DNA of 64,000 nt from Herbiconiux ginsengi (GTDB lineage Bacteria; Actinomycetota; Actinomycetes; Actinomycetales; Microbacteriaceae), in NCBI RefSeq assembly GCF_900107435.1, contig NZ_FNPZ01000003.1:62001-126000 (forward strand), written 5' to 3'. The first letter of the stretch is position 1. The number at the start of each line of letters is the position of its first letter. A program made the translations under genes and the position numbers. Positions 1-64,000 of this stretch are shown here, in pieces. The notes below the pieces were generated by a model. That model was given only the letters and a program-made list of their open reading frames with translations, was not told the origin of the DNA and did not search any database.

Positions 1-507
1 CCGCGTGACTCCTATCTCTCGCTGATCGACTGGAAGGAGAAGTGGCTCGGTGAGGGCCGCTTTCCGTACACGCCGTCGGTGAGCGACATGAACGGGCTCG
101 AAGCGGCGCTCGACCAGGCGCTGGAGGAGGGGATCGACGCGGTCGTCGCGCGTCACGAGGCCGCCGCCGCCGTGACCCGCGCCGGCGCCCGAGCCATGGG
201 TCTCGAGCTCTGGGCGAAGAGCGAGGAGATCGCGTCGGCCTGCGTCACCTCCATCCGCCTGCCCGACGACATCGACAACGCCGTGGTGCGCGACCACGCC
301 CGCGAGGTCTACGGGGTGATGCTCTCGCACGGGCAGGGTGCCGGCAACCTCGTGCGGCTCTCGCACATGGGCCCGACAGCCGGTGGCCTCCACTCGGTGG
401 TGGGCCTCGCCGCGCTCGGCCGCACCCTCGCCGATCTGGGCATGTCCGTCGACATCGGAGCGGGACTGGAGGCGGCGCTCGCGCTGCTCAGTACCCAGCG
501 GCGGTGA
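1..507 (+). CDS. Class V aminotransferase, C-terminal part (cut by window edge)
   Basis: The frame is open from base 1 and ends at TGA 505-507, so the start and the PLP-lysine region lie outside the window. The visible 168 residues match the C-terminal small domain of fold-type I class V aminotransferases of the alanine-glyoxylate / serine-pyruvate / pyridoxamine-pyruvate group. Evidence includes an SxxDWKEKW segment near the edge, then an ARAMGLELW region and the RLSHMGPTA block with its substrate-binding-type Arg. An internal ATG at base 79 is not the real start because homology continues upstream of it. The IclR gene 43 nt downstream is a plausible regulator of this enzyme (inference). The exact substrate cannot be read from this fragment. 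Confidence 0.8.
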   Translation, partial: PRDSYLSLIDWKEKWLGEGRFPYTPSVSDMNGLEAALDQALEEGIDAVVARHEAAAAVTRAGARAMGLELWAKSEEIASACVTSIRLPDDIDNAVVRDHAREVYGVMLSHGQGAGNLVRLSHMGPTAGGLHSVVGLAALGRTLADLGMSVDIGAGLEAALALLSTQRR

Positions 508-538
508 CGTCTCCCGTAACGTTTCCGCGGTGCACGAT

Positions 539-544
539 TAGGAT
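539..544 (+). promoter_or_regulatory. -10 box of leaderless IclR promoter
   Basis: TAGGAT lies exactly 6 nt before the GTG at 551, the spacing expected when transcription begins at the start codon. No convincing -35 is seen. Confidence 0.5.
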
Positions 545-550
545 CGACAG

Positions 551-1381
551 GTGGTTCAGATGAGCACACGACAGCCGACAGAGGGCCGGGAGACCGGCTC
601 CGCCGAAGACGGAGACGCAGTGACCGCGCAGCCGCAGCGCACCAAAGGCGTGGACAGCGCGCGCCGGGCGCTCCAGATCCTGCTCCAATTCAACGAGACC
701 ACGCCGGAACTGACGGTCGAGAACCTCATCGAGGATCACGACATCTCGGTGCCGAGCGCCTACCGCTACATCTCGCTGTTACGGGAGATGGACCTGATCG
801 AAGAGCGGGAGAAGGGGCGGTTCGTGCTCTCCCCGCAGGTGCTGCGGCTGGCGCGCGCGGCGGAGGCGTCGTTCGACTACCGGGCGCAGGCGCAGCCCAT
901 CCTCAACCGCCTGGCGGAAGTGACGGGGGAGACCGCGCTCTATCTGCGCCGGGTCAACGACTCGGCCGTGTGTCTGGCGATCGCCGAGTCGGATCATCCG
1001 ATCTCCATCTCGTTCCAGCCGGGCAACCTGATGCCGCTGCACAGCGGTGCGGCGGCGAAGCTGCTGCTCAGCGACCTCTCGCCGGCGAAGCTCGCCCAGT
1101 ACTTCCAGCGGGTCGGGCCGACGATGACGAAGGCGGCGCGCGCGACCCTCGAGACCGATCTCGACGCCATCCGCACGACGGGCTACGCCGAGAGCGCGGG
1201 CGAGGTCGATCAGGGTGTGTGGGCGAGCGCTGCGGGCATCCACGTGCGCGGCCGGCTCGTCGGAGCTGTAACGGTGGTGGCGCCCGCCTACCGTCTGTCG
1301 GAGGAGCACCGCGACACGATCGCCGACGCGGTGCGCTCGGGTGCGCGCGACCTGGAGGCTGCGCTGGCCGCACGGGGCTGA
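551..1381 (+). CDS. IclR-family transcriptional regulator
   Basis: A 276-residue DNA-binding regulator. After an acidic 30-residue tail, a winged helix-turn-helix spans about residues 34-95 (VDSARRALQILLQF, then VPSAYRYISLLREMDLIEE). The IclR effector domain covers about 108-270, with the conserved LPLHSGAAAKLLL-type block and a Y/SAGEVDQGVWASAAGI block near 215. GTG 551 is chosen because a -10 box sits 6 nt upstream, suggesting a leaderless mRNA. An internal ATG at 560, preceded by AGGTGG, is the alternative. It lies directly downstream of the aminotransferase gene and probably controls it. The effector is unknown. Confidence 0.9.
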   Translation: MVQMSTRQPTEGRETGSAEDGDAVTAQPQRTKGVDSARRALQILLQFNETTPELTVENLIEDHDISVPSAYRYISLLREMDLIEEREKGRFVLSPQVLRLARAAEASFDYRAQAQPILNRLAEVTGETALYLRRVNDSAVCLAIAESDHPISISFQPGNLMPLHSGAAAKLLLSDLSPAKLAQYFQRVGPTMTKAARATLETDLDAIRTTGYAESAGEVDQGVWASAAGIHVRGRLVGAVTVVAPAYRLSEEHRDTIADAVRSGARDLEAALAARG

Positions 1382-1387
1382 CACGCC

Positions 1388-1393
1388 TAGAGT
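1388..1393 (+). promoter_or_regulatory. -10 box of leaderless promoter
   Basis: TAGAGT lies 6 nt before ATG 1400, and there is no Shine-Dalgarno sequence between them. Confidence 0.45.
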
Positions 1394-1399
1394 GCTGGC

Positions 1400-3133
1400 A
1401 TGAGCACGCTGCTCTCGCTGAACGTCGGGCTGCCCCAGGATGTGCCGTGGCAGGGCGAGACGGTGCACACGGGCATCGACAAGGCTCCGGTCGACGGTGC
1501 GCGGATGGTGCGCCGCCTCAACGTCGACGGCGACGGGCAGGGCGACCTGGCGGGGCATGGTGGCGAGCAGCGCGCCGTGTTCGTCTACCAGAAGCAGTCG
1601 TACGAGCACTGGGCGGAGTTCCTCGGGCGCGACGATCTCACCCCGGGTGCCTTCGGCGAGAACTTCACCGTCGATGGGATGCCCGACGACGAGGTGTGCA
1701 TCGGTGACCGCTATCGCATCGGCGACGCCGAGTTCGAAGTCACCCAGCCCCGCGTCACCTGCTTCCGGGTGGGCCTGCGGCTGAACGACACGCGGATGCC
1801 TGCGCTGCTCGTCGGTCATCGCCGGCCGGGCTTCTATTTCCGCGTCATCACCGAGGGCGAGGTGCGTGCCGGCGACACCATCGTGAAGACGCGCACCGGC
1901 CCGCACGGATTGACGGTGGCGCAGACGGACGCCCTGCTCTATCTGCCCGACCGCTCCGAAGACGACCTCCGTAAGGCGGTCGACATCCCGGCACTCAGCC
2001 CGGGGTGGCAGCAGTCGTTCCACGACCTGCTGGGCACCGACCTCGCCACTGCCACCGTGATCGGTCCGGCCGTGGGCGCGAAGCCGGGGTGGAAGGGATT
2101 CCGGCCGATGACCGTGAGTCGGACCGTGGCCGAGACTCCGGTGACGACATCCGTGTACCTGACGGCCGACGGGGGAGCCGCGGTCACAGCCCCGCTGCCG
2201 GGACAGTACCTCACGCTCCGGGTCTCGCTGCCCGACGGCAGCACCGCCGTGCGCAGCTACTCGATCTCGGGCATGCCCGACCCGGCGACCTACCGGATCA
2301 CTGTCAAGCGCGAAGACCACGGGCAGATCAGTCGCTACCTCCACGACCGGTTGACCGTCGGGGCGTCCCTGGACGTCGCCGCCCCGCGCGGTGAGTTCGT
2401 GCTGCGCGATGGCGCGGAACCGGTTCTCCTCGTCTCGGCGGGAGTGGGCGTCACGCCCGTTATCGCCATGCTCCGAGGGCTGGCCGAGGCCGGGAGCGCG
2501 CGGGAGATCTGGTGGATCCAGGCGGACAGATCGCCCGACGATCTGGTGTTCGCTCACGAAGCCGCCGGCTACCTGAAGCGTTTGCCGAACGAGCGAGCCG
2601 TGACGTTCTACACGCGGTCTCCGCTGCGCCTGGCGGGCAGCGTCGCGGGCCGGCCGACGGAGCAGCGGTTGCGCGAGCTCGGCGTGCCGGTCGGGGCGGA
2701 CGCCTACGTCTGCGGCCCGGCCGGCTTCATCGCCGCCATGACGACCGCCCTGGGTGACCTGGGGCTCGACCCCGGCCGCATCCACTCGGAACTGTTCACG
2801 ACGCTCGCGCCTTTCGAACCGGGGGTCGTCGCGCACGACCGGGTGCCTCCGCATCAGCCGGCCGGCGATCCCGGAACCGGGCCCGCGATCACCTTCGCCC
2901 GCAGCGGCCTGACCGTGCGCTGGCGGAACACCGACACCTCGTTGCTCGGGCTCGCGGAGGCCAGCGACGTGCCCACGAGGTTCTCCTGTCGCAGCGGCGT
3001 CTGCCACACCTGCGTCACCCCGCTCATCGCCGGCGACGTGCGCTACGACCCCGATCCGCTCGAGCTTCCGCCAGAGGGACAGGTGCTCGTGTGCTGCGCC
3101 CAGCCCACCGCCGACCTCGTGCTCGACGCCTGA
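1400..3133 (+). CDS. MOSC domain - ferredoxin reductase - 2Fe-2S fusion protein
   Basis: A 577-residue cytosolic oxidoreductase with three modules. Residues about 45-165 form a YiiM-like MOSC domain with the conserved GHGGEQRAVFVY and QPRVTCFRVG (probable Moco-sulfur Cys) blocks. Residues about 240-460 form a flavodoxin/ferredoxin-NADP reductase unit, with RSYSIS as the FAD site and AGVGVTPVIAML as the NAD(P)-binding strand. Residues about 495-577 are a plant-type [2Fe-2S] ferredoxin with C-x4-C-x2-C (CRSGVCHTC) and a fourth Cys in VLVCCAQP. The layout fits a NADPH-to-FAD-to-FeS chain delivering electrons to a molybdenum-type or sulfur-transfer site. The physiological substrate is unknown. 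The sigma-factor gene 135 nt downstream may belong to the same response (inference). Confidence 0.85.
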   Translation: MSTLLSLNVGLPQDVPWQGETVHTGIDKAPVDGARMVRRLNVDGDGQGDLAGHGGEQRAVFVYQKQSYEHWAEFLGRDDLTPGAFGENFTVDGMPDDEVCIGDRYRIGDAEFEVTQPRVTCFRVGLRLNDTRMPALLVGHRRPGFYFRVITEGEVRAGDTIVKTRTGPHGLTVAQTDALLYLPDRSEDDLRKAVDIPALSPGWQQSFHDLLGTDLATATVIGPAVGAKPGWKGFRPMTVSRTVAETPVTTSVYLTADGGAAVTAPLPGQYLTLRVSLPDGSTAVRSYSISGMPDPATYRITVKREDHGQISRYLHDRLTVGASLDVAAPRGEFVLRDGAEPVLLVSAGVGVTPVIAMLRGLAEAGSAREIWWIQADRSPDDLVFAHEAAGYLKRLPNERAVTFYTRSPLRLAGSVAGRPTEQRLRELGVPVGADAYVCGPAGFIAAMTTALGDLGLDPGRIHSELFTTLAPFEPGVVAHDRVPPHQPAGDPGTGPAITFARSGLTVRWRNTDTSLLGLAEASDVPTRFSCRSGVCHTCVTPLIAGDVRYDPDPLELPPEGQVLVCCAQPTADLVLDA

Positions 3134-3183
3134 CCCCCACGGAGCGAACCTCGTGACGGCTCTTTCGGCAATCCGCGAAAACT

Positions 3184-3210
3184 CGTCACAGATCCGGAGG
3201 CTGTCCGGTC
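3184..3210 (+). promoter_or_regulatory. Candidate ECF41-type autoregulated promoter
   Basis: CGTCACA at 3184-3190 and CGGTC at 3206-3210 are separated by 15 nt. They resemble the TGTCACA / CGTC pair reported for ECF41 sigma factors. The predicted transcript would begin near 3217, upstream of the AGGAGG that serves ATG 3269. Confidence 0.4.
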
Positions 3211-3268
3211 TCCCTTGATGGAGACCCGAATCCACCGCACCGATGTCAGCACCAGGAGGCAACGCCCC

Positions 3269-4192
3269 ATGACCGAATCGCCGTCAGAACCGGGGCCCGC
3301 GATCGACGCGAGCGGCGACGGACTCGACGACGCCGCGGCCGTGTTCGCCGAGGTGCGCGGCAGGCTTTTCGGCATCGCCTACCGGATGCTCGGCAGCTCC
3401 GCCGACGCCGAAGACATCGTGCAGGATGTCTGGCTGCGCTGGCAGGGCTACGACCGCAGCACCGTGCTCGAGCCGGCCGCCTTCCTCGCCACCGCCACGA
3501 CGCGACTCTCGATCAACATGCTGCAGTCGGCCCGGATGCGGCGCGAGACCTACATCGGACCCTGGCTGCCCGAGCCGATCAACACCCGAGACGACCCGGA
3601 ACTCGGCGCCGAACGTGGAGAGGCACTGGAGTTCGCGATGCTGCTGCTTCTCGAGAAGCTCACCCCGACCGAGCGCGCGGCCTACATCCTGCGCGAGGCC
3701 TTCGACTACCCCTACGACCAGATCGCGCAGATCGTGCAGCTTAAGGAGCCCGCGACGCGGCAGCTGGTCAGTCGCGCCCGTAAGCGACTCGCCTCCGAGC
3801 GCCGCACGACCGTGGCGGCGACCGAACAGCAGCGCCTGCTCGTGGCCTTTCTGCAGGCCGCCCAGACGGGCGACGTCACGGCCCTCGAAGAACTCTTCGC
3901 AGCCGACGTGGTGAGCTACACCGACGGCAACGGGGCGAAGCTCGCCGCGCGCATCCCGGTTCTCGGCCGCAGCCGGGTGGCCAAGTTCATCGCCGCGTTC
4001 TCCAGCCATTTCTGGACCGGCACGAGCATCGAATGGGTCGAGCTCAATGGCCGGCCCGGGGTCGCGATGGTGCAGAACGGCGTCGTCACCACCTCGCTGA
4101 CCGTCACGATCGGAGACGACGGGATCGAGCAGCTCCTGTGGACGATGAATCCCGAGAAGCTCGGCCGCGTGCTGCCCGCAGCCGGCCTGTGA
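3269..4192 (+). CDS. ECF41-family RNA polymerase sigma factor (SigJ-like)
   Basis: A 307-residue sigma-70 family protein with a fused regulatory tail. Region 2 is intact (FGIAYRMLGSSADAEDIVQDVWLRW, near residues 35-60). The inter-domain linker carries the ECF41 signature WLPEP. Region 4 contains LTPTERAAYILREAFDYPYDQIAQIV, and the C-terminus is a SnoaL-like domain. The tail keeps two further ECF41 hallmarks in slightly changed form: DGNGAK (family DGGGK) and NPEKL (family NPDKL). In this group the tail replaces an anti-sigma factor. ATG 3269 is preferred over ATG 3215 because AGGAGG (3254-3259) sits at proper distance and 3215 is at the predicted transcription start. The usual COE partner gene is not adjacent. 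The stop overlaps the next start (GTGA). Confidence 0.9.
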   Translation: MTESPSEPGPAIDASGDGLDDAAAVFAEVRGRLFGIAYRMLGSSADAEDIVQDVWLRWQGYDRSTVLEPAAFLATATTRLSINMLQSARMRRETYIGPWLPEPINTRDDPELGAERGEALEFAMLLLLEKLTPTERAAYILREAFDYPYDQIAQIVQLKEPATRQLVSRARKRLASERRTTVAATEQQRLLVAFLQAAQTGDVTALEELFAADVVSYTDGNGAKLAARIPVLGRSRVAKFIAAFSSHFWTGTSIEWVELNGRPGVAMVQNGVVTTSLTVTIGDDGIEQLLWTMNPEKLGRVLPAAGL

Positions 4193-5043
4193 CGACCAGC
4201 ACCGACGACCTGTTCAGCGAACGTGAGCGGCTCGTCGACATCGCCCGGCGGATACTGGCGTCTGCAGCCGAGGCCGAGCGCGCCGTCGACCTCACCTTCG
4301 CGCGCTGGCTCGAACTGTCGCCGGAGGAGCGCGCGTCGACCGGATCGCGGCGTGACCGGCTGACCGAGATTCTCGCCCGCATCTGCCTCGAGCTGCTCGG
4401 GCACACGCCGGGGCCGTTGCCGGTTTCGTCGCCCCCGGCGTCGTCGGCCTCGACCGAACCGGCCGACCGCGTCACCCTCGACGACTCGATGTACATGTTG
4501 CTGCTCGTCGTTCTCGACTCCCTCCGCCCCGAGGAGCGGGTCGCGTTCATCCTCCACGACGTGTTCGGTGTGGCGTACCGGGGGATCGCCGACGTGGTGG
4601 GCCGGTCTGCGGATGACGCACGAGAGCTCGCCCGATCCGCCCGCCGGCAGATCCACCAGCAGCGCCTGCGGGAGTCGCCGCCCGATCGCCACCGAGCCGT
4701 CGTGCTCGAGTTGCTGCGCGCCGTGGAGCAGAGGGACGCGACCGCGGTGTGCGGTCTGCTGCACGACGACGTGATCGCCCTCGTCGACACGGGCGGCACG
4801 GCGGATGTCGCACCCGCGCCTGTCGGCGGAGCCGAGAAGGTGGTGCGCCTGCTGATCGCGCTGTCGGGACTCACGCCGCCCGTGACCGTGACGGCTCAGC
4901 CGGTCAACGGCCGTCTCGGCCTCGTGGCGCGGCGGGATTCGCGCGTGGTCGGTGTGGTGAGCCTGAGTGTGTCGGGCGGTGCGATCCGGGACATCTGGAT
5001 CGTGACGGCGCCCGACAAACTCCGTCGCTGGAACGACTCCTGA
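4189..5043 (+). CDS. Degenerate ECF41-like sigma factor paralogue
   Basis: A 284-residue protein starting at GTG 4189, overlapping the stop of the first sigma factor by 4 nt, so translation is coupled. Region 4 is well kept (LDSLRPEERVAFILHDVFGVAYRGIADVV), and the SnoaL-like tail ends with APDKL where ECF41 proteins have NPDKL. Region 2 is poorly conserved: the Y-R-M-L / D-A-E-D / V-Q-D-V-W motifs are gone, and the WLPEP linker motif is replaced by a Pro/Ser-rich stretch. Either it is a divergent sigma factor with altered -10 recognition, or it modulates its neighbour, for example by competing for core polymerase or the -35 element (inference). Confidence 0.75.
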   Translation: MTTSTDDLFSERERLVDIARRILASAAEAERAVDLTFARWLELSPEERASTGSRRDRLTEILARICLELLGHTPGPLPVSSPPASSASTEPADRVTLDDSMYMLLLVVLDSLRPEERVAFILHDVFGVAYRGIADVVGRSADDARELARSARRQIHQQRLRESPPDRHRAVVLELLRAVEQRDATAVCGLLHDDVIALVDTGGTADVAPAPVGGAEKVVRLLIALSGLTPPVTVTAQPVNGRLGLVARRDSRVVGVVSLSVSGGAIRDIWIVTAPDKLRRWNDS

Positions 5044-5082
5044 CCCGACGGAAAGGTGACCGACGAGTGTCGACGTGCTCGC

Positions 5083-5088
5083 TAGACT
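5083..5088 (+). promoter_or_regulatory. -10 box of leaderless promoter
   Basis: TAGACT lies 6 nt before GTG 5095, and there is no ribosome binding site in between. Confidence 0.45.
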
Positions 5089-5094
5089 GCACTC

Positions 5095-5505
5095 GTGCCC
5101 GATCCCGCAGCCGCGCCGTCGCCGCCCGCTGATCGCGCGGATCGACGGCCTGCGCGCTCGGTGCCGGTGAACACCGCGGGCTGGAGCAAGGCGGCGAATC
5201 GCTCTCTCCTGTTCGCCTGGTTGATCCCCGCGGCGAATCTCGTCGTCAACTTCGTCGAGGCGTATCTGTTGCGAGGCAACACCTCTCCCGTGCTCACCGT
5301 GATCGGCATGATCGTGCACCTCCTGGTCATCGGCGCACTCTGCGTCGAAGCGATCCGGTTCGGCCGCGAAGGGCTGCGGCAGACCGCCGATGACGCGATG
5401 AGCGGGCGTGGCCGGGCGAAGGCGGGCATCGGTCTCAGCATCGCCTTCGTGAGCCTCACGGTGGGCCTCACCGTGGTCGATCTCGTCCTCATCGCTCAGC
5501 GCTAG
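5095..5505 (+). CDS. Small membrane protein of unknown function
   Basis: A 136-residue protein. An N-terminal Pro/Ala/Asp-rich tail of about 30 residues precedes three predicted transmembrane helices: near residues 38-58 (SLLFAWLIPAANLVVNF), 64-86 (SPVLTVIGMIVHLLVIGALCV) and 110-133 (IGLSIAFVSLTVGLTVVDLVL). A charged loop lies between the last two. No catalytic motif is visible and the family is not recognised. It sits alone between the sigma-factor pair and the LacI operon, with its own leaderless-type promoter, so it is probably transcribed separately. Confidence 0.7.
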   Translation: MPDPAAAPSPPADRADRRPARSVPVNTAGWSKAANRSLLFAWLIPAANLVVNFVEAYLLRGNTSPVLTVIGMIVHLLVIGALCVEAIRFGREGLRQTADDAMSGRGRAKAGIGLSIAFVSLTVGLTVVDLVLIAQR

Positions 5506-5542
5506 CGCCCACCGGCGAGTTGCGCGAGGGGCGGCGACGGGT

Positions 5543-5580
5543 TAGCGTGTCATCTGTAAACGTTTACGAGAACGTTTACA
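5543..5580 (+). promoter_or_regulatory. LacI promoter with tandem operators
   Basis: A -10 element TAGCGT (5543-5548) is followed by a perfect 12-bp palindrome GTAAACGTTTAC (5556-5567) and a second close copy GAACGTTTAC (5570-5579). The central CG and AACGTT core are typical of LacI/GalR operators. They cover the expected transcription start, so the adjacent LacI protein should repress its own operon until the inducer binds. Confidence 0.7.
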
Positions 5581-5620
5581 GACGCCCCGACGGGCGCCTT
5601 CCGATGACGTGAGGATTGCC

Positions 5621-6649
5621 GTGCCCCCGACGAAGAAGTCCACGCTGGTGCTGGTCGCCGAGCGCGCAGGCGTCTCCATCGCCTCCGTCTCTCGCGTGAT
5701 GAACGGACTGCCCGCCTCGCAGCAGGTGATCGAACGCGTGCGACAGGCAGCCGACGAACTCGGCTATGTTCCGGATGCCACCGCTCGCTCGCTCAAGGCG
5801 GGCAAGACCGACCAGATCGCTCTGGCCGTCGCCGACGTCGGAAACCCGGTCTACGCCGGCATGATGCACGAGATCTCCCGGGTGGTCACGAAAGCCGGCT
5901 ACCGCCTCGTGCTCTCGTCCACCGGGATCGACCCGCACGTCCAGATCGACCTGCTCTCGAGCCTCAACCGCGGATTCGCCGACGGCCTCATCCTGAGCCC
6001 CCTCCGCTTCACCGAGGAACTCTGCGTTCAGCTGCGTGCCAGCCGCCTGCCGATCGTCATCATCGGCTCGCTGCCCGCCGGCATCGAACTCGACAACGTG
6101 CGCGCCGACTCGGGGCGCGGCATCGCCCTGGCCGTCGACCACCTGGTCGAGCAGGGCCGTCAGCGCATCGCCTTCATCAACGGCCCGGTCGACACGGCGC
6201 CGGGCGCGGCTCGCCTCAACGGCTACCTGCGCGCCCTCACCGAGCAGGGCCGTCCGCTGAACGCCGACGCCCAGGTCAATGCGAGCGACTTCACCTACCG
6301 TGCCGGCCTGAAGGCCGCCAACGCCCTGCTCGACCAGACCACTCCGGACGCCATCGTCTGCGCCAACGACCTGCTGGCCGTCGCGGCGATGAAGGTCATC
6401 TTCAAGCGCGGACTGCGGGTTCCCGACGACATCGCCATCGTGGGCATGGACGACACCGACATCGCCGACCTCGCCCAGCCTGCCATCACGAGCGTCGACC
6501 TGCGCTCCACCAAGCGAGCGCGCATGGCGGCGAAACTGCTGCTGCGCCGCCTCGAGAACCCGCAAGCCCCCGTTGAGCAGGTGGTCATCGAGCCGAAGCT
6601 GGTCGTGCGCGCTTCGTCGGTGAGTGGATGCGCGGAGGCCGAGCTATGA
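5621..6649 (+). CDS. LacI-family transcriptional repressor of the following operon
   Basis: A 342-residue LacI/GalR protein. The N-terminal helix-turn-helix is clear (LVLVAERAGVSIASVSRVMNG) with the hinge-helix segment VPDATARSLKAG. The periplasmic-binding-protein-like sensor domain fills residues about 60-335 (IALAVADVGNPVYAGMM; DAIVCANDLLAVAAMKVIFKRGLRVPDDIAIVGMDD). GTG 5621 is preferred because GAGGA lies 5 nt upstream; GTG 5609 is an in-frame alternative. It is the first gene of a long operon, and its stop overlaps the next ATG (ATGA). Tandem palindromes upstream are its likely sites. The inducer is unknown and is probably the imported glycoside or a product. Confidence 0.92.
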   Translation: MPPTKKSTLVLVAERAGVSIASVSRVMNGLPASQQVIERVRQAADELGYVPDATARSLKAGKTDQIALAVADVGNPVYAGMMHEISRVVTKAGYRLVLSSTGIDPHVQIDLLSSLNRGFADGLILSPLRFTEELCVQLRASRLPIVIIGSLPAGIELDNVRADSGRGIALAVDHLVEQGRQRIAFINGPVDTAPGAARLNGYLRALTEQGRPLNADAQVNASDFTYRAGLKAANALLDQTTPDAIVCANDLLAVAAMKVIFKRGLRVPDDIAIVGMDDTDIADLAQPAITSVDLRSTKRARMAAKLLLRRLENPQAPVEQVVIEPKLVVRASSVSGCAEAEL

Positions 6650-7608
6650 CGTCCACCGCCCACGCCGTCAGCATTCCCACCACGCCGAAAACAGAAAAAC
6701 AGGGCAAGCGCGGCAAGCGGCCCAAAGTCGGCGGCATCCACCGCGGGGGCCGCGACGCCTGGTTGCTCGTTCTGCCCGCCCTGATCCCCGTGGTGCTGTT
6801 CAGCGTCTACCCGCTCGCTCAGGGCATCCTGCTCGGGTTCACGGATGCGAAAGCCGGCCTCAACCAGGCCGTTACCTACAACGGCCTCGACAACTACACG
6901 CAGCTGCTCGGTAACGAGCTGTTCTGGAACTCGTTCCGCATCGGGTTGATCTGGGCGTTCGGCGTGACGATCCTGCAGTTCTTCTGCGCTCTCGGCCTGG
7001 CCCTGCTGCTGAACCTCGACCTCAAGCTGCGCTGGCTCGCCCGCACCCTCGCACTCGTGCCGTGGGCGATGCCGCCCGTGATCATCGCCATCATGTGGCG
7101 CCTGATGCTCAACCCGACCTACGGCCCGATCAACGGCTTCCTCCGCTCCATCGGCCTACCGGGAGACATCAACTGGCTCGGCGACTTCTCCACCGCGCTC
7201 CCGGCCGTCATCGTCGTGGGCGTCTGGGCCGGGATGCCGCAGACCACCGTCACGCTGCTCGCGGGCCTGCAGAACGTGTCGGCCGAGTTGCACGAAGCGG
7301 CCGCGATCGACGGGGCGAGCACGTTCCGGCGGTTCTGGCACATCACGCTGCCGGCGCTCCGCCCCGTGATCGTGGCGATCACGACGCTCGACCTGATCTG
7401 GAACTTCAACTCCTTCGCCCTGGTCTACGTGCTCACCGCCGGCGGACCGGGTGGCCAGACCATGCTGCCCATGCTCTTCGCCTACAACGAGGCCTTCCGC
7501 TACGGCAACTTCGGCTACGCGGCGGCGATGGGCAACGTGATGGTGATCATCATCGCGGCGTTCCTGTTCTTCTATCTGCGCAGCCAGGCAAGGAGCCGCC
7601 TCTCATGA
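6646..7608 (+). CDS. Carbohydrate ABC transporter permease (MalF-type)
   Basis: A 320-residue inner-membrane permease of the CUT1 sugar importer class. A basic N-terminal tail of about 35 residues precedes six transmembrane helices. The cytoplasmic EAA loop that contacts the ATPase is present (EAAAIDGASTFRRFWHITLPALRP, about residues 215-238). ATG 6646 overlaps the LacI stop and has GCGGAGG upstream. No ATPase gene lies in this operon, so it probably borrows a shared MsiK/UgpC-type ATPase, as is common in actinobacterial CUT1 systems. It pairs with the permease and lipoprotein that follow. Confidence 0.92.
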   Translation: MTSTAHAVSIPTTPKTEKQGKRGKRPKVGGIHRGGRDAWLLVLPALIPVVLFSVYPLAQGILLGFTDAKAGLNQAVTYNGLDNYTQLLGNELFWNSFRIGLIWAFGVTILQFFCALGLALLLNLDLKLRWLARTLALVPWAMPPVIIAIMWRLMLNPTYGPINGFLRSIGLPGDINWLGDFSTALPAVIVVGVWAGMPQTTVTLLAGLQNVSAELHEAAAIDGASTFRRFWHITLPALRPVIVAITTLDLIWNFNSFALVYVLTAGGPGGQTMLPMLFAYNEAFRYGNFGYAAAMGNVMVIIIAAFLFFYLRSQARSRLS

Positions 7609-8462
7609 CGACCGCAACGCTCGCGGGCACCCGCTCCCGCCGCATCACGAGGCCGCTGCAGTACGTCGCGCTGTTGGCTTACATCATCTTCCTCGGCTTC
7701 CCGCTGCTGTTCCTCCTGATCACGGCCTTCAAGACGCCCCAGGAGTTGCAGTCGCCCACCCCGGCCTTCTTGCCGCAGCAGTTCAACGTGGACAACTTCA
7801 CCGCCGCGATCGAAAAGGCGAACCTGTTCCAGGCGGCGGGCAACAGCCTGTTCGTGGCCGTGCTGACCACGGTCATCGTGACGGTCATCTCGCTGCCGGC
7901 GGCCTACGCCCTGGCCCGGTTCCGCACGAGGCTGCGGGGCATCGCAACCGGCTGGATCCTGCTCAGCCAGGTGTTCCCGTTCATCCTCATCATCATCCCG
8001 CTCTTCCTCGTACTGAAGCAGATCGGACTCATCAACAACCTGTTCGGCCTGGTGCTGGTCTACACAGTGTGGTCGCTACCCTTCGCGCTCTGGATGCTGC
8101 AGGGCTACGTGGTCGGCGTGCCCGCCGAACTCGAGGAGGCCGGCGCGATGGATGGCGCGAGCCGCTTCCGGGTGCTGCGCACGATCGTGCTGCCGCTGCT
8201 CGCGCCCGGACTGGTGGCCACGAGCCTGTTCACCTTCATCTCGTCGTGGAACGAGTTCTTCTTCGCCCTGGTGCTCATCCAGGATCCGAGGCTGCAGACC
8301 CTGCCGCTCACCCTCGCTCGCTTCGTCGGCGCCGAGGGCCAGGTGCAGCTCGGTCAGCTGGCCGCGGCGTCTCTGCTCGCGACCATTCCCAGCCTGGTCT
8401 TCTTCGCCCTCATCCAGCGCCGACTCACGTCAGGCCTGATGAGCGGCGCGGTCAAGGGCTGA
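7605..8462 (+). CDS. Carbohydrate ABC transporter permease (MalG-type)
   Basis: A 285-residue second permease of the CUT1 importer. ATG 7605 overlaps the previous stop (ATGA). Six hydrophobic segments are visible, and the EAA loop reads EEAGAMDGASRFRVLRTIVLPLLAPG near residues 180-205. The C-terminus (FFALIQRRLTSGLMSGAVKG) is typical for MalG-type partners. It should form a heterodimer with the upstream permease and receive substrate from the lipoprotein encoded 79 nt downstream. Confidence 0.92.
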   Translation: MTTATLAGTRSRRITRPLQYVALLAYIIFLGFPLLFLLITAFKTPQELQSPTPAFLPQQFNVDNFTAAIEKANLFQAAGNSLFVAVLTTVIVTVISLPAAYALARFRTRLRGIATGWILLSQVFPFILIIIPLFLVLKQIGLINNLFGLVLVYTVWSLPFALWMLQGYVVGVPAELEEAGAMDGASRFRVLRTIVLPLLAPGLVATSLFTFISSWNEFFFALVLIQDPRLQTLPLTLARFVGAEGQVQLGQLAAASLLATIPSLVFFALIQRRLTSGLMSGAVKG

Positions 8463-8541
8463 CCCGCGACAAATCAGTCATCACCGACCAATCACCATCA
8501 CTGAGAACACAAACACTGTGATCACGACAAAGGAGAGAACC

Positions 8542-9837
8542 ATGAGAAGAAAGGCGCTGCTCGGCATCGGAGCCCTCGCTGTCGCCGGTCTGCTGGGCGG
8601 ATGCGCGTTCGGCGGCGGAGGCACCGCCGCGACGAGCACCCCCGACGGGCCCGTCACGCTGACCTTCCAGAGCCTGGCCTACCAGGACTCCACGGTGGCC
8701 GCGACCCAGAAGATCGTCGACGACTGGAACGCCGACAACCCCGACATCCAGATCGACCTGGTGCAGGGCAGCTGGGACAACGTGCACGACCAGCTCGTGA
8801 CGCAATTCCAGGGCGACACGGCGCCCGACATCATCCACGACGAGTCGAGCGACATCATGGGCTTCGCGAACCAGGGCTACCTGGCCGACATCAGTCCCTA
8901 CCTCAGCGACGACGTGAAGAACGCCGTCTCCGACGAGGTGTGGGAGACCGTCACCACCTCCGACGGCGCGATCGTGGCGGCGCCGACGCTGCTGCAGAGC
9001 TACGTCGTGTTCGCTAACACGGATGCCTTCTCGGCGGCCGGCGTGACGGTGCCCGACGGCGACTCGCTCACCTGGGACGACCTGCAGGCCGATGCCAAGC
9101 AGCTCACCTCGAACGGCAACTTCGGGGTCGGTTGGGGCCTCAAGCAGCCCACCGCGGCCGTGATGAACACGGCGCTCGGCTTCGGCGGCACTTTCTTCGA
9201 CGTCGCCGACGACGGATCGGCCACGATCGACGTCGGTGAGGGCGAGCTCGCCGTGCCGGAGAAGATCCACGCCATGGTCTACGACGACGCGTCGCTCGAC
9301 CCGGTCAGCCTGACCCAGTCGGGTTCGGATGTGCTCCCCGGCTTCCTCGGTGGCAAATACGCCATGTACATCGGCGGCAACTACCTCGCCCAGCAGATCA
9401 CAGAGTCGGCCCCGGCCGGATTCAACTGGACCGTTCTGCCGCCCCTCGCGGGCAGCGACGGAGCGGCGCAGGCCGCGAACCCTCAGACCATGTCGGTTTC
9501 GGCGCAGAGCAAATACCCTGAGCAGGCAGCGAAGTTCATCGACTACTTCATGAACCCCGAGAACCAGGCCGCACTGGCCCAGGGCGACTGGTTGATCCCG
9601 GCCTCCTCGGATGCCCGCGACGTGGTGGCCGAGCAGACGGCTGACGTGCCGGTCTGGGCTCGCATCCTGAAGTCGGGGGAAAACCTCTCGGGCGCTCCGT
9701 TTCAGAAGGCGACGAACTACCCGCAGTGGAAAGACCAGTACGCCACTCCGGGGCTGCAGCAGTACTTCTCGAACTCGATCGGTCTCGACGATCTGAAGAA
9801 GCAGCTCACCGACGGCTGGAACTCGATCGGCGGCTGA
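8542..9837 (+). CDS. Extracellular solute-binding lipoprotein of the sugar ABC importer
   Basis: A 431-residue family 1 solute-binding protein. The signal peptide ends in a lipobox (LLGGC, Cys near residue 20) followed by a Gly/Thr-rich linker, so it should be anchored to the outer face of the membrane. The fold is recognisable from VTLTFQSLAYQDSTVAATQKIVDDWNADNP and later segments such as GGNYLAQQI and AAKFIDYFMNPENQAALAQ. ATG 8542 is chosen over the upstream ATC/ATG codons because AAAGGAGAG lies directly before it. The ligand cannot be deduced from sequence. Downstream enzymes suggest a ribosyl- or acid-substituted sugar compound. Confidence 0.92.
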   Translation: MRRKALLGIGALAVAGLLGGCAFGGGGTAATSTPDGPVTLTFQSLAYQDSTVAATQKIVDDWNADNPDIQIDLVQGSWDNVHDQLVTQFQGDTAPDIIHDESSDIMGFANQGYLADISPYLSDDVKNAVSDEVWETVTTSDGAIVAAPTLLQSYVVFANTDAFSAAGVTVPDGDSLTWDDLQADAKQLTSNGNFGVGWGLKQPTAAVMNTALGFGGTFFDVADDGSATIDVGEGELAVPEKIHAMVYDDASLDPVSLTQSGSDVLPGFLGGKYAMYIGGNYLAQQITESAPAGFNWTVLPPLAGSDGAAQAANPQTMSVSAQSKYPEQAAKFIDYFMNPENQAALAQGDWLIPASSDARDVVAEQTADVPVWARILKSGENLSGAPFQKATNYPQWKDQYATPGLQQYFSNSIGLDDLKKQLTDGWNSIGG

Positions 9838-9868
9838 CCGGGTGCCGCGGGTCGCCGCGCTCCCGAGT

Positions 9869-9941
9869 GGGGGCGGCGGCCCCCGGCCCCGGCTCCGGCC
9901 CGATCAACTCGCTACTCGCAACTCACAATTCACGATTCACA
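9869..9941 (+). promoter_or_regulatory. Intercistronic leader with GC hairpin and 7-bp tandem repeat
   Basis: Between the binding-protein gene and the next gene, GGGGGC-ggc-GGCCCCC (about 9869-9885) can form a hairpin. Four near-identical 7-mers (actcgca, actcaca, attcacg, attcaca; 9914-9941) then run straight into the AAAGGAG ribosome binding site. The hairpin could raise binding-protein mRNA relative to downstream genes. The A+T-rich repeat would keep the start site unstructured. Both roles are inference. Confidence 0.4.
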
Positions 9942-9955
9942 AAGGAGAAACTCAC

Positions 9956-11125
9956 ATGGACCTGCTCGAGGACAAGGCAACGGGCGCGCTCGCTGGGGCG
10001 GCCGTGGGCGACTCCCTCGGCGGCGCGGCCGAAGGCAACACGCCGGAGGCAATCCAAGAGCGCTACTCGGGGTTCATCGAGGGCATCGTGCCTCCGTTCT
10101 TCGACGACTGGCGGAACGCCCGGCCGATCTCGCCCTTTCACAAGGGCGACGGGCACATCACGGATGACACCCTGATGACGAACGCGCTCGTGGAGGTCTA
10201 CGACGGCCTGCGCGACCACCTCGACGCCTACGCGATCGCCGAGCGCCTAGTGCCGCTGCTGATCGGGGAGCGTCGCTGGATTCCCGAGCTCGAGACCGAG
10301 GCGATCCTCTTGCAGCGCCTGTTCTTGGCCGAGAAGTGGCTGGTGGCGCGCCTGCATTATGGGCACGTCGACCCGCGCGAGGCTGGCGTCGGCAACATCG
10401 TGAACTGCGGTGCCACCATGTACATGGCGCCCGTCGGCATCGCCAACGCCGGCTCGCCGCTCGCCGCCTACGCCGAGGCGATCGACGTGGCCGGCGCCCA
10501 CCAGTCGAGCTACGGGCGCGAGGCCGCGGGAGTCTACGCGGCCTGCGTGGCCGAGGCGATGCGGCCGGGGGCGTCCGTGGCATCCGTGGTCGAGGTGGCG
10601 CTGTCGTTGGCGAAAGACGGCACGCGCGACGCGATCGACGCGGTCGTGAACGCTGCCTCGGCGCTCGCGGGAACGAGCGATTGGCGAGGATCGCTGGCCG
10701 GCATCCGTGCCGCCGTCGAGCCCTTCGATACCGTCGGGCCGAACTATCGTGCCCCTGCTCGCGACGCCCGCATCCCGAGCCGCACCAAGTCGATCGAGGA
10801 GTTGCCGGTGGCGCTCGGTATGCTGGTGCTCGCCGGAGGCGACTACTCCGAGACCGTGCTGGGCTCGGTGAACTACGGTCGCGACTCCGATTCGATCGCC
10901 GTGATGGGCGGATCGATCGCCGGTGCCCTGGGCGGCCGGGCCGCGGTTCCCGACGCCTGGGTCGAGCAGATCGGCGCGTCCAGCAGGCTCGACCTCGACG
11001 CGACCGGTCCGGTCATGGCGTCGGTGGCTCGCGAGGTCTGGGCGAAGGACCGCGCTCGGTTCGAGCAGCGGGCGCACGCGTTCGACGAACTCGTCGGGGC
11101 CGGCGTCGGCGTCGGCGCAGAGTGA
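9956..11125 (+). CDS. ADP-ribosylglycohydrolase family protein (first copy)
   Basis: A 389-residue member of the ADP-ribosylglycohydrolase/DraG fold. It has the two metal-binding blocks expected of active enzymes: ITDDTLMTNALVEVYD near residue 66 (Thr-Asp-Asp) and NYGRDSDSIAVMGGSIAGALGG near 305 (Asp-x-Asp-S/T). The N-terminus GALAGAAVGDSLGG is also typical. ATG 9956 follows AAAGGAGAAA. Family members remove ADP-ribose or related ribosyl groups by N- or O-glycosidic cleavage. Within a sugar import operon the substrate is more likely a small ribosyl-like glycoside than a protein (inference). Its stop overlaps the next start (TGATG). Confidence 0.85.
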   Translation: MDLLEDKATGALAGAAVGDSLGGAAEGNTPEAIQERYSGFIEGIVPPFFDDWRNARPISPFHKGDGHITDDTLMTNALVEVYDGLRDHLDAYAIAERLVPLLIGERRWIPELETEAILLQRLFLAEKWLVARLHYGHVDPREAGVGNIVNCGATMYMAPVGIANAGSPLAAYAEAIDVAGAHQSSYGREAAGVYAACVAEAMRPGASVASVVEVALSLAKDGTRDAIDAVVNAASALAGTSDWRGSLAGIRAAVEPFDTVGPNYRAPARDARIPSRTKSIEELPVALGMLVLAGGDYSETVLGSVNYGRDSDSIAVMGGSIAGALGGRAAVPDAWVEQIGASSRLDLDATGPVMASVAREVWAKDRARFEQRAHAFDELVGAGVGVGAE

Positions 11126-12636
11126 TGGGCTTGCGTCTCAGCTGGAGCCAGCCCGAAGATCTCGTGCCGCATGCCTTCCGGGAGGCCGCACTCGACGGTG
11201 TCCCGATCGATGACCTGGTGTCGTCGTGGACGTCTGCGGGTGGGCCGCTGCTCGCCCCGGTGAACGGGGCGACCCCCGATCCGGCGCCGGAGTCGCTGCG
11301 GGAGCTGGGGCGGGGCATCCTGTCGCAGCTCGATGAGCGGGCGGTTCCGGACGCCTTGAGGTTGGCCGAGCCCGACGAGCTTGAGGATGTCCTGGCGCTG
11401 GCACCGGGCGGTACCGACGGCACCGCGCTCACCCGGCCGGAGCTCGACCCCGCATTCGTCGACCGCGTGCACGGCGCCTGGCTCGGCCGCGCGGCTGGAT
11501 GCCTGCTCGGCAAGCCGGTGGAGAAGATCCCGCGGGAAGGCATCCGCGCCATCGCGCAGGACACCGGCAACTGGCCGGTCGCCTCGTATTTCACCGAGGT
11601 CGGTCTCGACCCCGCGCTCGCGGCACGCTACCCCTGGAACCGCAAGAGCCGCCCCACCAGCCTGCTCGAGAACATCGACGGCATGCCAGAGGACGACGAC
11701 CTCAACTTCCCGCTGATCGCGCTCGACCTGCTCGAGCGGCTCGGCGCCTCCTTCAGCACCGACGACGTGGCGCAGTCCTGGCTCGCCAACCTGCCCGGCG
11801 GTCGCGTGTTCACGGCCGAGCGCATCACCTACCGCAACCTCCTCGACGGCTACGAGCCCGACGTCGCCGGTGCGGTGCGCAATCCGTTCCGCGACTGGAT
11901 CGGGGCGCAGATCAGAACGGATGTCTACGGCTGGGCGAACCCCGGAGATCCGATGGCTGCCGCGCGGCTGGCGTACACGGATGCGGTGCTCAGCCACGGG
12001 CGCAACGGAGTGTACGGGGCCATGTTCGCAGCCGCAGCCTGCTCGGTCGCGGTCGCGGTGGGCGGGGCCGGCGACGACGGTCCCGCCGGTGGGCGCGGTG
12101 CCGCGGTCGCCGCCTTCGGAGCGGCCGCGGGTGGGCCGGCCGGAGCCGGCCGCGCCGTCGATGCGGTGGATGCCGTGATCGTGGCGGGCTTGTCGGTGGT
12201 GCCGGCGGGCAGCCGGTATGCGCGGGCGATCGCGCTCGGCGCGTCGCTCGGGCGCTCGGATCTCGACTCCGAAGAGGCGCTCGACCGCATCTACGCCGAA
12301 TACGGCGAGCTGCACTGGGTGCATGTGCTGAACAACGCTGCGGTGCTCGCCTTCGCGCTGACGCGGGGCGCCGGCGACTACGAGGCCACGATCACCGCCG
12401 CCGTCTCCGGCGGGTGGGACACCGATTCTGTGGGGGCGACCGCCGGATCCCTCGCGGGGGCGCTGCTCGGTGCATCTGCTCTGCCGTCGAAGTGGATAGA
12501 GCCATTGCACAACCGCCTCGCCTCGAGCGTGCCGGGCTTCGACGGCATCGGCTTCGACGAGCTGGCCCGTCGCACGGTCGCGGTCGCGGTCGCGACGACT
12601 GCTGCCGGCGCGAGCACGGATCGAGGTGTCCGATGA
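11125..12636 (+). CDS. ADP-ribosylglycohydrolase family protein (second copy)
   Basis: A 503-residue protein beginning at ATG 11125, overlapping the previous stop as TGATG. About 105 N-terminal residues have no recognisable domain. The ADP-ribosylglycohydrolase domain then starts at DRVHGAWLGRAAGCLLGKPVE. Metal-site motifs are present but shifted from the canonical form: GMPEDDDLNFPLIALDLLE in place of TDDT, and GGWDTDSVGATAGSLAGALLG near the C-terminus. A long Ala/Gly-rich loop interrupts the middle of the domain (about residues 310-345). It is diverged from the first copy rather than a recent duplicate. Two such enzymes next to one importer suggest sequential or alternative deglycosylation steps (inference). 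Confidence 0.82.
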   Translation: MGLRLSWSQPEDLVPHAFREAALDGVPIDDLVSSWTSAGGPLLAPVNGATPDPAPESLRELGRGILSQLDERAVPDALRLAEPDELEDVLALAPGGTDGTALTRPELDPAFVDRVHGAWLGRAAGCLLGKPVEKIPREGIRAIAQDTGNWPVASYFTEVGLDPALAARYPWNRKSRPTSLLENIDGMPEDDDLNFPLIALDLLERLGASFSTDDVAQSWLANLPGGRVFTAERITYRNLLDGYEPDVAGAVRNPFRDWIGAQIRTDVYGWANPGDPMAAARLAYTDAVLSHGRNGVYGAMFAAAACSVAVAVGGAGDDGPAGGRGAAVAAFGAAAGGPAGAGRAVDAVDAVIVAGLSVVPAGSRYARAIALGASLGRSDLDSEEALDRIYAEYGELHWVHVLNNAAVLAFALTRGAGDYEATITAAVSGGWDTDSVGATAGSLAGALLGASALPSKWIEPLHNRLASSVPGFDGIGFDELARRTVAVAVATTAAGASTDRGVR

Positions 12637-15122
12637 GTGGCATCGATCCGCGCGGTGCCGCCACCTCCGCCGGTGAGGTCGACGCGGTCGAGCCCGCCGT
12701 CAGTGGCACCGACCCGCGCGACGCGGTTCGTGCGGATGCGGTGAGTGACGGGCGTGGTACCGCGGCGGCCGGCGAGGTCGGCCCGGTCGAGCCCGCCACT
12801 GGCGGCGTCGAGTTGGAGTCCGACGTTGCCGCAGCGGCCGGCCTGGTGATCGACGTCGACGAGGAGAACACCAATGAGCTGAACCCGCTGGTGCCGCGGC
12901 CGATCGACTTGCCGACGGTGCTGCCGGCGGGCGGCGAACTCGCGCCCGAGATCGGCGACGTCGCGAAGATCTTCTCCGCACCCGACGACCCGGCCGAGTG
13001 GCCCGCCTGGCGCGACGACCTCGCGCACTGGCGCGACGCCGCCCGCGACCGTCTCGACTACGACGGATCGCTCTACGACCGTCCCTCCACCCGCTGGACC
13101 CGCTCGGCCTCCAGCGTCGCCCTGCTCTGGCTCTGGGACGAACGGCTCTTCGACCGCGCCGCCCAGCGCTTCGATGTCGAGCGCTTCCTCGCCCGCGCCG
13201 CCGACCACGGTGGCTTCGACGGGGTCGTGCTCTGGCACGCCTACCCGGTGATCGGCATCGACGACCGCAACCAGTTCGACTTCTACCGCGAGGTGCCTGG
13301 CCTCGGCGAGCTTGTGGTCGAGTTCCAGTCCCGCGGCATCCGCGTCTTCATCGACTACAACCCGTGGGACACCGGAACCCGCCGCGCCGCCCACGACGAC
13401 GCCACCGAACTCGCCCTGATCGTGGGGGAGCTCGGCGTCGACGGCGTCTTCCTCGACACCATGAAAGAGGGCGACTCCCGCCTCATCGACGCGCTGCTGC
13501 ATGCGACGCCGCCGCAGGTGCTCGAGGGCGAATCGCGGGTGCCGAATCAGCGCATCCAGGATCATCAGCTCAGCTGGGCGCAGTGGTTCGCCGACAGCGA
13601 GGCACCCGGCGTGATGCGGGCGCACTGGTTCGAGCGACGTCACATGATGCACTCGACCCGGCGCTGGAACCGCGACCACAGCGCCGAACTGCAGTCGGCG
13701 CACATGAACGGCACCGGCATCCTGGTCTGGGACACCGTGTTCGGCGTGTGGGTGGGCTGGAACGACCGCGACAAGTCGACGCTGCGCCGGATGCTGCGAG
13801 TGCAGCGGGCGCTGAACGAGGTACTGGTGGAGGGGGAGTGGACCCCGCTCGCTGACGCCTCGGCAGCGGCTCTCGCGGCCGGTGTCTACGTCTCGCGCTT
13901 CTCGCTCGGCGAGCTGACGCTGTGGACGGCCGTGAACCGGGGCGACGCCGACTACACCGGGCCCCTGCTCGATCCCGCGGCGCTCACCCCCGGGGTTTCC
14001 GCCGGACTTCACCGAACGTCGTCGGAACCGGGGGCGTCGGGAGTGGCGGATGCCCGGACGGTTGGAGAAGTCCACGGGGTCGCGCTCTTCGACCTCACCG
14101 CGGGGCGACGTGTCGAGGTCGAGTCGGTCGCCGGCGCGGTGGCAGCCGGCGCGGATGCCGGGGTTCCCGCCGCCGCGCCGTCGTCGGCTGCGCGCAGTCA
14201 CGTCACCGTTCCGGCGCGCGGCATCGCCGCCGTGTTGCAGGTGTGGGCCGAGGAGCCCGCGTGGCTGGCCGGTCTGCTGGCCGCGGCGGCGGCGGATGCG
14301 CCGTCGGCCGATGCGACGTTCCCGGCGCGCGTGGCCGTGCGGCGCATCCCGGCCCCGTCCAGGGGGATGCCGTTCGAAAGCGCAAACGTCGCGCCATCCG
14401 GCCCGTCGGAAGGCTCGGTTGGCGCTACGTTTGCGGTTTCGAACGGTAACCCGCCGGCCGACGCCGTTCGGGTGGCGGCGGGGGAGCGCGAGCTCACCAT
14501 GACGTTCCGGCGGCGCGAGACCGGCACCTACCAGGGCGCGCCGTATGTGGAGGAGTGGAAGCCGCTGGCGCCGCGCCTGCACGACGCACGCGCCGAGCAG
14601 CACCGCGTGTCGCTGGGCGCGGTGGCCGTGGCCGCCCGCGAGGTGACGAACGCGCAGTTCGCGGCGTTCCTCGCCGCCACGGGGTACCGGCCCGCGGTCT
14701 CGAACCGTTTCCTCCCGGACTGGGTCGACGATGCAGCACCGGCCGAACGCGGCGACGAACCCGTCACCTCCATCGACCTCGCGGATGCCCGCGCCTACGC
14801 GGCCTGGGCCGGTGCACGTCTGCCCACCGAGTGGGAATGGCAGGTGGCGGCGACGGATGCGGGGTTCGGCCGCGCACATCCGCTGGTCTGGAACTGGACC
14901 GAGAGCGAGCACGACGACGGCATCACGCGTTTCGTGATGCTGAAGGGCGGCAGCGACCACGAGAGCCTCGGCTCCGACTGGTACACCGACGGCGGCCCGC
15001 GGGAGCCCGAGTTCAGCCTGAAGCTCCTGCTGCCGGGGCTCGGTCTCGACCGCTCGCCGAGCATCGGGTTCCGGCTGGCGTGGGACCTGCACGGCGACGA
15101 CAGTGCGGGCGGCACTCGATGA
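12633..15122 (+). CDS. Glycoside-hydrolase-like TIM barrel fused to SUMF1-like domain
   Basis: An 829-residue protein starting at ATG 12633 (ATGA overlap). The first ~85 residues are low complexity with a duplicated AGEVxxVEPAxxG motif. Residues about 110-430 resemble an (alpha/beta)8 glycosidase: FDGVVLWHAYPVIG, IRVFIDYNPWDTG and GVDGVFLDTMKEG, the last placed like a catalytic Asp strand. A variable linker of about 130 residues follows and includes a 77-bp DNA palindrome. Residues about 640-820 match the formylglycine-generating/SUMF1 C-type-lectin-like fold (VAAREVTNAQFAAFLAATGY; ARLPTEWEWQVAA; WNWTES; MLKGGS; GFRLA). I see no cysteine in the protein, so the sulfatase-activating chemistry is excluded. 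The domain may bind carbohydrate. There is no signal peptide, so it should be cytosolic. Confidence 0.75.
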   Translation: MSGIDPRGAATSAGEVDAVEPAVSGTDPRDAVRADAVSDGRGTAAAGEVGPVEPATGGVELESDVAAAAGLVIDVDEENTNELNPLVPRPIDLPTVLPAGGELAPEIGDVAKIFSAPDDPAEWPAWRDDLAHWRDAARDRLDYDGSLYDRPSTRWTRSASSVALLWLWDERLFDRAAQRFDVERFLARAADHGGFDGVVLWHAYPVIGIDDRNQFDFYREVPGLGELVVEFQSRGIRVFIDYNPWDTGTRRAAHDDATELALIVGELGVDGVFLDTMKEGDSRLIDALLHATPPQVLEGESRVPNQRIQDHQLSWAQWFADSEAPGVMRAHWFERRHMMHSTRRWNRDHSAELQSAHMNGTGILVWDTVFGVWVGWNDRDKSTLRRMLRVQRALNEVLVEGEWTPLADASAAALAAGVYVSRFSLGELTLWTAVNRGDADYTGPLLDPAALTPGVSAGLHRTSSEPGASGVADARTVGEVHGVALFDLTAGRRVEVESVAGAVAAGADAGVPAAAPSSAARSHVTVPARGIAAVLQVWAEEPAWLAGLLAAAAADAPSADATFPARVAVRRIPAPSRGMPFESANVAPSGPSEGSVGATFAVSNGNPPADAVRVAAGERELTMTFRRRETGTYQGAPYVEEWKPLAPRLHDARAEQHRVSLGAVAVAAREVTNAQFAAFLAATGYRPAVSNRFLPDWVDDAAPAERGDEPVTSIDLADARAYAAWAGARLPTEWEWQVAATDAGFGRAHPLVWNWTESEHDDGITRFVMLKGGSDHESLGSDWYTDGGPREPEFSLKLLLPGLGLDRSPSIGFRLAWDLHGDDSAGGTR
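14370..14446. repeat. 77-bp palindromic element inside a coding region
   Basis: Two 31-nt arms (14370-14400 and 14416-14446) are inverted copies with 28 of 31 positions matching around a 15-nt loop. The element falls in the variable linker between the two domains. Both strands read open in the matching frames and encode similar peptides (ANVAPS-type and ANVAPT-type). Confidence 0.75.
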
Positions 15123-16327
15123 CCGAGCACCGCGCATCCGTCGCCCCGCCCCTCACCGGGATGCGGGTGCTCGACGTCTCGACGCTGTTCGCCGGACCGC
15201 TTGCGGCCACTTTCCTCGGGGACTTCGGGGCCGACGTCATCAAGGTGGAGCACCCGCGCAAGCCGGATGCCGCGCGCGGTCACGGCCCGGCGAAGAACGG
15301 CGTGAACCTCTGGTGGAAGACGCTGGGGCGCAACAAGCGCACCGTCACCATCGACCTCGGCAGCCCCGAGGGCGCCGAACTGCTGCTCGCGCTCGCGGCC
15401 GAGGCCGACGTGCTGATCGAGAACTTCCGCCCGGGCACATTGGAACGCTGGGGTCTCGGGCCGGATGCGCTGCGCGCGGCGAACCCGCGGCTCGTGATCG
15501 CTCGGGTGACGGCGTTCGGGCAGGTCGGACCCTATTCGGGCCGGCCCGGGTTTGGCAGCCTGGCCGAGGCGATGAGCGGGTTCGCGGCCCTCACCGGTGA
15601 GCCCGACCGACCGCCGACCCTGCCGCCGTTCGGTCTCGCCGACGGCATCGCCGCGCTCGCCACGGCCTACGCCGTGATGGTGGCGCTGCGTGGAGTGGAG
15701 CAGTCCGGGTCGGGGCAGGTGATCGACATGGCCATCATCGAGCCGATCCTGATGCTGCTCGGCGGCCAGATCACCGCCTACGACCAGCTCGGTCTGGTGC
15801 AGCCGCGCACCGGCAATCGTTCGGTGAACAACGCACCGCGCAACGTCTATCGCACCGCCGACGGCGAATGGGTGGCGGTCTCGACCAGTTCGCAGTCGAT
15901 CGCCGAGCGGGTGATGACCCTGGTGGGCCGGGCCGATCTGATCGCCGAACCGTGGTTCGCCAACGGACACACCCGGGCCGAGCACGCCGATGAACTCGAC
16001 GCCGCCGTGGCGGGATGGATCGGCGCGCGGTCGACCACCGAGGTCGTCGACCGGTTCGAGGAGGCGCAGGCGGCGATCGCGCGGGTGTCGGATGTGCGGG
16101 GAGTGCTCGCCGATCCGCAGTACGCCGCGATCGGCACCGTGCAGACCGTCGACGACGACGATCTCGGACCGATCAAGATGCAGAACGTGCTGTTCCGGCT
16201 CTCGGAGACGCCCGGGGGCATCCGGTGGACCGGACGCGGACACGGCGCCGACAGTGCCGCGGTGCTCGCCGAGGTGGGAGTGACGCCGGAGCAGCTGGCC
16301 GCGTTGCGGGAACGGGGTGTGGTGTGA
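15119..16327 (+). CDS. Type III (CaiB/BaiF) CoA-transferase
   Basis: A 402-residue protein of the formyl-CoA transferase fold. It begins at ATG 15119, overlapping the previous stop. Diagnostic blocks are MRVLDVSTLFAGPLAATFLGDFGADVIKVEHP at the N-terminus, LGRNKRTVTIDLGSPEG, VLIENFRPGTLERWGLG, and GFGSLAEAMSGFAALTG. The GQVIDMAI region carries the acidic residues expected around the catalytic Asp. Such enzymes move CoA from a donor thioester to a carboxylic acid. With the CitE-like lyase next door, the likely route is activation of a dicarboxylic or hydroxy acid followed by C-C cleavage (inference). Confidence 0.9.
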   Translation: MTEHRASVAPPLTGMRVLDVSTLFAGPLAATFLGDFGADVIKVEHPRKPDAARGHGPAKNGVNLWWKTLGRNKRTVTIDLGSPEGAELLLALAAEADVLIENFRPGTLERWGLGPDALRAANPRLVIARVTAFGQVGPYSGRPGFGSLAEAMSGFAALTGEPDRPPTLPPFGLADGIAALATAYAVMVALRGVEQSGSGQVIDMAIIEPILMLLGGQITAYDQLGLVQPRTGNRSVNNAPRNVYRTADGEWVAVSTSSQSIAERVMTLVGRADLIAEPWFANGHTRAEHADELDAAVAGWIGARSTTEVVDRFEEAQAAIARVSDVRGVLADPQYAAIGTVQTVDDDDLGPIKMQNVLFRLSETPGGIRWTGRGHGADSAAVLAEVGVTPEQLAALRERGVV

Positions 16328-17472
16328 GCCGGGCAGATGTGGATGCCGGCGCCGGACGGCCGCCGACCACCGGACTCTACGTTCCCGGGGATCGCCCCGA
16401 CCGCTTCGCCAAGGCGGTGGCCACCGGTGCCGACCTGGTCATCCTCGACCTGGAGGATGCGGTGGCCCCGGCGGCGAAGTCGGCGGCGCGCGCGGCGGTG
16501 GTCGCCTGGCTCGCCGCGTCGGCGGCCGACGCGGCGACTGGCACCTCGGCCGCGGCGGCGACAAGCCCTGCGGTCGCGGCGGGCGGCCGAGCAGACGCGC
16601 CGCAGCGTGAGCCGGATGGGGCAGTGGGCGGAGTAGGCGCGCCGCGGCGCGAACCTGATGCGGCAGCGGGCCGAGCAGGTGCCCCGCAGCGCCAGACGGA
16701 TGTGGCGGCGGGCGCAGTGGATGCGACGGCGGGTGTCGATCGTGGCGGCGGGGATGAGGATGGAGTTCCCGACGTCGCGCGACCACGGGTGCTGCAGGTG
16801 CGGGTCAACGGGGGCGACGAGGGCGATCTTGCCGCGCTCGCCGCGGTTGCCGCTCAGGCCGGGGCCGCGGCATTCGAGGTGCGGCTGCCCAAAGTCGAGT
16901 CGACCGCGCAGCTCGACCGCGTCGCGGAGCTGCTGCCAGGCATGGCGGTGACCGCGCTGATCGAGAGCGCGCTCGGCGTGGAGCGTGCAGCAGAGATCGC
17001 AGCGCATCCGGTGGTCACGCGGCTTGCGCTCGGCGAATCCGATCTGGCCGGCGAACTCGGCACCCGATCGCCCGATGCTCTGCGGTACGCGCGCATCCGC
17101 CTGCTCTTCGCAGCCCGGGCGGCCGGACTGCCGGCGCCGATGCTCGCGGCCTATCCGGCCATCGCCGACCTCGACGGTCTTCGCGTCGACACCGAGGGCG
17201 GCCGCGAGTTGGGCTGGTGGGGACGGGTCGCGATCCATCCCTCGCAACTTCCGGTGATCGCCGCGGTCTTCGCACCGCGGGACGAGGAGCTCCGCTGGGC
17301 CCGCGAGGTGATCGCCGCGGTGGGCGACGGAGGGGTGGGGACCCTTGCGAACGGAGAGATGGTCGACGCGGCGATGCTGCCGCGGGCCCGCGCGATCCTC
17401 GAGCGAGCAGCGAGGACGCCGGGCCCGCCGCCCGCTCATGACACCGCCGACCCGAGCGGCCGCGACGCCTGA
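16324..17472 (+). CDS. HpcH/HpaI (CitE-like) aldolase/lyase with repeat-rich insertion
   Basis: A 382-residue protein starting at GTG 16324 (GTGA overlap). It is a malyl-/citramalyl-CoA lyase-type TIM barrel: GLYVPGDRPDRFAKA, VILDLEDAVAP, LQVRVNG, VRLPKVES, the Mg-binding Glu in TALIESALGVE and Asp in LGESDLAGELG, and IHPSQLPVI. An insertion of about 90 Ala/Gly/Pro-rich residues (about 65-160) interrupts the barrel after the first beta-alpha units and contains three 14-residue tandem units. Without it the length would fit the ~280-residue family. The partner CoA-transferase suggests cleavage of a 3-hydroxyacyl-CoA to acetyl-CoA, glyoxylate or pyruvate. The last codons lie inside the 17-bp tandem array. 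Confidence 0.85.
   Translation: MSRADVDAGAGRPPTTGLYVPGDRPDRFAKAVATGADLVILDLEDAVAPAAKSAARAAVVAWLAASAADAATGTSAAAATSPAVAAGGRADAPQREPDGAVGGVGAPRREPDAAAGRAGAPQRQTDVAAGAVDATAGVDRGGGDEDGVPDVARPRVLQVRVNGGDEGDLAALAAVAAQAGAAAFEVRLPKVESTAQLDRVAELLPGMAVTALIESALGVERAAEIAAHPVVTRLALGESDLAGELGTRSPDALRYARIRLLFAARAAGLPAPMLAAYPAIADLDGLRVDTEGGRELGWWGRVAIHPSQLPVIAAVFAPRDEELRWAREVIAAVGDGGVGTLANGEMVDAAMLPRARAILERAARTPGPPPAHDTADPSGRDA
16588..16713 (+). repeat. Three 42-bp in-frame tandem units inside the aldolase gene
   Basis: Units at 16588, 16630 and 16672 encode diverged 14-residue repeats around an APQREPD-like core. They lie in a low-complexity loop rather than in the catalytic barrel. Confidence 0.6.
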
Positions 17473-17640
17473 CCGGCCATGACGCCTGACCGGCCATGAC
17501 GACTGACCGGCCATGACGACTGACCGGCCATGACGCCTGACCGGCCATGACGACTGACCGGCCATGACGCCTGACCGGCGACGACGCCTCACCCGCCGCG
17601 ACGATTGCCCGGGCACGAAGACTGACAGGGCACGACTCGC
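17454..17640. repeat. 17-bp tandem repeat array after the operon
   Basis: The unit gaccggccatgacgcct (with c or a near its end) is repeated six times almost perfectly from 17471 to 17572. Four decayed copies keep the same period up to 17640. One further diverged copy (17454-17470) encodes the last residues of the aldolase, including its stop at 17470-17472. There are no spacers, so it is not a CRISPR. Confidence 0.9.
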
Positions 17641-17705
17641 ACCACACGACCGACGACCCACACACACACCACGGCACCGACGCCGACGAGAAGAAGGGAA
17701 CCACG

Positions 17706-20201
17706 ATGAGGTGGATCAGAACGACAGCGGCAGCAGCCGCGACCGCGGCGCTGGTGGCGGCGGGCCTGCTGGCCGGAGGCGGCGCCTCGAGCGCCGTGGC
17801 CGGCGAAACGCGGCCGGCGACGGTGGCGCGAGGGCAGGCATCCGTCGACGCGGCCGTCGCCCCTGCGGCCGCCGCAGCATCCGCGATCGCACCGGCCGAT
17901 GCCGCACCTCCGGCCGGCCGGCTCGAGCCGGGGCAGCTGCAGAGCGCGGCCGTCGGCGGCCCGATCGACTACACCGTCTATCTGCCCGCCGGTTACGACC
18001 CGGATGCCGCCACGCGCTACCCATCCGTGTACCTGCTGCACGGCCGGGGTGACAGCCAGTCGGCGTGGCAGCAGGTCGCCGGCGACCTCGACGAGATGAT
18101 CGCCGACGGCAGCATCCCGCCGATGGTCGTCATCATGCCGGACGCCCCGTGGAGCGACCGCGGCAACTACTACGTCGACTCGCAGTACACCGGCACCGCG
18201 CCCGGCACGAGCCCGGGGGTCGCGGTCGAGACCGCGTTCACCACCGACCTGATCGAGTGGGTCGACTCCCACTACGCCACCATCGACGACCGCGCGGCGC
18301 GGGTGGTGGGCGGCTACTCGATGGGCGGGGCGGGGGCGCTGCGCTTCTCCACCGCGCATCCGGATCTCTTCTCGTCGGCGCTCGTGCTGAGTCCGGCGGT
18401 CTACTACCCGAGCACCCCGGTCGACTCCTCGACGCGCGAGTTCGGCGCCTACGGCGTGGGCGACTCGCTCTACGACGAGGGTCGCTACCAGGCGCTCAAC
18501 TACCCGGCAACCTTCGCCGCGTTCGATCCGGCCGAGCCGGTGCACCTGTTCATCGCGGTCGGCGACGACGAGTACGTGATCCCGAACCCGGAAGACGCGA
18601 TCCACGACCTCGATTACGAAGCGGCCACCCTCTACAACCAGGCCAAGCGTGTTCCCGGCATCACCGCCGAGCTGCGCGTCTACAACGGTGGCCACGACTG
18701 GGGAGCGTGGGAGCAGGGCTTCCGCGAGGGCATGCGCGACATCGCAGGCTACGTCGCCACCGAGCCCGTGGAGCCGCTCACCGGAGTGCAGACCGGATCG
18801 GCCGGCGACGACTTCGCCGGCGGGGTGCTCGGTGCGGCCGACGGCGGCGTCGTGCAGGCGGTGACCGTCGCGGGTGACGCGCTCGGGCACACCGGGGCTG
18901 GCGGGTCGGACGTGCTCGTGCAGAAGCTCGCCGCCGACGGCAGTTCGGAGTGGGTGACGCCCATCGCCACCGCCCTGAACGAGCGGATGTACGGGGTGGT
19001 CTCGGGCGGTGAGGACGGTTCCGTGATCACGGCCGGTTACCAGCGCACCGACCACGCCGGGGCCCAGAACGACGACGCCTTCGCCGCCAAGCTCGGGCCT
19101 GATGGCGCGGCGCTGTGGAGCGTCGCGGTGGGCGATCCGTCCGCGGCCGATCGCGCCTACGGTGCGGCATCCGACGAGCAGGGCGGCGCGTTCCTCGCCG
19201 GCTACACCTCGGGCAGGGTCGGCGACGGCACGCCCGCGGGCGACAAGGACATCCTGATCGCGCACCTGGATGCCTCGGGTGCGGTCACCTGGACCAGCCA
19301 GTTCGGCAGCCCCGGCGAAGACAAGGCTTTCGCGGCCGCTCCCGCTCCGAACGGGGGCGTCTACGTGGGTGGCACAGCGGGCGGCGCGATGCCGGATGCC
19401 ACCTCTGCCGGTGGCTACGACGCCTGGGTGGCCGAGTACTCGGCCGACGGCGAGCAGCTCTGGTTGCAGCAGTTCGGCACGAGCGAGACGGATCAGGTAT
19501 CGGCGCTCGCCGTGACCGCATCCGGTGTCGTGGCAGCCGGATTCACCGGGGGGACCCTGGGGGAGTCGTCGGCCGGAGGCAACGACGCCTTCGTGGCGGC
19601 GTTCGGCGCCGATGGCTCGTCGCAGTGGCTGACCCGGGCCGGGACCTCGGGCGACGACCGGGCCGCGGGCGTGCTGGTGGGCGCCGACGACCGGATGCTC
19701 TTGGCCGGGCACACGAGCGGAGCCTTCGGTTCGCCGGCGGGTGGGGTCGACGTGTTCACGCTGGCGGTCGACGCCACGGGCACGGCGGGTGACGTCAGCC
19801 AGTTCGGAACACCCCAGCGCGATGGGGCCGACGTGTACGACGAAGCGAACCTGTTCGTCGCGCCGGGTGCATCCGGGGCGGCTTGGGTGCAGTCGGTGAC
19901 CTACGGTTCGATCGCCGGAGCGTCGAACGCGGGCGGTGCGGATGTCTTCCTCACCTCGGTGCCGTTCGAAGCGTCGGGCCCGGGCCAGCCCGGTGAGCCG
20001 GGTGGCCCCGGTGACCCGGGTTCCGGCGGTGCCGGTGGCGCTGGCGGCGGTGGCTCGTCGTCGGTCGCCGGCGGCGCCTCGGGAGCCCTGGGCGCGACGG
20101 GCCTCGAGGTCGTCCGCTGGCTCGCGATCGCCCTCCTGGTGCTCGGCGCGGGCGCCTCGATCCTGTTCGTCCGCCGCCGCCGCCTCCGGCCGGGCGCCTG
20201 A
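17706..20201 (+). CDS. Secreted esterase with beta-propeller repeats and C-terminal anchor
   Basis: An 831-residue exported protein. The Sec signal peptide covers residues about 1-32 and an Ala-rich linker follows. Residues about 75-350 form a putative esterase / enterochelin-esterase-like alpha/beta hydrolase with nucleophile motif GYSMGG near residue 204 and a His in NGGHDWGAW. Residues about 360-755 hold roughly six repeats of the SBBP beta-propeller type (for example GSAGDDFAGG, FGSPGEDKAF, FGTSETDQVSAL, AGTSGDDRAAG). A Gly/Pro linker, LGATG at about 795, a hydrophobic helix and an Arg-rich tail end the protein like a sortase sorting signal. The ester substrate is unknown. The start at ATG 17706 follows AAGAAGGGAA. 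Confidence 0.87.
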   Translation: MRWIRTTAAAAATAALVAAGLLAGGGASSAVAGETRPATVARGQASVDAAVAPAAAAASAIAPADAAPPAGRLEPGQLQSAAVGGPIDYTVYLPAGYDPDAATRYPSVYLLHGRGDSQSAWQQVAGDLDEMIADGSIPPMVVIMPDAPWSDRGNYYVDSQYTGTAPGTSPGVAVETAFTTDLIEWVDSHYATIDDRAARVVGGYSMGGAGALRFSTAHPDLFSSALVLSPAVYYPSTPVDSSTREFGAYGVGDSLYDEGRYQALNYPATFAAFDPAEPVHLFIAVGDDEYVIPNPEDAIHDLDYEAATLYNQAKRVPGITAELRVYNGGHDWGAWEQGFREGMRDIAGYVATEPVEPLTGVQTGSAGDDFAGGVLGAADGGVVQAVTVAGDALGHTGAGGSDVLVQKLAADGSSEWVTPIATALNERMYGVVSGGEDGSVITAGYQRTDHAGAQNDDAFAAKLGPDGAALWSVAVGDPSAADRAYGAASDEQGGAFLAGYTSGRVGDGTPAGDKDILIAHLDASGAVTWTSQFGSPGEDKAFAAAPAPNGGVYVGGTAGGAMPDATSAGGYDAWVAEYSADGEQLWLQQFGTSETDQVSALAVTASGVVAAGFTGGTLGESSAGGNDAFVAAFGADGSSQWLTRAGTSGDDRAAGVLVGADDRMLLAGHTSGAFGSPAGGVDVFTLAVDATGTAGDVSQFGTPQRDGADVYDEANLFVAPGASGAAWVQSVTYGSIAGASNAGGADVFLTSVPFEASGPGQPGEPGGPGDPGSGGAGGAGGGGSSSVAGGASGALGATGLEVVRWLAIALLVLGAGASILFVRRRRLRPGA

Positions 20202-20223
20202 CCGCACGCACCCGCATCCGCAT

Positions 20224-20280
20224 CGATCCGTCCGTTCGTGTCGTTTCACGAAGCCCAGAGCGGCACGAACTGACGGGTCG
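20224..20280. repeat. Dispersed palindromic repeat, copy 1 (possible terminator)
   Basis: Arms 20224-20242 and 20262-20280 match at 16 of 19 positions. The right half, a 25-bp stretch ending in ggcacgaactgacgggtcg, is identical to the copy at 42045-42107. It lies between the convergent esterase and DUF2255 genes and could end both transcripts. Confidence 0.75.
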
Positions 20281-20294
20281 TGGCGCCCGTCCGT

Positions 20295-20651
20295 TCAGAC
20301 GGGGATGACGCGGAGGGTGTAGGCGCGCACGGCGGGGGCGTTCACGTCGGTGACTCCCGGCTCCTGACCGCGGTACTTCGCGGTGTAGGCGGTGTCGACG
20401 CGATCGAGCTCTGTGGCGTCGTCGACGCGCTCGATCGTGGCAGGATAGCGCGCCGATCCGTCGGCGAAGGCCACACGCCCCGAGCGCCACGCTCGCGCAT
20501 ACCACTTCGACTTCTCGCCATAGCCGTTGCGGATGTAGGGCACCCCGTCGACGACGACGCCCCAGATCGGCGTGATCAGCTCACGCCCGTCGCGCGTCTC
20601 GGTCACGATCCGGATCGTGTCGGTCTCTCCGACGTACTCGACAGCACCCAT
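20295..20651 (-). CDS. DUF2255 family protein
   Basis: A 118-residue cytosolic protein. It has the DUF2255 pattern: an N-terminal IRIVTETRDGRELITPIWGVVVDGVPYIRN strand pair, the central WYARAWRSGRV motif, and a C-terminal TAYTAKYRG segment. It resembles the small split-barrel flavin-nitroreductase-like fold, and no function is established. The ATG at 20651 is chosen because GGGAGG lies 7 nt before it; an upstream in-frame start would add about 27 unconserved residues. It appears to be a single gene convergent with the esterase gene. Confidence 0.75.
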   Translation of the reverse strand: MGAVEYVGETDTIRIVTETRDGRELITPIWGVVVDGVPYIRNGYGEKSKWYARAWRSGRVAFADGSARYPATIERVDDATELDRVDTAYTAKYRGQEPGVTDVNAPAVRAYTLRVIPV

Positions 20652-20850
20652 CTCGCACCCTCCCATCGCGGCGGTCGCGTCGCCCCGTCCAGTCGCAGTG
20701 GCCAGAACCGCACCGTGCGCCCATGTTCTCACTCAACTCGCCCAGCGGAAAGGGGGCGGGGTAGCGCGAAGTCGCTCTTCCGCCGCCCGCGAGTCCGGCT
20801 TTGCGCTACCTCGCGAAGGGTGTGGGCAGGCGCGGAGCGCCTCACGGGCG

Positions 20851-21714
20851 CTACTTGAGCAGGCGGGAGAGCACTCGGTCGGCCAGGGGCTTGCCGCCCG
20901 TCTGGCAGGTGGGGCAGTACTGCAGGCTCGAGTCGGCGTAGGTGACCTGGCGCACGGTGTCGCCGCACACCGGGCACGGCTGGCCAGTGCGGCCGTGCAC
21001 CTGGAGGCCCGACTTCTTCTCGGCCTTCAACTCCGAGGCCGCCAGCCCGTCGGCGCGCGCGATCGCCCCGCGGAGCGTCTCGTTCAGGGCCGCGTAGAGC
21101 ACCGACACCTCGGCGCGCGACATCGCCGCGGGCTTGAAGGGCGACATCCGGGCCGCGTGCAGGATCTCGTCGGAATAGGCGTTGCCGATGCCCGCGATGA
21201 GCGACTGGTTGCGCAGCACCCCCTTGATCTGCGCACGCCCGGCGGCGGCCAGGATGCCCGCGAAGACATCTTCGGTGAAGGCCGGGTCGAGCGGATCGGG
21301 CCCCAGCCGCGCCACCCCCGGAACCTCGGCAGGATCGCGCACGACGTAGAGCGCCAGGCTCTTCTTCGTTCCCGCCTCGGTGACGTCGAACCCCGATCCG
21401 TCGTCGAGCACCAGCCGCGCCGCCAGCGGCCCTTTGCCGGGGCGCCCGGAGGGTGGCGGGGGAGGCCCGTCGCGCCAGCGCACCCAGCCGGCGCGCGCCA
21501 GATGGAGCAACAGGTGCAGCGACCCGATCTCGAAGTCGAGGAACTTGCCGTGCCGCGTCACTCCCCGCACCGTCTCGCCGGCGAGGGCGGAGACCGGCGG
21601 ATCGAAGGTCTTGAGCGCCGCGAACGACACCACGTCGACCCGGTCGACGACGCGCCCCGTCAGCCGCGCGCCGAGATCGGCGACGAGCGCGGTGACCTCG
21701 GGGAGCTCTGGCAT
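20851..21714 (-). CDS. Fpg/Nei family DNA glycosylase
   Basis: A 287-residue base-excision-repair enzyme. The start MPELPEV provides the catalytic Pro2 and Glu3. HGKFLDFE supplies the conserved Lys. The helix-two-turn-helix is QSLIAGIGNAYSDEIL. The C-terminal zinc finger is C-x2-C (CPVC) and C-x2-C (CPTC) with ADSSLQY between. The finger sequence and the GLAASELKAEKK segment differ from canonical MutM and fit the second, actinobacterial Fpg/Nei-like group. It should remove oxidised bases and nick the abasic site by beta,delta-elimination. The gene is monocistronic and faces away from the MBL gene. Confidence 0.92.
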   Translation of the reverse strand: MPELPEVTALVADLGARLTGRVVDRVDVVSFAALKTFDPPVSALAGETVRGVTRHGKFLDFEIGSLHLLLHLARAGWVRWRDGPPPPPSGRPGKGPLAARLVLDDGSGFDVTEAGTKKSLALYVVRDPAEVPGVARLGPDPLDPAFTEDVFAGILAAAGRAQIKGVLRNQSLIAGIGNAYSDEILHAARMSPFKPAAMSRAEVSVLYAALNETLRGAIARADGLAASELKAEKKSGLQVHGRTGQPCPVCGDTVRQVTYADSSLQYCPTCQTGGKPLADRVLSRLLK

Positions 21715-21868
21715 GCATCCATTCTCCGCCTCGCCACCGACATGCGGTCACTCCGCACTCCGCCCAGAGCGAGCACCAGCGTCCGCAGGCGTGCTGCGCG
21801 TTGTGCGGGGCGTCGCGCGCAGCGTCCCACCACACCCAGCCAGCGTGGCCCAGCGGGTGCGAGCGGGG

Positions 21869-21874
21869 TAGCGT
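21869..21874 (+). promoter_or_regulatory. -10 box upstream of MBL hydrolase
   Basis: TAGCGT lies 7 nt before ATG 21882, close to the leaderless spacing seen elsewhere in the window. GGGCGGG in between could also act as a weak ribosome binding site. Confidence 0.4.
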
Positions 21875-21881
21875 GGGCGGG

Positions 21882-22742
21882 ATGAACAGTGCCGAGTGGA
21901 TGCCCGTCGCCGGCGACGTCTTCCAGCGCCGCTACGATCCGCTCGACGTCTCGGTGGTGGCGATCGTGGGCGAGACGGGCGTCACGGTGGTCGACACCCG
22001 TAACAACCCGGCCGAGGCCGACGAGATCGTGCACGACGTCGAGGAGCGTTTCGCCCGCCCGATCGTCGCGGTCGTGAACACCCACGCGCACTACGACCAC
22101 ACCTTCGGCAACGAGCGGTTCACCCGCGAACCCGGGTTCAGCGGCGTGCCGATCTACGGCCACGCGCTCATCCCGCGGCACTACGAGGAGTTCGAGGCGC
22201 CGCGCCTGGCCGCCGTGCAGGCCGATCCGTCGCGCGAGCCCGACAAGCAGTGGGCCGAGGTGCGGCTCACTCCGCCGACCGTCCTGGTGCACGCGCCGGT
22301 CACGATGCATCCGGGCGGCCGCACCATCGAGCTGATCCCGATCGCGCCCGGCCACACCGACACCGACCTCGCCGTGTTCGTTCCGGATGCGCGGGTCTGG
22401 CTCCTCGGCGACGTGATCGAACAATCCGGTCCGCCGATGTTCGGTTCCGGATGCTTCCCGCTCGGCTGGCCGGGCGCGCTCGACGAGTTGCTCGATCGCA
22501 TCGAACCGGGCGACGCCGTGGTGCCCGGCCACGGAGCCGTGGTCGACCGCGCCTTCGTCGAACGTCAGGCGGACCACCTCCGCGCCGTCGCCGAACTCAT
22601 CCGCGCCGCTCACGCCGAGCGCACTCCGGTCGGCGAGGTGGAACTGCCGGCCGGACTTCTTGCGCTCTGGCCGGAGGCGTTCCTCCGCTCGGCGCTGTCG
22701 GCCGGCTATGCCGAGATCGACGCCCAGCCGACCGCGCCCTGA
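21882..22742 (+). CDS. MBL-fold metallo-hydrolase
   Basis: A 286-residue metallo-beta-lactamase fold enzyme. The metal site is visible as NTHAHYDHTFGN (H-x-H-x-D-H, about residues 67-72), IAPGHTDTDLAVFV (third His), LLGDVIEQSG (bridging Asp) and VPGHGAVVD (last His). ATG 21882 is preferred to the ORF start at 21801 because the upstream codons are unconserved and the -10 box lies between them. Similar proteins include broad hydrolases and glyoxalase II-like enzymes, and the substrate is undetermined. A strong hairpin follows the stop. Confidence 0.85.
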   Translation: MNSAEWMPVAGDVFQRRYDPLDVSVVAIVGETGVTVVDTRNNPAEADEIVHDVEERFARPIVAVVNTHAHYDHTFGNERFTREPGFSGVPIYGHALIPRHYEEFEAPRLAAVQADPSREPDKQWAEVRLTPPTVLVHAPVTMHPGGRTIELIPIAPGHTDTDLAVFVPDARVWLLGDVIEQSGPPMFGSGCFPLGWPGALDELLDRIEPGDAVVPGHGAVVDRAFVERQADHLRAVAELIRAAHAERTPVGEVELPAGLLALWPEAFLRSALSAGYAEIDAQPTAP

Positions 22743-22809
22743 CGAACGGCTCCGCTACCGAACGCCGTCTCGCCCGCGCGGCCTCGCGGCACCAGCGACG
22801 ACGCCTTCG

Positions 22810-22857
22810 AACGACGAAGCGGCCCTGCTCGCTCAGCGAGAGGGCCGCTTCGTCGTT
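22810..22857. terminator. Bidirectional hairpin terminator
   Basis: A perfect 17-bp stem (22810-22826 with 22841-22857) encloses a nested 6-bp stem CTCGCT/AGCGAG. It lies between the ends of the MBL gene (plus) and the lamin-tail surface protein gene (minus), so it can stop both. Confidence 0.85.
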
Positions 22858-22874
22858 GCGATGGAGCTACCGGG

Positions 22875-25325
22875 TCACGCGTCCCCGCGGCCGGCCCGCA
22901 CCCGAGCCCGCACCCGCGTCAGCACGAGGCCCGCGCCGAGCAGCAGGAGCAGCGAGCTGAGCGCGACCCACGGCAGCGGCTCCGCGCCGGTCGAGGCCAG
23001 CGCGACAGGCTTGCCGTCACCCGAGGGCGTCGTGGCCGGCGGCGTGGTCGAGGCGGCGGTCACCGTGAAGGCCGCGCTCGCGAGCACCGTGCCGGGGTCG
23101 GCCGAAGCGGCGAGGGTGATCGTGTGGGCTCCCACGGCGGTGGCGGCGGGGATCACGACGTCCTTCAGCGTGAGCTTCCCATCACCATCAGCGACGGCGC
23201 TGCCGAGCGTCACCGGGTCGGAGTGGAGCACCACCGTGTACTGCGTTCCGGCGGCGAGACCCTCGGCCTTGATCGTGGTCGTGCCTCCGGCCTTCACGGT
23301 CGACGGGGTCGCCGTCACGGTCGGGTCGGACTCGGCCGGCGGGTTCGGGCCCTGCGGTCCGAGCGCGAGGTCGCACGAGATCGTGCCCGACCAGAGCGAG
23401 TGTCCGCCGTTGTTGCCGTCGTCCGAACGGATGACCTTCTTCACGCCGTCGACACAGGTCGAACTCGGCGCGATGGCGAAGCCCTCGAGGTTGTAATCGG
23501 GGAGGCCGGTCGGACGGTCGTAGACGCGGTCGACCACGAAGGAGCCCTCGGCGTCGATCTTCAGCAGGGTGGTGGAGCCGGCCGAGGTGTTGTCGGCGAC
23601 CGCCCAGACACGCTGCGCATCCGGGTCCCACTGCGTGTCCTGGATCATCGGCAGGCCGGTGGCGATCGTGGCGACGCGGTGGAAGGAGCCGTCGGCGTTC
23701 AGCGCGTAGGCGTAGAGGTGGCCGTTCTTCTCCAGGGCGGTGAAGTAGAGGCCGGTGCCGTGACCCGGGTAGTGGGCCGGGTCGTAGGCGGCGTCGGTGC
23801 GCTGGTCGACGAACGCGTTCTCGGTGAGGTAGGAGTCCGGGACCCAGGTGATGCCCTCGAAGCCCAGGTTGGAGTCGGCCTTGACGGGGTCGATGGCGTC
23901 GGCGAGGTCGGCGGTCAGAACCCACTGCGTGGTCGGCTGCAGGGTCGCGCCCGACTGGCTCGGGTCGTAGCGGAGCACGCTCTCGAGGGGCACACCGCTC
24001 GCTGCGTTGTCACGCTCGGTGGTGATGTAGAGGAAGCCGTCGGGGCCCACGGTGATGCCCTCGGAGTCGGGCTGACCGCCGCCGTCCGGGAACACGATGT
24101 CCTTGCCGGCGCTCCAGCCGTTCGCGGTGTCGGGCACCCAGAGGTCGCCGCTCTTCACGAGACGGTAGACGTGGCTCTTGTTCTTCACGGCCCACATCAC
24201 ATCGGGGTGGGCCGGGTCGATGTCGAGGCCCGAGACGTCCTGCCCGGAGAGCGGGGTGACGAACTGGCACTCGTTGTCGGCGACCGTCCAGTCCTGGCTG
24301 CCCGGCCAGGCGATGCCACCGGCGATCGCCGGTCCGCTGCCCGAGGCGCCCTCGGTCTGGCAGGGCACCTCGCCGCCGTTGCCCGGGTCGCTCGGCGGGA
24401 TGATGGTTCCGGCGCACGCCTCGGCGTTGGAGGCGCCCCAGCTCGAGACCGCGGTGTGGGCCCAGGCGCCGGTGGCGTCGCCGCAGCGCGACCACGATCC
24501 GGGCTGGGCGTCGTTCTCGCCCCAGCCGACGGAATCGACGATCGTGGAGCCGTCGGCCAGGTAGAGCTTCACGGAGTCTCCGCTCGAGCTCAGCCCCTGA
24601 TTCGACAGGAGCACGAGGTACCCGTGGGCGGGCACCACGGTGCCGTTGGGGGCCTCGACCGGGGCCGGGTTGCTGGTGCTGTCGGTCTGCTTCCATGAGG
24701 CGACGTCGACATCCGTGTCGCCCGTGTTCACCAGCTCGTAGCCGTCGTGAGTGGGGTCGTCGTTGGCCGAGGTGACTTCGTTGAGCTTGATCGCCTTCCA
24801 CGAATCATCGGTCGGATCGGTGGGATCGGTCGGGTCGGTCGTCTCCGGGTTGGGCTCGCCCTTCGAGGGCGTTGCCTGCTCGACGAAGTCGCCCGTGCCG
24901 TTCGGCACGCGGCCCCAGGTGTCGAGGTGGAAGTCGCCCCATTCGTAGGAGTCGAGCAAGGTCGTGCCGTCGGGCGCGAAGAGGCTCAGCTTGTCGCCCT
25001 TCTTGAGCTTGAAGCTGTCGTTCTCCGCGACGTAGACGTCGCCGGGGGCGATGACCGTTCCGCTCGGAATCGTCAGGGAGACACCGTTCTCGCGCCCGGT
25101 CAGCACCGATCCGGATGCGTCGAGCGGCTGCGTTCCCGTGTTGATGAGCTCCGCCCAGTCGGGCTTGCCGTCGGTCTCGATCTCGTTGATCTTGAGACCG
25201 GCGACGGCGGTGTCGGAGGGGGCGTCGTCGGCGGCCTGAGCGGCGGCCGGAACGGCGAAGAGGCCGGTCAGCACGAGGGCTGATCCGGCGACGAAGGCCA
25301 GCGGGCGAGGGAGTCTTTTCAGCAC
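22875..25325 (-). CDS. Surface protein with lamin-tail and phytase-like domains, LASTG anchor
   Basis: An 816-residue secreted protein. From GTG 25325 the signal peptide is RPLAFVAGSALVLTGLFAVPAAAQA. Two lamin-tail domains follow (about residues 42-150 and 175-300: LKINEIETDGKPDWAELINTG; IKLNEVTSANDDPTHDGYELVNTG), linked by a (DPT)n stretch. Residues about 315-680 form an esterase-like phytase/SdiA-type propeller domain. An Ig-like domain (VTATPSTVKAGGTTTIKAEGL) precedes LASTG, a hydrophobic helix and an Arg-rich tail. LAxTG is the class E sortase signal known in actinobacteria. The TTG upstream at 25400 lies in the terminator hairpin and is rejected as start. Probable role: extracellular phosphoester or DNA-related hydrolysis (inference). 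Confidence 0.83.
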   Translation of the reverse strand: MLKRLPRPLAFVAGSALVLTGLFAVPAAAQAADDAPSDTAVAGLKINEIETDGKPDWAELINTGTQPLDASGSVLTGRENGVSLTIPSGTVIAPGDVYVAENDSFKLKKGDKLSLFAPDGTTLLDSYEWGDFHLDTWGRVPNGTGDFVEQATPSKGEPNPETTDPTDPTDPTDDSWKAIKLNEVTSANDDPTHDGYELVNTGDTDVDVASWKQTDSTSNPAPVEAPNGTVVPAHGYLVLLSNQGLSSSGDSVKLYLADGSTIVDSVGWGENDAQPGSWSRCGDATGAWAHTAVSSWGASNAEACAGTIIPPSDPGNGGEVPCQTEGASGSGPAIAGGIAWPGSQDWTVADNECQFVTPLSGQDVSGLDIDPAHPDVMWAVKNKSHVYRLVKSGDLWVPDTANGWSAGKDIVFPDGGGQPDSEGITVGPDGFLYITTERDNAASGVPLESVLRYDPSQSGATLQPTTQWVLTADLADAIDPVKADSNLGFEGITWVPDSYLTENAFVDQRTDAAYDPAHYPGHGTGLYFTALEKNGHLYAYALNADGSFHRVATIATGLPMIQDTQWDPDAQRVWAVADNTSAGSTTLLKIDAEGSFVVDRVYDRPTGLPDYNLEGFAIAPSSTCVDGVKKVIRSDDGNNGGHSLWSGTISCDLALGPQGPNPPAESDPTVTATPSTVKAGGTTTIKAEGLAAGTQYTVVLHSDPVTLGSAVADGDGKLTLKDVVIPAATAVGAHTITLAASADPGTVLASAAFTVTAASTTPPATTPSGDGKPVALASTGAEPLPWVALSSLLLLLGAGLVLTRVRARVRAGRGDA

Positions 25326-25382
25326 GAGCCCACGCTGGCCGTGCCGGGCGAACGGCAGGTGACGTGCGGGTGTCGGAAAGCT

Positions 25383-25422
25383 GAACGCCCCTCCCCGCAA
25401 CGAGCAGCGAGGAGGGGCGTTC
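25383..25422 (-). terminator. Terminator of the xylA-ABC operon
   Basis: A perfect 12-bp stem (25383-25394 with 25411-25422) lies 20 nt after the stop of xylA on the minus strand. Confidence 0.7.
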
Positions 25423-25443
25423 GGTGGAGCAGGAGAGCAGGGG

Positions 25444-26634
25444 TCAGCGCGCGCCGAGCATGTGCTCCATGGCGAGCTGCTGCAGACGCACGAAGCCGAA
25501 GCCCTTGCCGCCGAAGTAGGCGGCGGCGTCGAAGTCCTCGTAGGAGGCTCGGTCGGCGATGAGGGCGTCGTACCCCTCGCCGTCGTTCAGCGTGGGGGTG
25601 TTGACCTCGTCGACCTTCGAGGCGGCGAGGGCCTCCTGCACGACCGGGTCGGCGCGGAACGCGGCAGCCCGCTCCTTGAGCAGCAGGTACATCCGCATGT
25701 TCGCCTCCACCGAGTCCCACACGCCGGCGATGTCCTCGGTGCGGGAGGGCTTGTAGTCGAAGTGCCGCGGGCCGTCGTAGGCGGGCGTGCCGCCGGGGCC
25801 GCCGTTCTCCAGCAGGTCGACCAGCGAGAAGGCGTTCTGCACGTCGCCGTGGCCGAACACCAGATCCTGGTCGAACTTCACGCCGCGCTGGCCGTTGAGG
25901 TCGATGTGGAACAGCTTTCCGGCGTCGAGGGCCTGCGCGATGCCGTGGGTGAAGTTGAGCCCCGCCATCTGCTCGTGCCCCGTCTCGGGGTTCAGGCCCA
26001 CCAACTCGGGCCGTTCGAGGGTGGCGATGAACCCCAGCGCGTGCCCGACGGTGGGCAGCAGGATGTCGCCACGCGGCTCGTTCGGCTTGGGCTCGATCGC
26101 GAACCTCAGGTCGTAGCCCTTCTCCACCACGTAGTCGCCGAGCAGGTTCACGGCCTCGCGGTAGCGCTCCAGCGCCCCCCGGATGTCTTTGGCCGCGTCG
26201 TACTCGCTACCCTCGCGGCCGCCCCACATGACGAAAGTGGTGGCCCCGAGCTCCGCGGCGAGGTCGAGGTTGCGGATGACCTTCCGCAGCGCGAACCGGC
26301 GCACGGCCCGGTCGTTCGAGGTGAAGCCGCCGTCTTTGAACACGGGGTGCGAGAACAGGTTGGTGGTCACCATCTCGACCACGACACCGGTGTCGGCGGT
26401 GACCTTCTTGAGACGGTCGATCTCGTGCTGGCGCTCCGCATCGGTCGACTCGAACGGGAAGATGTCGTCGTCGTGGAAGGTGATTCCCCACACGCCGCGT
26501 TCGGCGAGCCCTTCGACGGCCTCGACGGTGTCGAGGTGGGGCCGGGTGGCGCCACCGAACTGATCCTGCGCGTTCCAGCCCAAGGTCCAGAGACCGAAGG
26601 AGAACTTGTCGCCAGGCGTAGGGGTGAGTGTCAT
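25444..26634 (-). CDS. xylA: Xylose isomerase
   Basis: A 396-residue class I xylose isomerase, interconverting D-xylose and D-xylulose (also D-glucose and D-fructose) in the cytosol with two divalent metals. Signature segments are [22 protein letters not shown] with the catalytic His, [10 protein letters not shown], the metal-binding Glu/Lys strand [30 protein letters not shown], and [22 protein letters not shown]. Length and motifs fit the compact actinobacterial type. It is the last gene of the minus-strand transporter operon, 50 nt after the permease. No xylulokinase gene lies in the window. Confidence 0.95.
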
Positions 26635-26684
26635 GGTGAAGCTTTCTGTTCTGAAGTGAGGCGGGAGAGTCGGACTGGTGGTGG

Positions 26685-27743
26685 CTATTTGCGCGCGGCG
26701 CGGTTCGCGAAGCGCTGCTGGAGCAGAACGGCGATGACGATGATGACGCCCTTCGCGATGGCCTGCACCGAGGTCGAGAGGTTGTTCTGCGTGAACACGT
26801 TGGTGAGCGTCGAGAAGATGAGCACACCGAGCACGGTGCCCATGATCGTTCCGCGCCCGCCCACCAGCAGCGTGCCACCCACGACGACCGCGGCGATCGC
26901 GTCGAGTTCGTAGAGCGTGCCGTGGGTCGAGGTGCCGGCCGTCGTGCGGGCGAGCATCATGACACCGGCGATGCCGGCGGTGAGGCCCGAGAGCACGTAG
27001 AGGTACATCATGTGCCGCTTCACCTTGATGCCGGCCAGGCGGGCCGCCTCGAGGTTGCCGCCGATGGCGACGGTGCGGCGGCCGAAGGTGGTGCGGTTCA
27101 GGAGGAACCAGCCTGCAGCCACGACGATGGCGAAGATCCAGATCAGGATCGAGACACCCAGGATGTCGCCCCGGAAGAAGTCGAGGAAGCCCTGCTGACG
27201 CACGATCTGCGTGGTGCGGTTGGCGAGCACCTCGGCGAGACCCCGGGCCGCGACGAGCATGGCGAGCGTGGCGATGAACGCCACCACGTTGCCGTAGGCG
27301 ATCACGATGCCGTTGATCAACCCCGCCCCGGCGCCCACCGCGAGGGCGATGATCACCATCACGATCCAGTTCGTCGAGTCGGCGAAGTCCTGCACCCACG
27401 ACAGCGTGGCGACGACGCTGGCCAGACCCAGCACCGAGCCGACCGAGAGGTCGATGCCGCCGGCCGTGATCACGAAGGTCATGCCGATGCTGACGACCCC
27501 GATGATCGAGGCGAAGCGGATGATCGTGAGCACGTTCTCGAAGTTCGCGAAGCGGTCGCCCGCCGTGATCGTGCCCACCAGGAACAGGGCCAGGAGGGCG
27601 ATGATCAACCCGATGCTGCGCCCGGCGGAGCCGCCGAGCACCCGGTTCAGCACACTCCGCTTCTCGTCGTGGGGCGGAATGCCTCCTGAGATGTGGCCCT
27701 CGCCCGCCAGGGCGGGGGCGACCGGCGAATTCTGCTCGCTCAC
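26685..27743 (-). CDS. Ribose/xylose-type ABC transporter permease
   Basis: A 352-residue CUT2 permease (RbsC/XylH family). A ~40-residue hydrophilic N-terminus precedes eight to ten hydrophobic segments. The conserved [13 protein letters not shown] motif near residue 94 and the [35 protein letters not shown] coupling helix are clear, as is [23 protein letters not shown]. Its start overlaps the ATPase stop by 4 nt. Encoded with XylA, it most likely imports xylose, although other pentoses or deoxysugars are possible. Confidence 0.93.
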
Positions 27744-29260
27744 GCGGCACTTCCCTTCATGACCAGATCGAGCACGCCGTGCTCGTCGATGTCGCTCGCG
27801 GTGGTGGTGTGGATGACTCGTCCTTCGGCGACGACGAGCACGCGGTCGGAGAGGCCGAGAACCTCTTCGATCTCGCTGGAGATCACGACGATCGCCGTGC
27901 CTTCGGCGGCGAGCCGGCGGATCAGGGTGTAGATCTCGGCCCGGGCGCCGACGTCGACGCCACGGGTGGGTTCGTCGAGCAGCAGCACGCGGGTGCCGTG
28001 CACGAGCCAGCGGGCGAGGAGGATCTTCTGCTGGTTGCCGCCGGAGAGCGTGCGGGCCGGGCGGTCGGGATCGGCGGGTCGCAGTTCGAGTGCCTCGAGC
28101 TGTTTCCGGGCCACCGACCGCTCGGCGCGTTCGTTGAGCAATCCGGCTCGGGCCCAGCGGCCGAAGCTCGCCAGCGTCACGTTGCGGTAGACGGGTTCGT
28201 CGAGGATGAGCCCTTGGCTCTTGCGCTCCTCGGGAGACAGACCCATGCCGGCGTGCACCCCGGCTCGCACCGAGCCCGCTTCGATCGCCTTGCCATCGAT
28301 CTCCACGGTGCCCGAGGTGGGTTTGCGCGCCCCGTAGATGGTCTCGATGATCTCGGAGCGGCCCGATCCCACGAGGCCGGCCAGGCCCACGATCTCACCC
28401 GCGCGCACGTCGAAGCTGACGTCGTCGAACACGCCCTTGATGCCGAGGTTCTTCACCGAGAGCAGCACGGGGGAGTCGGATGCGACGGGCACGGCGGGCG
28501 GGAAGACGTTCTCCACCGTGCGGCCCGTCATCAACCGGATGAGGTCTTGCGTGGGGGTGTCGGCCACGGCGAGGTTGGTGGCCATCGTGCGACCGTCTTT
28601 GATCACGGTGATGCGGTCGCCGATCTCGCGGATCTCTTCGAGCCGGTGCGAGATGTAGATCACGGCGATGCCGTCGGCGGTGAGTTCGCGAACCACGCGG
28701 AAGAGGTTCTTCACCTCTTCGGAGTCGAGCACGGCGGAGGGCTCGTCCATGATGATGAGCTTCGTGTCGTGACTGAGCGCGCGGGCCATGCTCACGATCT
28801 GCTTGTTCGCGGCCGAGAGCGTGCCCACCTCCCGGTTCGACGAGATGCCGCCGTGGCCGAGCCGTGTCATGATCTCGTGAGCGCGCCGGCTGGTCTTGCG
28901 GCGCTCGGTCACACCGCCGCGGGCGAATTCGTGGCCGAGGAAGATGTTCTCCGCCACGGTCAAGCCGTCGACGACGTCGAGCTCCTGGTACATGGTGGCG
29001 ATGCCGAGGCCCAGCGCGGCCACGGGGTCGGAGATGGTGATCGGTTCGCCCTGCCACACGATCTCGCCCTCGTCGGGCTGGTTCACACCCGAGAGGGTCT
29101 TGATGAGGGTGGACTTGCCGGCGCCGTTCTGGCCGAGAACGCAGTGCACCTCGCCCGGGAGGATCTCGAGATCCACTCCCTTCAGCGCTTGCACGCCGGC
29201 GAAGGATTTTGTCAGTCCTCGCACCATGAGCAGTGGATTTCCCTGGTCGACAGTGATCAT
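27740..29260 (-). CDS. Ribose/xylose-type sugar ABC transporter ATPase (two NBDs)
   Basis: A 506-residue CUT2 ATPase with two nucleotide-binding domains. The first has Walker [10 protein letters not shown], signature [16 protein letters not shown] and Walker [12 protein letters not shown]. The second has a degenerate P-loop GLVGSGRSE, signature [15 protein letters not shown] and Walker [13 protein letters not shown]. This asymmetry is normal for RbsA/XylG/MglA. ATG 29260 is supported by a TACCTT -10 box 6 nt upstream, so the operon mRNA is probably leaderless. It is the first gene of the minus-strand operon, divergent from the sugar-binding lipoprotein. Confidence 0.94.
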
Positions 29261-29266
29261 GATCGC

Positions 29267-29272
29267 AAGGTA
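29267..29272 (-). promoter_or_regulatory. -10 box of leaderless ATPase-permease-xylA operon
   Basis: On the minus strand TACCTT lies 6 nt before ATG 29260, with no ribosome binding site. Confidence 0.5.
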
Positions 29273-29354
29273 GCAGAATTGTTACGAGGCTGCATCAAAA
29301 TAGGGCGACTGGGCCCTAGATGCCCGGTTTATGGCTGCAAGGAACATCACAATA

Positions 29355-29409
29355 TTGCTCAAGAGCAACTAGATTCGCTGGCGACAAACGTCTAACAGTC
29401 TGTTATGTT
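29355..29409 (+). promoter_or_regulatory. Divergent control region with two palindromic operators
   Basis: Two perfect palindromes lie in the unusually A+T-rich region between the divergent transporter genes: TTGCTC-aa-GAGCAA (29355-29368) and TAACAG-t-CTGTTA (29393-29405). A plausible promoter for the binding-protein gene is GCGACA (29381-29386), a 17-nt spacer and TATGTT (29404-29409), which the second palindrome overlaps. The two ROK proteins encoded downstream are candidate repressors. Confidence 0.55.
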
Positions 29410-29493
29410 GCATGAAACGTCAATGTGGACAGCGGCACCGAAGCACCTCCACGTTGGCGGGCAGACACCTGCATCACTACCAAGGAGGAACAC

Positions 29494-30546
29494 ATGCTTG
29501 CACCACGCTCGCTGCGCAGCCGCTTGCTGCTCGCATCCGGAGCATCACTCGCGGCAGTCGCGCTGATGACCGGTTGCACCTCGGGGGGTTCCACGACCTC
29601 GACCGACACCGCCGTCGAGGAGAACACGGTCGAGGACAACGCGGCCAGTGGTGAGACGATCACCATCGGCTTCTCCGGCCCCGCGGCCGACCACGGCTGG
29701 CTCGGCGCCATCAACTCGGCCGCCATCGCCGAGGCCGACAAGTACGACGACGTCGAACTGGTCGTGGCTGAAGGCACCAACGACGCCAACCTGCAGATCA
29801 GCCAGGTGGAGACCTTCATCAACGACAAGGTCGACGCGATCGTGCTGCTGCCGACCGACGGCGCCGCGCTGACGGATGTCGCGATCAAGGCCATGCAGGC
29901 CGGCATCCCCGTCATCAACGTCGACCGCGAGTTCTCGAGCACCTTCGCCGCTCGCACCACCATCCTCGGTGACAACTACGGCATGGGCGTGAGCGCGGGA
30001 ACGTACATCTGCGAGCAGCTCGACGGCAAGAAGGACGCCGTCGTCGCCGAGATCGCCGGCATCGACAGCCTGCCGCTCACGCAGGACCGCAGCAAGGGCT
30101 TCGCCGATGCACTCGACGACTGCGGCCTCGAGGTCTCGAACCGCGTCGCCGCCGACTTCACCGTGCAGGGCGGTGAAGCAGCCGCCTCGCAGCTGCTCGC
30201 CTCCGCACCGAAGATCGACGCCATCTGGAACCACGACGACGACCAGGGTGTCGGCGTTCTCGCGGCGATCGACGCCGCGGGCCGCGACGAGTTCTTCATG
30301 GTCGGCGGCGCCGGTTCGGCGAACGTGATGCGCGACATCCAGGCCGACAACACGGTGCTGAAGGCCACGGTCATCTACCCGTCGACCCAGGCGGCCGACG
30401 GCATCAGCCTCGCCCGCCTGATCGTGCAGGGCAAGGGTATGAGCGACCTGGTCGAGTCGGCCGTGCCGCGCAAGATCCAGCTCTACGCACCCGTCGTCAC
30501 GAAGGAGAACGTCGAGGTCTACCTGCCGAGCGCGTTCGAGTCGTAG
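29494..30546 (+). CDS. Sugar-binding lipoprotein of the ribose/xylose-type ABC importer
   Basis: A 350-residue periplasmic-binding-protein type I (Peripla_BP_4) lipoprotein. The signal peptide ends in the lipobox LMTGC, and a Thr/Glu-rich linker follows. Fold blocks include ITIGFSGPAADHGWLGAINSAA, VDAIVLLPTDGAALTDVAIKAMQAGIPVINVDREF and DAIWNHDDDQGVGVLAAIDAAG. ATG 29494 is preceded by AAGGAGGAA, which rules out the upstream in-frame codon at 29425. It is divergent from the ATPase-permease-xylA operon and should deliver a pentose or related sugar to them. A strong terminator follows. Confidence 0.93.
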   Translation: MLAPRSLRSRLLLASGASLAAVALMTGCTSGGSTTSTDTAVEENTVEDNAASGETITIGFSGPAADHGWLGAINSAAIAEADKYDDVELVVAEGTNDANLQISQVETFINDKVDAIVLLPTDGAALTDVAIKAMQAGIPVINVDREFSSTFAARTTILGDNYGMGVSAGTYICEQLDGKKDAVVAEIAGIDSLPLTQDRSKGFADALDDCGLEVSNRVAADFTVQGGEAAASQLLASAPKIDAIWNHDDDQGVGVLAAIDAAGRDEFFMVGGAGSANVMRDIQADNTVLKATVIYPSTQAADGISLARLIVQGKGMSDLVESAVPRKIQLYAPVVTKENVEVYLPSAFES

Positions 30547-30555
30547 GCGATGCGG

Positions 30556-30592
30556 GCCGGGGTGGCCGCACCGCACGTGCGGCCACCCCGGC
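30556..30592 (+). terminator. Terminator after sugar-binding lipoprotein gene
   Basis: A perfect 16-bp GC-rich stem (30556-30571 with 30577-30592) with a 5-nt loop is followed by a pyrimidine-rich tail. Confidence 0.85.
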
Positions 30593-30650
30593 TCCACCTC
30601 TCCCTCCGACCCGGGCCTGCGCCCGACCCCGCTAGAGGAAGCGACAGACA

Positions 30651-31820
30651 GTGACGACAAAAGCACCACTCCGAGTGGCGATGGTGGGCTACGGATTCAT
30701 GGGAGCCGCCCACTCCCAGGGCTGGCGGGTGGCCCCCCGCTTCTTCGATCTCGCCGCCACCCCCGAGATGACCGTTCTGGTGGGCCGGGACGCGGAACGC
30801 ACCTCCGCCGCCGCCGAGAACTGGGGCTGGGCCGAGACCTCCACCGATTGGCGCGAGACCATCGCGCGCGACGACATCGACATCGTCGACATCGTGACCC
30901 CGGGCGACTCGCATGCCGAGATCGCCATCGCCGCCCTCGAGGCCGGCAAGCACGTGCTCTGCGAGAAGCCTCTCGCCAACTCCGTTGCCGAGGCCGAGGC
31001 CATGACCGCGGCGGCCGAGCGCGCCGCCGAGAGGGGCGTGCGCTCGATGGTGGGCTTCACCTACCGCCGTGTGCCCGCCGCCACCTTCGCCCGCGACCTC
31101 GTGGCGGCCGGCCGCATCGGAACGGTGCGCCAGGTGCGCGCCCAGTACCTGCAGGACTGGCTGAGCGACGCCGAGGCACCCATGACCTGGCGGCTCGACA
31201 AGTCGTTGGCGGGCTCCGGCTCGCTCGGCGACATCGGCGCCCACGCCATCGACCTGGCCCAGTTCATCACCGGCAACCGGCTGGTCTCCGTCTCGGGCGT
31301 GCTCGAGACGCTGGTCTCCGAGCGTCCCCTGCTCGCGGATGCGCGCGGTCTCTCCGGCACCGCCTCCGACGAGCGCGGTCAGGTCACGGTCGACGACGTC
31401 GCCCTCTTCACGGGTCGCTTCGACGACGGCGTGCTCGGCAGTTTCGAGGCCACCCGCTTCGCGACCGGGCGCAAGAACGCCCTGCGCGTCGAGGTCTCGG
31501 GTTCGACCGGGGCCATCGCCTTCGACCTCGAAGACCTCAACGCCCTGCAGTTCTTCGACGGCACGGCCGACGCCACCACGCAGGGGTTCACGAAGATCCT
31601 GGTGACCGAGCCCGAGCATCCCTATGTCGCCGCCTGGTGGCCCGCAGGCCACATGCTCGGCTACGAGCACGGGTTCTCGCACCAGGCCCGCGACTTCGTG
31701 GAGGCGATCGCGGCGGGGGAGCAGCCCCGGCCCTCGTTCGCCGACGGTCTGCAGGTGCAGCGCGTGCTCGACGCCGTGGAGCAGAGCTCGGGCAACGGCA
31801 GCGCCTGGACCACGGTCTGA
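30651..31820 (+). CDS. Gfo/Idh/MocA family oxidoreductase
   Basis: A 389-residue NAD(P)-dependent sugar dehydrogenase family protein. The Rossmann motif is VAMVGYGFMGAAH, EKPLA carries the catalytic Lys (about residue 105), and GSLGDIGAHAIDLAQF supplies the active-site Asp/His pair. GTG 30651 is preceded by AGAGGA. Members oxidise C3 or another hydroxyl of sugars, inositols or sugar acids. The adjacent isomerase/epimerase and the ThuA-containing protein farther downstream fit 3-keto-sugar metabolism (inference from ThuA/ThuB-type pairs). It is followed after 31 nt by the isomerase gene. Confidence 0.9.
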   Translation: MTTKAPLRVAMVGYGFMGAAHSQGWRVAPRFFDLAATPEMTVLVGRDAERTSAAAENWGWAETSTDWRETIARDDIDIVDIVTPGDSHAEIAIAALEAGKHVLCEKPLANSVAEAEAMTAAAERAAERGVRSMVGFTYRRVPAATFARDLVAAGRIGTVRQVRAQYLQDWLSDAEAPMTWRLDKSLAGSGSLGDIGAHAIDLAQFITGNRLVSVSGVLETLVSERPLLADARGLSGTASDERGQVTVDDVALFTGRFDDGVLGSFEATRFATGRKNALRVEVSGSTGAIAFDLEDLNALQFFDGTADATTQGFTKILVTEPEHPYVAAWWPAGHMLGYEHGFSHQARDFVEAIAAGEQPRPSFADGLQVQRVLDAVEQSSGNGSAWTTV

Positions 31821-31851
31821 CCACCCCACTACTTAAGAGGAGAAGAAACAC

Positions 31852-32853
31852 ATGGCACGACCGATCACCCTCTTCACCGGCCAGTGGGCCGACCTTCCCT
31901 TCGAGGAGGTCGCGCGACTCGCCGCCGGCTGGGGCTACGACGGGCTGGAGATCGCCTGCTGGGGCGACCACCTCGATCCGTGGCGCTGGGATGAGCCGGG
32001 CTACGTCGAGGGCAAGCTCGCGCTGCTCGAGAAATACGGCCTGAAGGTCTACGCGATCTCCAACCACCTGAAGGGTCAGGCCGTCTGCGACGATCCGATC
32101 GACCAGCGACACCGCGACATCCTGCCCGACGTGGTGTGGGGCGACGGCGACCCCGAGGGCGTGCGGCAGCGCGCGGCCGAGGAGATGAAGAACACCGCAC
32201 GGCTCGCCGCCGCGCTCGGGGTGAAGACGGTGGTCGGCTTCACCGGATCGGCCATCTGGAAGTACGTCGCGATGTTCCCGCCCGTGTCGCAAGAACTCGT
32301 CGACGCCGGCTACCAGGACTTCGCCGACCGCTGGAACCCCATACTCGACGTCTTCGACGAGGTCGGCGTGCGCTTCGCCCACGAGGTGCACCCGTCGGAG
32401 ATCGCCTACGACTACTGGACGACGGTTCGCACCCTGGACGCCATCGGCCACCGCCCCGCATTCGGCCTGAACTGGGACCCGAGCCACTTCGTCTGGCAGG
32501 AGCTCGATCCGGTGGCCTTCATCCTGGAGTTCCAGGACCTCATCTACCACGTCGACTGCAAGGATGTGAAGATGAACACCGGCAACGGCCGCAACGGACG
32601 GCTCGGCTCCCATCTGGCCTGGGCCGACCTGCGTCGGGGCTGGGACTTCGTCTCCACCGGTCACGGCGACGTGCCCTGGGAGAAGAGCTTCCGCGCCCTC
32701 AACGCCATCGGCTACGACGGCCCCATCTCGGTGGAGTGGGAAGACGCCGGGATGGACCGCCTGGTCGGTGCCCCTGAAGCCCTGGAGTTCGTGAAGCGCC
32801 TGGCTTTCGACGCCCCGACGGCGGCCTTCGACGCCGCGTTCAGCACCCGATAG
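31852..32853 (+). CDS. Sugar phosphate isomerase/epimerase family protein (AP2EC TIM barrel)
   Basis: A 333-residue TIM-barrel protein of the xylose-isomerase-like AP endonuclease 2 superfamily. Visible elements include [39 protein letters not shown] with the metal-binding Glu, [21 protein letters not shown] and [20 protein letters not shown] precedes ATG 31852. Paralogues act as 3-keto-sugar or inosose isomerases, epimerases or dehydratases, usually beside a Gfo/Idh/MocA dehydrogenase as here. The pair probably processes one oxidised sugar. The ROK gene follows after 15 nt. Confidence 0.9.
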
Positions 32854-32868
32854 CAGCAGAGGATGTCA

Positions 32869-34134
32869 GTGACAGAGCCCCCGATCTTCGGATCGGCGAG
32901 CACGGCCACCACCAACGACCAGACCAGGCGCACCAACCTGTCGCTCATCCTGTCGCTCGTTCACCACCGTGGCACCCTCACCCGGGCGGAGCTCGCCCGG
33001 GTGACGGGGCTGAATCGCTCGACGGTCGCCACGCTCACCGCGCAGCTCAGCGACCTCGAGCTGCTCTACGAATCGTCGCCCGGCACCAGCACCAACGTGG
33101 GCCGCCCGAGTCCGCAGGTGCACGCGAATCCGTCGACGGCCGCACTCGCGATCAACCCGGAGATCGACGCCATCACCATCGGATTGGTGGGGCTCGGCGG
33201 ACGGGTGCTGAAGCGCATCCGCTACCCCACCGAGCACGTGCCCACGGCGCAGGAGGTGGCGAACATCGCCGCCGCCGTGATCGAGGGGATGCGCGGCGAA
33301 CTCGACGCGACCTACCGGATCGTGGGCATCGGCATCGCGGTGCCCGGCCTCGTGCGCGCCGGCGACGGCATGGTGACCTATGCTCCGCACCTCGGCTGGC
33401 GAGGCGAACCGATCGCCGAGATGGTGGCGACCGCCACCGGGTACCCGGTCTGGGCCGCGAACGACGCCTCGCTCGGCGCCGGGGGCGAGATCATCTTCGG
33501 TGCGGGTCACGGCTCGATGGATCTGTTGTACGTCAACGGTGGTTCCTCCGGCATCGGCGGGGGAGTGGTGACGGGCGGCGTGCTGCTCACCGGCACCGAC
33601 GGCTATGCCGGCGAGCTCGGTCACACGCTGGTCAACTCCTCCGGCGTGCTCTGTCACTGCGGAGCGATCGGATGCCTGGAGACCGAGGTCTCGAAGCGAC
33701 GGCTGCTCGACGTGGTCGGCCTGCCCGCCGGCGACAGCGAAGAGCTCGAGCGCGCATTGGCGTCGTCGCACGACCCGGCGGTGATGGCCGAGGTGCACCG
33801 GCAGCTCGACGTGCTCGCGATCGCGTTGCGCAACGCGGTGAACGTGCTGAATCCCGAGCGGATCGTGCTCGGCGGGTTCCTCGCCACCCTGCACGTGCTC
33901 GCGCCGGGGCGGCTGATCGAGCGGGTGCGTGAGAACGGCCTGCAGGCACCGGCGCAGGCCGTGCAGATCATCACCGCCGAGCTCGGCTCGAACCTGTTGA
34001 TGATCGGGGCCGCGGAGCTCGCCTTCTCGGGTCTGCTCTCCGATCCGGCCGGCGCCCTGCGCTCCACGGGCCCCGAGTCCGCTCACGGTCTTCTACCCGA
34101 AGCTGAGAGGCAGCTGCACGTGTCCGATGGATGA
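32869..34134 (+). CDS. ROK-family transcriptional repressor (first copy)
   Basis: A 421-residue NagC/XylR-type regulator. A winged helix-turn-helix lies near residues 20-80 (LSLILSLVHHRGTLTRAELARVTGLNRSTVATLTAQL). The ROK sugar-kinase-like domain has ATP-site remnants (VNGGSSGIGGGVV), EXGH (YAGELGHTLV) and the zinc motif CHCGAIGCLE. GTG 32869 is preferred over ATG 32863 because the GCAGAGG ribosome binding site ends 6 nt before it and directly abuts the ATG. It is co-transcribed with the dehydrogenase/isomerase pair. Its targets are probably the palindromes at 29355-29405 (inference). Confidence 0.9.
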   Translation: MTEPPIFGSASTATTNDQTRRTNLSLILSLVHHRGTLTRAELARVTGLNRSTVATLTAQLSDLELLYESSPGTSTNVGRPSPQVHANPSTAALAINPEIDAITIGLVGLGGRVLKRIRYPTEHVPTAQEVANIAAAVIEGMRGELDATYRIVGIGIAVPGLVRAGDGMVTYAPHLGWRGEPIAEMVATATGYPVWAANDASLGAGGEIIFGAGHGSMDLLYVNGGSSGIGGGVVTGGVLLTGTDGYAGELGHTLVNSSGVLCHCGAIGCLETEVSKRRLLDVVGLPAGDSEELERALASSHDPAVMAEVHRQLDVLAIALRNAVNVLNPERIVLGGFLATLHVLAPGRLIERVRENGLQAPAQAVQIITAELGSNLLMIGAAELAFSGLLSDPAGALRSTGPESAHGLLPEAERQLHVSDG

Positions 34135-34266
34135 GATGTGAAGCTGCGACCCGCGTGGTCACGGCGCTAATTTGTTGTCTCGACGCTGATAATATCGAGT
34201 TCCTGCCTTGGCCGACGAGGTGGTATCTCGATCTGCTCCGGAATCCCGGGGCGAAGGCGGTGCGCG

Positions 34267-35496
34267 ATGGTCGTGAGCGACAGGGCGAAACTCCCGGTGC
34301 GATCGGGAGCGCGCGGAAACAATCTCGACGACGTGCGCCGCAACAACCTCTCGGCCGTGCTGAACCTCGTGCACACCACGGGTGCGGTGACCCGCGCGCA
34401 GCTCACCCGCGAGACCGGTCTGAACCGTTCGACCATCGGCGCCCTGGTGGGCGAGCTGGTGAATCTGCAGTTGGTCGAGGAGACCGAGCCCGACACCACG
34501 AACCAGGTCGGCCGACCCAGCCTGATGATCAAGCCCGCGCGGCGCACGGTGGCGCTCGCGGTGAATCCCGAGCTCGACGCGGTCACCATCGGCCTCGTGG
34601 CGCTCGGCGGCCAGGTGATCAAGCGCATCCGCTACGACACGGTGCGGGTGCCCTCGGTCGAGGAGGTCGTGAACATCGTCTCGGCCGTGGTGGCCGGGAT
34701 GCGCGACGAGCTCGAGACCAACTACAAGACGATCGGCGTCGGGCTCGCCGTGCCCGGCCTCGTGCGGGCCGGCGACGGCCTGGTGAACCTGGCGCCGCAT
34801 CTGGGCTGGCACCACGCCCCGCTTTCGGAGATGCTCGAGCAGTCGCTGCGCCTGCCCGTGCACGCGGCCAACGACGCCGCGGTCGGCGCCCTGGGCGAGA
34901 GCATCTTCGGCTCGGGCCGCGGGGTGCGCAACATGGTCTACCTCAACGGCGGCGCGAGCGGTATCGGCGGTGGCGTGGTGAACAACGGCGTGCTGCTCAC
35001 CGGCGAGAGCGGCTATGCGGGTGAGCTCGGCCACACCCTGGTGAACAGCAACGGCGAACTCTGCCACTGCGGCGCCTACGGCTGCCTGGAGACCGAGGTC
35101 AAGCGCCAAGCGCTGCTGGATGCGCTGGGCCTGCCGGTGAACCGGGTGGAGGAGCTCGACGAGGTGCTGCGCGCGCGGCTGGCCGATCCGGCCGGGGCCG
35201 ACCCCGAGCTCGTGGCGCTGGTGAACCGGCAGCTCGACTTCCTCTCGATCACCATCCGCAATGCCGTGAACCTGTTCAACCCCGAGCTGATCGTGCTCGG
35301 CGGATTTCTCGGTTCGCTCTACGAGTCGGCGCCCGAGCGGCTCGAGGGTGCGGTGGCCCGCTCGGCGATGCTCGGCTCGGGCGACACGGCCCGGATCACG
35401 CGTTCCTCGCTCGGCCGCGACCTCTTGGTGGTCGGCGCGGCGCAGCTGGCCTTCGCGCCGCTGCTGGCCGATCCGGCCGGAGCCTTCTCGGCATAA
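34267..35496 (+). CDS. ROK-family transcriptional repressor (second copy)
   Basis: A 409-residue paralogue of the preceding regulator. The helix-turn-helix is NNLSAVLNLVHTTGAVTRAQLTRETGLNRSTIGALVGEL. The ROK domain has LNGGASGIGGGVV, YAGELGHTLVNSNGELCHCGAYGCLE and NPELIVLGGFLGSL. Similarity to the first copy runs the full length, so the two arose by duplication and then diverged. It is separated by 132 nt that include an A+T-rich stretch (gataatatcgag), so it probably has its own promoter. It lies just upstream of the giant ThuA/GSDH gene and may control it. Confidence 0.9.
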   Translation: MVVSDRAKLPVRSGARGNNLDDVRRNNLSAVLNLVHTTGAVTRAQLTRETGLNRSTIGALVGELVNLQLVEETEPDTTNQVGRPSLMIKPARRTVALAVNPELDAVTIGLVALGGQVIKRIRYDTVRVPSVEEVVNIVSAVVAGMRDELETNYKTIGVGLAVPGLVRAGDGLVNLAPHLGWHHAPLSEMLEQSLRLPVHAANDAAVGALGESIFGSGRGVRNMVYLNGGASGIGGGVVNNGVLLTGESGYAGELGHTLVNSNGELCHCGAYGCLETEVKRQALLDALGLPVNRVEELDEVLRARLADPAGADPELVALVNRQLDFLSITIRNAVNLFNPELIVLGGFLGSLYESAPERLEGAVARSAMLGSGDTARITRSSLGRDLLVVGAAQLAFAPLLADPAGAFSA

Positions 35497-35563
35497 TTCG
35501 ACATCTGTCGCATGGTTGCCGCGCAAAACACCCGATGACCGGGGTTTATCTGCGCTGTCGTCC

Positions 35564-35656
35564 TAATTGGGGCTCCCGCGCATCCGAAGCTATCGGCATG
35601 CCGTTTTGATGGGCTCCCCAATTAATCTTGACTCGCAACAAAACCCTCCCTAGGAT
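35564..35656 (+). promoter_or_regulatory. Promoter and inverted-repeat operator of the giant secreted protein gene
   Basis: A near-consensus vegetative promoter is visible: TTGACT (35628-35633), a 17-nt spacer and TAGGAT (35651-35656). Upstream, TAATTGGGG (35564-35572) and its exact inverse CCCCAATTA (35616-35624) flank a 43-nt spacer. Each is joined to a GGGCTCCC, and the second abuts the -35 box. This looks like a looping operator pair. Confidence 0.7.
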
Positions 35657-35706
35657 CGCAGAAGTTGCGCGTCGTCCGGCGCGCTGGGTACTGAGGGGTA
35701 ACCACG

Positions 35707-38700
35707 TTGAACAGAGCTGTCCAACCACATCGCTCCGTGAGATCGCGACTCGTCGCGTCTCTCGCGGCTCTCGCCATGGTCGCCACCGGCGTCCTGGCCA
35801 CCGCCGGCGCGGCATCCGCGTCGACCACACCCGCCACCGGATCGCTGCAGGGCGGGTCCGCTTTCGCGCCGGCAGCGGTCGAGCCCGACTTCAAGGTGCT
35901 CGTGTTCTCGAAGACGGCCGGCTTCCGGCACGGCTCGATCCCCGCGGGCATCGCCGCCATCCAGAAGCTCGGCACGGAGAACGACTTCGCCGTCGACACC
36001 ACCGAAGACGGTGCCTCGTTCACGGCTGAGAACCTGGCCCAGTACGACGTGGTCGTCTGGATGTCGACCACCGGCGACGTGCTGAACGCCGAGCAGCAGA
36101 CCGCGTTCGAGGAGTACATCGAGAACGGCGGCGGCTACGCCGGCGTGCACGCCGCATCCGACACCGAATACGACTGGCCTTGGTATGGCGAACTGGTGGG
36201 CGCGTACTTCAGCGGCCACCCCGCCGAGCAGAACGCCAGTGTCAAGGTCGAAGACCACGCGCACCCCTCGACCGAGCACCTCGGCGACACCTGGGCGCGC
36301 TTCGACGAGTGGTACAACTTCCGCACCAACCCCCGCAGCAACGTGCACGTGCTCGCCACGCTCGACGAGAAGTCGTACACCGGTGGCACCATGGGCATCG
36401 ACCACCCCACCGCCTGGTGCCAGAACTACGATGGCGGCCGCTCCTGGTACACCGGTGGCGGACACACGGATGCCTCCTACAGCGACCCGGCGTTCCTCTC
36501 GCACCTGCTCGGCGGCATCAAGACCGCGGCCGGCGCCGAGAACGCCGACTGCAGCGCCACGCAGAGCGACAGCTACGAGCTCGTTCCGCTGGACACCGAC
36601 ACCGGGAACCCGATGGCGATGGACATCGCGAACGACTCGACGGTCTTCTACGCCGAGCGCAACGGCCGCGTGCAGCGCATCGACCCGGTGTCGCTGCAGA
36701 CCTCGACCGCGCTCACCCTCCCGGTGACGCAGGCGAACGAAGACGGCCTGCTCGGCATCGCGCTCGACCCCGACTTCGACACGAACAACTGGGCCTACTT
36801 CTACTGGGCTCCGTCTGACGTGGGCTCCGACGGGCCGCACAACCGCATCTCGCGCTACACCTACGACCCGGCGGCGAAGACCTTCGACCCGGCCAGCCAG
36901 AAGGCCGTGCTGAAGGTCACCACGCAGCGCAACACCTGCTGCCACGCGGGCGGCGACATGCTGTTCGACAACGACGGCAACCTCGTGCTCGCCCTGGGCG
37001 ACAACACCAACCCGTTCGAGTCCGACGGCTACGCGCCGATCGACGAGCGCGCCGGACGTCAGGACTACGACGCCTCACGGAGCGCGGGCAACACGAACGA
37101 CCTCCGCGGCAAGATCCTCCGGATCACGCCCACCGACGAGGGCGGCTACACGATCCCCGAGGGCAACCTGTTCCCCGAGGCGAACGACACGAACGACAAG
37201 ACGCGGCCCGAGATCTACGCCATGGGCTTCCGCAACCCGTTCCGCATCGGGCTCGACCCCTACACGAACAACCTGCTCGTGGCCGACTACGGCCCCGACG
37301 CCGGCTCCGCCAACGCCAACCGTGGCCCCGGCGGAACCGTCGAGTGGAACATCGTGAAGCAGCCCGGCAACTACGGGTGGCCGTTCTGCGTGGGCATCAA
37401 GTGCTACAACGACTACAACTTCAGCACGCAGGTCTCCGGCGCAGCGTTCAACCCGGCCGCGGTCGTGAACAACAGCCCGAACAACACGGGCCTGACGACC
37501 CTGCCCCCGGTGATCGTGCCGGAGTGGTGGACCGAGAACGGCTCCACCGCCATATACCAGGAGATCGGCAACGCGGGAGCGCCGATGGGCGGCCCGGTGT
37601 ACCAGTACGACGCCTCGAACCCGTCTGAGACGAAGTGGCCGGAATACTGGGACGGCAAGGCGATCTTCGCCGAGTGGAACTCGGGCCGGATGTTCTCCTT
37701 CCAGCTGAACGAGGACACCACCGACACCGTGGGTCGTCACACCAAGATCCAGGACATCAACCGCATCCTGCCCGACATCTTCGACCCGTCGAAGGGCTTC
37801 AGCAAGTCGATGGACTTCGAGTTCGGCCCCGACGGCGCGCTCTACATCATCGACTGGGGATCGGATTTCGGCGGCAACACGGCGAACTCCGGGCTGTACC
37901 GCGTCGACTACGTGCAGGCCAACCCGTCTCCGATCGCCCGCGCATCCGCTGACGTGACGAACGGTCCCGGCCCCTCGCTCGACGTGCAGTTCTCGTCAGA
38001 GGGCACGCGTCACCCGATCGCCAAGCCGTTCACCATCGAATGGGACTTCGGAGACGGATCTCCCACCACCACCGAGCCGAACCCCGCCCACACCTACGCG
38101 CAGAACGGCGACTACACCGCCCGCCTCACCGCGACGGATGAGGACGGCAAGACGGCGATCGCCAACGTGCGCATCGTGGTGGGCAACGCGACCCCGCAGG
38201 TCTCGATCGAGTTCCCCGAGAACGGTGGATTCTTCACCTGGGGAGACGACGTCTCCTACAAGGTGACGGTCACCGACCCGGATGCATCCGGTCCGATCGA
38301 CTGCGAGAACGTGAAGCTCATCCCGGCACTCGGCCACGACTCCCACAACCACGACTTCGGAGAGATCCACGGTTGTGAGGGGAGCTTCCCGACGGCTCGC
38401 GACGCCGGCCACGGCCTCGAAGCGAACCTGTTCTGGGTGGTCAACGCCAACTACACCGACGACGGCGGAGCCGTTGGCGTGCCGCAGACCGGTTACGCCA
38501 CCACGGTGCTGAACTCCACCCACATGGAGGCCGAGTACTTCGACCAGACCGGTCGGGTGAACGGCACCGGCGGCGCGGATGACGGCGTGAAGACCGAGTC
38601 CACCGGCGACAGCGCCGGCGGCGGCCGCAACGTCAGCAACGTCGAGACCGGAGACTGGTGGTCGTACAACCCGATCAACCTGAAGGGCATGGACAGCGTC

Positions 38701-41700
38701 ACGCTGCGCCTGGCCAAGGGCTTCGCGGGCGACGCGAACATCGCGGTGCGCTGGAACGACCCGGTCGACGGGCAGCTGCTCGGGAACATCCCGTTCACGC
38801 CGACCCTGAAGAACGGCAGCCCCGACTGGCAGACCTACTCCGACTTCACTCTGAACTTCGACGGCGGTCTGCCGGTCGAGACGGGCACGGTGTACTTCGT
38901 GCTCACCCAGGGCGGAGCCAACATCAACTACATGACCTGGGGTGGTGACGGCGTCGATTCCAACTCGCCGCCGGCCGTCACGCTGGGTGTCTCGCCGAAG
39001 TCGGGCAGCGCGCCGCTCGTGGTGGACGCCACGGTCGACGCGAGCGATCCGGAGGGCACCGCGCTCAGCTACCGCTGGGATGCCGGTCTCGGCGGCGGCT
39101 TCGTCGATGGCGACGCCACGGAGCAGTACGTCTACGACCAGCCGGGCAGCTACGAGCTGCGGGTGCGGGTCTACGACGAGCAGGGCTCCTACACCGAGAA
39201 GAGCCAGACGATCACGGTGAACCTGGCGGGCGAGAACCTGTGCCTCACCGGTCGCTCCGACGGCTTCGACGGAACCACCCTCGACACGAGCCGCTGGAAC
39301 CGCATCGTGCGGCCCAACCAGGACGCCCGGGTCGAAGGCGGAAACCTGGTGATCCCGGCTTCCAAGACCGACATCTACGGTGCCGGAGCGGGAACCGTTC
39401 CGAACATCACGCTGCAGGATCTGCCCTCGGGCGCTTGGCAGGCCACCGCGAAGGTGACATTCGAAGCCCGCGTGCAGTACCAGCAGGCCGGTCTGATCGT
39501 GTACGGCGACGACGACAACTACGCCAAGTTCGTGCTCCAGGGCCGAGCCGGCACGTCGGATGCCGCGCAGCGGATCTTCCAGTACGTCCGTGAAGAGGCG
39601 GGAACCCCGAACGAGGTCGCGGCGTCGAACACCGCGAACCTGGGCGTGGACTTCCCCGACACCTTCTTCGTGCGGATGACCAGTGACGGAACGAACCTGA
39701 ACGCCTCCTACTCGGCCGACGGTGCGTCCTACACGGCGATGAGCGAGACGAAGCCGCTGGCCGGCATCGTCAACCCGCGCATCGGTCTGGTCGCCTTCGC
39801 GAACAGCGGCTCGCCGCAGGACGTGATCGACGCCCGGTTCGACTGGTTCCAGATCACGCCGGATGACACCGCCGTGGCCCCGACGCCGAACGACGAGTTC
39901 GACGGCAGCGCTCTCGACGGGTGCCGCTGGCAGGTCGTGAACGAGCAGCCTGCGGGCTACCGCGTGTCGGATGGCGCGCTGCGGATCGACACCACGCCGA
40001 ACGACATCTACGGTGGCGACACCGGAGTGCCGAACTTCGTGGTGCAGAACCAGCCCGAGGGTGACGACTGGGTGATCGAGACGAAGGTCGACGCCTCCGA
40101 CCTCGATCGCAGCTACCAGCAGGGCGGCCTGATCGCGTACGGCGACGACGACAACTACGTCAAGCTGGACATCCTGGCCACCAACGCCGGCGGATCGCCG
40201 ATCGCCCGCAACCTCGAGCTCAGGAGCGAGATCGCGGCTACGGTGCAGAACCCGCAGCCCAACGCGCCGGCGCCCGCCGACGGCATCGTCTGGCTCCGCC
40301 TGGCGAAGTCGGGTGACGTGTTCACCGGCTGGTCGAGCACCGACGGCACCACCTGGACGCAGATCGCGGAGACGGTGACCAATGCCGGCCTCGACGGCGC
40401 CCGAGTGGGTCTGTACGCGCTCGGCAACTCCAACCAGGGCCAGGTCTCGAACACCGCGGTCTTCGACTACTTCCACGTGGTCGACGACTCGGAGCCCGAG
40501 GAGCCCGTGACGGTCAGCGCGACGGTCGCGCCGGCTGCCCCGAACGGACTGGCGAACTGGTACACCCAGGCCGTCTCCGTGACGGTGGCCAGCCAGGGCG
40601 GCGGCACGAGCACGGTCTACCGCGAGTACAACCTCGACGGATCGGGCTGGCTCGAGTACACGCATCCGGTACAGGTGACGACCGATGGCCAGCACACGGT
40701 GCAGTACCGTGCGTCGGCCCCCGGTTCGACGAGTGAGATCGGTTCGGTCTCGTTCAAGATCGACGCCACCGCCCCCTCCGCCGCCGCGAGCCTCGTGGTC
40801 GCCGGAGACAGCCGCACGGTCGAGATCACGGCGACGGATGCCACCAGCACCGTCGACACGATCGAATACCGCATCGGCGACGGCGCCTGGGCCGACTACA
40901 CCGCGCCCGTCGCGGTCGACGGCACGGCCCAGACGGTGCACTACCGGGTGACGGATGTCGCGGGCAACCCGTCGAGCGAAGGCACCCTCGAGGTTCCGGC
41001 CGTGCCGGACCCCGAGGACCCGACGCTCACGGTCGAGGTCACCCTCGACCCGGCGATCGCCAACGGTCAGGGCGGCTGGTACACCACGGGGGTCACTCTG
41101 ACCGCTGTCGGAACCACCAGCGACGAGGAGGGCACCGCCACGGTCGAGTACTCGACCGACGGAACCACCTTCGCCCCGCTCGGTGCCTCCACGGTGCTCT
41201 CCGCCGAAGGCGAGACCACGGTGTGGGTGCGGGCGACCGACGGCGCAGGCCACTACTCGGCCACCGTGCAGCGCCTGGTGAAGATCGACACCGTGGTGCC
41301 GACCGCCACCGGCTCCGCCGACTCGCGCACCGTCACTCTCGCCGGAGCCGACGCCACCAGTGGTGTCGCCCGGGTCGAGTACCGGTTGCCTGGTGACACG
41401 GCCGACGTCTGGCGCAGCTACACCGCGCCGGTCGTCGTGGCAGGCACCTCCGCGGCCACGGTGAGCTACCGTGCGGTGGATGTCGCCGGCAACGTCGGCA
41501 CCACCGGCGCCGTCGAGGTGGCCGAGACCGAGCAGCCCGAGCCGACGCCCACCATCGTGGTGGACGACCGGAACGTGAAGCAGGGCGAGCTGCTGAACGT
41601 CACGGGAACCGGGTTCGCCCCGGAGACCGAGGTCTCGGTGTGGCTCTACTCCTCGCCGGTGCAGATCGGCACGGTGACGACGAACGCCGACGGCGGCTTC

Positions 41701-42036
41701 AGCTACGCGCTGCAGGTGCCGGCCGGGTTCGAGGTCGGGGAGCACCACGTGGTGATCCGGCTCGGCGACGTCGAACTGGCGCGGAGCCTGGCCATCACGG
41801 TCACCGCCGCGGCGGTCGACCCGGGCCCCGGCAACCCCGGCGGACCCACGACCGGCAACCCCGGTGGCGGCAACGGTTCGGGCTCCGGCTCGAGCGGCTC
41901 CGGCGCCGGCGGCCTGGCCAACACGGGTGCCGACGGCTGGCAGAACCTGGTTCCGCTCGCCATCATCCTGCTCGTGGGAGGCTTGGGAGGACTGCTCCTC
42001 CTGAACCGCCGCCGCGCCGACGGCAGCACCGAGTAG
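35707..42036 (+). CDS. Giant secreted ThuA - sugar dehydrogenase multidomain protein, LANTG anchor
   Basis: A 2109-residue exported protein starting at TTG 35707 (GAGGGG upstream). Order: signal peptide (about 1-40); ThuA domain (about 60-275; VLVFSKTAGFRHGSI, GGGYAGVHAASD); PQQ-type glucose/sorbosone dehydrogenase propeller (about 289-730; GLLGIALDPDF, GGDMLFDNDGNLVLALGD, MGFRNPFRI, NYGWPFC); PKD domain (744-822); a CBM6-like module (about 937-1077; MEAEYFDQTG); second PKD (1085-1172); two DUF1349/concanavalin-like modules (about 1178-1382 and 1395-1592); Ig-like/chitobiase-type repeats to about 1938; an IPT-like domain; then a Gly/Ser linker, LANTG (2070-2074), a hydrophobic helix and RRR tail. 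Probable role: cell-surface oxidation of bound sugars or polysaccharide (inference). Confidence 0.9.
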   Translation: MNRAVQPHRSVRSRLVASLAALAMVATGVLATAGAASASTTPATGSLQGGSAFAPAAVEPDFKVLVFSKTAGFRHGSIPAGIAAIQKLGTENDFAVDTTEDGASFTAENLAQYDVVVWMSTTGDVLNAEQQTAFEEYIENGGGYAGVHAASDTEYDWPWYGELVGAYFSGHPAEQNASVKVEDHAHPSTEHLGDTWARFDEWYNFRTNPRSNVHVLATLDEKSYTGGTMGIDHPTAWCQNYDGGRSWYTGGGHTDASYSDPAFLSHLLGGIKTAAGAENADCSATQSDSYELVPLDTDTGNPMAMDIANDSTVFYAERNGRVQRIDPVSLQTSTALTLPVTQANEDGLLGIALDPDFDTNNWAYFYWAPSDVGSDGPHNRISRYTYDPAAKTFDPASQKAVLKVTTQRNTCCHAGGDMLFDNDGNLVLALGDNTNPFESDGYAPIDERAGRQDYDASRSAGNTNDLRGKILRITPTDEGGYTIPEGNLFPEANDTNDKTRPEIYAMGFRNPFRIGLDPYTNNLLVADYGPDAGSANANRGPGGTVEWNIVKQPGNYGWPFCVGIKCYNDYNFSTQVSGAAFNPAAVVNNSPNNTGLTTLPPVIVPEWWTENGSTAIYQEIGNAGAPMGGPVYQYDASNPSETKWPEYWDGKAIFAEWNSGRMFSFQLNEDTTDTVGRHTKIQDINRILPDIFDPSKGFSKSMDFEFGPDGALYIIDWGSDFGGNTANSGLYRVDYVQANPSPIARASADVTNGPGPSLDVQFSSEGTRHPIAKPFTIEWDFGDGSPTTTEPNPAHTYAQNGDYTARLTATDEDGKTAIANVRIVVGNATPQVSIEFPENGGFFTWGDDVSYKVTVTDPDASGPIDCENVKLIPALGHDSHNHDFGEIHGCEGSFPTARDAGHGLEANLFWVVNANYTDDGGAVGVPQTGYATTVLNSTHMEAEYFDQTGRVNGTGGADDGVKTESTGDSAGGGRNVSNVETGDWWSYNPINLKGMDSVTLRLAKGFAGDANIAVRWNDPVDGQLLGNIPFTPTLKNGSPDWQTYSDFTLNFDGGLPVETGTVYFVLTQGGANINYMTWGGDGVDSNSPPAVTLGVSPKSGSAPLVVDATVDASDPEGTALSYRWDAGLGGGFVDGDATEQYVYDQPGSYELRVRVYDEQGSYTEKSQTITVNLAGENLCLTGRSDGFDGTTLDTSRWNRIVRPNQDARVEGGNLVIPASKTDIYGAGAGTVPNITLQDLPSGAWQATAKVTFEARVQYQQAGLIVYGDDDNYAKFVLQGRAGTSDAAQRIFQYVREEAGTPNEVAASNTANLGVDFPDTFFVRMTSDGTNLNASYSADGASYTAMSETKPLAGIVNPRIGLVAFANSGSPQDVIDARFDWFQITPDDTAVAPTPNDEFDGSALDGCRWQVVNEQPAGYRVSDGALRIDTTPNDIYGGDTGVPNFVVQNQPEGDDWVIETKVDASDLDRSYQQGGLIAYGDDDNYVKLDILATNAGGSPIARNLELRSEIAATVQNPQPNAPAPADGIVWLRLAKSGDVFTGWSSTDGTTWTQIAETVTNAGLDGARVGLYALGNSNQGQVSNTAVFDYFHVVDDSEPEEPVTVSATVAPAAPNGLANWYTQAVSVTVASQGGGTSTVYREYNLDGSGWLEYTHPVQVTTDGQHTVQYRASAPGSTSEIGSVSFKIDATAPSAAASLVVAGDSRTVEITATDATSTVDTIEYRIGDGAWADYTAPVAVDGTAQTVHYRVTDVAGNPSSEGTLEVPAVPDPEDPTLTVEVTLDPAIANGQGGWYTTGVTLTAVGTTSDEEGTATVEYSTDGTTFAPLGASTVLSAEGETTVWVRATDGAGHYSATVQRLVKIDTVVPTATGSADSRTVTLAGADATSGVARVEYRLPGDTADVWRSYTAPVVVAGTSAATVSYRAVDVAGNVGTTGAVEVAETEQPEPTPTIVVDDRNVKQGELLNVTGTGFAPETEVSVWLYSSPVQIGTVTTNADGGFSYALQVPAGFEVGEHHVVIRLGDVELARSLAITVTAAAVDPGPGNPGGPTTGNPGGGNGSGSGSSGSGAGGLANTGADGWQNLVPLAIILLVGGLGGLLLLNRRRADGSTE

Positions 42037-42044
42037 CACCACCC

Positions 42045-42107
42045 CGCCGACCCGTCAGTTCGTGCCCCTGTGGCTCTCTCAGAGCGGCACGAACTGACGG
42101 GTCGGCG
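42045..42107. repeat. Dispersed palindromic repeat, copy 2 (probable terminator)
   Basis: A perfect 22-bp stem (42045-42066 with 42086-42107) with a 19-nt loop lies directly after the giant gene's stop. Its right half matches 25 bp of the copy at 20224-20280 exactly. Confidence 0.8.
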
Positions 42108-42131
42108 AACACTCTTCTGATCTGAAAGGCA

Positions 42132-42749
42132 ATGATGCACACGATCATCACCCCGCGGCGTTCGGCTCTCGCCGTCGTGCTGGGGCTGTTCCTCGCCCTG
42201 GCCGCCGTGTTCGGCGCGGTTCCGGCCGCGCAGGCGCACGGGGGCCCGTTCCAGCTCACCGTGTCTCCGGATGGGGCGGGCGGACTGATCGTCAATGCGG
42301 CCTACGTGGAAGACGGACATCCGGTGTCCGAGATCATCGACCCTGTGGCCACCGCCATCTCGCCTTCGGGCGAGAGCGTCGGACCGGTCGCGCTCGTCTC
42401 CTCGCCCGAGGGGGAGGGCATCTGGGTCACCCCCGAGGCGTTCCTGCCCGACGGGCAGTGGGCGGTCACGGTCACCACCACCACCCCGAGCTCGGCCTCG
42501 ACCACGGTCGACGTCACCGTGGCCGAGCTGGCGCCGCCGGTGGAGCCGGGTGAGACCATCGCTCCCGTCGTGGAGGAGCAAGGGGGCGCATCCGGATCGG
42601 CGGCAGCATCGGGCGCGGCTTCGGCTTCGACCGAGGCCGGCGTCTCGCCTCTCACCGTCGGACTGTGGATCGGCGCGATCGTCGTCGTGCTCGCGGTCGG
42701 CGGGGCGCTCATCTACCTCAACCGCGTGAAGCTGTTCTCCCGCCGCTAA
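42132..42749 (+). CDS. Secreted membrane-anchored CopC/YtkA-like Ig-fold protein
   Basis: A 205-residue protein. A signal peptide (about residues 1-36, ending AAQA) leads directly into HGGPFQLTV, so the mature protein begins with a His. An Ig-like beta domain spans about residues 37-135 (PFQLTVSPDGAGGLIVNAAYVEDGHPVSE). An Ala/Ser/Glu linker, one transmembrane helix (about 175-198) and a short basic tail end it. The N-terminal His and fold recall CopC or YtkA-type domains, but no Met/His copper cluster is visible. The palindromic repeat separates it from the giant gene; a CTGAAAGG ribosome binding site precedes ATG 42132. Confidence 0.7.
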   Translation: MMHTIITPRRSALAVVLGLFLALAAVFGAVPAAQAHGGPFQLTVSPDGAGGLIVNAAYVEDGHPVSEIIDPVATAISPSGESVGPVALVSSPEGEGIWVTPEAFLPDGQWAVTVTTTTPSSASTTVDVTVAELAPPVEPGETIAPVVEEQGGASGSAAASGAASASTEAGVSPLTVGLWIGAIVVVLAVGGALIYLNRVKLFSRR

Positions 42750-42765
42750 CCCGGCCGCCCGAACC

Positions 42766-42803
42766 CGTCTGCCCCGGCGTCCCCCCATCCGCCGGGGCAG
42801 ACG
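42766..42803. terminator. Bidirectional hairpin terminator
   Basis: A perfect 13-bp stem (42766-42778 with 42791-42803) lies between the convergent CopC-like and MarR genes. Confidence 0.8.
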
Positions 42804-42818
42804 TGCGCACGGAACAGG

Positions 42819-43298
42819 TCAGGGCAGGCGGCGGAGCGAGTTCTGCGGGTCGAGCTTCTGCAGCAGGGCGGCCATGATCTCGTCGAGCTGCTCGACCTGT
42901 TCGTCGCTCAGCAGGTCGATGACGTGGGAGCGCACGTTCTCGACGTGGCCCGGCGCCGTCGCCACCACCTTCTGCCAGCCCTCGTCGGTGAGGTGGGCGT
43001 TCGTGGCGCGGCGGTCTCCTTCGCAGGGCAGACGCTCGACGTAGCCGCGTGCTTCGAGGCGGCTCACCACGTGCGACAGGCGGGGGAGGGTCGAGTTCGT
43101 CGTGGCCGCGAGGTGCGTCATCCGCAGCAGGTGCTCCGGTGCCTCGGAGAGCTTGGCGAGCACGAGGTACTCGAAATGGGTGAGGTGTGCGTCGCGCTGC
43201 AGCTGCGAGTCGAGCACCGTGGGGAGGAGTTCCACCACGGATTCGAGGCGGATCCACGCGCGCAACTGTTCGGGGGTCAGCCAGCGCGGGGTCTCCAT
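42819..43298 (-). CDS. MarR-family transcriptional regulator
   Basis: A 159-residue winged-helix regulator. The central DNA-binding domain is LTHFEYLVLAKLSEAPEHLLRMTHLAATTNSTLPRLSHVVSRLEARGYVERLPCEGDRRATNAHLT (about residues 38-103), including the D-R-R wing. Flanking helices form the dimer interface. It follows the sucrase/ferredoxin-like gene by 9 nt but also has its own -10 box (TAGGAT, minus strand, 6 nt upstream). A perfect palindrome lies just beyond that. It is thus likely autoregulated and a candidate regulator of the upstream operon. Confidence 0.9.
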   Translation of the reverse strand: METPRWLTPEQLRAWIRLESVVELLPTVLDSQLQRDAHLTHFEYLVLAKLSEAPEHLLRMTHLAATTNSTLPRLSHVVSRLEARGYVERLPCEGDRRATNAHLTDEGWQKVVATAPGHVENVRSHVIDLLSDEQVEQLDEIMAALLQKLDPQNSLRRLP

Positions 43299-43304
43299 CC
43301 TTCG

Positions 43305-43328
43305 ATCCTAAGCTCCTTGTCGCGACAA
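43305..43328 (-). promoter_or_regulatory. MarR promoter with palindromic operator TTGTCGCGACAA
   Basis: A minus-strand -10 TAGGAT (43305-43310) lies 6 nt before the MarR ATG. The perfect 12-bp palindrome TTGTCGCGACAA (43317-43328) lies just upstream, within the last codons of the sucrase/ferredoxin-like gene. Confidence 0.6.
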
Positions 43329-44354
43329 CCAACGTCCGCGATCGATCGACACGAGGCGCCACTGCCGCACCTGGCCGAAACGGGTGGCGGCGCAGGTCGA
43401 GAGCATGGGCTCGGAGAGGGCCTCGGCGAGCTCGACGGTGACGGTGCGCGGGCTGTCGCTGTCGCTGTGGCCGTCGCTGTCGCTGTGGCCGTCGCTGTCG
43501 CTGTCGCTGTCGTGCAGCAGCACCGTCCAGGTGCCGCCGTCGTGCCAGTGCTCCTCGATCGGGGCATAGGCGTCGATGCGGTCGTCGCCGTATTCGAGGC
43601 GGGCGAAATGCTGGGCGGCCTGCACCGGATGCGTGAGCGAGCTGCGGCCGCGGAAGTACTTCTCCTGAACACGGCCCTCGAGATACGACTCGGCGATGCC
43701 GACCGCGTCGCCGTCGTCGACCCGCCCGTAGTAGAGGCCGTGCGGAAGCAGCACCATGGTGCCCGCGAAGCGGTCGCCGCCGAGGTGCGAGCACTCCCAG
43801 GTCTCCTCGGGAAAGGCCTCGGCGAGGCGCGTCACGACCTGGCGGCCGCGCACCGCGCAGCACTGGTCGTGGCGGGCGTGGGCGCAGACGCAGAAGACGG
43901 GGCGATCGGATGCGACACCCGTCGAGCCGTCGAGCGGAACGTGGAGCAGTTCCCGCGGATCGTCGACCTCGCCCCAGCGCACGCTCTCCTGGCCGGGGCG
44001 GGAGTCGACCAGGGCCCACCTCCAGGAGTGCTGCGGTGGGCGACGGCCGGTGCGACGGATGGCGAGCGGGCGCATCCCGGCGGCCTCGATGCGGGTCACC
44101 AGCGCGCGACCGAGCTCCTCGTCGAACGGCGGATCGAGGAAGGCCCGTGTGCCCCACGGCCCCGACACCTCCACGAGGAACCACTGCAGCCCCCGTGACC
44201 CCGTGGCCGCCAGCGGGTCGTCCCGTTCCCGCGACCGGTCGCTGCACGGCAGCCACTCGGCGGCGTCGGAGTCGGCGTTCAGTGCTCCGGCGTCGGGCTC
44301 CCCGTTCGCCCCGTCGCTCCTGCCGCTGGCGCTGCCGGTGCCGGTGCCGCTCAC
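43308..44354 (-). CDS. Sucrase/ferredoxin-like (thioredoxin-like [2Fe-2S]) protein
   Basis: A 348-residue protein of the Suc_Fer-like family. The conserved domain begins at WLPCSDRSRERDDPLAATG. The C-terminal thioredoxin-like ferredoxin portion has the cluster FCVCAHARHDQCCAVRG (C-x-C...CC), then WECSHLGGDRFAGTMVLLPHGLYYG. An Asp/Ser/Gly/His insertion near residues 280-300 comes from a hexanucleotide repeat. GTG 44354 is chosen because it overlaps the stop of the upstream ORF (GTGA). A longer reading through the 30-bp repeats in this frame lacks any start codon at the boundary with the oxygenase gene. It may donate electrons to the neighbouring oxygenase (inference). Confidence 0.85.
   Translation of the reverse strand: MSGTGTGSASGRSDGANGEPDAGALNADSDAAEWLPCSDRSRERDDPLAATGSRGLQWFLVEVSGPWGTRAFLDPPFDEELGRALVTRIEAAGMRPLAIRRTGRRPPQHSWRWALVDSRPGQESVRWGEVDDPRELLHVPLDGSTGVASDRPVFCVCAHARHDQCCAVRGRQVVTRLAEAFPEETWECSHLGGDRFAGTMVLLPHGLYYGRVDDGDAVGIAESYLEGRVQEKYFRGRSSLTHPVQAAQHFARLEYGDDRIDAYAPIEEHWHDGGTWTVLLHDSDSDSDGHSDSDGHSDSDSPRTVTVELAEALSEPMLSTCAATRFGQVRQWRLVSIDRGRWLSRQGA
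43452..43512. repeat. Hexanucleotide repeat encoding Asp-Ser runs
   Basis: Repeated gctgtc units, interrupted by gtggcc, encode an acidic DSDSDSDGHSDSDG-like tract on the minus strand within the sucrase/ferredoxin-like gene. Confidence 0.8.
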
Positions 44355-44782
44355 GTCTGCCGTCCCGTGCGTCCGACGCGGCGCCTCGGGAGGACATTCA
44401 CCGTTCGGGAGGCCGTTCCGTCCTCCCGAACGTGTGTCGTGCCGTAGTTCTCCTCCCGAAGGTGCGCCGTGGGGTGGGCAGCTTCCCGAAGGTGTGCCGT
44501 GGGGTGGGCGGCCTCGCGAAGGTGTGTCGTGGGGTGGGCAGCTTCCCGAAGGTGTGCCGTGGGGTGGGCAGCTTCCCGAAGGTGTGCCGTGCGGCGGGCA
44601 GCCTTCCGAAGGTGCGCCGTGAGGCGGGCAGCCTCGCGAAGGTGCGCCGTGCGGCGGGCAGCCTCCCGAAGGTGCGCCGTGCGGCGGGCAGCCTCCCGAA
44701 GGTGCGCCGTGGGGCGGGCAGCCTCCGGGAGGTGAGGGCCGGCGGCGAGGTGCACGCGCTCGGCCGAACCGGACCGGATCAT
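44351..44782 (-). CDS. Hypothetical basic repeat protein (10-residue repeats)
   Basis: A 143-residue ORF of no recognised family. Its ATG (44782) overlaps the stop of the oxygenase gene as ATGA. Its stop (44351-44353) overlaps the GTG of the sucrase/ferredoxin-like gene as GTGA, so it exactly bridges two real genes by the coupling used throughout this window. After about 20 residues it consists of nine good plus two decayed decapeptides of form LREAARRTAH, with R/H/P/L exchanges. Of ten variable positions in the 30-bp unit, five are third-codon positions in this frame versus three and two in the other minus-strand frames. It is strongly basic and His/Arg-rich, the opposite of the acidic peptide at the operon start. 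It could instead be a non-coding expansion between genes. Confidence 0.5.
   Translation of the reverse strand: MIRSGSAERVHLAAGPHLPEAARPTAHLREAARRTAHLREAARRTAHLREAARLTAHLRKAARRTAHLREAAHPTAHLREAAHPTTHLREAAHPTAHLREAAHPTAHLREENYGTTHVREDGTASRTVNVLPRRRVGRTGRQT
44401..44730. repeat. 30-bp tandem repeat array
   Basis: Nine units of 30 bp run without spacers from 44461 to 44730. Two decayed units (44401-44460) keep the phase. Unit-to-unit differences are point changes only and there are no indels, so every reading frame stays open across the array on both strands. Confidence 0.95.
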
Positions 44783-46104
44783 CCGGCCGGAACCAGGATG
44801 CCCTCGCGCAGGAGGCGCCGGGCCACCACGATCGCGTCGTCGAGGTCGAGCCCCGGGAAGTCGGCCAGGGCAACGGCGCCGTCTGGCGAGGCACCGGGGC
44901 CGAAGCCACCTCCGTGCAGACGGCGCACCGTCGCCTCCGCCTCTCGCGGCAGGGCCACGGTCTTCGTGGGAGTCACGATGCGCACGCGATCTCCTGAGTC
45001 CTCGATGCGCGTCGCGAGCGACCCTCGCCAGCGCACCAGCGAAGAGGCGTCGAGGGCGGCGATGGCGTCTACGGTGGCGAGCGGTGCCAGTGGCTCCGGC
45101 CGGGTGGCGTCTGCGAACCGCGCCGCGAGCTGCCGAGCGACGGTGGCGGCCGGATCGGCGGCCCGGAATCCCGGAGGGGCGACGGCGTTCGCCACCGCGT
45201 CCGACGCATCCGGAATCGCCGTCAAGGCCCGCACCAGGTCGGCCACCGTCTCGTCGACCAGCGGGCGGAGTGCTTCGGGGTCGGAGAGATCGATGCCGAG
45301 CGGCAACGAGGCGCGCAAGGCAGGCACCTCGCCGAGGGTCGAGACCAGCGCACGTACCACGTCGGCCCGCGTGTATGCCGCGACACCGACCGTGAGGTGC
45401 ACCGAGGTTCCGCCGAGCGCCTCGGCCGAGTGCAGCCAGCCGCGCGGGAGGTAGAGGGCGTCGCCCGGCTGCAGCACCGCGTCGATGACCGGCGGATTCC
45501 GCGCCTCGCGAGCGACGGCGTCACGATGGTCGCCCCACGGCTGGTCGCGCAGCGGGTCGGGATGCACGGGCGAGTGGATGCGCCAGTGCTTCTCACCCGC
45601 GATCTGCAGCACGAACACGTCGTGCACGTCGTAGTGCGGGTCGAAGCCGCGCGACGACGCCGGGGTGACGTAGGCGTTCACCTGAGCCGGATGCCCGAGG
45701 TCGTCGACGAGGTGCCGCGTGAAGTCGATCAGCGGCGGCCAGAGGCGATGGAGCCCCTGCAGCACGATCGTCGCTCCGTCCGCGAACTCGGCGAGCACCT
45801 TCTCGGAGCTCACCTGATCGCCGACCTCGGCTCCGAACCCGCCGGGCGCAGTGAACGCGGAGGTCGCCAGCACCGACCCTTCCTGCGCCATCCGGATGAA
45901 CGGTGTGCGGAGCCCGCGCTCGGTGATCAGCTCGTCGACCGCCCGCTCGCTGAACAGGTCGTCGAATGCGCCGGGCAGCGAGGACGCGGGCGAGAGGAGC
46001 GGCCGCCGCCCCCAGTGATCGCGCGCGAACTCGTCGGGCGCGACCGAGATGCACCGGGAGAGCGCGGGCCGGGTCTCCGACCCGCGCTCGATCTCGATCG
46101 TCAC
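44779..46104 (-). CDS. JmjC/cupin-type (cupin_4) 2-oxoglutarate oxygenase
   Basis: A 441-residue protein of the ribosomal-oxygenase-like JmjC/cupin_4 group. The double-stranded beta-helix carries the iron facial triad: H-x-D in FDPHYDVHDVFVLQIAGEKHWRIH (about residues 165-190) and the distal His in LYLPRGWLHSAEAL. HWGRRPLL near the N-terminus is also typical, and a winged-helix-like C-terminal region follows (TPTKTVALPREAEATVRRL). Relatives hydroxylate Arg, His or other residues of ribosomal proteins. GTG 46104 overlaps the stop of the acidic repeat peptide (GTGA), so that peptide is the obvious candidate substrate (inference). Confidence 0.88.
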   Translation of the reverse strand: MTIEIERGSETRPALSRCISVAPDEFARDHWGRRPLLSPASSLPGAFDDLFSERAVDELITERGLRTPFIRMAQEGSVLATSAFTAPGGFGAEVGDQVSSEKVLAEFADGATIVLQGLHRLWPPLIDFTRHLVDDLGHPAQVNAYVTPASSRGFDPHYDVHDVFVLQIAGEKHWRIHSPVHPDPLRDQPWGDHRDAVAREARNPPVIDAVLQPGDALYLPRGWLHSAEALGGTSVHLTVGVAAYTRADVVRALVSTLGEVPALRASLPLGIDLSDPEALRPLVDETVADLVRALTAIPDASDAVANAVAPPGFRAADPAATVARQLAARFADATRPEPLAPLATVDAIAALDASSLVRWRGSLATRIEDSGDRVRIVTPTKTVALPREAEATVRRLHGGGFGPGASPDGAVALADFPGLDLDDAIVVARRLLREGILVPAG

Positions 46105-46358
46105 GCCGAGCCGTCGGCCCCGCCGTCGTGGCCGCCCGGGTTGGCCCCGCCGTCGGCAGTGCCTTCGCCCTCGTCGGCCGAGCCGTCGGCTCCGCCGTCG
46201 TGGCCATCGGGGTTCGCGCCGCCGTCGGCGGTGCCTTCTCCGCCGGCAGCCGAGCCGTCGGCTCCGCCGTCGTGCCCGCCGGGGTTCGCGCCGCCGTCGG
46301 CGGTGCCTTCGCCCCCGTCTGCGGGTTCCGTGGTGATGTCATCGTCGTTGATTGCCAT
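46101..46358 (-). CDS. Acidic three-repeat small peptide, candidate modified precursor
   Basis: An 85-residue peptide with a good ribosome binding site (GGAGAG, 6 nt before ATG 46358). A 13-residue leader MAINDDDITTEPA is followed by three contiguous 24-residue repeats with the common core GEGTADGGANPxGHDGGADG (residues 14-85). The repeats differ at only a few residues. It is rich in Gly, Asp and Ala, with one His, Asn and Pro per repeat, and has no Cys, Ser/Thr clusters, signal peptide or membrane segment. Its stop overlaps the oxygenase start. Short leader, repeated core and a coupled Fe(II) oxygenase resemble ribosomally made, post-translationally modified peptide systems. No activity is implied by sequence alone. 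Confidence 0.8.
   Translation of the reverse strand: MAINDDDITTEPADGGEGTADGGANPGGHDGGADGSAAGGEGTADGGANPDGHDGGADGSADEGEGTADGGANPGGHDGGADGSA
46104..46319. repeat. Three 72-bp tandem repeats in the acidic peptide gene
   Basis: The whole gene after its leader consists of three 72-bp units encoding 24 residues each, in frame and without spacers. Confidence 0.9.
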
Positions 46359-46456
46359 GCAGTCTCTCCATTCGCCTGCGGCGGTAGATGCCGTCGAATC
46401 GAGCTTAGGCCGAACCCAAGGCCCCCGTACCGCTTGTTTGCCCGGGTGCCCCGCGG

Positions 46457-46729
46457 TCACGATGTGGAGGAGTAGAGGTCGGCCAGCTGAGCGGCGATCG
46501 AGGCGAGTTCCTCCCGCACCGTGGGAGGCGAGAGCACCTCGTCGAACGCGCCCCACCCGGCCAGCTGGCGGGCGATCATGGTGCTGGTCGGGGCCGCGAT
46601 CCCCACCCGGCTGCGCCCGTCAGGCAACTGTTCGAGCACCTCGCAGTGCCGGCCGAACTGCGAGCGCAGATACGACAACAGAGGTGACTCGACAAGGGCT
46701 ATCGCCGAGACCGCCGCCCCTGGCCGCAC
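46457..46729 (-). pseudogene. Remnant of a WYL-domain transcriptional regulator (C-terminal WCX part)
   Basis: About 90 residues from 46729 to the stop at 46457 (SPLLSYLRSQFGRHCEVLEQLPDGRSRVGIAAPTSTMIARQLAGWGAFDEVLSPPTVREELASIAAQL) resemble the C-terminal end of YafY/WYL regulators. The helix-turn-helix and WYL domains are absent: upstream lies the divergent quinone-reductase gene and its promoter. The frame stays open farther upstream but without family resemblance. A GTG at 46729 could start a short protein, but a truncated relic is more likely. It ends 98 nt before the acidic-peptide gene on the same strand. Confidence 0.5.
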
Positions 46730-46843
46730 GCGCCTAGTTCGCAGGCCGAACCCCGCGACCGAGGTGGTGACGGTGGTGGCGGTGGTGCATCGCCGCGAGG
46801 CCTCTCGCGCCTGAGCGGCGACGGACCTCCCGGAGCGGGGCGG

Positions 46844-46849
46844 TAGCGT
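46844..46849 (+). promoter_or_regulatory. -10 box of leaderless quinone reductase promoter
   Basis: TAGCGT lies 6 nt before ATG 46856. Confidence 0.5.
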
Positions 46850-46855
46850 GGAGGC

Positions 46856-47833
46856 ATGCGCGCACTCACCCACGCCACGTTCGGCGATGCCACCGATGTT
46901 CTCGAGGTCACCGAACTGCCGCTGCCCGAGCCCGGCCCGGGCGAGGTGCGCGTGCGCACGGTGCTCGCGACCATCCACAACCACGACCTGTGGACCATCC
47001 GCGGCACCTACGGTTTCAAGCCGGAACTGCCCGCTGCCGCCGGCACCGAGGCGGTCGGTGTGGTCGACGCGCTCGGTGACGGCGTGACATCCCTGCGGGT
47101 GGGCCAGCGCGTCGCGGCGGGCGGCGTCTTCGGCGTCTGGGCCGAGTACTTCGTGGCCAAGGCGGCCGCTCTCATCCCGGTTCCCGACGGCATCGCCGAC
47201 GAAACCGCGGCGCAGCTCATCGCGATGCCCTTCAGCGCGCTCAGCTTGCTCGACTACCTCGACGTCTCGCCGGGGGAATGGATCGTGCAGAACACCGCCA
47301 ACGGCGCCGTCGGCCGCCTGGTCGCGCAGTTCGCCGTGCGCCGCGGCGTGCGCGTGCTCGGCCTGGTGCGCCGCGACGGCGGGGTCGAGGAGCTCGCGGC
47401 CGTCGGCATCCACGACGTCGTCTCCACCGAGCACGACGGCTGGCAGGATGCCGCGGCAGCCGTGCTGGACGGGGCGAGCCCGCGGGCAGCGGTCGACTCG
47501 GTGGGCGGCAGCTCGGCCCGTGATCTCGTCGGCCTGCTCGGAGAGAGCGGCACCCTCGTGTCGTTCGGCGCCATGGGCGAGGGCGACCTGCAGATCCCGT
47601 CGGGCGCCCTCATCTTCAACGACATCACTGTGAAGGGATTCTGGGGCAGCCGCGTGAGCCGGGAGATGGATGCCGCCAAGCGGTCCGCCCTGTTCGGCGA
47701 GCTGTTCGAGCGCATCGGCTCGGGCGAGGTCGAGCTGCCCGTCGAGGCGGTCTTCTCGTTCGAAGACGCTCGCGAGGCTGCGGCGGCCAGCGCCGTCCCC
47801 GGTCGCGTCGGAAAGATCCTCCTCCGCTTCTGA
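46856..47833 (+). CDS. Zinc-free MDR-family NADPH:quinone / enoyl reductase
   Basis: A 325-residue medium-chain dehydrogenase/reductase without structural zinc cysteines. The GroES-like domain (TELPLPEPGPGEVRVR, ATIHNHDLWTIRGTYG, AGTEAVGVV) is followed by a Rossmann domain with NTANGAVGRLVAQFA as cofactor site. The NTANGAVG motif and RVGKILLRF end are closest to the mitochondrial 2-enoyl thioester reductase / quinone oxidoreductase branch. The substrate may be a quinone or an enone. It appears monocistronic with a leaderless start, and the convergent phosphatase gene lies 46 nt beyond its stop. Confidence 0.88.
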   Translation: MRALTHATFGDATDVLEVTELPLPEPGPGEVRVRTVLATIHNHDLWTIRGTYGFKPELPAAAGTEAVGVVDALGDGVTSLRVGQRVAAGGVFGVWAEYFVAKAAALIPVPDGIADETAAQLIAMPFSALSLLDYLDVSPGEWIVQNTANGAVGRLVAQFAVRRGVRVLGLVRRDGGVEELAAVGIHDVVSTEHDGWQDAAAAVLDGASPRAAVDSVGGSSARDLVGLLGESGTLVSFGAMGEGDLQIPSGALIFNDITVKGFWGSRVSREMDAAKRSALFGELFERIGSGEVELPVEAVFSFEDAREAAAASAVPGRVGKILLRF

Positions 47834-47879
47834 CCGGTGCCGCGGTGGCTCGCTCGAACCCGGGCTCATCCGCGCAGGT

Positions 47880-48701
47880 TCAGGTGAACACTCGCCTGAC
47901 CCGATCGACGTCGGCTGCGCTCAGCCCGAGACCGTCGGTGACATAGCCGTCGATCGTGCCGTACCGCTCGGTCATCTGGGCGAACGCGGCCTGGAGGTAG
48001 CTCTCGCGCACTCCGAGCACCGGGAGCAGCGTCTCGCGGTCGACTCCGAGGGCTTCTGCTCGGCGGAGTGCCGGCTCGAAGACGGGCAGCAGGTCGGTGT
48101 TGGTCTGCAGATAATCCTGGTATACGCTGTCCGCATCCACGCCGAGCAGGGTCAGGAGGGATGCCGCCGCCCAGCCCGTGCGGTCCTTGCCGGTCGTGCA
48201 GTGGAACAGCGCCGCGCCGTCCCGGGCGGCATCGGCCAGTCCGAGGTAGAGGTCGCGGTAGGCGACGAGTGCGGAGGGCAGGCGGATGAGGTCGCGGTAC
48301 GTGTCCTCGAAGAGTCGCTCTGCTCGCCCACCCGAAAGCGCGTCGGCGAACGCCCTCGGGTCTGCCGAGAGGTCGCCCAGCCGCGCCGCGACGCTGACCG
48401 AGCTGTCGGCGAGCACATCGAGCTCGACGCTCCGAACCGCCTCGGGCAGCCGGTCGGGCACGGTCACGGTCTCTTCGGCCGTGCGCAGATCGAAGACGGT
48501 ACGGATTCCGAGCGCGGCGAACAGGGGCTCATCGGCGTCGGAGAGCGACCCGAGACCCGCGGAGCGGTACACGACGCCTCGTCTGATCTGGCCGTTCTCC
48601 GCGGGCAGCCCGCCGAGGTCGCGGAGATTCGGGGCGCTCGCGATCGGCACCGTCCGGTCGGACGGGTCGCTCGGGCGATCGGCCTCCCGCTGCTCGACCA
48701 T
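47880..48701 (-). CDS. Tyrosine-protein phosphatase (MptpB/Tyr_phosphatase3 type)
   Basis: A 273-residue cysteine phosphatase. The P-loop is HCTTGKDRTG (about residues 166-175: Cys nucleophile, Lys, Asp and Arg), characteristic of the bacterial/fungal dual-specificity branch related to MptpB, which also acts on phosphoinositides. N-terminal NLRDLGGL, the GVVYRSAGL block and FDLRTAEE are typical. It follows the DUF1254 gene by 3 nt and is certainly co-transcribed with it. Protein tyrosine or small phospholipid-like substrates are both possible. Confidence 0.9.
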   Translation of the reverse strand: MVEQREADRPSDPSDRTVPIASAPNLRDLGGLPAENGQIRRGVVYRSAGLGSLSDADEPLFAALGIRTVFDLRTAEETVTVPDRLPEAVRSVELDVLADSSVSVAARLGDLSADPRAFADALSGGRAERLFEDTYRDLIRLPSALVAYRDLYLGLADAARDGAALFHCTTGKDRTGWAAASLLTLLGVDADSVYQDYLQTNTDLLPVFEPALRRAEALGVDRETLLPVLGVRESYLQAAFAQMTERYGTIDGYVTDGLGLSAADVDRVRRVFT

Positions 48702-48704
48702 CCT

Positions 48705-49661
48705 TCAGAAGCCCTTCACGAGCTGCGGGCGAGGGGCGACCCAGGTTCCGTCGAGCACGGATGCGTGGGGTCGATAGAGCCGGAGCGTGTAGTTCCAGCC
48801 GGGCATGATGGGCAGTGCGTTCGGGACGCCGACCGGATGCTCGCCGAAGCGCACCGTGACGCTGCCGTCGGCATCCGGCACAGCGGTGAGGCTGTTGATG
48901 CTGTTCACGCCGAGTGCGTTGGGCTCGAAGTATCCGGCCGCGTTGTAGAGCGACACCGACCAGAATGCGTCGACCGGCATCTCGTGCAGGCGGAGCCCGT
49001 AGTCGGCGACGGGCAGCCCCTCGTCGACGCTGATGTAGGTGGCCTCGTACTCAGGCAGGCCGCCCCACCCGCCGGCGGCACCGAGCAGGTGCATCACCGG
49101 GTCGACCTCCGTGCGGGTGCCGAACGCGTGGTCGTAAGCCGCCACCCCGCGGCCGAGGGTGAGGAGTGCGTTCCGGGTCTCGGTGTGCGACGGCTCGTCG
49201 TACCGGGGCAGCGGGAAGTCCCCGGTTCCGCCGCCGTCGAGGAGAAGGCCGTCTTGCAGGCGGTTCACCTCGGCGACGTCGCCGGGGTCGTTCGGGTCGA
49301 CGAGGATGCGCACCAGCACCGCCGCGTAGTCGGTTCCGACGAGGTCGCGGCTGAGGACGTGCTCGCCCGGATCACGCAGGATGGCCGACGTGAAGTGATC
49401 CTGGCTCACGACGTGCGCCGAGACGTACCGCGCGCCCGCGTCGGGCAGGGTGAGGGAGACGCCTTCGCGCACGTCGACGATCGCGTTGCTGTACAGGGTG
49501 TCGCGGTTCTGGCGGATGACGGGCTGATCCTCCAGCGGGGTCAGCCCCCGCGAGTGGTTCCAGGCGCCGAGTCCGGCCCCCGCGGCGAGCCGGGAGAACA
49601 TCAGGTCGGATTCGGCTCGGGCGAAGTTGACGACGGTCACCGTCGTGTTCGTGGTGGTCAC
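48705..49661 (-). CDS. DUF1254/DUF1214 domain protein
   Basis: A 318-residue protein with the DUF1254 start region (NFARAESDLMFSR; VIRQNRDTLYSNAIVDV with a conserved Arg-Asp-Thr-Tyr) and the C-terminal DUF1214 region (FWSVSLYNAAGYFEPNALGVNSIN; GWNYTLRLYRP). GTG 49661 follows GGAAGGAAG. There is no signal peptide, so it is cytosolic here although many homologues are exported. The function of the family is not established. Coupling to a phosphatase gene is its only contextual clue. Confidence 0.85.
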   Translation of the reverse strand: MTTTNTTVTVVNFARAESDLMFSRLAAGAGLGAWNHSRGLTPLEDQPVIRQNRDTLYSNAIVDVREGVSLTLPDAGARYVSAHVVSQDHFTSAILRDPGEHVLSRDLVGTDYAAVLVRILVDPNDPGDVAEVNRLQDGLLLDGGGTGDFPLPRYDEPSHTETRNALLTLGRGVAAYDHAFGTRTEVDPVMHLLGAAGGWGGLPEYEATYISVDEGLPVADYGLRLHEMPVDAFWSVSLYNAAGYFEPNALGVNSINSLTAVPDADGSVTVRFGEHPVGVPNALPIMPGWNYTLRLYRPHASVLDGTWVAPRPQLVKGF

Positions 49662-49803
49662 AGGCTTCTTCCTTCCGTCCGGCAGGTCGCCGCCAGTCTC
49701 GCCGGGATCGGCCCCTGAGGATGACCCGTCTCATCCTCAGGGGATGAGGGCGGTGGGAGGTGGCCGGGGCGCCCGCGCGGCATCCGTCGCTCGGCGGCGC
49801 CGC

Positions 49804-49809
49804 TATCGT
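49804..49809 (+). promoter_or_regulatory. -10 box of leaderless LuxR-type regulator promoter
   Basis: TATCGT lies 6 nt before ATG 49816; AGGGGC between them could also serve as a weak ribosome binding site. Confidence 0.45.
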
Positions 49810-49815
49810 AGGGGC

Positions 49816-51318
49816 ATGATCGAGGCGGTGCGTCAGGAGATCGCCGAGAGCGATCCCGACCGGGTTCGGGACATCCTGCGGAGGAACTGGCTCCGTCTGC
49901 TTCTCGAGTCCCACACCCGTGCACTCGAGCAGCTGTGCCTCGACCATCCCGATCCGGGCGATCCGCACATCCTCCTCATCCGAGCCTGCTGCCGTGACCT
50001 CCTCGGCGATTCTGTCGGGGCGACGTTCCTCCGCGGTCAAGGATCGCGCGTGGCCGAGGACGACTTCGTCGCCTGCTTCACGGAGCTGCTCCTGGCCCCG
50101 GACACCTCATCCAAGGCTGCCATCGCCGACCGTGCGCGCCAGGCGCTGACCCGGTGCGGACCCGACGACGACTACCCCTCCGCGCTGTTCCTGCTCGGCT
50201 GGACCGAAGTCCGGCTCCGTCGCGACCTCGCCGGCGCGATCGGCCTGCTCCGCTCGGCCGCCGAAGAAGCACGACTGCGAGGTCATTCGGAGACGTTCCG
50301 CCTCGCCCGATCCAATCTCGCCTTCGCGCTCACCCATGCGGGCATGTTCACCGAGGCCGAGGGCATCCTCGACGATCTCCCGGCGGCGCCGTCGGCGTCG
50401 GACTGGGACCGGTTCGAAGGGGGCCTCCCGCAAGCCAACCGCGGATGCATCGACTACTGGCGAGGGGACTTCGACGGCGCCATCGTGCAACTCGACTCCA
50501 TCGTCGTCGAGGGGAGCCCCGGTTCGAACTTCGAGGCCCTCGCCCGCCTCTACCTCGTGATGAGCATCGTGGCCGAGAAACGAGACGATCGCTACTACGC
50601 CGCCGCCGACCTGCTGCAGGGTGTGACCACCGCGGACAAGCACGGCATCCCGTGGGACACCTTGCGGCGAGTGGTCTCGGCATGGCTCGCCCACGCCGAG
50701 GGCGACGACGAGCGAGCGCTGAGCGTCGCCGCGCCGGCACTCGCCCGCGCCGGCGCCCCGGTGGCGCACGCCCTCCTCGCCGAGCTCTACCGCACGCTGG
50801 GGGAGCCCGCGCTCGCCGCGCGCGCCTTCCGCCTCGCCTCCGCGACACCGATGCCCCGCTACGCGCGGGTCACCGCCCTGGTCACCTCGGCGGCACTTCA
50901 CGCTTCGGCCGGGCAGGGATCCCAGGCGCACGACGACCTCGACCGAGCACTCGAATCCGCCGCGCCCGAGCGCATCCTCGCGCCCTTCCTCGCCGATGAC
51001 CCCGTCATCGACGACCTCCTCGGCGCGCACGCCCAGCGAGGCACCCGCCACCACCAGTTCCTCCTCACCATCCTCGAACGACGAGGTCGGCTGACCGAAC
51101 TCCGGGCCGGTGTGCTCACCCGGCGGGAGCACGAGGTGCTCGCCTGCCTGCGCACCACCATGACGGCCGCCGAGATCTCCACGCACTTGGGAATCGCCTA
51201 TCCGACCGTGAAGTCGCACCTCCGCTCGCTCTACCGCAAGCTCGGCGTCACGACCCGGCGAGACGCCGTGCGCGCCGATCTGCGCCGCGTGGCTGCACTC
51301 CGGCCTTCTCGCGACTGA
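49816..51318 (+). CDS. LuxR-type regulator with TPR-like sensory region
   Basis: A 500-residue protein. Residues about 1-430 are helical and TPR-like, with repeated paired helices (HSETFRLARSNLAFALTHAGMFTEAEGILDDL). The C-terminal LuxR helix-turn-helix is LTRREHEVLACLRTTMTAAEISTHLGIAYPTVKSHLRSLYRKLGV (about 437-482). There is no AAA/STAND ATPase, so it resembles a MalT-type regulator lacking the NTPase. ATG 49816 has a -10 box 6 nt upstream. It is divergent from the DUF1254-phosphatase operon, which it may regulate (inference). Confidence 0.85.
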   Translation: MIEAVRQEIAESDPDRVRDILRRNWLRLLLESHTRALEQLCLDHPDPGDPHILLIRACCRDLLGDSVGATFLRGQGSRVAEDDFVACFTELLLAPDTSSKAAIADRARQALTRCGPDDDYPSALFLLGWTEVRLRRDLAGAIGLLRSAAEEARLRGHSETFRLARSNLAFALTHAGMFTEAEGILDDLPAAPSASDWDRFEGGLPQANRGCIDYWRGDFDGAIVQLDSIVVEGSPGSNFEALARLYLVMSIVAEKRDDRYYAAADLLQGVTTADKHGIPWDTLRRVVSAWLAHAEGDDERALSVAAPALARAGAPVAHALLAELYRTLGEPALAARAFRLASATPMPRYARVTALVTSAALHASAGQGSQAHDDLDRALESAAPERILAPFLADDPVIDDLLGAHAQRGTRHHQFLLTILERRGRLTELRAGVLTRREHEVLACLRTTMTAAEISTHLGIAYPTVKSHLRSLYRKLGVTTRRDAVRADLRRVAALRPSRD

Positions 51319-51345
51319 GATATCCGTCCGGCGAGAGACAGTCGA

Positions 51346-52047
51346 TCAGCGCCGCCAGCGGTACTCGAACTCGGGGCGGCCTGGCTGCCCGTAGCGCGGC
51401 GCGCGCTCGACGGTTCCCGAGGCGGCGAGGTTCTCGAGGTAGCGACGAGCGGTCACCCGGGAGATCCGGAGCTCGCTCGCGACCTCGCTGGCCGAGAGCG
51501 CGGAATCCGTGGCCCGCAGCGCGGCGATGATGCTCGCCCGTGTGTCGGGGGCGAGGCCCTTGTCGAGCACCGGCGTCGATTCGGTGCGCAGGCTCGCGAA
51601 CGACTGGTCGACGTCGTCTTGCGTGGTCACCCCTTCCACCTCGCCGAGCCCGGAGCGGAAGGCCCGATACCCGTTGAGCTTCTCGGCGAAAACAGGGAAG
51701 GCGAACGGTTTGATCAGGTATTGCACGATTCCGAGCGACACCGCCGCGCGCACCACCGCGATGTCGCGCACCGCGGTCACCGCGATCACGTCCACGTCGA
51801 CGCCCACCGACCTGAGGTGCCGGCAGAGCTCGATTCCGTGCACGTCGGGCAGGTTCATGTCGAGCAGCACGAGGTCGATCCGGCCAGCGCCCGAGGCGGC
51901 GGCGGATGCCTGCAGCAGCCGCACCGCCTGCGCCCCGTTCTCCGCGATCCCGGCCACCTCGAAACCCTCGAGGCGCGCGAGGTAGGCGGCGTGGGCCTCT
52001 GCGGTGATCGGCTCGTCGTCGACCACCAGCACCCGGAGCGGGCTCAT
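51346..52047 (-). CDS. CitB/DcuR-type response regulator
   Basis: A 233-residue response regulator. The receiver domain carries the acidic pocket (VVDDEP), phospho-acceptor Asp in LVLLDMNLPDVHG (near residue 58) and Lys in YLIKPF. The output domain is a winged helix of the CitB/DpiA class (ALSASEVASELRISRVTARRYLENLAASGTVERA). ATG 52047 overlaps the kinase stop (ATGA). Family members control carboxylate uptake. The divergent DctA gene is the obvious target. Confidence 0.92.
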   Translation of the reverse strand: MSPLRVLVVDDEPITAEAHAAYLARLEGFEVAGIAENGAQAVRLLQASAAASGAGRIDLVLLDMNLPDVHGIELCRHLRSVGVDVDVIAVTAVRDIAVVRAAVSLGIVQYLIKPFAFPVFAEKLNGYRAFRSGLGEVEGVTTQDDVDQSFASLRTESTPVLDKGLAPDTRASIIAALRATDSALSASEVASELRISRVTARRYLENLAASGTVERAPRYGQPGRPEFEYRWRR

Positions 52048-53780
52048 CGTTCCTCCCCGGCCGGCGGGATCGGGACGACGACGGTGAAGGTGGCCCCGCG
52101 TTCGCCGTGCGCGTCCGGCGACGGCGCGTTCGACACGGTGACCGTGCCACCGAGCCGCCGCACCGATTGCCCGACGAGCGCCAGCCCGATGCCCCGGCCG
52201 GAGTCGCCCGGTTCCTTGGTGCTGTAGCCGCGCCGGAACACCTGCTCGGGGTCGGCCACACCGGGCCCGGTGTCCGAGACGGCGATCACCAGAGACCCGG
52301 CCTCTCGCCGCACCGAGACCGTGACCCGCGGATGCTCGGCCGACGCCCCGCGATCCGCCTCGCCCGGGTCGCCCCGCCGATCCATCGCGTCTTCTCCCGC
52401 CGCACCAGCGGCGCCGGGCACGGCCCCCACCGGCGACGGCTCGGCCACCGCATCGAGTGCGTTGTCGATCAGGTTGCCGATCACGGTCACGAGCTCGTCG
52501 GCCGCGACCCCCGTCGATCCGAGCTCGGGCGCGATGTCGAGCACGAGAGCGATGCCGCGCTCGCCCGCCTGCGCCGACTTGCCGAGGAGCAGCGCGGTCA
52601 GCACCGGCTCGTCGACCGCGGCCGTCACCACCTGGTCGACCAGGTGCTGACCCAGGTTCAGCTGGTGCGCCGCGAACTCCAGCGCCTCGTCGGATCGCCC
52701 CAGCTCGATCAACGCCACGATGGTGTGCAGCCGGTTCGAGAACTCGTGGGTCTGCGACCGCAGCGCGTCGGAGAGGGTGCGCATCGACCGAAGCTCCCCG
52801 CTGAGCTGCTGCAGCTCGGTGTGGTCGCGGAGGGTCGTGACGGTGCCGAGCCGCCGCGCCGGTCCGCTCGACACTGCGGAGACGGCGACCGACTGGTTCA
52901 CCACGAGCACCCGGTCGTCGGTGAGATACACCTCGTCGACGGCCACGGCGCCGCTGCCGAGCAGCGCCCGCAGCGGCTCGGCGATCGGCACGGCGTCGAG
53001 AGCGAGCGGATGCGCATCCGAAGGCTGTGAAGGCAGGCCCAGCAACTCGGCCGCTTGGTCGTTGTAGAGCACGAGCCGGCCCTTGGTGTCGACGAGCACG
53101 AGCCCCTCGCGCACCGAGTGCAGCACGCCCTCGTAGTAGGCGAACATGCGGCTCATCGCCTCGGGCCCCCGCCCCCAGGTGACCCGGCGCAGATACCGGC
53201 TCAGCAGCCAGGATGCGAGCGCGCCCACCAGGAGGGTGGCGAGAGCCGCCCCGATCACGAGCGGCAGCCGCTGCAGCAGCACAGCCGAGAGGTTGCTCAC
53301 GGTGACGCCGGCCGAGACCAGACCGATCACCGTGCCCTGCGCATCCGTCACCGGCACGACCGATCGCACCGAGGGGCCGAGCGTTCCGGTGTAGGTCTCG
53401 GTGAAGCTCCGCCCGGCGAGGGCGGGGGCGATGGTGCCCTGGAAGGGCTTGCCGATCTGCGTGGGGTCGGGATGCGTGTAGCGGGTTCGATCGGGATTCA
53501 TGATGGTGATGAAGTCGATCGAGGTGTCGGCCATCAGCGTCAGCGCGTAGGGCTGGAGGGCGGCGCTCGGGTCGGGGGAGGCGAGGGCATCGACCACGAA
53601 GGGGTTGTCGGCGATGGAGGTGGCGACCGCCATGGTCTTCTGTGCGGCATCCGTGTCGACGTCGGCTTGCGCGTCGGACCAGAGCCAGGCCACGGCCACC
53701 GCGGTGAGCAGGGCGATGAACGACACCTGGAGCGCGAAGAGCCGAGCCGAGATGCTCAGACCGGCGATCCACGCCTTCAT
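52044..53780 (-). CDS. CitA/DcuS-type sensor histidine kinase
   Basis: A 578-residue membrane kinase. TM1 (about residues 12-34) and TM2 (about 175-198) flank an extracytoplasmic single Cache domain of the citrate/C4-dicarboxylate type (NPFVVDALASPDP...VRSVVPVTDAQGTVIGLVSAG). A PAS domain follows (VREGLVLVDTKGRLVLYNDQAAELLGL). The H-box is the CitA variant SQTHEFSNRLHTI. The ATPase domain shows IGNLIDNALDA, SDTGPGV and GRGIGLALV. A Gly/Ala/Asp-rich insertion of about 40 residues interrupts the ATPase domain after the N-box. It likely senses an external di- or tricarboxylate. Confidence 0.93.
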   Translation of the reverse strand: MKAWIAGLSISARLFALQVSFIALLTAVAVAWLWSDAQADVDTDAAQKTMAVATSIADNPFVVDALASPDPSAALQPYALTLMADTSIDFITIMNPDRTRYTHPDPTQIGKPFQGTIAPALAGRSFTETYTGTLGPSVRSVVPVTDAQGTVIGLVSAGVTVSNLSAVLLQRLPLVIGAALATLLVGALASWLLSRYLRRVTWGRGPEAMSRMFAYYEGVLHSVREGLVLVDTKGRLVLYNDQAAELLGLPSQPSDAHPLALDAVPIAEPLRALLGSGAVAVDEVYLTDDRVLVVNQSVAVSAVSSGPARRLGTVTTLRDHTELQQLSGELRSMRTLSDALRSQTHEFSNRLHTIVALIELGRSDEALEFAAHQLNLGQHLVDQVVTAAVDEPVLTALLLGKSAQAGERGIALVLDIAPELGSTGVAADELVTVIGNLIDNALDAVAEPSPVGAVPGAAGAAGEDAMDRRGDPGEADRGASAEHPRVTVSVRREAGSLVIAVSDTGPGVADPEQVFRRGYSTKEPGDSGRGIGLALVGQSVRRLGGTVTVSNAPSPDAHGERGATFTVVVPIPPAGEER

Positions 53781-53807
53781 CGCTGTCTCCTTCGGCGTCG
53801 CTGCCTG

Positions 53808-53866
53808 TGTTCGATCTGTTCACGATAGCCCGCGGGCACGGCCGTCCGGTCTGAACAATATGAACA
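53808..53866. promoter_or_regulatory. Inverted pairs of TGTTC(A/G) half-sites in the kinase-dctA divergent region
   Basis: Direct repeats TGTTCG (53808-53813) and TGTTCA (53817-53822) are mirrored by TGAACA (53852-53857) and TGAACA (53861-53866). Each pair is spaced 9 bp start to start. They are candidate binding sites for the CitB-like regulator. Confidence 0.6.
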
Positions 53867-53963
53867 CAAGCCCGAGCGGATGCCGCACCACGCCCATGCT
53901 GATCTCCTCATCACCATCGAGCCGTCGACGCAGACGCGGCGGCCTTGACCGTTAGGAAGACCC

Positions 53964-55430
53964 ATGGCAACGACGCACACGGTTCAGCCCACGAAGAGAC
54001 GCCGGCTCGACCGCTCCCACTACCTCTACATCGCCGTGATCGTGGCCGTGGCAGGCGGCATCGCGGTAGGGCTGATCTTCCCCGAGTTCGCCAAGGGCCT
54101 GAAGCCGCTCGGCGACGGGTTCGTGGCGCTCATCAAGATGATGATCGCGCCGATCATCTTCTGCACCATCGCCCTCGGCGTGGGCTCGGTGGCGAAGGCC
54201 GCCACCGTGGGCAAGGTGGGCGGGCTCGCGCTCGGCTACTTCGTGATCATGTCGACCTTCGCGCTCGGCATCGGCCTCGTGGTGGGCAACCTGATCCATC
54301 CGGGCGACGGCCTCAACATCGCTTCGACCACCTACGACACCTCTGCGCTGGCTCCGGCGAGCACCACGGAGTTCGTCATGGGAATCATCCCCACCTCCTT
54401 CTTCTCGTCGCTGACGTCGGGCAGCATCCTGCAGGCCCTGTTCGTGGCGCTGCTCGTGGGCTTCGCCCTGCAGCGGATGGGCGCCAAGGGCGAGCCCATT
54501 CTCGGGGCCATCCGGCAGCTCCAGGTGCTGGTGTTCCGTATCCTCGCCATGATCATGTGGGTCGCGCCGCTCGGCGCCTTCGGGGCGATCGCCGCCGTCG
54601 TGGGCACCACCGGAGTGGCCGCGCTGGTGGCGCTCGGGGCGCTCATGGTGGCGTTCTACATCACCTGCATCGTGTTCGTGGTGGTCGTGCTCGGCGGACT
54701 GCTCAAGCTGGTCACGGGCATCAACATCTTCCGGGTCATGAAGTACCTGGCCCGGGAGTACCTGCTCATCGTCTCCACGTCGTCGAGCGAGGTCGCGCTG
54801 CCCCGGTTGATCGCCAAGATGGAGCACCTCGGCATCTCCAAGCCGGTCGTCGGCATCACGGTTCCCACCGGCTACTCGTTCAATCTCGACGGCACGGCGA
54901 TCTACCTCACGATGTCGTCGATCTTCATCGCGAACGCCCTCGGAACCCCGCTGAGCCTGCCGGAGCAGCTCTCGTTGCTGCTGTTCATGATGATCGCGTC
55001 GAAGGGCGCCGCCGGAGTCACGGGCGCCGGCCTCGCCACCCTCGCCGGAGGGCTGCAGGCCCACCGCCCCGACCTCGTGAACGGCGTCGGACTCATCGTG
55101 GGCATCGACCGCTTCATGTCGGAGGCGCGGGCACTCACGAACTTCACCGGCAACGCGGTCGCCACCATCCTCATCGGGAAGTGGACGAAGCAGATCGACA
55201 CCACCCAGGTGGGGCAGGTGCTCGACGGCACACTGCCCTTCGACGAGCAGACCATGAGCGCCGACGACCACCTCAGCGCCGACGAGAAGAGCCACCACGC
55301 CCGCGACCTCGCGGCGCTCGAGGAGGAGGCGGCCGAGGCCTCGCGCGGTGGAGACCCCGAGCGCGTCTCCACCGGCGCCATCGCGAGCATCGTGCACGGG
55401 CCGGATGCGCGGGTGCCCTCGCGCAAGTAG
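53964..55430 (+). CDS. dctA: C4-dicarboxylate:cation symporter (DctA, DAACS family)
   Basis: A 488-residue inner-membrane transporter with eight helices plus two re-entrant loops expected. Signature regions are the serine-rich motif STSSSEVALPRL, the substrate and Na+ site GYSFNLDGTAIYLTM, FMMIASKGAAGVTGAG and NFTGNAVATILIGKW. Length and motifs place it with DctA (succinate, fumarate, malate uptake) rather than glutamate symporters; the extended acidic C-terminal tail (about 60 residues) is longer than usual. TTAGGAAG precedes ATG 53964. It is divergent from the citrate-type two-component system that probably induces it. Confidence 0.92.
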   Translation: MATTHTVQPTKRRRLDRSHYLYIAVIVAVAGGIAVGLIFPEFAKGLKPLGDGFVALIKMMIAPIIFCTIALGVGSVAKAATVGKVGGLALGYFVIMSTFALGIGLVVGNLIHPGDGLNIASTTYDTSALAPASTTEFVMGIIPTSFFSSLTSGSILQALFVALLVGFALQRMGAKGEPILGAIRQLQVLVFRILAMIMWVAPLGAFGAIAAVVGTTGVAALVALGALMVAFYITCIVFVVVVLGGLLKLVTGINIFRVMKYLAREYLLIVSTSSSEVALPRLIAKMEHLGISKPVVGITVPTGYSFNLDGTAIYLTMSSIFIANALGTPLSLPEQLSLLLFMMIASKGAAGVTGAGLATLAGGLQAHRPDLVNGVGLIVGIDRFMSEARALTNFTGNAVATILIGKWTKQIDTTQVGQVLDGTLPFDEQTMSADDHLSADEKSHHARDLAALEEEAAEASRGGDPERVSTGAIASIVHGPDARVPSRK

Positions 55431-55452
55431 CGGCCGGGCGACCGGGCGGAAG

Positions 55453-56070
55453 CTAGGAACCGGCGGGCCAGGGCTCGTCCGCGTGAGCGAGCCACACCTG
55501 GTGTGGATCGAGCGAGCGGATGAGTCGCTGGCCCTCCGTGGTCGGTTCGTCGAGCTCGCCGAACCACACGGCAGAGTCGCCGGCGATCACGACGGGGCCG
55601 GCATCCGTCTCGACGACGACGATCTGCGAGCCGGGCGTGTGGCCGGGCGCGGGCAGCAGCCGAACGCCGGGAAGCAGCTCGAACTCGCCATCGACTTCGA
55701 TGTATGTCATGCCTGGCGCATCCACCCATTCGCGGATCGTGTATTCGTCCAGCGTTCGCGCATCCTCGAGTTCCCGGCGTTGCACGTACACCGGCGTTCC
55801 GGCGAACAGGTGGTTGCCACCGCAGTGGTCGAAGTGCAGATGCGTGTTGACGACCGCGGTGATGCCGTCGAGATCGATGCCCTTCTCGGTCAGCGGCTCC
55901 AGCTGAGGATCCATGTCGGCGACCGCGGGATGGAGCTCGGTCATTCCGGTGTCGACGAGCACCCGGCCGGCCGGATGATCGATCAGATGCACGAAGACCG
56001 GCATCCGCTCGTCTCCGGCGAGGAGGGTGGCGACGCGCACCGGCGTCACCGTGATCGGCGTCGTCATCAT
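55453..56070 (-). CDS. N-acyl homoserine lactonase-family MBL hydrolase
   Basis: A 205-residue MBL-fold enzyme of the AiiA/AttM type. The metal motif is NTHLHFDHCGGNHLF (H-x-H-x-D-H), followed by PAPGHTPGSQIVVV and VVIAGDSAVWFGE. The short N-terminus with VFVHLIDHPAGRVLVDTGM matches quorum-quenching lactonases, though general lactonase activity is equally possible. ATG 56070 is chosen because TACAGT lies 6 nt upstream on the minus strand (leaderless spacing); a start at 56085 would lie inside the promoter. It is divergent from the DHFR-family gene. Confidence 0.85.
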   Translation of the reverse strand: MMTTPITVTPVRVATLLAGDERMPVFVHLIDHPAGRVLVDTGMTELHPAVADMDPQLEPLTEKGIDLDGITAVVNTHLHFDHCGGNHLFAGTPVYVQRRELEDARTLDEYTIREWVDAPGMTYIEVDGEFELLPGVRLLPAPGHTPGSQIVVVETDAGPVVIAGDSAVWFGELDEPTTEGQRLIRSLDPHQVWLAHADEPWPAGS

Positions 56071-56076
56071 GTGGAC

Positions 56077-56082
56077 ACTGTA
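56077..56082 (-). promoter_or_regulatory. -10 box of leaderless lactonase promoter
   Basis: TACAGT on the minus strand lies 6 nt before ATG 56070. On the plus strand the overlapping TACACT (56081-56086) can serve the divergent gene. Confidence 0.5.
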
Positions 56083-56111
56083 CACTTTTGATCGACCAGG
56101 AGGAGGGTCTC

Positions 56112-56693
56112 ATGGGCAAGGTGGTCATGTACGGGTCGGTTTCGGTGGACGGCTTCATCGCGGATGAGGACGACGAACCCGGGCCGCTCTTCGACTGGTT
56201 GACGAGCGGTGATGTCGCGTTGGACGAGAGCGGCGTGCTGGCGGTGTCGCAGGCCTCGTATGACTACATCCGGCCGTATTGGAACGAGATCGGGGCGACG
56301 ATCGTCGGCCGCCACGTCTTCGATCTGACGGATGGGTGGGGTGGGGTGCCGCCGAGCGGCGTCGATCACGTGGTCGTGGTGACGCACCGGCCTGAGCCTG
56401 ACGGTTGGGGCGCGGAGGCTCCGTTTCACTTCGTCGACAGCGTCGAGGCGGCCGTGGCCAGGGCCCAGGAGCTCGTGGGCGACCGCACGGTCGAGGTCGC
56501 GGCCGGTGACGTCGGTGGGCAAGTGCTCGCCGCGGGTCTGATCGATGAGGTTCGGATGGATGTCGTGCCCGTCGTGTTCGGCTCCGGCAAGCGCTACTTC
56601 GGTGCGGTCGAAGCGCAGCACCTTCTCGAAGATCCCGATGTCGTCATCCACGGCGACCGCGTGCTCCACGTGCGCTATCGAGTGCGTCGCTGA
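56112..56693 (+). CDS. Dihydrofolate reductase / RibD C-terminal family protein
   Basis: A 193-residue NADPH-dependent reductase-like protein. It begins KVVMYGSVSVDGFIADED, the family hallmark. It continues with ATIVGRHVFDLTDGWGG, VEVAAGDVGGQVLAAGLIDEVRMDVVPVVFGSGKRYF and a C-terminal strand. ATG 56112 follows CAGGAGGAGG, which excludes the upstream codon at 56088. Members of this stand-alone group (YyaP/YwjB-like) have no settled substrate. A small hairpin (56698-56717) follows between it and the convergent MerR gene. Confidence 0.88.
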   Translation: MGKVVMYGSVSVDGFIADEDDEPGPLFDWLTSGDVALDESGVLAVSQASYDYIRPYWNEIGATIVGRHVFDLTDGWGGVPPSGVDHVVVVTHRPEPDGWGAEAPFHFVDSVEAAVARAQELVGDRTVEVAAGDVGGQVLAAGLIDEVRMDVVPVVFGSGKRYFGAVEAQHLLEDPDVVIHGDRVLHVRYRVRR

Positions 56694-56697
56694 CCGT

Positions 56698-56717
56698 CTC
56701 GGCGGAACGAAGCCGAG
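56698..56717. terminator. Small hairpin between convergent genes
   Basis: CTCGGC and GCCGAG with an 8-nt loop lie between the DHFR-family and MerR gene ends. Confidence 0.4.
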
Positions 56718-56726
56718 CTCGACCTC

Positions 56727-57071
56727 TTAGCGGCCGCGCTCCTCCAAGAAGGCGTTCACCCGACCGTGCGTGTAGGCGAGGCGCTCGATGCGCTCGGCCA
56801 ACTCCGACCGCACCTGCACGAGTTGGTCTGCCAGGGCGTCGTGAGCGGCGGCGGGCGCATCGCCGGTGCAGGTCAGCACCGACTGCACCACCTCGCGCGG
56901 AAAGTCCATGCCGAAGAGCATGTGGACGATCTCGGCGCGCGCCACCGTCGAGTCGTCGTATTCGCGATAGCCGTTGGACTCGCGGCGAGCAGAGATGAGG
57001 CCGTGCTGCTCGTAGTAGCGCAGCGACCGGGCGCTGACGCCGCTCCGACGGCTGACTTCGCCGATCCTCAT
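56727..57071 (-). CDS. MerR-family transcriptional regulator
   Basis: A 114-residue regulator with an N-terminal MerR helix-turn-helix and wing (MRIGEVSRRSGVSARSLRYYEQHGLISARRESNGYREYDDSTVARAEIV). A coiled-coil dimerisation helix follows (ALADQLVQVRSELAERIERLAYTHGRVNAFL). There are no metal-binding cysteine pairs at the C-terminus, so it is not a metal sensor of the MerR/ZntR type. It is divergent from the esterase gene, and the operator between them fits MerR control. Confidence 0.9.
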   Translation of the reverse strand: MRIGEVSRRSGVSARSLRYYEQHGLISARRESNGYREYDDSTVARAEIVHMLFGMDFPREVVQSVLTCTGDAPAAAHDALADQLVQVRSELAERIERLAYTHGRVNAFLEERGR

Positions 57072-57078
57072 GATGCGG

Positions 57079-57107
57079 TTGACCTTGACATGATGTCAGA
57101 GTATAGC
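57079..57107 (+). promoter_or_regulatory. MerR-type promoter with spacer palindrome
   Basis: TTGACC (57079-57084) and TATAGC (57102-57107) are 17 nt apart. The spacer contains the perfect palindrome TGACAT-g-ATGTCA (57086-57098), the usual MerR position between -35 and -10. On the opposite strand TATACT overlaps the -10 and may serve the merR gene. Confidence 0.6.
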
Positions 57108-57157
57108 GTCACGGGTGTGCTCGGGCGAAGTCCGTTCGCGCGCACGAAGGATGTGTG

Positions 57158-58039
57158 ATGAAGTCAACTGTCTCTGTCGCGGGTCGCACCCGCTCGTTCA
57201 CGGCGGTCGGCGAGATCGACGGTCCCGGTGATCGTGCGATCGTGCTGGTCTTCCACGGCTCGAAGCAAGACGGCGAGGTGCATCGCCGCTTCACGGGTAA
57301 TGCTCTCGATCGGCTCGCCCGCGAAGGCCGGGCCGTGGTCGTCTACCTGGACGGATATCGAGGCAACTGGAACGACGCCCGGGCAACGAGCTCCTTCCCC
57401 GCCCGGTTGGAGGACGTGGATGACGTCGCCTTCGCTCGCGCCGTCGTCGCTTCGGTCAGTCGATCCCACCGTGTCGAGGCCCGCGCTGTCGTCGGCGTCG
57501 GCTACTCCAACGGTGGTCAGATGGTCTTCCGCCTGATCCACGAGGCGCCGGACCTCCTCACGGGTGCGGTCGTCGTGGCCGCGACGATGCCCGATCGCGC
57601 CGGGTTCCTCGGCGGATTCTCGGATTCCGCGGCCGATCGGCCCGTCCCGGTCGTGCTCGTGAGCGGCACGGCCGACCGGATCGTCCCCTTCCGCGGAGGC
57701 CGCATGGCGTGGTGGGCGCGGGCGATGTTCAAGGTCGGGGGAGCCGCGCTCTCCGCGCCGGCCACGGCGGCGTACTTCGCTCGCCGCAACGGCATCACCG
57801 CGGCACCCGCGGTCGAGATGCTCCCCGAGCGACCCGCGGGACGGAAGGGCGCGCGGATGGAGGAGACGGCGTACCGCGAGCCGGGCCACCCACCCGTCAC
57901 TCTGTATTCGGTGCTCGGTGGTGGCCACACCGTGCCCGGAGCGAAACCGGCCCCCGCGGTGCTCGGCCGAACCGGCGCAGACCGCGGCATCGACGAGCTG
58001 GTGCTCGAGGTGATGGAAGCGCTCGGTCGATCGGCGTGA
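57158..58039 (+). CDS. Polyhydroxybutyrate-depolymerase-like esterase (LpqC type)
   Basis: A 293-residue alpha/beta hydrolase. The oxyanion region is IVLVFHGSKQDGEVHRRFTG, the nucleophile elbow is GVGYSNGGQMVF (Ser near residue 126), the catalytic Asp is probably in VSGTADRIVPF, and the His is in GGGHTVPG. This matches the feruloyl-esterase/PHB depolymerase family, but it has no signal peptide, so it acts inside the cell. ATG 57158 is preferred to the GTG directly before it (GAAGGA upstream). It is divergent from merR and is the likely target of that regulator. Confidence 0.87.
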   Translation: MKSTVSVAGRTRSFTAVGEIDGPGDRAIVLVFHGSKQDGEVHRRFTGNALDRLAREGRAVVVYLDGYRGNWNDARATSSFPARLEDVDDVAFARAVVASVSRSHRVEARAVVGVGYSNGGQMVFRLIHEAPDLLTGAVVVAATMPDRAGFLGGFSDSAADRPVPVVLVSGTADRIVPFRGGRMAWWARAMFKVGGAALSAPATAAYFARRNGITAAPAVEMLPERPAGRKGARMEETAYREPGHPPVTLYSVLGGGHTVPGAKPAPAVLGRTGADRGIDELVLEVMEALGRSA

Positions 58040-58171
58040 ACGCCGAGCTGGGCGCCTTCGCCTTCTTCCTGTCGGTCGTCGACGACGCGTGACCCGGGCT
58101 GCTGAATTCGCTCGGGCGTTCCTGTGTGCGTCACCCGGTCGGAGCCGATCGCGAGCGCGTAGAAGAGCATC

Positions 58172-58200
58172 ACGAGCCGTTCGATGATTGATCGGCTCGT
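58172..58200. terminator. Hairpin between convergent esterase and HEPN genes
   Basis: ACGAGCCG (58172-58179) and CGGCTCGT (58193-58200) form an 8-bp stem directly beside the HEPN gene stop. Confidence 0.45.
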
Positions 58201-58584
58201 TCACGCGGCGCGCGCCGCAGCAGCGAGCTTGTGCATGGCGCGCACCGATCGCGACACATTGCTCGACGACATCGAGTCGTGGCCGTACGCAGCGCGGGTC
58301 TTGAGTGAAAGGAGCGTCGACAGGTGCCCCGCCGATCGCGCGTCAGCCCGGCGCAGGTGTTCGATGGCTTCGTGGTGGTTGCCGCTCTGCCAGTAATAGC
58401 CCAGGCGGCGCAGGCAGATCACGTCGGATGCGGCGATTCCCGCGTGCACGGCGAGGGTCACGACGGCGTCGCGCAGTTCGTCGTCGTCGGCGAGAGCGAG
58501 GATGATCTCTGCGGCTTCGATGAACTGGAGCATCTTCGTGGCGCGCCCCTCGAGCACGCCGGGGTCGCGATCAACGCGCGGCAT
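58201..58584 (-). CDS. HEPN-domain protein, putative toxin of HEPN/MNT module
   Basis: A 127-residue all-helical protein. Placement after a nucleotidyltransferase gene with a 14-nt overlap, and an all-helical composition (IEAAEIILALADDDELRDAVVTLAVHAGIAASDVICLRRLGYYW; a region rich in ADARSAGHLSTLLSLKTRAAYG), fit the HEPN/SAV_6107-like partners of MNT proteins. The canonical R-x4-6-H RNase motif is not clearly present. It may therefore be a substrate-binding partner rather than an active RNase. ATG 58584 is preferred; an upstream start would overlap the partner gene further. Confidence 0.65.
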   Translation of the reverse strand: MPRVDRDPGVLEGRATKMLQFIEAAEIILALADDDELRDAVVTLAVHAGIAASDVICLRRLGYYWQSGNHHEAIEHLRRADARSAGHLSTLLSLKTRAAYGHDSMSSSNVSRSVRAMHKLAAAARAA

Positions 58585-59218
58585 GCTCGGACTTCGCCCG
58601 GGCGCCACGGCGCAACCGGCTTCGGAAGCCCTCGGGGTCACCGGCCACTGTGACGCCGTCTCTCGCGATGTCGGCGAGCACGCGTTGGCCGGCCATGGTG
58701 CCCGACACTTCTTCTTCGCCGTAGATCAGCGGGCGCACCTCGTTGCCCGTGAGACGCGATACCTGCCAGGCGAGTGATTCAGCGTCGACATCGAACCGGT
58801 CGACGTCGGCTCGCTTTGGTCGCTCGAGGAAGATGTCGATGTCGCTGTCGTCGCGCATCGTTCCGGTTGCGGCCGAGCCGAACACGGCTGCATACACTGG
58901 CGGATCTGCGAACGTCTCCGTGATCAGCGTCGTGATGCGCTCCCACAGCGTGCTCTTCGCGCCGACGATCTCGCGGATGGCGGGGGCGAGGATGTGCTCG
59001 GCATTGAACGAATAGAGCGTGAGCTTGCCGGCCGGGCTGGGGAGGACTGTTCCCTGAGCGGTCAACCGGAGCACGCAGCTGCGCACGCCCGCGTAGGAGT
59101 TCTCGGTCGACCGCGCGATCTCGGCGATGCTCATGGGTGCGTGGGAGCGCACCAGAGAGTTGAGCACGGCGCCGTCGAGTGATCTCGTGATCGCCAGGAA
59201 TGGGGATTGGAGTTGCAT
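58571..59218 (-). CDS. MNT-type nucleotidyltransferase with N-terminal HTH, putative antitoxin
   Basis: A 215-residue protein. Residues about 1-75 form a winged helix (MSIAEIARSTENSYAGVRSCVLRLTAQGTV). Residues about 95-150 contain the polymerase-beta-like catalytic core FGSAATGTMRDDSDIDIFLE, with the G-S and D-x-D metal-binding residues intact. Small nucleotidyltransferases of this type AMPylate or neutralise HEPN toxins encoded next to them. The N-terminal helix-turn-helix would allow autoregulation at the A+T-rich promoter upstream. GAGG precedes ATG 59218. Confidence 0.85.
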   Translation of the reverse strand: MQLQSPFLAITRSLDGAVLNSLVRSHAPMSIAEIARSTENSYAGVRSCVLRLTAQGTVLPSPAGKLTLYSFNAEHILAPAIREIVGAKSTLWERITTLITETFADPPVYAAVFGSAATGTMRDDSDIDIFLERPKRADVDRFDVDAESLAWQVSRLTGNEVRPLIYGEEEVSGTMAGQRVLADIARDGVTVAGDPEGFRSRLRRGARAKSEHAAR

Positions 59219-59220
59219 GG

Positions 59221-59290
59221 CAACCTCACACTATTTCATTAGTTGTACTGATTTTCCAACATATCTGGTGAAATAACAACACATTTCATG
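59221..59290 (-). promoter_or_regulatory. A+T-rich promoter region of the HEPN/MNT module
   Basis: About 70 bp of clearly lower GC than the surroundings include the inverted repeat TATTTCA (59232-59238) and TGAAATA (59272-59278) and several possible -10/-35 elements on the minus strand. This is a likely operator for the HTH-containing nucleotidyltransferase. Confidence 0.5.
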
Positions 59291-59428
59291 AACCCGTTGG
59301 CACCACCGACGACACGTTCGAGGTCTGGCAGAGTCTCTTCCGGGCACGCTCCGCCCCGATCGGCGCTGTTTCGCTATTCTCTGTGCCAGAGCCGCGAACA
59401 CCGGCGGCGACGACCCGGGGGAGAATCC

Positions 59429-59920
59429 GTGAGCGGCACCAGTGAGAGCGACCTCATCGAGGAGGCCCGGGCGGCGCTCGGGGAGTCGGAGGAGATCAGG
59501 GTCGCCGGGATCTTCGGGCTGGCGAATCTGGTGGTAGCCCAGGCCGTCGGTCTGGCGGCGGGGTCTGCGGCATCCGGTGTCGACGTCGCCGTCGGTGCGG
59601 ACGTCGGCGGCGGACTCGGCGCCTTCGTGGCCACCAAGGCGGCGGCCGAGGCGCAGGGCGTGACCGTGCAGCTGATCGTCGCCGTCAACGACGACACCAT
59701 CCACGTGCTCAATCGCGACACCGGCGGCCGGCTCCGCGCGGAGGTGGCCTCGTTCCCGCGCGCCACGACCGAGGTGAGGGTCGAGAAGTTCGGCCTCAGT
59801 CGCCAGCTGACCCTCACCGAGCCCGCCACCGGCGACTCGATCCAACTGCACGGATCGGTGTCGTGGATCGTGGCCCAGTCCACGGGTGACAGACTCGTGC
59901 TCGACCTCCTCGGCGACTGA
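59429..59920 (+). CDS. Conserved-looking hypothetical protein
   Basis: A 163-residue protein of unrecognised family. After an acidic start (SESDLIEEARAALGESEEIR), a Gly/Ala-rich hydrophobic stretch lies near residues 25-70 (LVVAQAVGLAAGSAASGVDVAVGADVGGGLGAFVATKAAAEA). It is probably amphipathic or membrane-associated rather than a signal peptide. A beta-rich C-terminal half follows (VQLIVAVNDDTIHVLNRDTGGR; VEKFGLSRQLTLTEPATGDSIQLHG). GTG 59429 is chosen because GGGGGAGA lies before it; the ORF extends to 59288 without family-like sequence. No neighbour suggests a role. Confidence 0.65.
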   Translation: MSGTSESDLIEEARAALGESEEIRVAGIFGLANLVVAQAVGLAAGSAASGVDVAVGADVGGGLGAFVATKAAAEAQGVTVQLIVAVNDDTIHVLNRDTGGRLRAEVASFPRATTEVRVEKFGLSRQLTLTEPATGDSIQLHGSVSWIVAQSTGDRLVLDLLGD

Positions 59921-60053
59921 GCGGCCGGGTACACCGTCACGTTGTATCCGGTCGGCACCGACGTCTGGAACGATGACGCGTCGCAGATGCAAGGAACATG
60001 GCCGCTGCGGATGTCGAGCGACAACGATCTCGTCGCTGTGCCGACGATGCCGT

Positions 60054-60602
60054 TCAGGCGGCCCTGAGTCCCGCGATCAGGAGCTCCACGGCGGCTCGAG
60101 ACTCCGCTGCCCAGTTCGGCCGGTCGGTCGCTGATCCGACGCCATGCAGCACGATCAGCACCGCCCCTACGGCGACGTCGTCGCGAATGGCGCCGTCGGC
60201 GGCTGCCCGAACCAGGAGGTCGGCGAGCGTGCGCTCGAGCTCGCTCCCGCCCTCGGCCTGCACCGCCGGGTCCACGACGGCCGCGAGCGTGCGGGCGAGG
60301 CCGGTGTGTGCCACCACATACTCCACGAAGCCGCGCAGAAAGGCGTCGAGGTTCTCGCCGGCCGACCGCGTCGAGTCGCGGGCCTGATCGCAGAGCGCGG
60401 CCACCTCTCCTTCATACACCGCAGCCGCCAGCGCTTCCCGCGTCGGGAAATGCCGGTAGAGCGTGCCCACGCCCACGCCGGCGAGCGCCGCGAAGTCATC
60501 GAACCGCAACTGCTCGTCGTGATCGAACGCCGTGCGCGCGGCGGCCACGATCGCCTCGCGGTTGCGGCGGGCGTCGGCTCGCAGCGCTCGGGGCTCGGCC
60601 AT
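60054..60602 (-). CDS. TetR-family transcriptional repressor
   Basis: A 182-residue regulator. The N-terminal TetR helix-turn-helix is NREAIVAAARTAFDHDEQLRFDDFAALAGVGVGTLYRHFPTREALAAAVYE (about residues 15-65), followed by a helical ligand domain. The ATG at 60602 is preferred (GAGAGG upstream); an upstream in-frame ATG at 60617 would remove the spacing. It is divergent from the ketopantoate-reductase-like gene, and two palindromes lie between them. Such pairs usually mean repression of both genes, released by a small aromatic or quinone-like ligand (inference). Confidence 0.9.
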   Translation of the reverse strand: MAEPRALRADARRNREAIVAAARTAFDHDEQLRFDDFAALAGVGVGTLYRHFPTREALAAAVYEGEVAALCDQARDSTRSAGENLDAFLRGFVEYVVAHTGLARTLAAVVDPAVQAEGGSELERTLADLLVRAAADGAIRDDVAVGAVLIVLHGVGSATDRPNWAAESRAAVELLIAGLRAA

Positions 60603-60624
60603 CGTGCAACCTCTCATTGACAAG

Positions 60625-60666
60625 TGGAGATTGTCTCCATATTCTCCTAAGTGGAGACAAGCTCCA
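60625..60666. promoter_or_regulatory. Two palindromic TetR operator candidates
   Basis: TGGAGA-ttg-TCTCCA (60625-60639) is perfect; TGGAG-acaag-CTCCA (60652-60666) is a close copy. Their centres are 27 bp apart, between the divergent TetR and reductase genes. Confidence 0.7.
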
Positions 60667-60686
60667 TCTTATGCGAAGGGCCCATC

Positions 60687-61610
60687 ATGCGGATTCTGAT
60701 GTTCGGTCGTGGAGTGATCGCGACGGTCTACGGGCGTGTGTTTCAGGCCGCCGGGCACGACGTCGAGTTCTACGTGCGCCCCGGTCGCGCCGCGGAGTAC
60801 GGCGACGAGGTGCAGATGGACTGGATCGACGGGCGCCGAAGGCCCTTCGGCCGGCAGGTGCGCGAGTCGTTCCGTACGACGTTGCGTGAATCCCTCGCCC
60901 CGGACGACGGGTTCGACCTGATCGTGCTGAGCGTCGGGCATCATCGGCTCGTGGAGGCGGCTGCGTTCCTGGCTCCCCGAATCGGCGAGGCCACGGTGCT
61001 GGTGCTGGGCAACCTCTGGGATGAGCCGCTCGCCGCGGTCGCGCCTCTTCCGGCCGAACGACTCGTGTTCGGCTTCCCGCAGGCGGGCGGCGGATTCGAT
61101 GACGACGGCGTGCTGCAGGGCGCCATGCTCGCATCCGTCATCATCGGCATGACGGGCGCGTCGCCGAATCGGCGAGAGCAGGACGTTCTCACCGTCTTCC
61201 GGCAGGCCGGTCTCACGGTTCGCCAGGAACGGGACATGCGAGGGTGGCTGTGGCTGCACTTCATCGCCGACGCCGGCATGTTCGCCCAGGCGGAGCGGAG
61301 CGGATCGCTGGCGGCCATGATCGGAGACCGGCGAGCCTTGCGCGAGGCGTTCCTGACGACCCGCGAGCTGTTGCCCGTTGTCGAGGCTCGGGGCGTCGAT
61401 CTTCGTCAGCACCGCAGTGCCATGCTGCCGTACCGGTTTCCCCGCTCGGTCGCAACGGTGTTCGGATGGGCGACCGTGCTGATCCCCATCGCTCGAAGGA
61501 GCCTCGCAGCGCACACCGATCCGCACGCTCCCGAACCGCGCGCCGTGCTCGAGGACACGCGGCGGGCAGCTCTTCGTCTCGGCATCCCCACTCCGCGCCT
61601 CGAGCACTGA
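60687..61610 (+). CDS. Ketopantoate reductase (PanE/ApbA) family protein
   Basis: A 307-residue NADPH-binding protein. The N-terminal Rossmann fold is RILMFGRGVIATVYGRVF, an altered G-x-G-x-x-G (G-R-G-V-I-A-T). VEFYVRPGRAAEY follows, and the C-terminal helical domain includes WLWLHFIADAGMFAQAERSG. The usual catalytic Lys and the NGv/NxxxK-type C-terminal motif are not evident, so a role in pantothenate synthesis is doubtful. It may reduce another 2-keto acid or carbonyl compound. ATG 60687 follows GAAGGG. The TetR control suggests an inducible detoxification role (inference). Confidence 0.8.
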   Translation: MRILMFGRGVIATVYGRVFQAAGHDVEFYVRPGRAAEYGDEVQMDWIDGRRRPFGRQVRESFRTTLRESLAPDDGFDLIVLSVGHHRLVEAAAFLAPRIGEATVLVLGNLWDEPLAAVAPLPAERLVFGFPQAGGGFDDDGVLQGAMLASVIIGMTGASPNRREQDVLTVFRQAGLTVRQERDMRGWLWLHFIADAGMFAQAERSGSLAAMIGDRRALREAFLTTRELLPVVEARGVDLRQHRSAMLPYRFPRSVATVFGWATVLIPIARRSLAAHTDPHAPEPRAVLEDTRRAALRLGIPTPRLEH

Positions 61611-61644
61611 ACGTCGCTGCGGCGCCTTGGCGTGGCGCGCCGAT

Positions 61645-62373
61645 TCACTCGCCCGAGCGCCTCAGCCGAACCCCGTAGCGGCGCTCGTATGCTCGGCTGA
61701 AGTGCGTGGAGCTGTGGAAACCCCACTGGGTGCCGAGGGCGACGACGTCGGATCGGGAGAGCCGCTCGGCCAGAGCGACCTCCAGGTGTGCGCGTTCAAG
61801 GCGCAGCGCCCAGATGTACGCGGTGGGGGCCGCGCCCGAGTCGCGGAACGCGGCCTGGAGCGTGCGACGTGACACCCCCAGTCGGTCGGCGATCGTGGCG
61901 CTGGTGAGGAGGGGGTCGTCGAGCCCGGCGTTCACGAGTTGCATCGCGCGGACGACCAGGTGCTGATGCGGGGTGACCCGCACGGTGCCCGCCTCGACGC
62001 GCTCACTCCCCACCGCTGAGATCAGGTTCCGCACCGTCACCAAGATCTGCCGCCGCAGCAGGCCCTCCGGCGCGCCTGCTTCCTGCGGCATGCTCAGCAG
62101 GAGAGCGGCGATCGCGGCGCCGAGCCCTGTCGAGCCGTCGATCGGGTGCTGCTCGATCACGGCTCGCTCGGCCCGGGTCAGCCAGAGGAGCTCGACCTCG
62201 GTGATGAGTCTTTCCGAATTGTTCGTGTCACCCGTCGTGGGAGACGTCGGGCGCATCGGCGTCAGGCGGATGGTCGTACCGATGACGCCGATCCAGACAT
62301 CCGGATGCTTGCGCTGCGAGCCGTCTTCGTGGCCCGTCACTCGCACGGTCGCCGGCACGGGCGCGCGGTGCAT
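61645..62373 (-). CDS. AraC-family transcriptional regulator (distal of a pair)
   Basis: A 242-residue regulator with a C-terminal AraC double helix-turn-helix (LTSATIADRLGVSRRTLQAAFRDSGAAPTAYIWALRLERAH...VALGTQWGFHSSTHFSRAYERRYG). The N-terminal ~120 residues have no clear cupin fold. They include ERLITEVELLWLTRAERAVIEQHP and an Arg-rich helix. ATG 62373 shares its first base with the last base of the upstream stop (TGATG), indicating coupled translation; a start at 62421 would overlap the upstream gene by 49 nt. It and the next regulator together have the layout of a split or co-acting AraC pair. Confidence 0.82.
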   Translation of the reverse strand: MHRAPVPATVRVTGHEDGSQRKHPDVWIGVIGTTIRLTPMRPTSPTTGDTNNSERLITEVELLWLTRAERAVIEQHPIDGSTGLGAAIAALLLSMPQEAGAPEGLLRRQILVTVRNLISAVGSERVEAGTVRVTPHQHLVVRAMQLVNAGLDDPLLTSATIADRLGVSRRTLQAAFRDSGAAPTAYIWALRLERAHLEVALAERLSRSDVVALGTQWGFHSSTHFSRAYERRYGVRLRRSGE

Positions 62374-63287
62374 CACGGCCGCGGGCCCTCCCCGGTGCCG
62401 CCGAGTCGCCGGCGCCGCCATTGGGCCGGCGTGAGGTTCTCGGTGGTCTTGAAGGTACGGATGAAATGGGTGACGTCGAGATATCCGATGCTCTCAGCGA
62501 TCTGACGAACCGGCGCCGTGGTGCCTTCCAGCTGCTGTCGGGCACGCTCGAGCCGCAAGCGCCGGATCAGCTGTCCCAGCGTCTCCCGCTCGTCTTCGAA
62601 GGCGGCATGGAGCGTCCGCACCGATACATGCAGCCGGTTCGCGATCACCGTCGCAGACAGGCCGGGATCGCTGAGGTGCACGCGCGCGACATCGCGGGCA
62701 GCCTCGGCGAGACCGGCACGCCCGGAGTCGAGCGTGCCGCCTCCCGCGTGTTCGCGCGTCACCATCCGCACCGCGTCGACGATGGCTCGCGAGAGGGCGT
62801 CTCGGCTGTTCTCACCCAGCTGCTGGCCGTGGGCGCCGGCCGCGCGAAGGAGCCTTGAGAGCACGGCGCCGGCGGGGGAGCGATGAGTGGAGCCGCGCTC
62901 GGAGAGTGTCTTCAGCACGCCGTTCGACACACCCGTCGATGCGGTCGGCATCTGCACGATGGTGGTGCGGAACTCCTGCGGGTAGACGAACTCGAACGGT
63001 CGGCTCACGTCGTAGACCACCACGCCACCCGCGGCCACGGAGGTCTGACGACCACCCTGATCGAGGATCAGTTCGCCGGAGTGCACCAGTTGCACCTGAA
63101 TGCTCTCCGGGGAACGGGCGGGCACCTCGCCGAGGATCGCCGTCACCTTCTGCGGCACGGAGGCGATGCGCGCCATCGCGAGTCCGCCGAACTCGTGCCG
63201 CGACATCCGTCGGTAGGCGGGCGCATCGACGAGGGTCTTCGCGCTCATCTGCACGAGCACGCACGCGGAGTTCGAGGGTAGCTGCAC
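62373..63287 (-). CDS. AraC-family transcriptional regulator (AraC-binding-like N-terminus)
   Basis: A 304-residue regulator. The N-terminal half is an AraC-binding-like cupin domain (ESIQVQLVHSGELILDQGGRQTSVAAGGVVVYDVSRPFEFVYPQEFRTTIVQMP), as in transcriptional activators of aromatic-degradation genes. The C-terminal half is the double HTH (LSATVIANRLHVSVRTLHAAFEDERETLGQLIRRLRLERARQQL...IAESIGYLDVTHFIRTFKTTENLTPAQWRRR). GTG 63287 follows CAGGAGCG. It is divergent from the alpha/beta hydrolase gene at 63554, a plausible target. Confidence 0.9.
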   Translation of the reverse strand: MQLPSNSACVLVQMSAKTLVDAPAYRRMSRHEFGGLAMARIASVPQKVTAILGEVPARSPESIQVQLVHSGELILDQGGRQTSVAAGGVVVYDVSRPFEFVYPQEFRTTIVQMPTASTGVSNGVLKTLSERGSTHRSPAGAVLSRLLRAAGAHGQQLGENSRDALSRAIVDAVRMVTREHAGGGTLDSGRAGLAEAARDVARVHLSDPGLSATVIANRLHVSVRTLHAAFEDERETLGQLIRRLRLERARQQLEGTTAPVRQIAESIGYLDVTHFIRTFKTTENLTPAQWRRRRLGGTGEGPRP

Positions 63288-63553
63288 GGTTCACGCTCCT
63301 GTTCACGTCCGAACGCAGGTGAATCGATGATTCCACACTCATCGGCGGAGCCTGTCGCTGCTGTCATCCGCTCCGTCGGGAATCGGCTTTTTCTGCGCCG
63401 ATCACGCCGGCACGCGCACATCGCGATGCGTGCTCGCCAGCGTGAGGCACAGTGAATCCGCGCCGCCCGGATACGGGGCGACCACGTCGTGAACTTCTCT
63501 GTCCGAGCAGCTCTCGCGCGCACATAGCGTGCCAACCCGAAAGAAGATCATCA

Positions 63554-64000
63554 TGTCCGCAAAGCCCACCATCGTTCTGATCCACGGGGCCTTCGCCGAT
63601 GCCGCCAGCTGGGCGCCTGTCACCCTCGAGCTGCTGAATCAGGGCTACACCGTGCTGGTTCCACCGGTGTTCAACCGCAGCCTGATCGGCGACTCGGCCT
63701 ACATCAAATCGTTCGTCGAGCAGATCGACGGGCCGGTCGTTCTCGCGGGTCACTCGTACGGCGGAGCGGTCATCACCGTCGCCGGCGTCGCCGAGAACGT
63801 CATCGGACTCGTCTACGTCTCCGGCTATGCGCTCGACGAGGGCGAGAGCCTCGGCCAGCTGCAGGGCGGCTTCCCCGACTCGCCGCTCGCCGCGAACCTG
63901 GTCTACTCGCCCTACCCCATCGAGGGCGCCGACCCCGGAACGGATGTCTCGGTGAAGATCGAGGCCTTCCCCGAGGTCTTCGCCGCCGGCGTACCCACCG
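63554..64000 (+). CDS. Alpha/beta hydrolase, N-terminal part (cut by window edge)
   Basis: The frame starts at ATG 63554 and is still open at base 64000, giving 149 residues. MSAKPTIVLIHGAFADAASWAPVTLELLNQG is the oxyanion region of salicylate-esterase/EstC-like hydrolases. The nucleophile elbow is VVLAGHSYGGAVI (Ser near residue 69). The Asp and His of the triad lie outside the window. AAAGAAG precedes the ATG. It is divergent from the two AraC regulators, separated by 266 nt in which I see no clear promoter or palindrome. Confidence 0.9.

Follow-up and report, generated by a model that had tools for sequence, protein, structure and literature searches.

Organisation of the locus

The minus strand of the Herbiconiux ginsengi window (the whole 64,000-nucleotide stretch of contig NZ_FNPZ01000003.1 analysed here) carries, in order, genes for an 85-residue peptide, a JmjC/cupin_4 oxygenase, a decapeptide-repeat ORF, a Suc_Fer protein and a MarR protein (Table 1). 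All five ORFs of the initial annotation are present where it placed them, and the gene overlaps that it described were located at the junctions: GTGA between the peptide and the oxygenase (46101-46104), ATGA between the oxygenase and the decapeptide-repeat ORF (44779-44782) and GTGA between that ORF and the Suc_Fer frame (44351-44354). A gap of 9 bp separates the Suc_Fer stop from the MarR start. Pfam matches were obtained to JmjC_2 (1.2e-28), Suc_Fer-like (1.2e-16) and MarR_2 (1.2e-9). Translation and TRF both bore out the division of the peptide into a 13-residue leader-like segment, MAINDDDITTEPA, and three 24-residue units, the gene having a 72-bp period present 3.1 times.

Table 1. Features of the peptide-oxygenase locus in the window
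Feature	Position	Strand	Length	Basis or remark
Asp/Gly-rich repeat peptide, putative precursor/substrate	46101..46358	(-)	85 aa	ORF, TRF, orthologues, dN/dS 0.08
Leader-like N-terminal segment	46320..46358	(-)	13 residues	similar motifs of the [DE]xDI type in most homologues
Repeat unit 1	46248..46319	(-)	24 aa	ORF translation and TRF
Repeat unit 2	46176..46247	(-)	24 aa	ORF translation and TRF
Repeat unit 3	46104..46175	(-)	24 aa	ORF translation and TRF
JmjC/cupin_4 2OG-Fe(II) oxygenase	44779..46104	(-)	441 aa	Pfam, invariant columns, AF2 model, NO66 alignment
Decapeptide-repeat ORF on 30-bp minisatellite (44452-44734)	44351..44782	(-)	143 aa	lineage-specific
Suc_Fer-like thioredoxin-like [2Fe-2S] ferredoxin	43308..44354	(-)	up to 348 aa	Pfam, alignments, model
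MarR-family regulator	42819..43298	(-)		Pfam MarR_2

The peptide and the oxygenase form a conserved unit

The initial annotation had named absence of the peptide beside close oxygenase homologues as evidence against its reading; we found a repeat peptide directly upstream of the oxygenase in every one of the 80 named homologues that rank nearest (the best 80 of at least 557), although L063 is partly N-masked, the start of the L042 peptide falls outside the contig and L113 looks frame-shifted. Suc_Fer lies downstream of the oxygenase in 71 of the same 80. A sample of 396 Actinomycetota genomes yielded 64 oxygenase loci in 58 genomes. The peptide was present at 49 of these loci and absent from 12, with three cut by contig ends, as judged by two screens, one listing all upstream ORFs and the other only upstream ORFs that were more than 13% acidic. 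A short ribosomal peptide beside its putative modifying enzyme, as expected of RiPP systems, was thus seen at 80/80 named loci and 49/61 assessable loci. A peptide search of the 396 genomes matched ten, all of them among the 58 that bear the oxygenase. No peptide was recognised at a few oxygenases inside or near the clade: L134 (the same as L027, in G092), L179 and L031.

On the tree the oxygenases that have the peptide group together (3 label changes against a shuffled mean of 9.6, with 0 of 500 shuffles as low), a result helped by near-copies, as the tool itself warns; the peptide label there includes three loci whose upstream DNA is cut off (L028, L155, L182) and omits five (L134, L142, L158, L165, L172), of which L142, L165 and L172 do bear a peptide and L158 is cut, and two sequences that were too short (L183, L185) were left out. 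In the phylum sample Suc_Fer adjoins the oxygenase at 42 of the 49 loci that have the peptide, compared with none of the 12 that lack it. Its proposed partnership with the oxygenase stands in so far as Suc_Fer occurs in 17 of 17 oxygenase-bearing relatives and in only 1 of 23 others, but it is not obligatory: nine of the 80 named loci have no adjoining Suc_Fer, and seven of those nine genomes contain none at all. Judged from these genomes, the conserved unit is the peptide plus the oxygenase, usually followed by Suc_Fer. At the Suc_Fer-free loci that were viewed there was no common replacement gene; the neighbours were, in our judgement, presumably MFS-, IPP isomerase- and ClpP-like.

An N-terminal segment of the [DE]xDI type occurs in most peptide homologues while the cores differ by clade, the pattern of conserved leader and more variable core that is associated with RiPPs; a subgroup (L022, L024-L026, L129 and L133) has no clear motif of this type. 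Comparison of 12 Herbiconiux genomes (66 pairs) gave pN 0.033 and pS 0.316 for the peptide, a dN/dS of 0.08, which indicates that it is under strong purifying selection. Because of this ratio and its recurrence beside the oxygenase across the phylum, the peptide is not a chance observation. No Pfam or NCBIfam family matched the tested peptides (L129 left out of the count), so they would be missed by mining with those two libraries.

Genes outside the conserved unit

The decapeptide-repeat ORF and the MarR gene, both counted in the gene set initially, fall away as general members of the system. The former sits on a 30-bp minisatellite (TRF) and, apart from the window's own copy, gave no match in 29 related loci or in the 80 named loci; in the sister genome G002 the insertion is missing and the oxygenase gene runs straight into Suc_Fer, its stop overlapping the start of the latter. 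Its product weakly resembles repeat models, below cut-offs. On these comparisons the ORF represents an insertion of 30-bp repeats specific to its lineage. A same-strand MarR homologue was found within the fetched flank of only 7 of the 80 named loci, all assigned to Herbiconiux by their contig coordinates, about 1 kb beyond the oxygenase in four and about 3.5 kb in three; MarR was accordingly rejected as a general regulator of the unit.

General iron control through an IdeR box was also rejected: 78 upstream regions scored with an IdeR consensus gave no general signal, with best scores of 9.76/19 compared with 9.93 for controls made by simple shuffling and by reversing the sequence. One IdeR-like match of 13/19 is common to four related Mycolicibacterium loci, and 7 of 468 controls scored at least 13. 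No transporter or protease family was seen to recur within up to 6 kb of the 80 loci, in a survey of ORFs of at least 90 aa clustered by BLAST, though divergent or distant genes may have escaped it. Only the peptide, the oxygenase and Suc_Fer recur widely in these neighbourhoods; we interpret the larger clusters of minus-strand ORFs that overlap the cassette genes as shadow ORFs.

Predicted structures of the oxygenase and the Suc_Fer protein

H157-x-D159, H225 and K172 of the oxygenase occupy invariant alignment columns. Its AF2 model (pLDDT 91) aligns over its whole length with NO66 (Z 27.8, rmsd 5.5, 389 residues), with Z scores of 26.6 for MINA53 and 19.3 for YcfD, and the Fe-binding HxD...H residues and the Lys align with those of NO66. 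The protein thus has the JmjC core, iron ligands and overall fold of the ribosomal oxygenases (ROX), and models as a protein hydroxylase of the NO66/MINA53 type with its Fe-binding residues intact.

The seven best Foldseek matches of the Suc_Fer model are all thioredoxin-like [2Fe-2S] ferredoxins (probability 1.00; TM 0.65-0.69 by target), with E values from 6e-3 to 2e-2, none below 0.001; a PDB sequence search with Suc_Fer gave no match. The model has the thioredoxin-like [2Fe-2S] ferredoxin fold and, like the Aim32/Apd1-type ferredoxins, the protein has a CX8C element. The N-terminus of the window protein is uncertain, as the homologous proteins start some 30 residues downstream of it. The bis-histidinyl motif is given as CX8CXnHX3H in the passage cited (PMC8482512), and the adjacent Suc_Fer proteins depart from it: CX8C and the first His are retained and the second His is replaced by Asp in 140 of 142 sequences, a set that includes genomes counted twice. 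The window motif reads C157-x8-C166 ... H190-x3-D194 (P0004 numbering). HX3D is not confined to adjacent genes, since two of the six readable non-adjacent Suc_Fer proteins carry Asp and the other four His.

Discussion

What our findings establish directly is the make-up of the cassette, the linkage and joint inheritance of its genes, the selection acting on the peptide, the folds of the models and the presence of the catalytic residues. The linkage gives good support to the original proposal that the repeat peptide is the dedicated partner of the oxygenase, and we infer that the oxygenase modifies the adjoining peptide. On balance we favour a RiPP-like system: a dedicated repeat peptide, which may remain in the cell, would be beta-hydroxylated by the oxygenase at several of its Asp residues. 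The peptide would be produced from the first gene, its [DE]xDI-type segment may be the recognition element in most lineages, and the NO66-like Fe(II)/2-oxoglutarate oxygenase would hydroxylate several of the repeat Asp residues, probably at the beta carbon. Suc_Fer, with HX3D rather than HX3H, may donate or withdraw electrons, for instance to return the oxygenase iron to its reduced state or as part of a second step, and is dispensable in some lineages. Leader removal and export are usual in RiPP systems, though not universal; here no conserved exporter or protease was found nearby, so the product may function intracellularly. A polyanionic peptide with multiply hydroxylated Asp would, we speculate, suit the binding of metals or other cations. 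A bolder form of this proposal, which we regard as rather doubtful, is that the phylum holds a whole class of intracellular poly-(beta-hydroxyaspartyl) repeat peptides that serve as genetically encoded multivalent ligands for a metal such as iron, made by an NO66-type JmjC oxygenase that hydroxylates many Asp per molecule, with an unusual Cys2-His-Asp [2Fe-2S] thioredoxin-like protein controlling whether the bound metal, or else the enzyme, is oxidised or reduced.

The choice of residue rests on the composition of the cores. An automatic finder recognised a peptide at 144 of 174 loci, missing some that were seen by eye and picking an upstream start for others, and returned 129 distinct Asp-rich cores. 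Asp is present in all of them and Cys in none, which is partly built into a finder restricted to ORFs with much Asp and little Cys or hydrophobic content, and Gly and Ala are equally universal; the counts of cores that lack His (28), Asn (29) or Pro (7) are free of this bias. Core Asp (n=1766) is followed by Gly in 1089 cases and by Ala in 374. The nearest solved relatives of the oxygenase act on ribosomal His or Arg, which counts against the Asp reading. It is nevertheless unlikely that the peptide is the substrate with His, Asn or Pro modified in repeats of the Actinomycetes type (GANPxGHDGGADG). NO66 and MINA53 hydroxylate His, according to the passage cited (PMC4543633), and the 91 DGGAD-type cores contain His in every case and Asn in 86. 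In L129, which is not one of those 91, Gln takes the place of His in the DGGAD-type repeats, and the Asp-rich repeats of the divergent clades mostly lack His or Asn. With 28/129 cores free of His and 29/129 free of Asn, the most probable target is Asp; from the earlier choice of Asn, Asp, His or Pro, Asp is thus retained and the other three, absent from whole groups of cores, are disfavoured.

We think it quite unlikely that the oxygenase acts on a ribosomal protein, with the peptide as a separate acidic protein (for instance a chaperone, an ion buffer or a regulator) of the same operon. The agreement in fold with NO66, MINA53 and YcfD over the whole length speaks for such a role, but the peptide-oxygenase pair is patchily distributed (49/396 genomes) and three Herbiconiux genomes without a good oxygenase match also have neither Suc_Fer nor a convincing peptide. 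In addition, eleven genomes that have no Suc_Fer retain the peptide and the oxygenase together, and in G060 a DAD-type core accompanies a clade-2 oxygenase, a single case in which core type tracks oxygenase clade and not host order. It is the patchy distribution, the joint absence and the tracking of core type that argue for the peptide as a dedicated partner.

JmjC enzymes mostly carry out hydroxylation or demethylation and genomes without Suc_Fer exist, which makes oxidation of Asp beyond hydroxylation (desaturation, decarboxylation or backbone cleavage, with Suc_Fer in a second redox step) improbable and the least likely of these readings. Its support comes from the frequent proximity and HX3D motif of Suc_Fer, and from the conversion of beta-hydroxy-Asp to aminomalonate in another RiPP pathway, SmaO/SmaX, according to a citation in PMC13097080.

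The favoured hydroxylation of Asp in a dedicated peptide has partial parallels. The oxygenase shares its modelled fold with NO66, MINA53 and YcfD, together with the iron ligands and Lys of NO66, but it is only 22-24% identical to NO66 in structure alignments and adjoins a dedicated repeat peptide; gene linkage points to that peptide, rather than a ribosomal protein, as the substrate. FIH is a human JmjC enzyme that is promiscuous and acts on folded repeat substrates to which it is not known to be gene-linked, unlike the window oxygenase. The likeness lies in 2OG hydroxylation of repeat-protein residues, predicted here and known for FIH, whose targets in the passage cited are Asn, Asp or His residues of repeat proteins, including an aspartyl residue of an ankyrin protein (PMC4543633). 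Biphenomycin-type RiPPs likewise combine a ribosomally made peptide with a JmjC/cupin-like oxygenase, whose action is again only predicted in the window: BipG and PbsQ hydroxylate ornithine (BpmG is predicted to), according to the cited parts of PMC12707348 and PMC12257519. In those clusters, as described there, ornithine hydroxylation is one step among those of MNIO, B12 radical SAM, deguanidinating and TldD-type enzymes, whereas in the window no modifying enzyme is evident other than the oxygenase and Suc_Fer, and the core consists of an Asp repeat.

JmjC enzymes of the ribosomal-oxygenase type are regarded as modifiers of ribosomal proteins; one branch of them, which is spread over Actinomycetota and includes relatives of Mycobacterium, Rhodococcus and Gordonia, appears from its gene neighbourhoods to act on a dedicated repeat peptide that is itself evolving. 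If this is true, it would represent a new class of peptide modification, the specificity of JmjC enzymes on repeats could be studied with a substrate that is at hand, and the Suc_Fer ferredoxin family would gain a genomic role. Among the matches listed by our literature search there was no description of the peptide-oxygenase-Suc_Fer cassette, the titles and abstracts of the YxbC papers among them being silent on it, and six peptide motif strings did not occur in the literature searched.

An anti-phage defence role was set aside: its sole sign is that the oxygenase weakly matches the ZorF model of PADLOC (16 bits), and neither PADLOC nor PHROGs gave a match for the window peptide. Three PHROGs of unknown function match the oxygenase, which also matches 44 plasmid records, all at less than 60% identity.

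Conservation of the repeat peptide beside the oxygenase

The gene for the putative Fe(II)/2OG oxygenase of the JmjC/cupin_4 family is regularly preceded by a gene for an Asp-rich repeat peptide. A profile search of named genomes gave at least 557 confirmed relatives of the oxygenase, and in all of the best 80, which were retained, the peptide lies upstream (L063 is partly masked, the peptide start of L042 lies beyond the contig and L113 is apparently frame-shifted), as the initial annotation expected of close homologues. Suc_Fer, a sucrase/ferredoxin-like protein (PF06999), adjoins the oxygenase in 71 of these 80 nearest relatives; the ORFs of at least 90 aa in the flanks fetched around them (up to 6 kb) include no further widely recurring gene family.

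Since these 80 loci are nearest relatives, we used a second sample spread evenly over the phylum, in which 58 of 396 genomes matched the oxygenase profile and yielded 64 loci. At 49 of these loci the peptide is present, and Suc_Fer adjoins the oxygenase in 42 of those 49 (at L154, one of the other seven, the contig stops after the oxygenase). The peptide is absent at 12 loci (L134, L170, L174, L175, L177-L181, L183-L185), none of which has an adjacent Suc_Fer; three more were unassessable at contig ends (L155, L158, L182). Peptide-bearing members cluster in the oxygenase tree, with 3 label changes against a shuffled mean of 9.6 and none of 500 shuffles as low; the exceptions inside the peptide-bearing group, L179 and L031, are both long-branched.

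The components are also inherited together. Among 40 relatives, Suc_Fer was found in 17/17 oxygenase-bearing genomes versus 1/23 without the oxygenase (Fisher p = 2e-10, related genomes not being independent and G014, with a weak oxygenase match of 1.7e-4, being scored absent). G005, G006 and G014, the three members of the window's genus that lack a good match to the oxygenase, have no Suc_Fer either, and their peptide matches are all weak (no better than E 0.007). With the peptide as query, 10 of the 396 genomes matched, every one of them oxygenase-bearing. Suc_Fer is not obligatory for the pair, because 11 of the 17 genomes in which it was not found beside the oxygenase have none in the available sequence, a count that includes incomplete genomes (G275 is 81% complete), and all 11 keep the peptide beside the oxygenase. 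One peptide-oxygenase pair with no adjacent Suc_Fer has an HX3D-type Suc_Fer gene, L209 (G208:C1:3629485-3629745), some 23 kb away.

The locus in Herbiconiux ginsengi

The gene set and peptide layout first read from the window, whose genome is 4.85 Mb, were confirmed on the reverse strand at 42819-46358. The peptide and oxygenase genes overlap at GTGA, and the 72-bp repeat of the peptide gene was detected by TRF.

Genes of the peptide-oxygenase locus, in window coordinates
Feature	Position	Strand	Remark
Repeat peptide	46101-46358	-	13 + 3x24 residues
JmjC/cupin_4 oxygenase	44779-46104	-	
Decapeptide-repeat ORF	44351-44782	-	143 aa
Suc_Fer	43308-44354	-	
MarR	42819-43298	-	

Two genes that the initial annotation included do not belong to the unit. 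The decapeptide-repeat ORF is created by the insertion of a 30-bp minisatellite (44452-44734) between oxygenase and Suc_Fer, and it starts at an ATGA. In the sister genome, which lacks the minisatellite, Suc_Fer itself starts at this ATGA, in direct overlap with the oxygenase stop; L005, in the same genus, carries a different insertion of repeats at this junction. MarR, proposed to gate expression, was seen with the unit in no genus but the window's among the loci viewed, and was rejected as its general regulator. No general IdeR-type operator was seen in the regions upstream of the peptide genes of the compared loci; in four related Mycolicibacterium loci (L101, L104, L111, L117), a shared 19-base stretch some 117 bases before the start of the peptide gene agrees with an IdeR-box consensus in 13 of its 19 positions.

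Peptide variety and the candidate target residue

Most peptides open with a short, acidic, leader-like stretch whose last two residues are DI or DM and after which T is common (DDDITT, DEDIETV, SDDDIQT); one subgroup is without it. The unit of Actinomycetes-type cores is EGPADGG[AS]NPxGHDGGADG[ST]A and those of other classes are mostly poly-(T/A/S)D(G/A)D, with rarer forms at L142 (ADGTDQGVxGGTYGPRD) and L172 (PTEDDENLDAPGEHSQDTGDE). In G060, a genome of the window's own order, a second-clade oxygenase is paired with a DAD-type core; core type in this one case tracks the enzyme rather than the host. L142 (reverse-complement, upstream of position 1501) encodes an enlarged precursor, in which a DDDI leader precedes several repeats of the ADGxDQGVxGGTYGPRD type, in a genome without Suc_Fer.

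Among 129 distinct cores, His is missing from 28, Asn from 29 and Pro from 7; Asp, Gly and Ala are universal and Cys never occurs, the Asp and Cys figures being partly built in by the Asp-rich criterion of selection. An unfiltered view of ORFs upstream of the oxygenases gave the same Asp-rich ORFs. Gly follows 1089 of the 1766 core Asp residues and Ala follows 374. If the same side chain is modified in all members of the family, Asp is the strongest candidate. Across 12 genomes of the window's genus (66 pairwise comparisons) the peptide has a pS of 0.316, a pN of 0.033 and a dN/dS of 0.08, and therefore selection keeps its amino acids.

The oxygenase and its Suc_Fer partner

The AF2 model of the oxygenase (pLDDT 91.2) has NO66 as its first match, along the entire length (Z 27.8, rmsd 5.5, 389 residues), followed by MINA53 (Z 26.6), YxbC (about 20) and YcfD (about 19). 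Its HxD, Lys and His align with their NO66 counterparts, and H157, D159, K172 and H225 are invariant in 34 diverse members. From this fold and these conserved residues, the modelled protein is expected to be catalytically active as an Fe(II)/2OG protein hydroxylase.

The seven best structural matches of the Suc_Fer model (pLDDT 87.5) are thioredoxin-like [2Fe-2S] ferredoxins, with weak E-values. The published motif of such ferredoxins is CX8CXnHX3H (PMC8482512), whereas the oxygenase-adjacent Suc_Fer keeps CX8C and the first His and has Asp for the final His in 140/142 cases. Away from the oxygenase, the second position is His in four and Asp in two of the six readable proteins out of seven. 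The replacement of this His points to an iron site left open, or to another set of cluster ligands, in the adjacent Suc_Fer. Within the window's Suc_Fer gene, a 6-bp GCTGTC array (43452-43512) yields a DSDSDG-rich insertion near the C-terminus.

A proposed modification pathway

The likeliest pathway is hydroxylation by the oxygenase at several Asp residues in the repeat peptide, and Suc_Fer would support the redox chemistry. The product may stay inside the cell, because no conserved exporter or protease was seen in the flanks of the compared loci; that it serves as a metal ligand is our guess. JmjC/cupin-like enzymes act on RiPP precursors in the biphenomycins (PMC12707348, PMC12257519), and FIH is known to hydroxylate an aspartyl residue of an ankyrin protein in a 2OG reaction (PMC4543633). 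Asp beta-hydroxylation in RiPPs has precedent in other systems (PMC13097080). Among the papers listed in the literature searches we found no description of a stand-alone unit of peptide, JmjC and Suc_Fer, and no Pfam or NCBIfam model matched among the peptides tested.

Neighbouring and related genes

Convergent with the cassette, 42132-42749 (+) encodes a secreted-looking protein of 205 aa with a C-terminal membrane segment and no Pfam family above cut-off. At 35707-42036 (+), ending shortly before the cassette region, is a 2109-aa protein that by our reading looks secreted and has a C-terminal anchor. At L031, in another genome of the family, the related JmjC gene comes just after an ORF that we read as SagB-type-dehydrogenase-like (upstream of position 1501), and this is perhaps a different RiPP locus.
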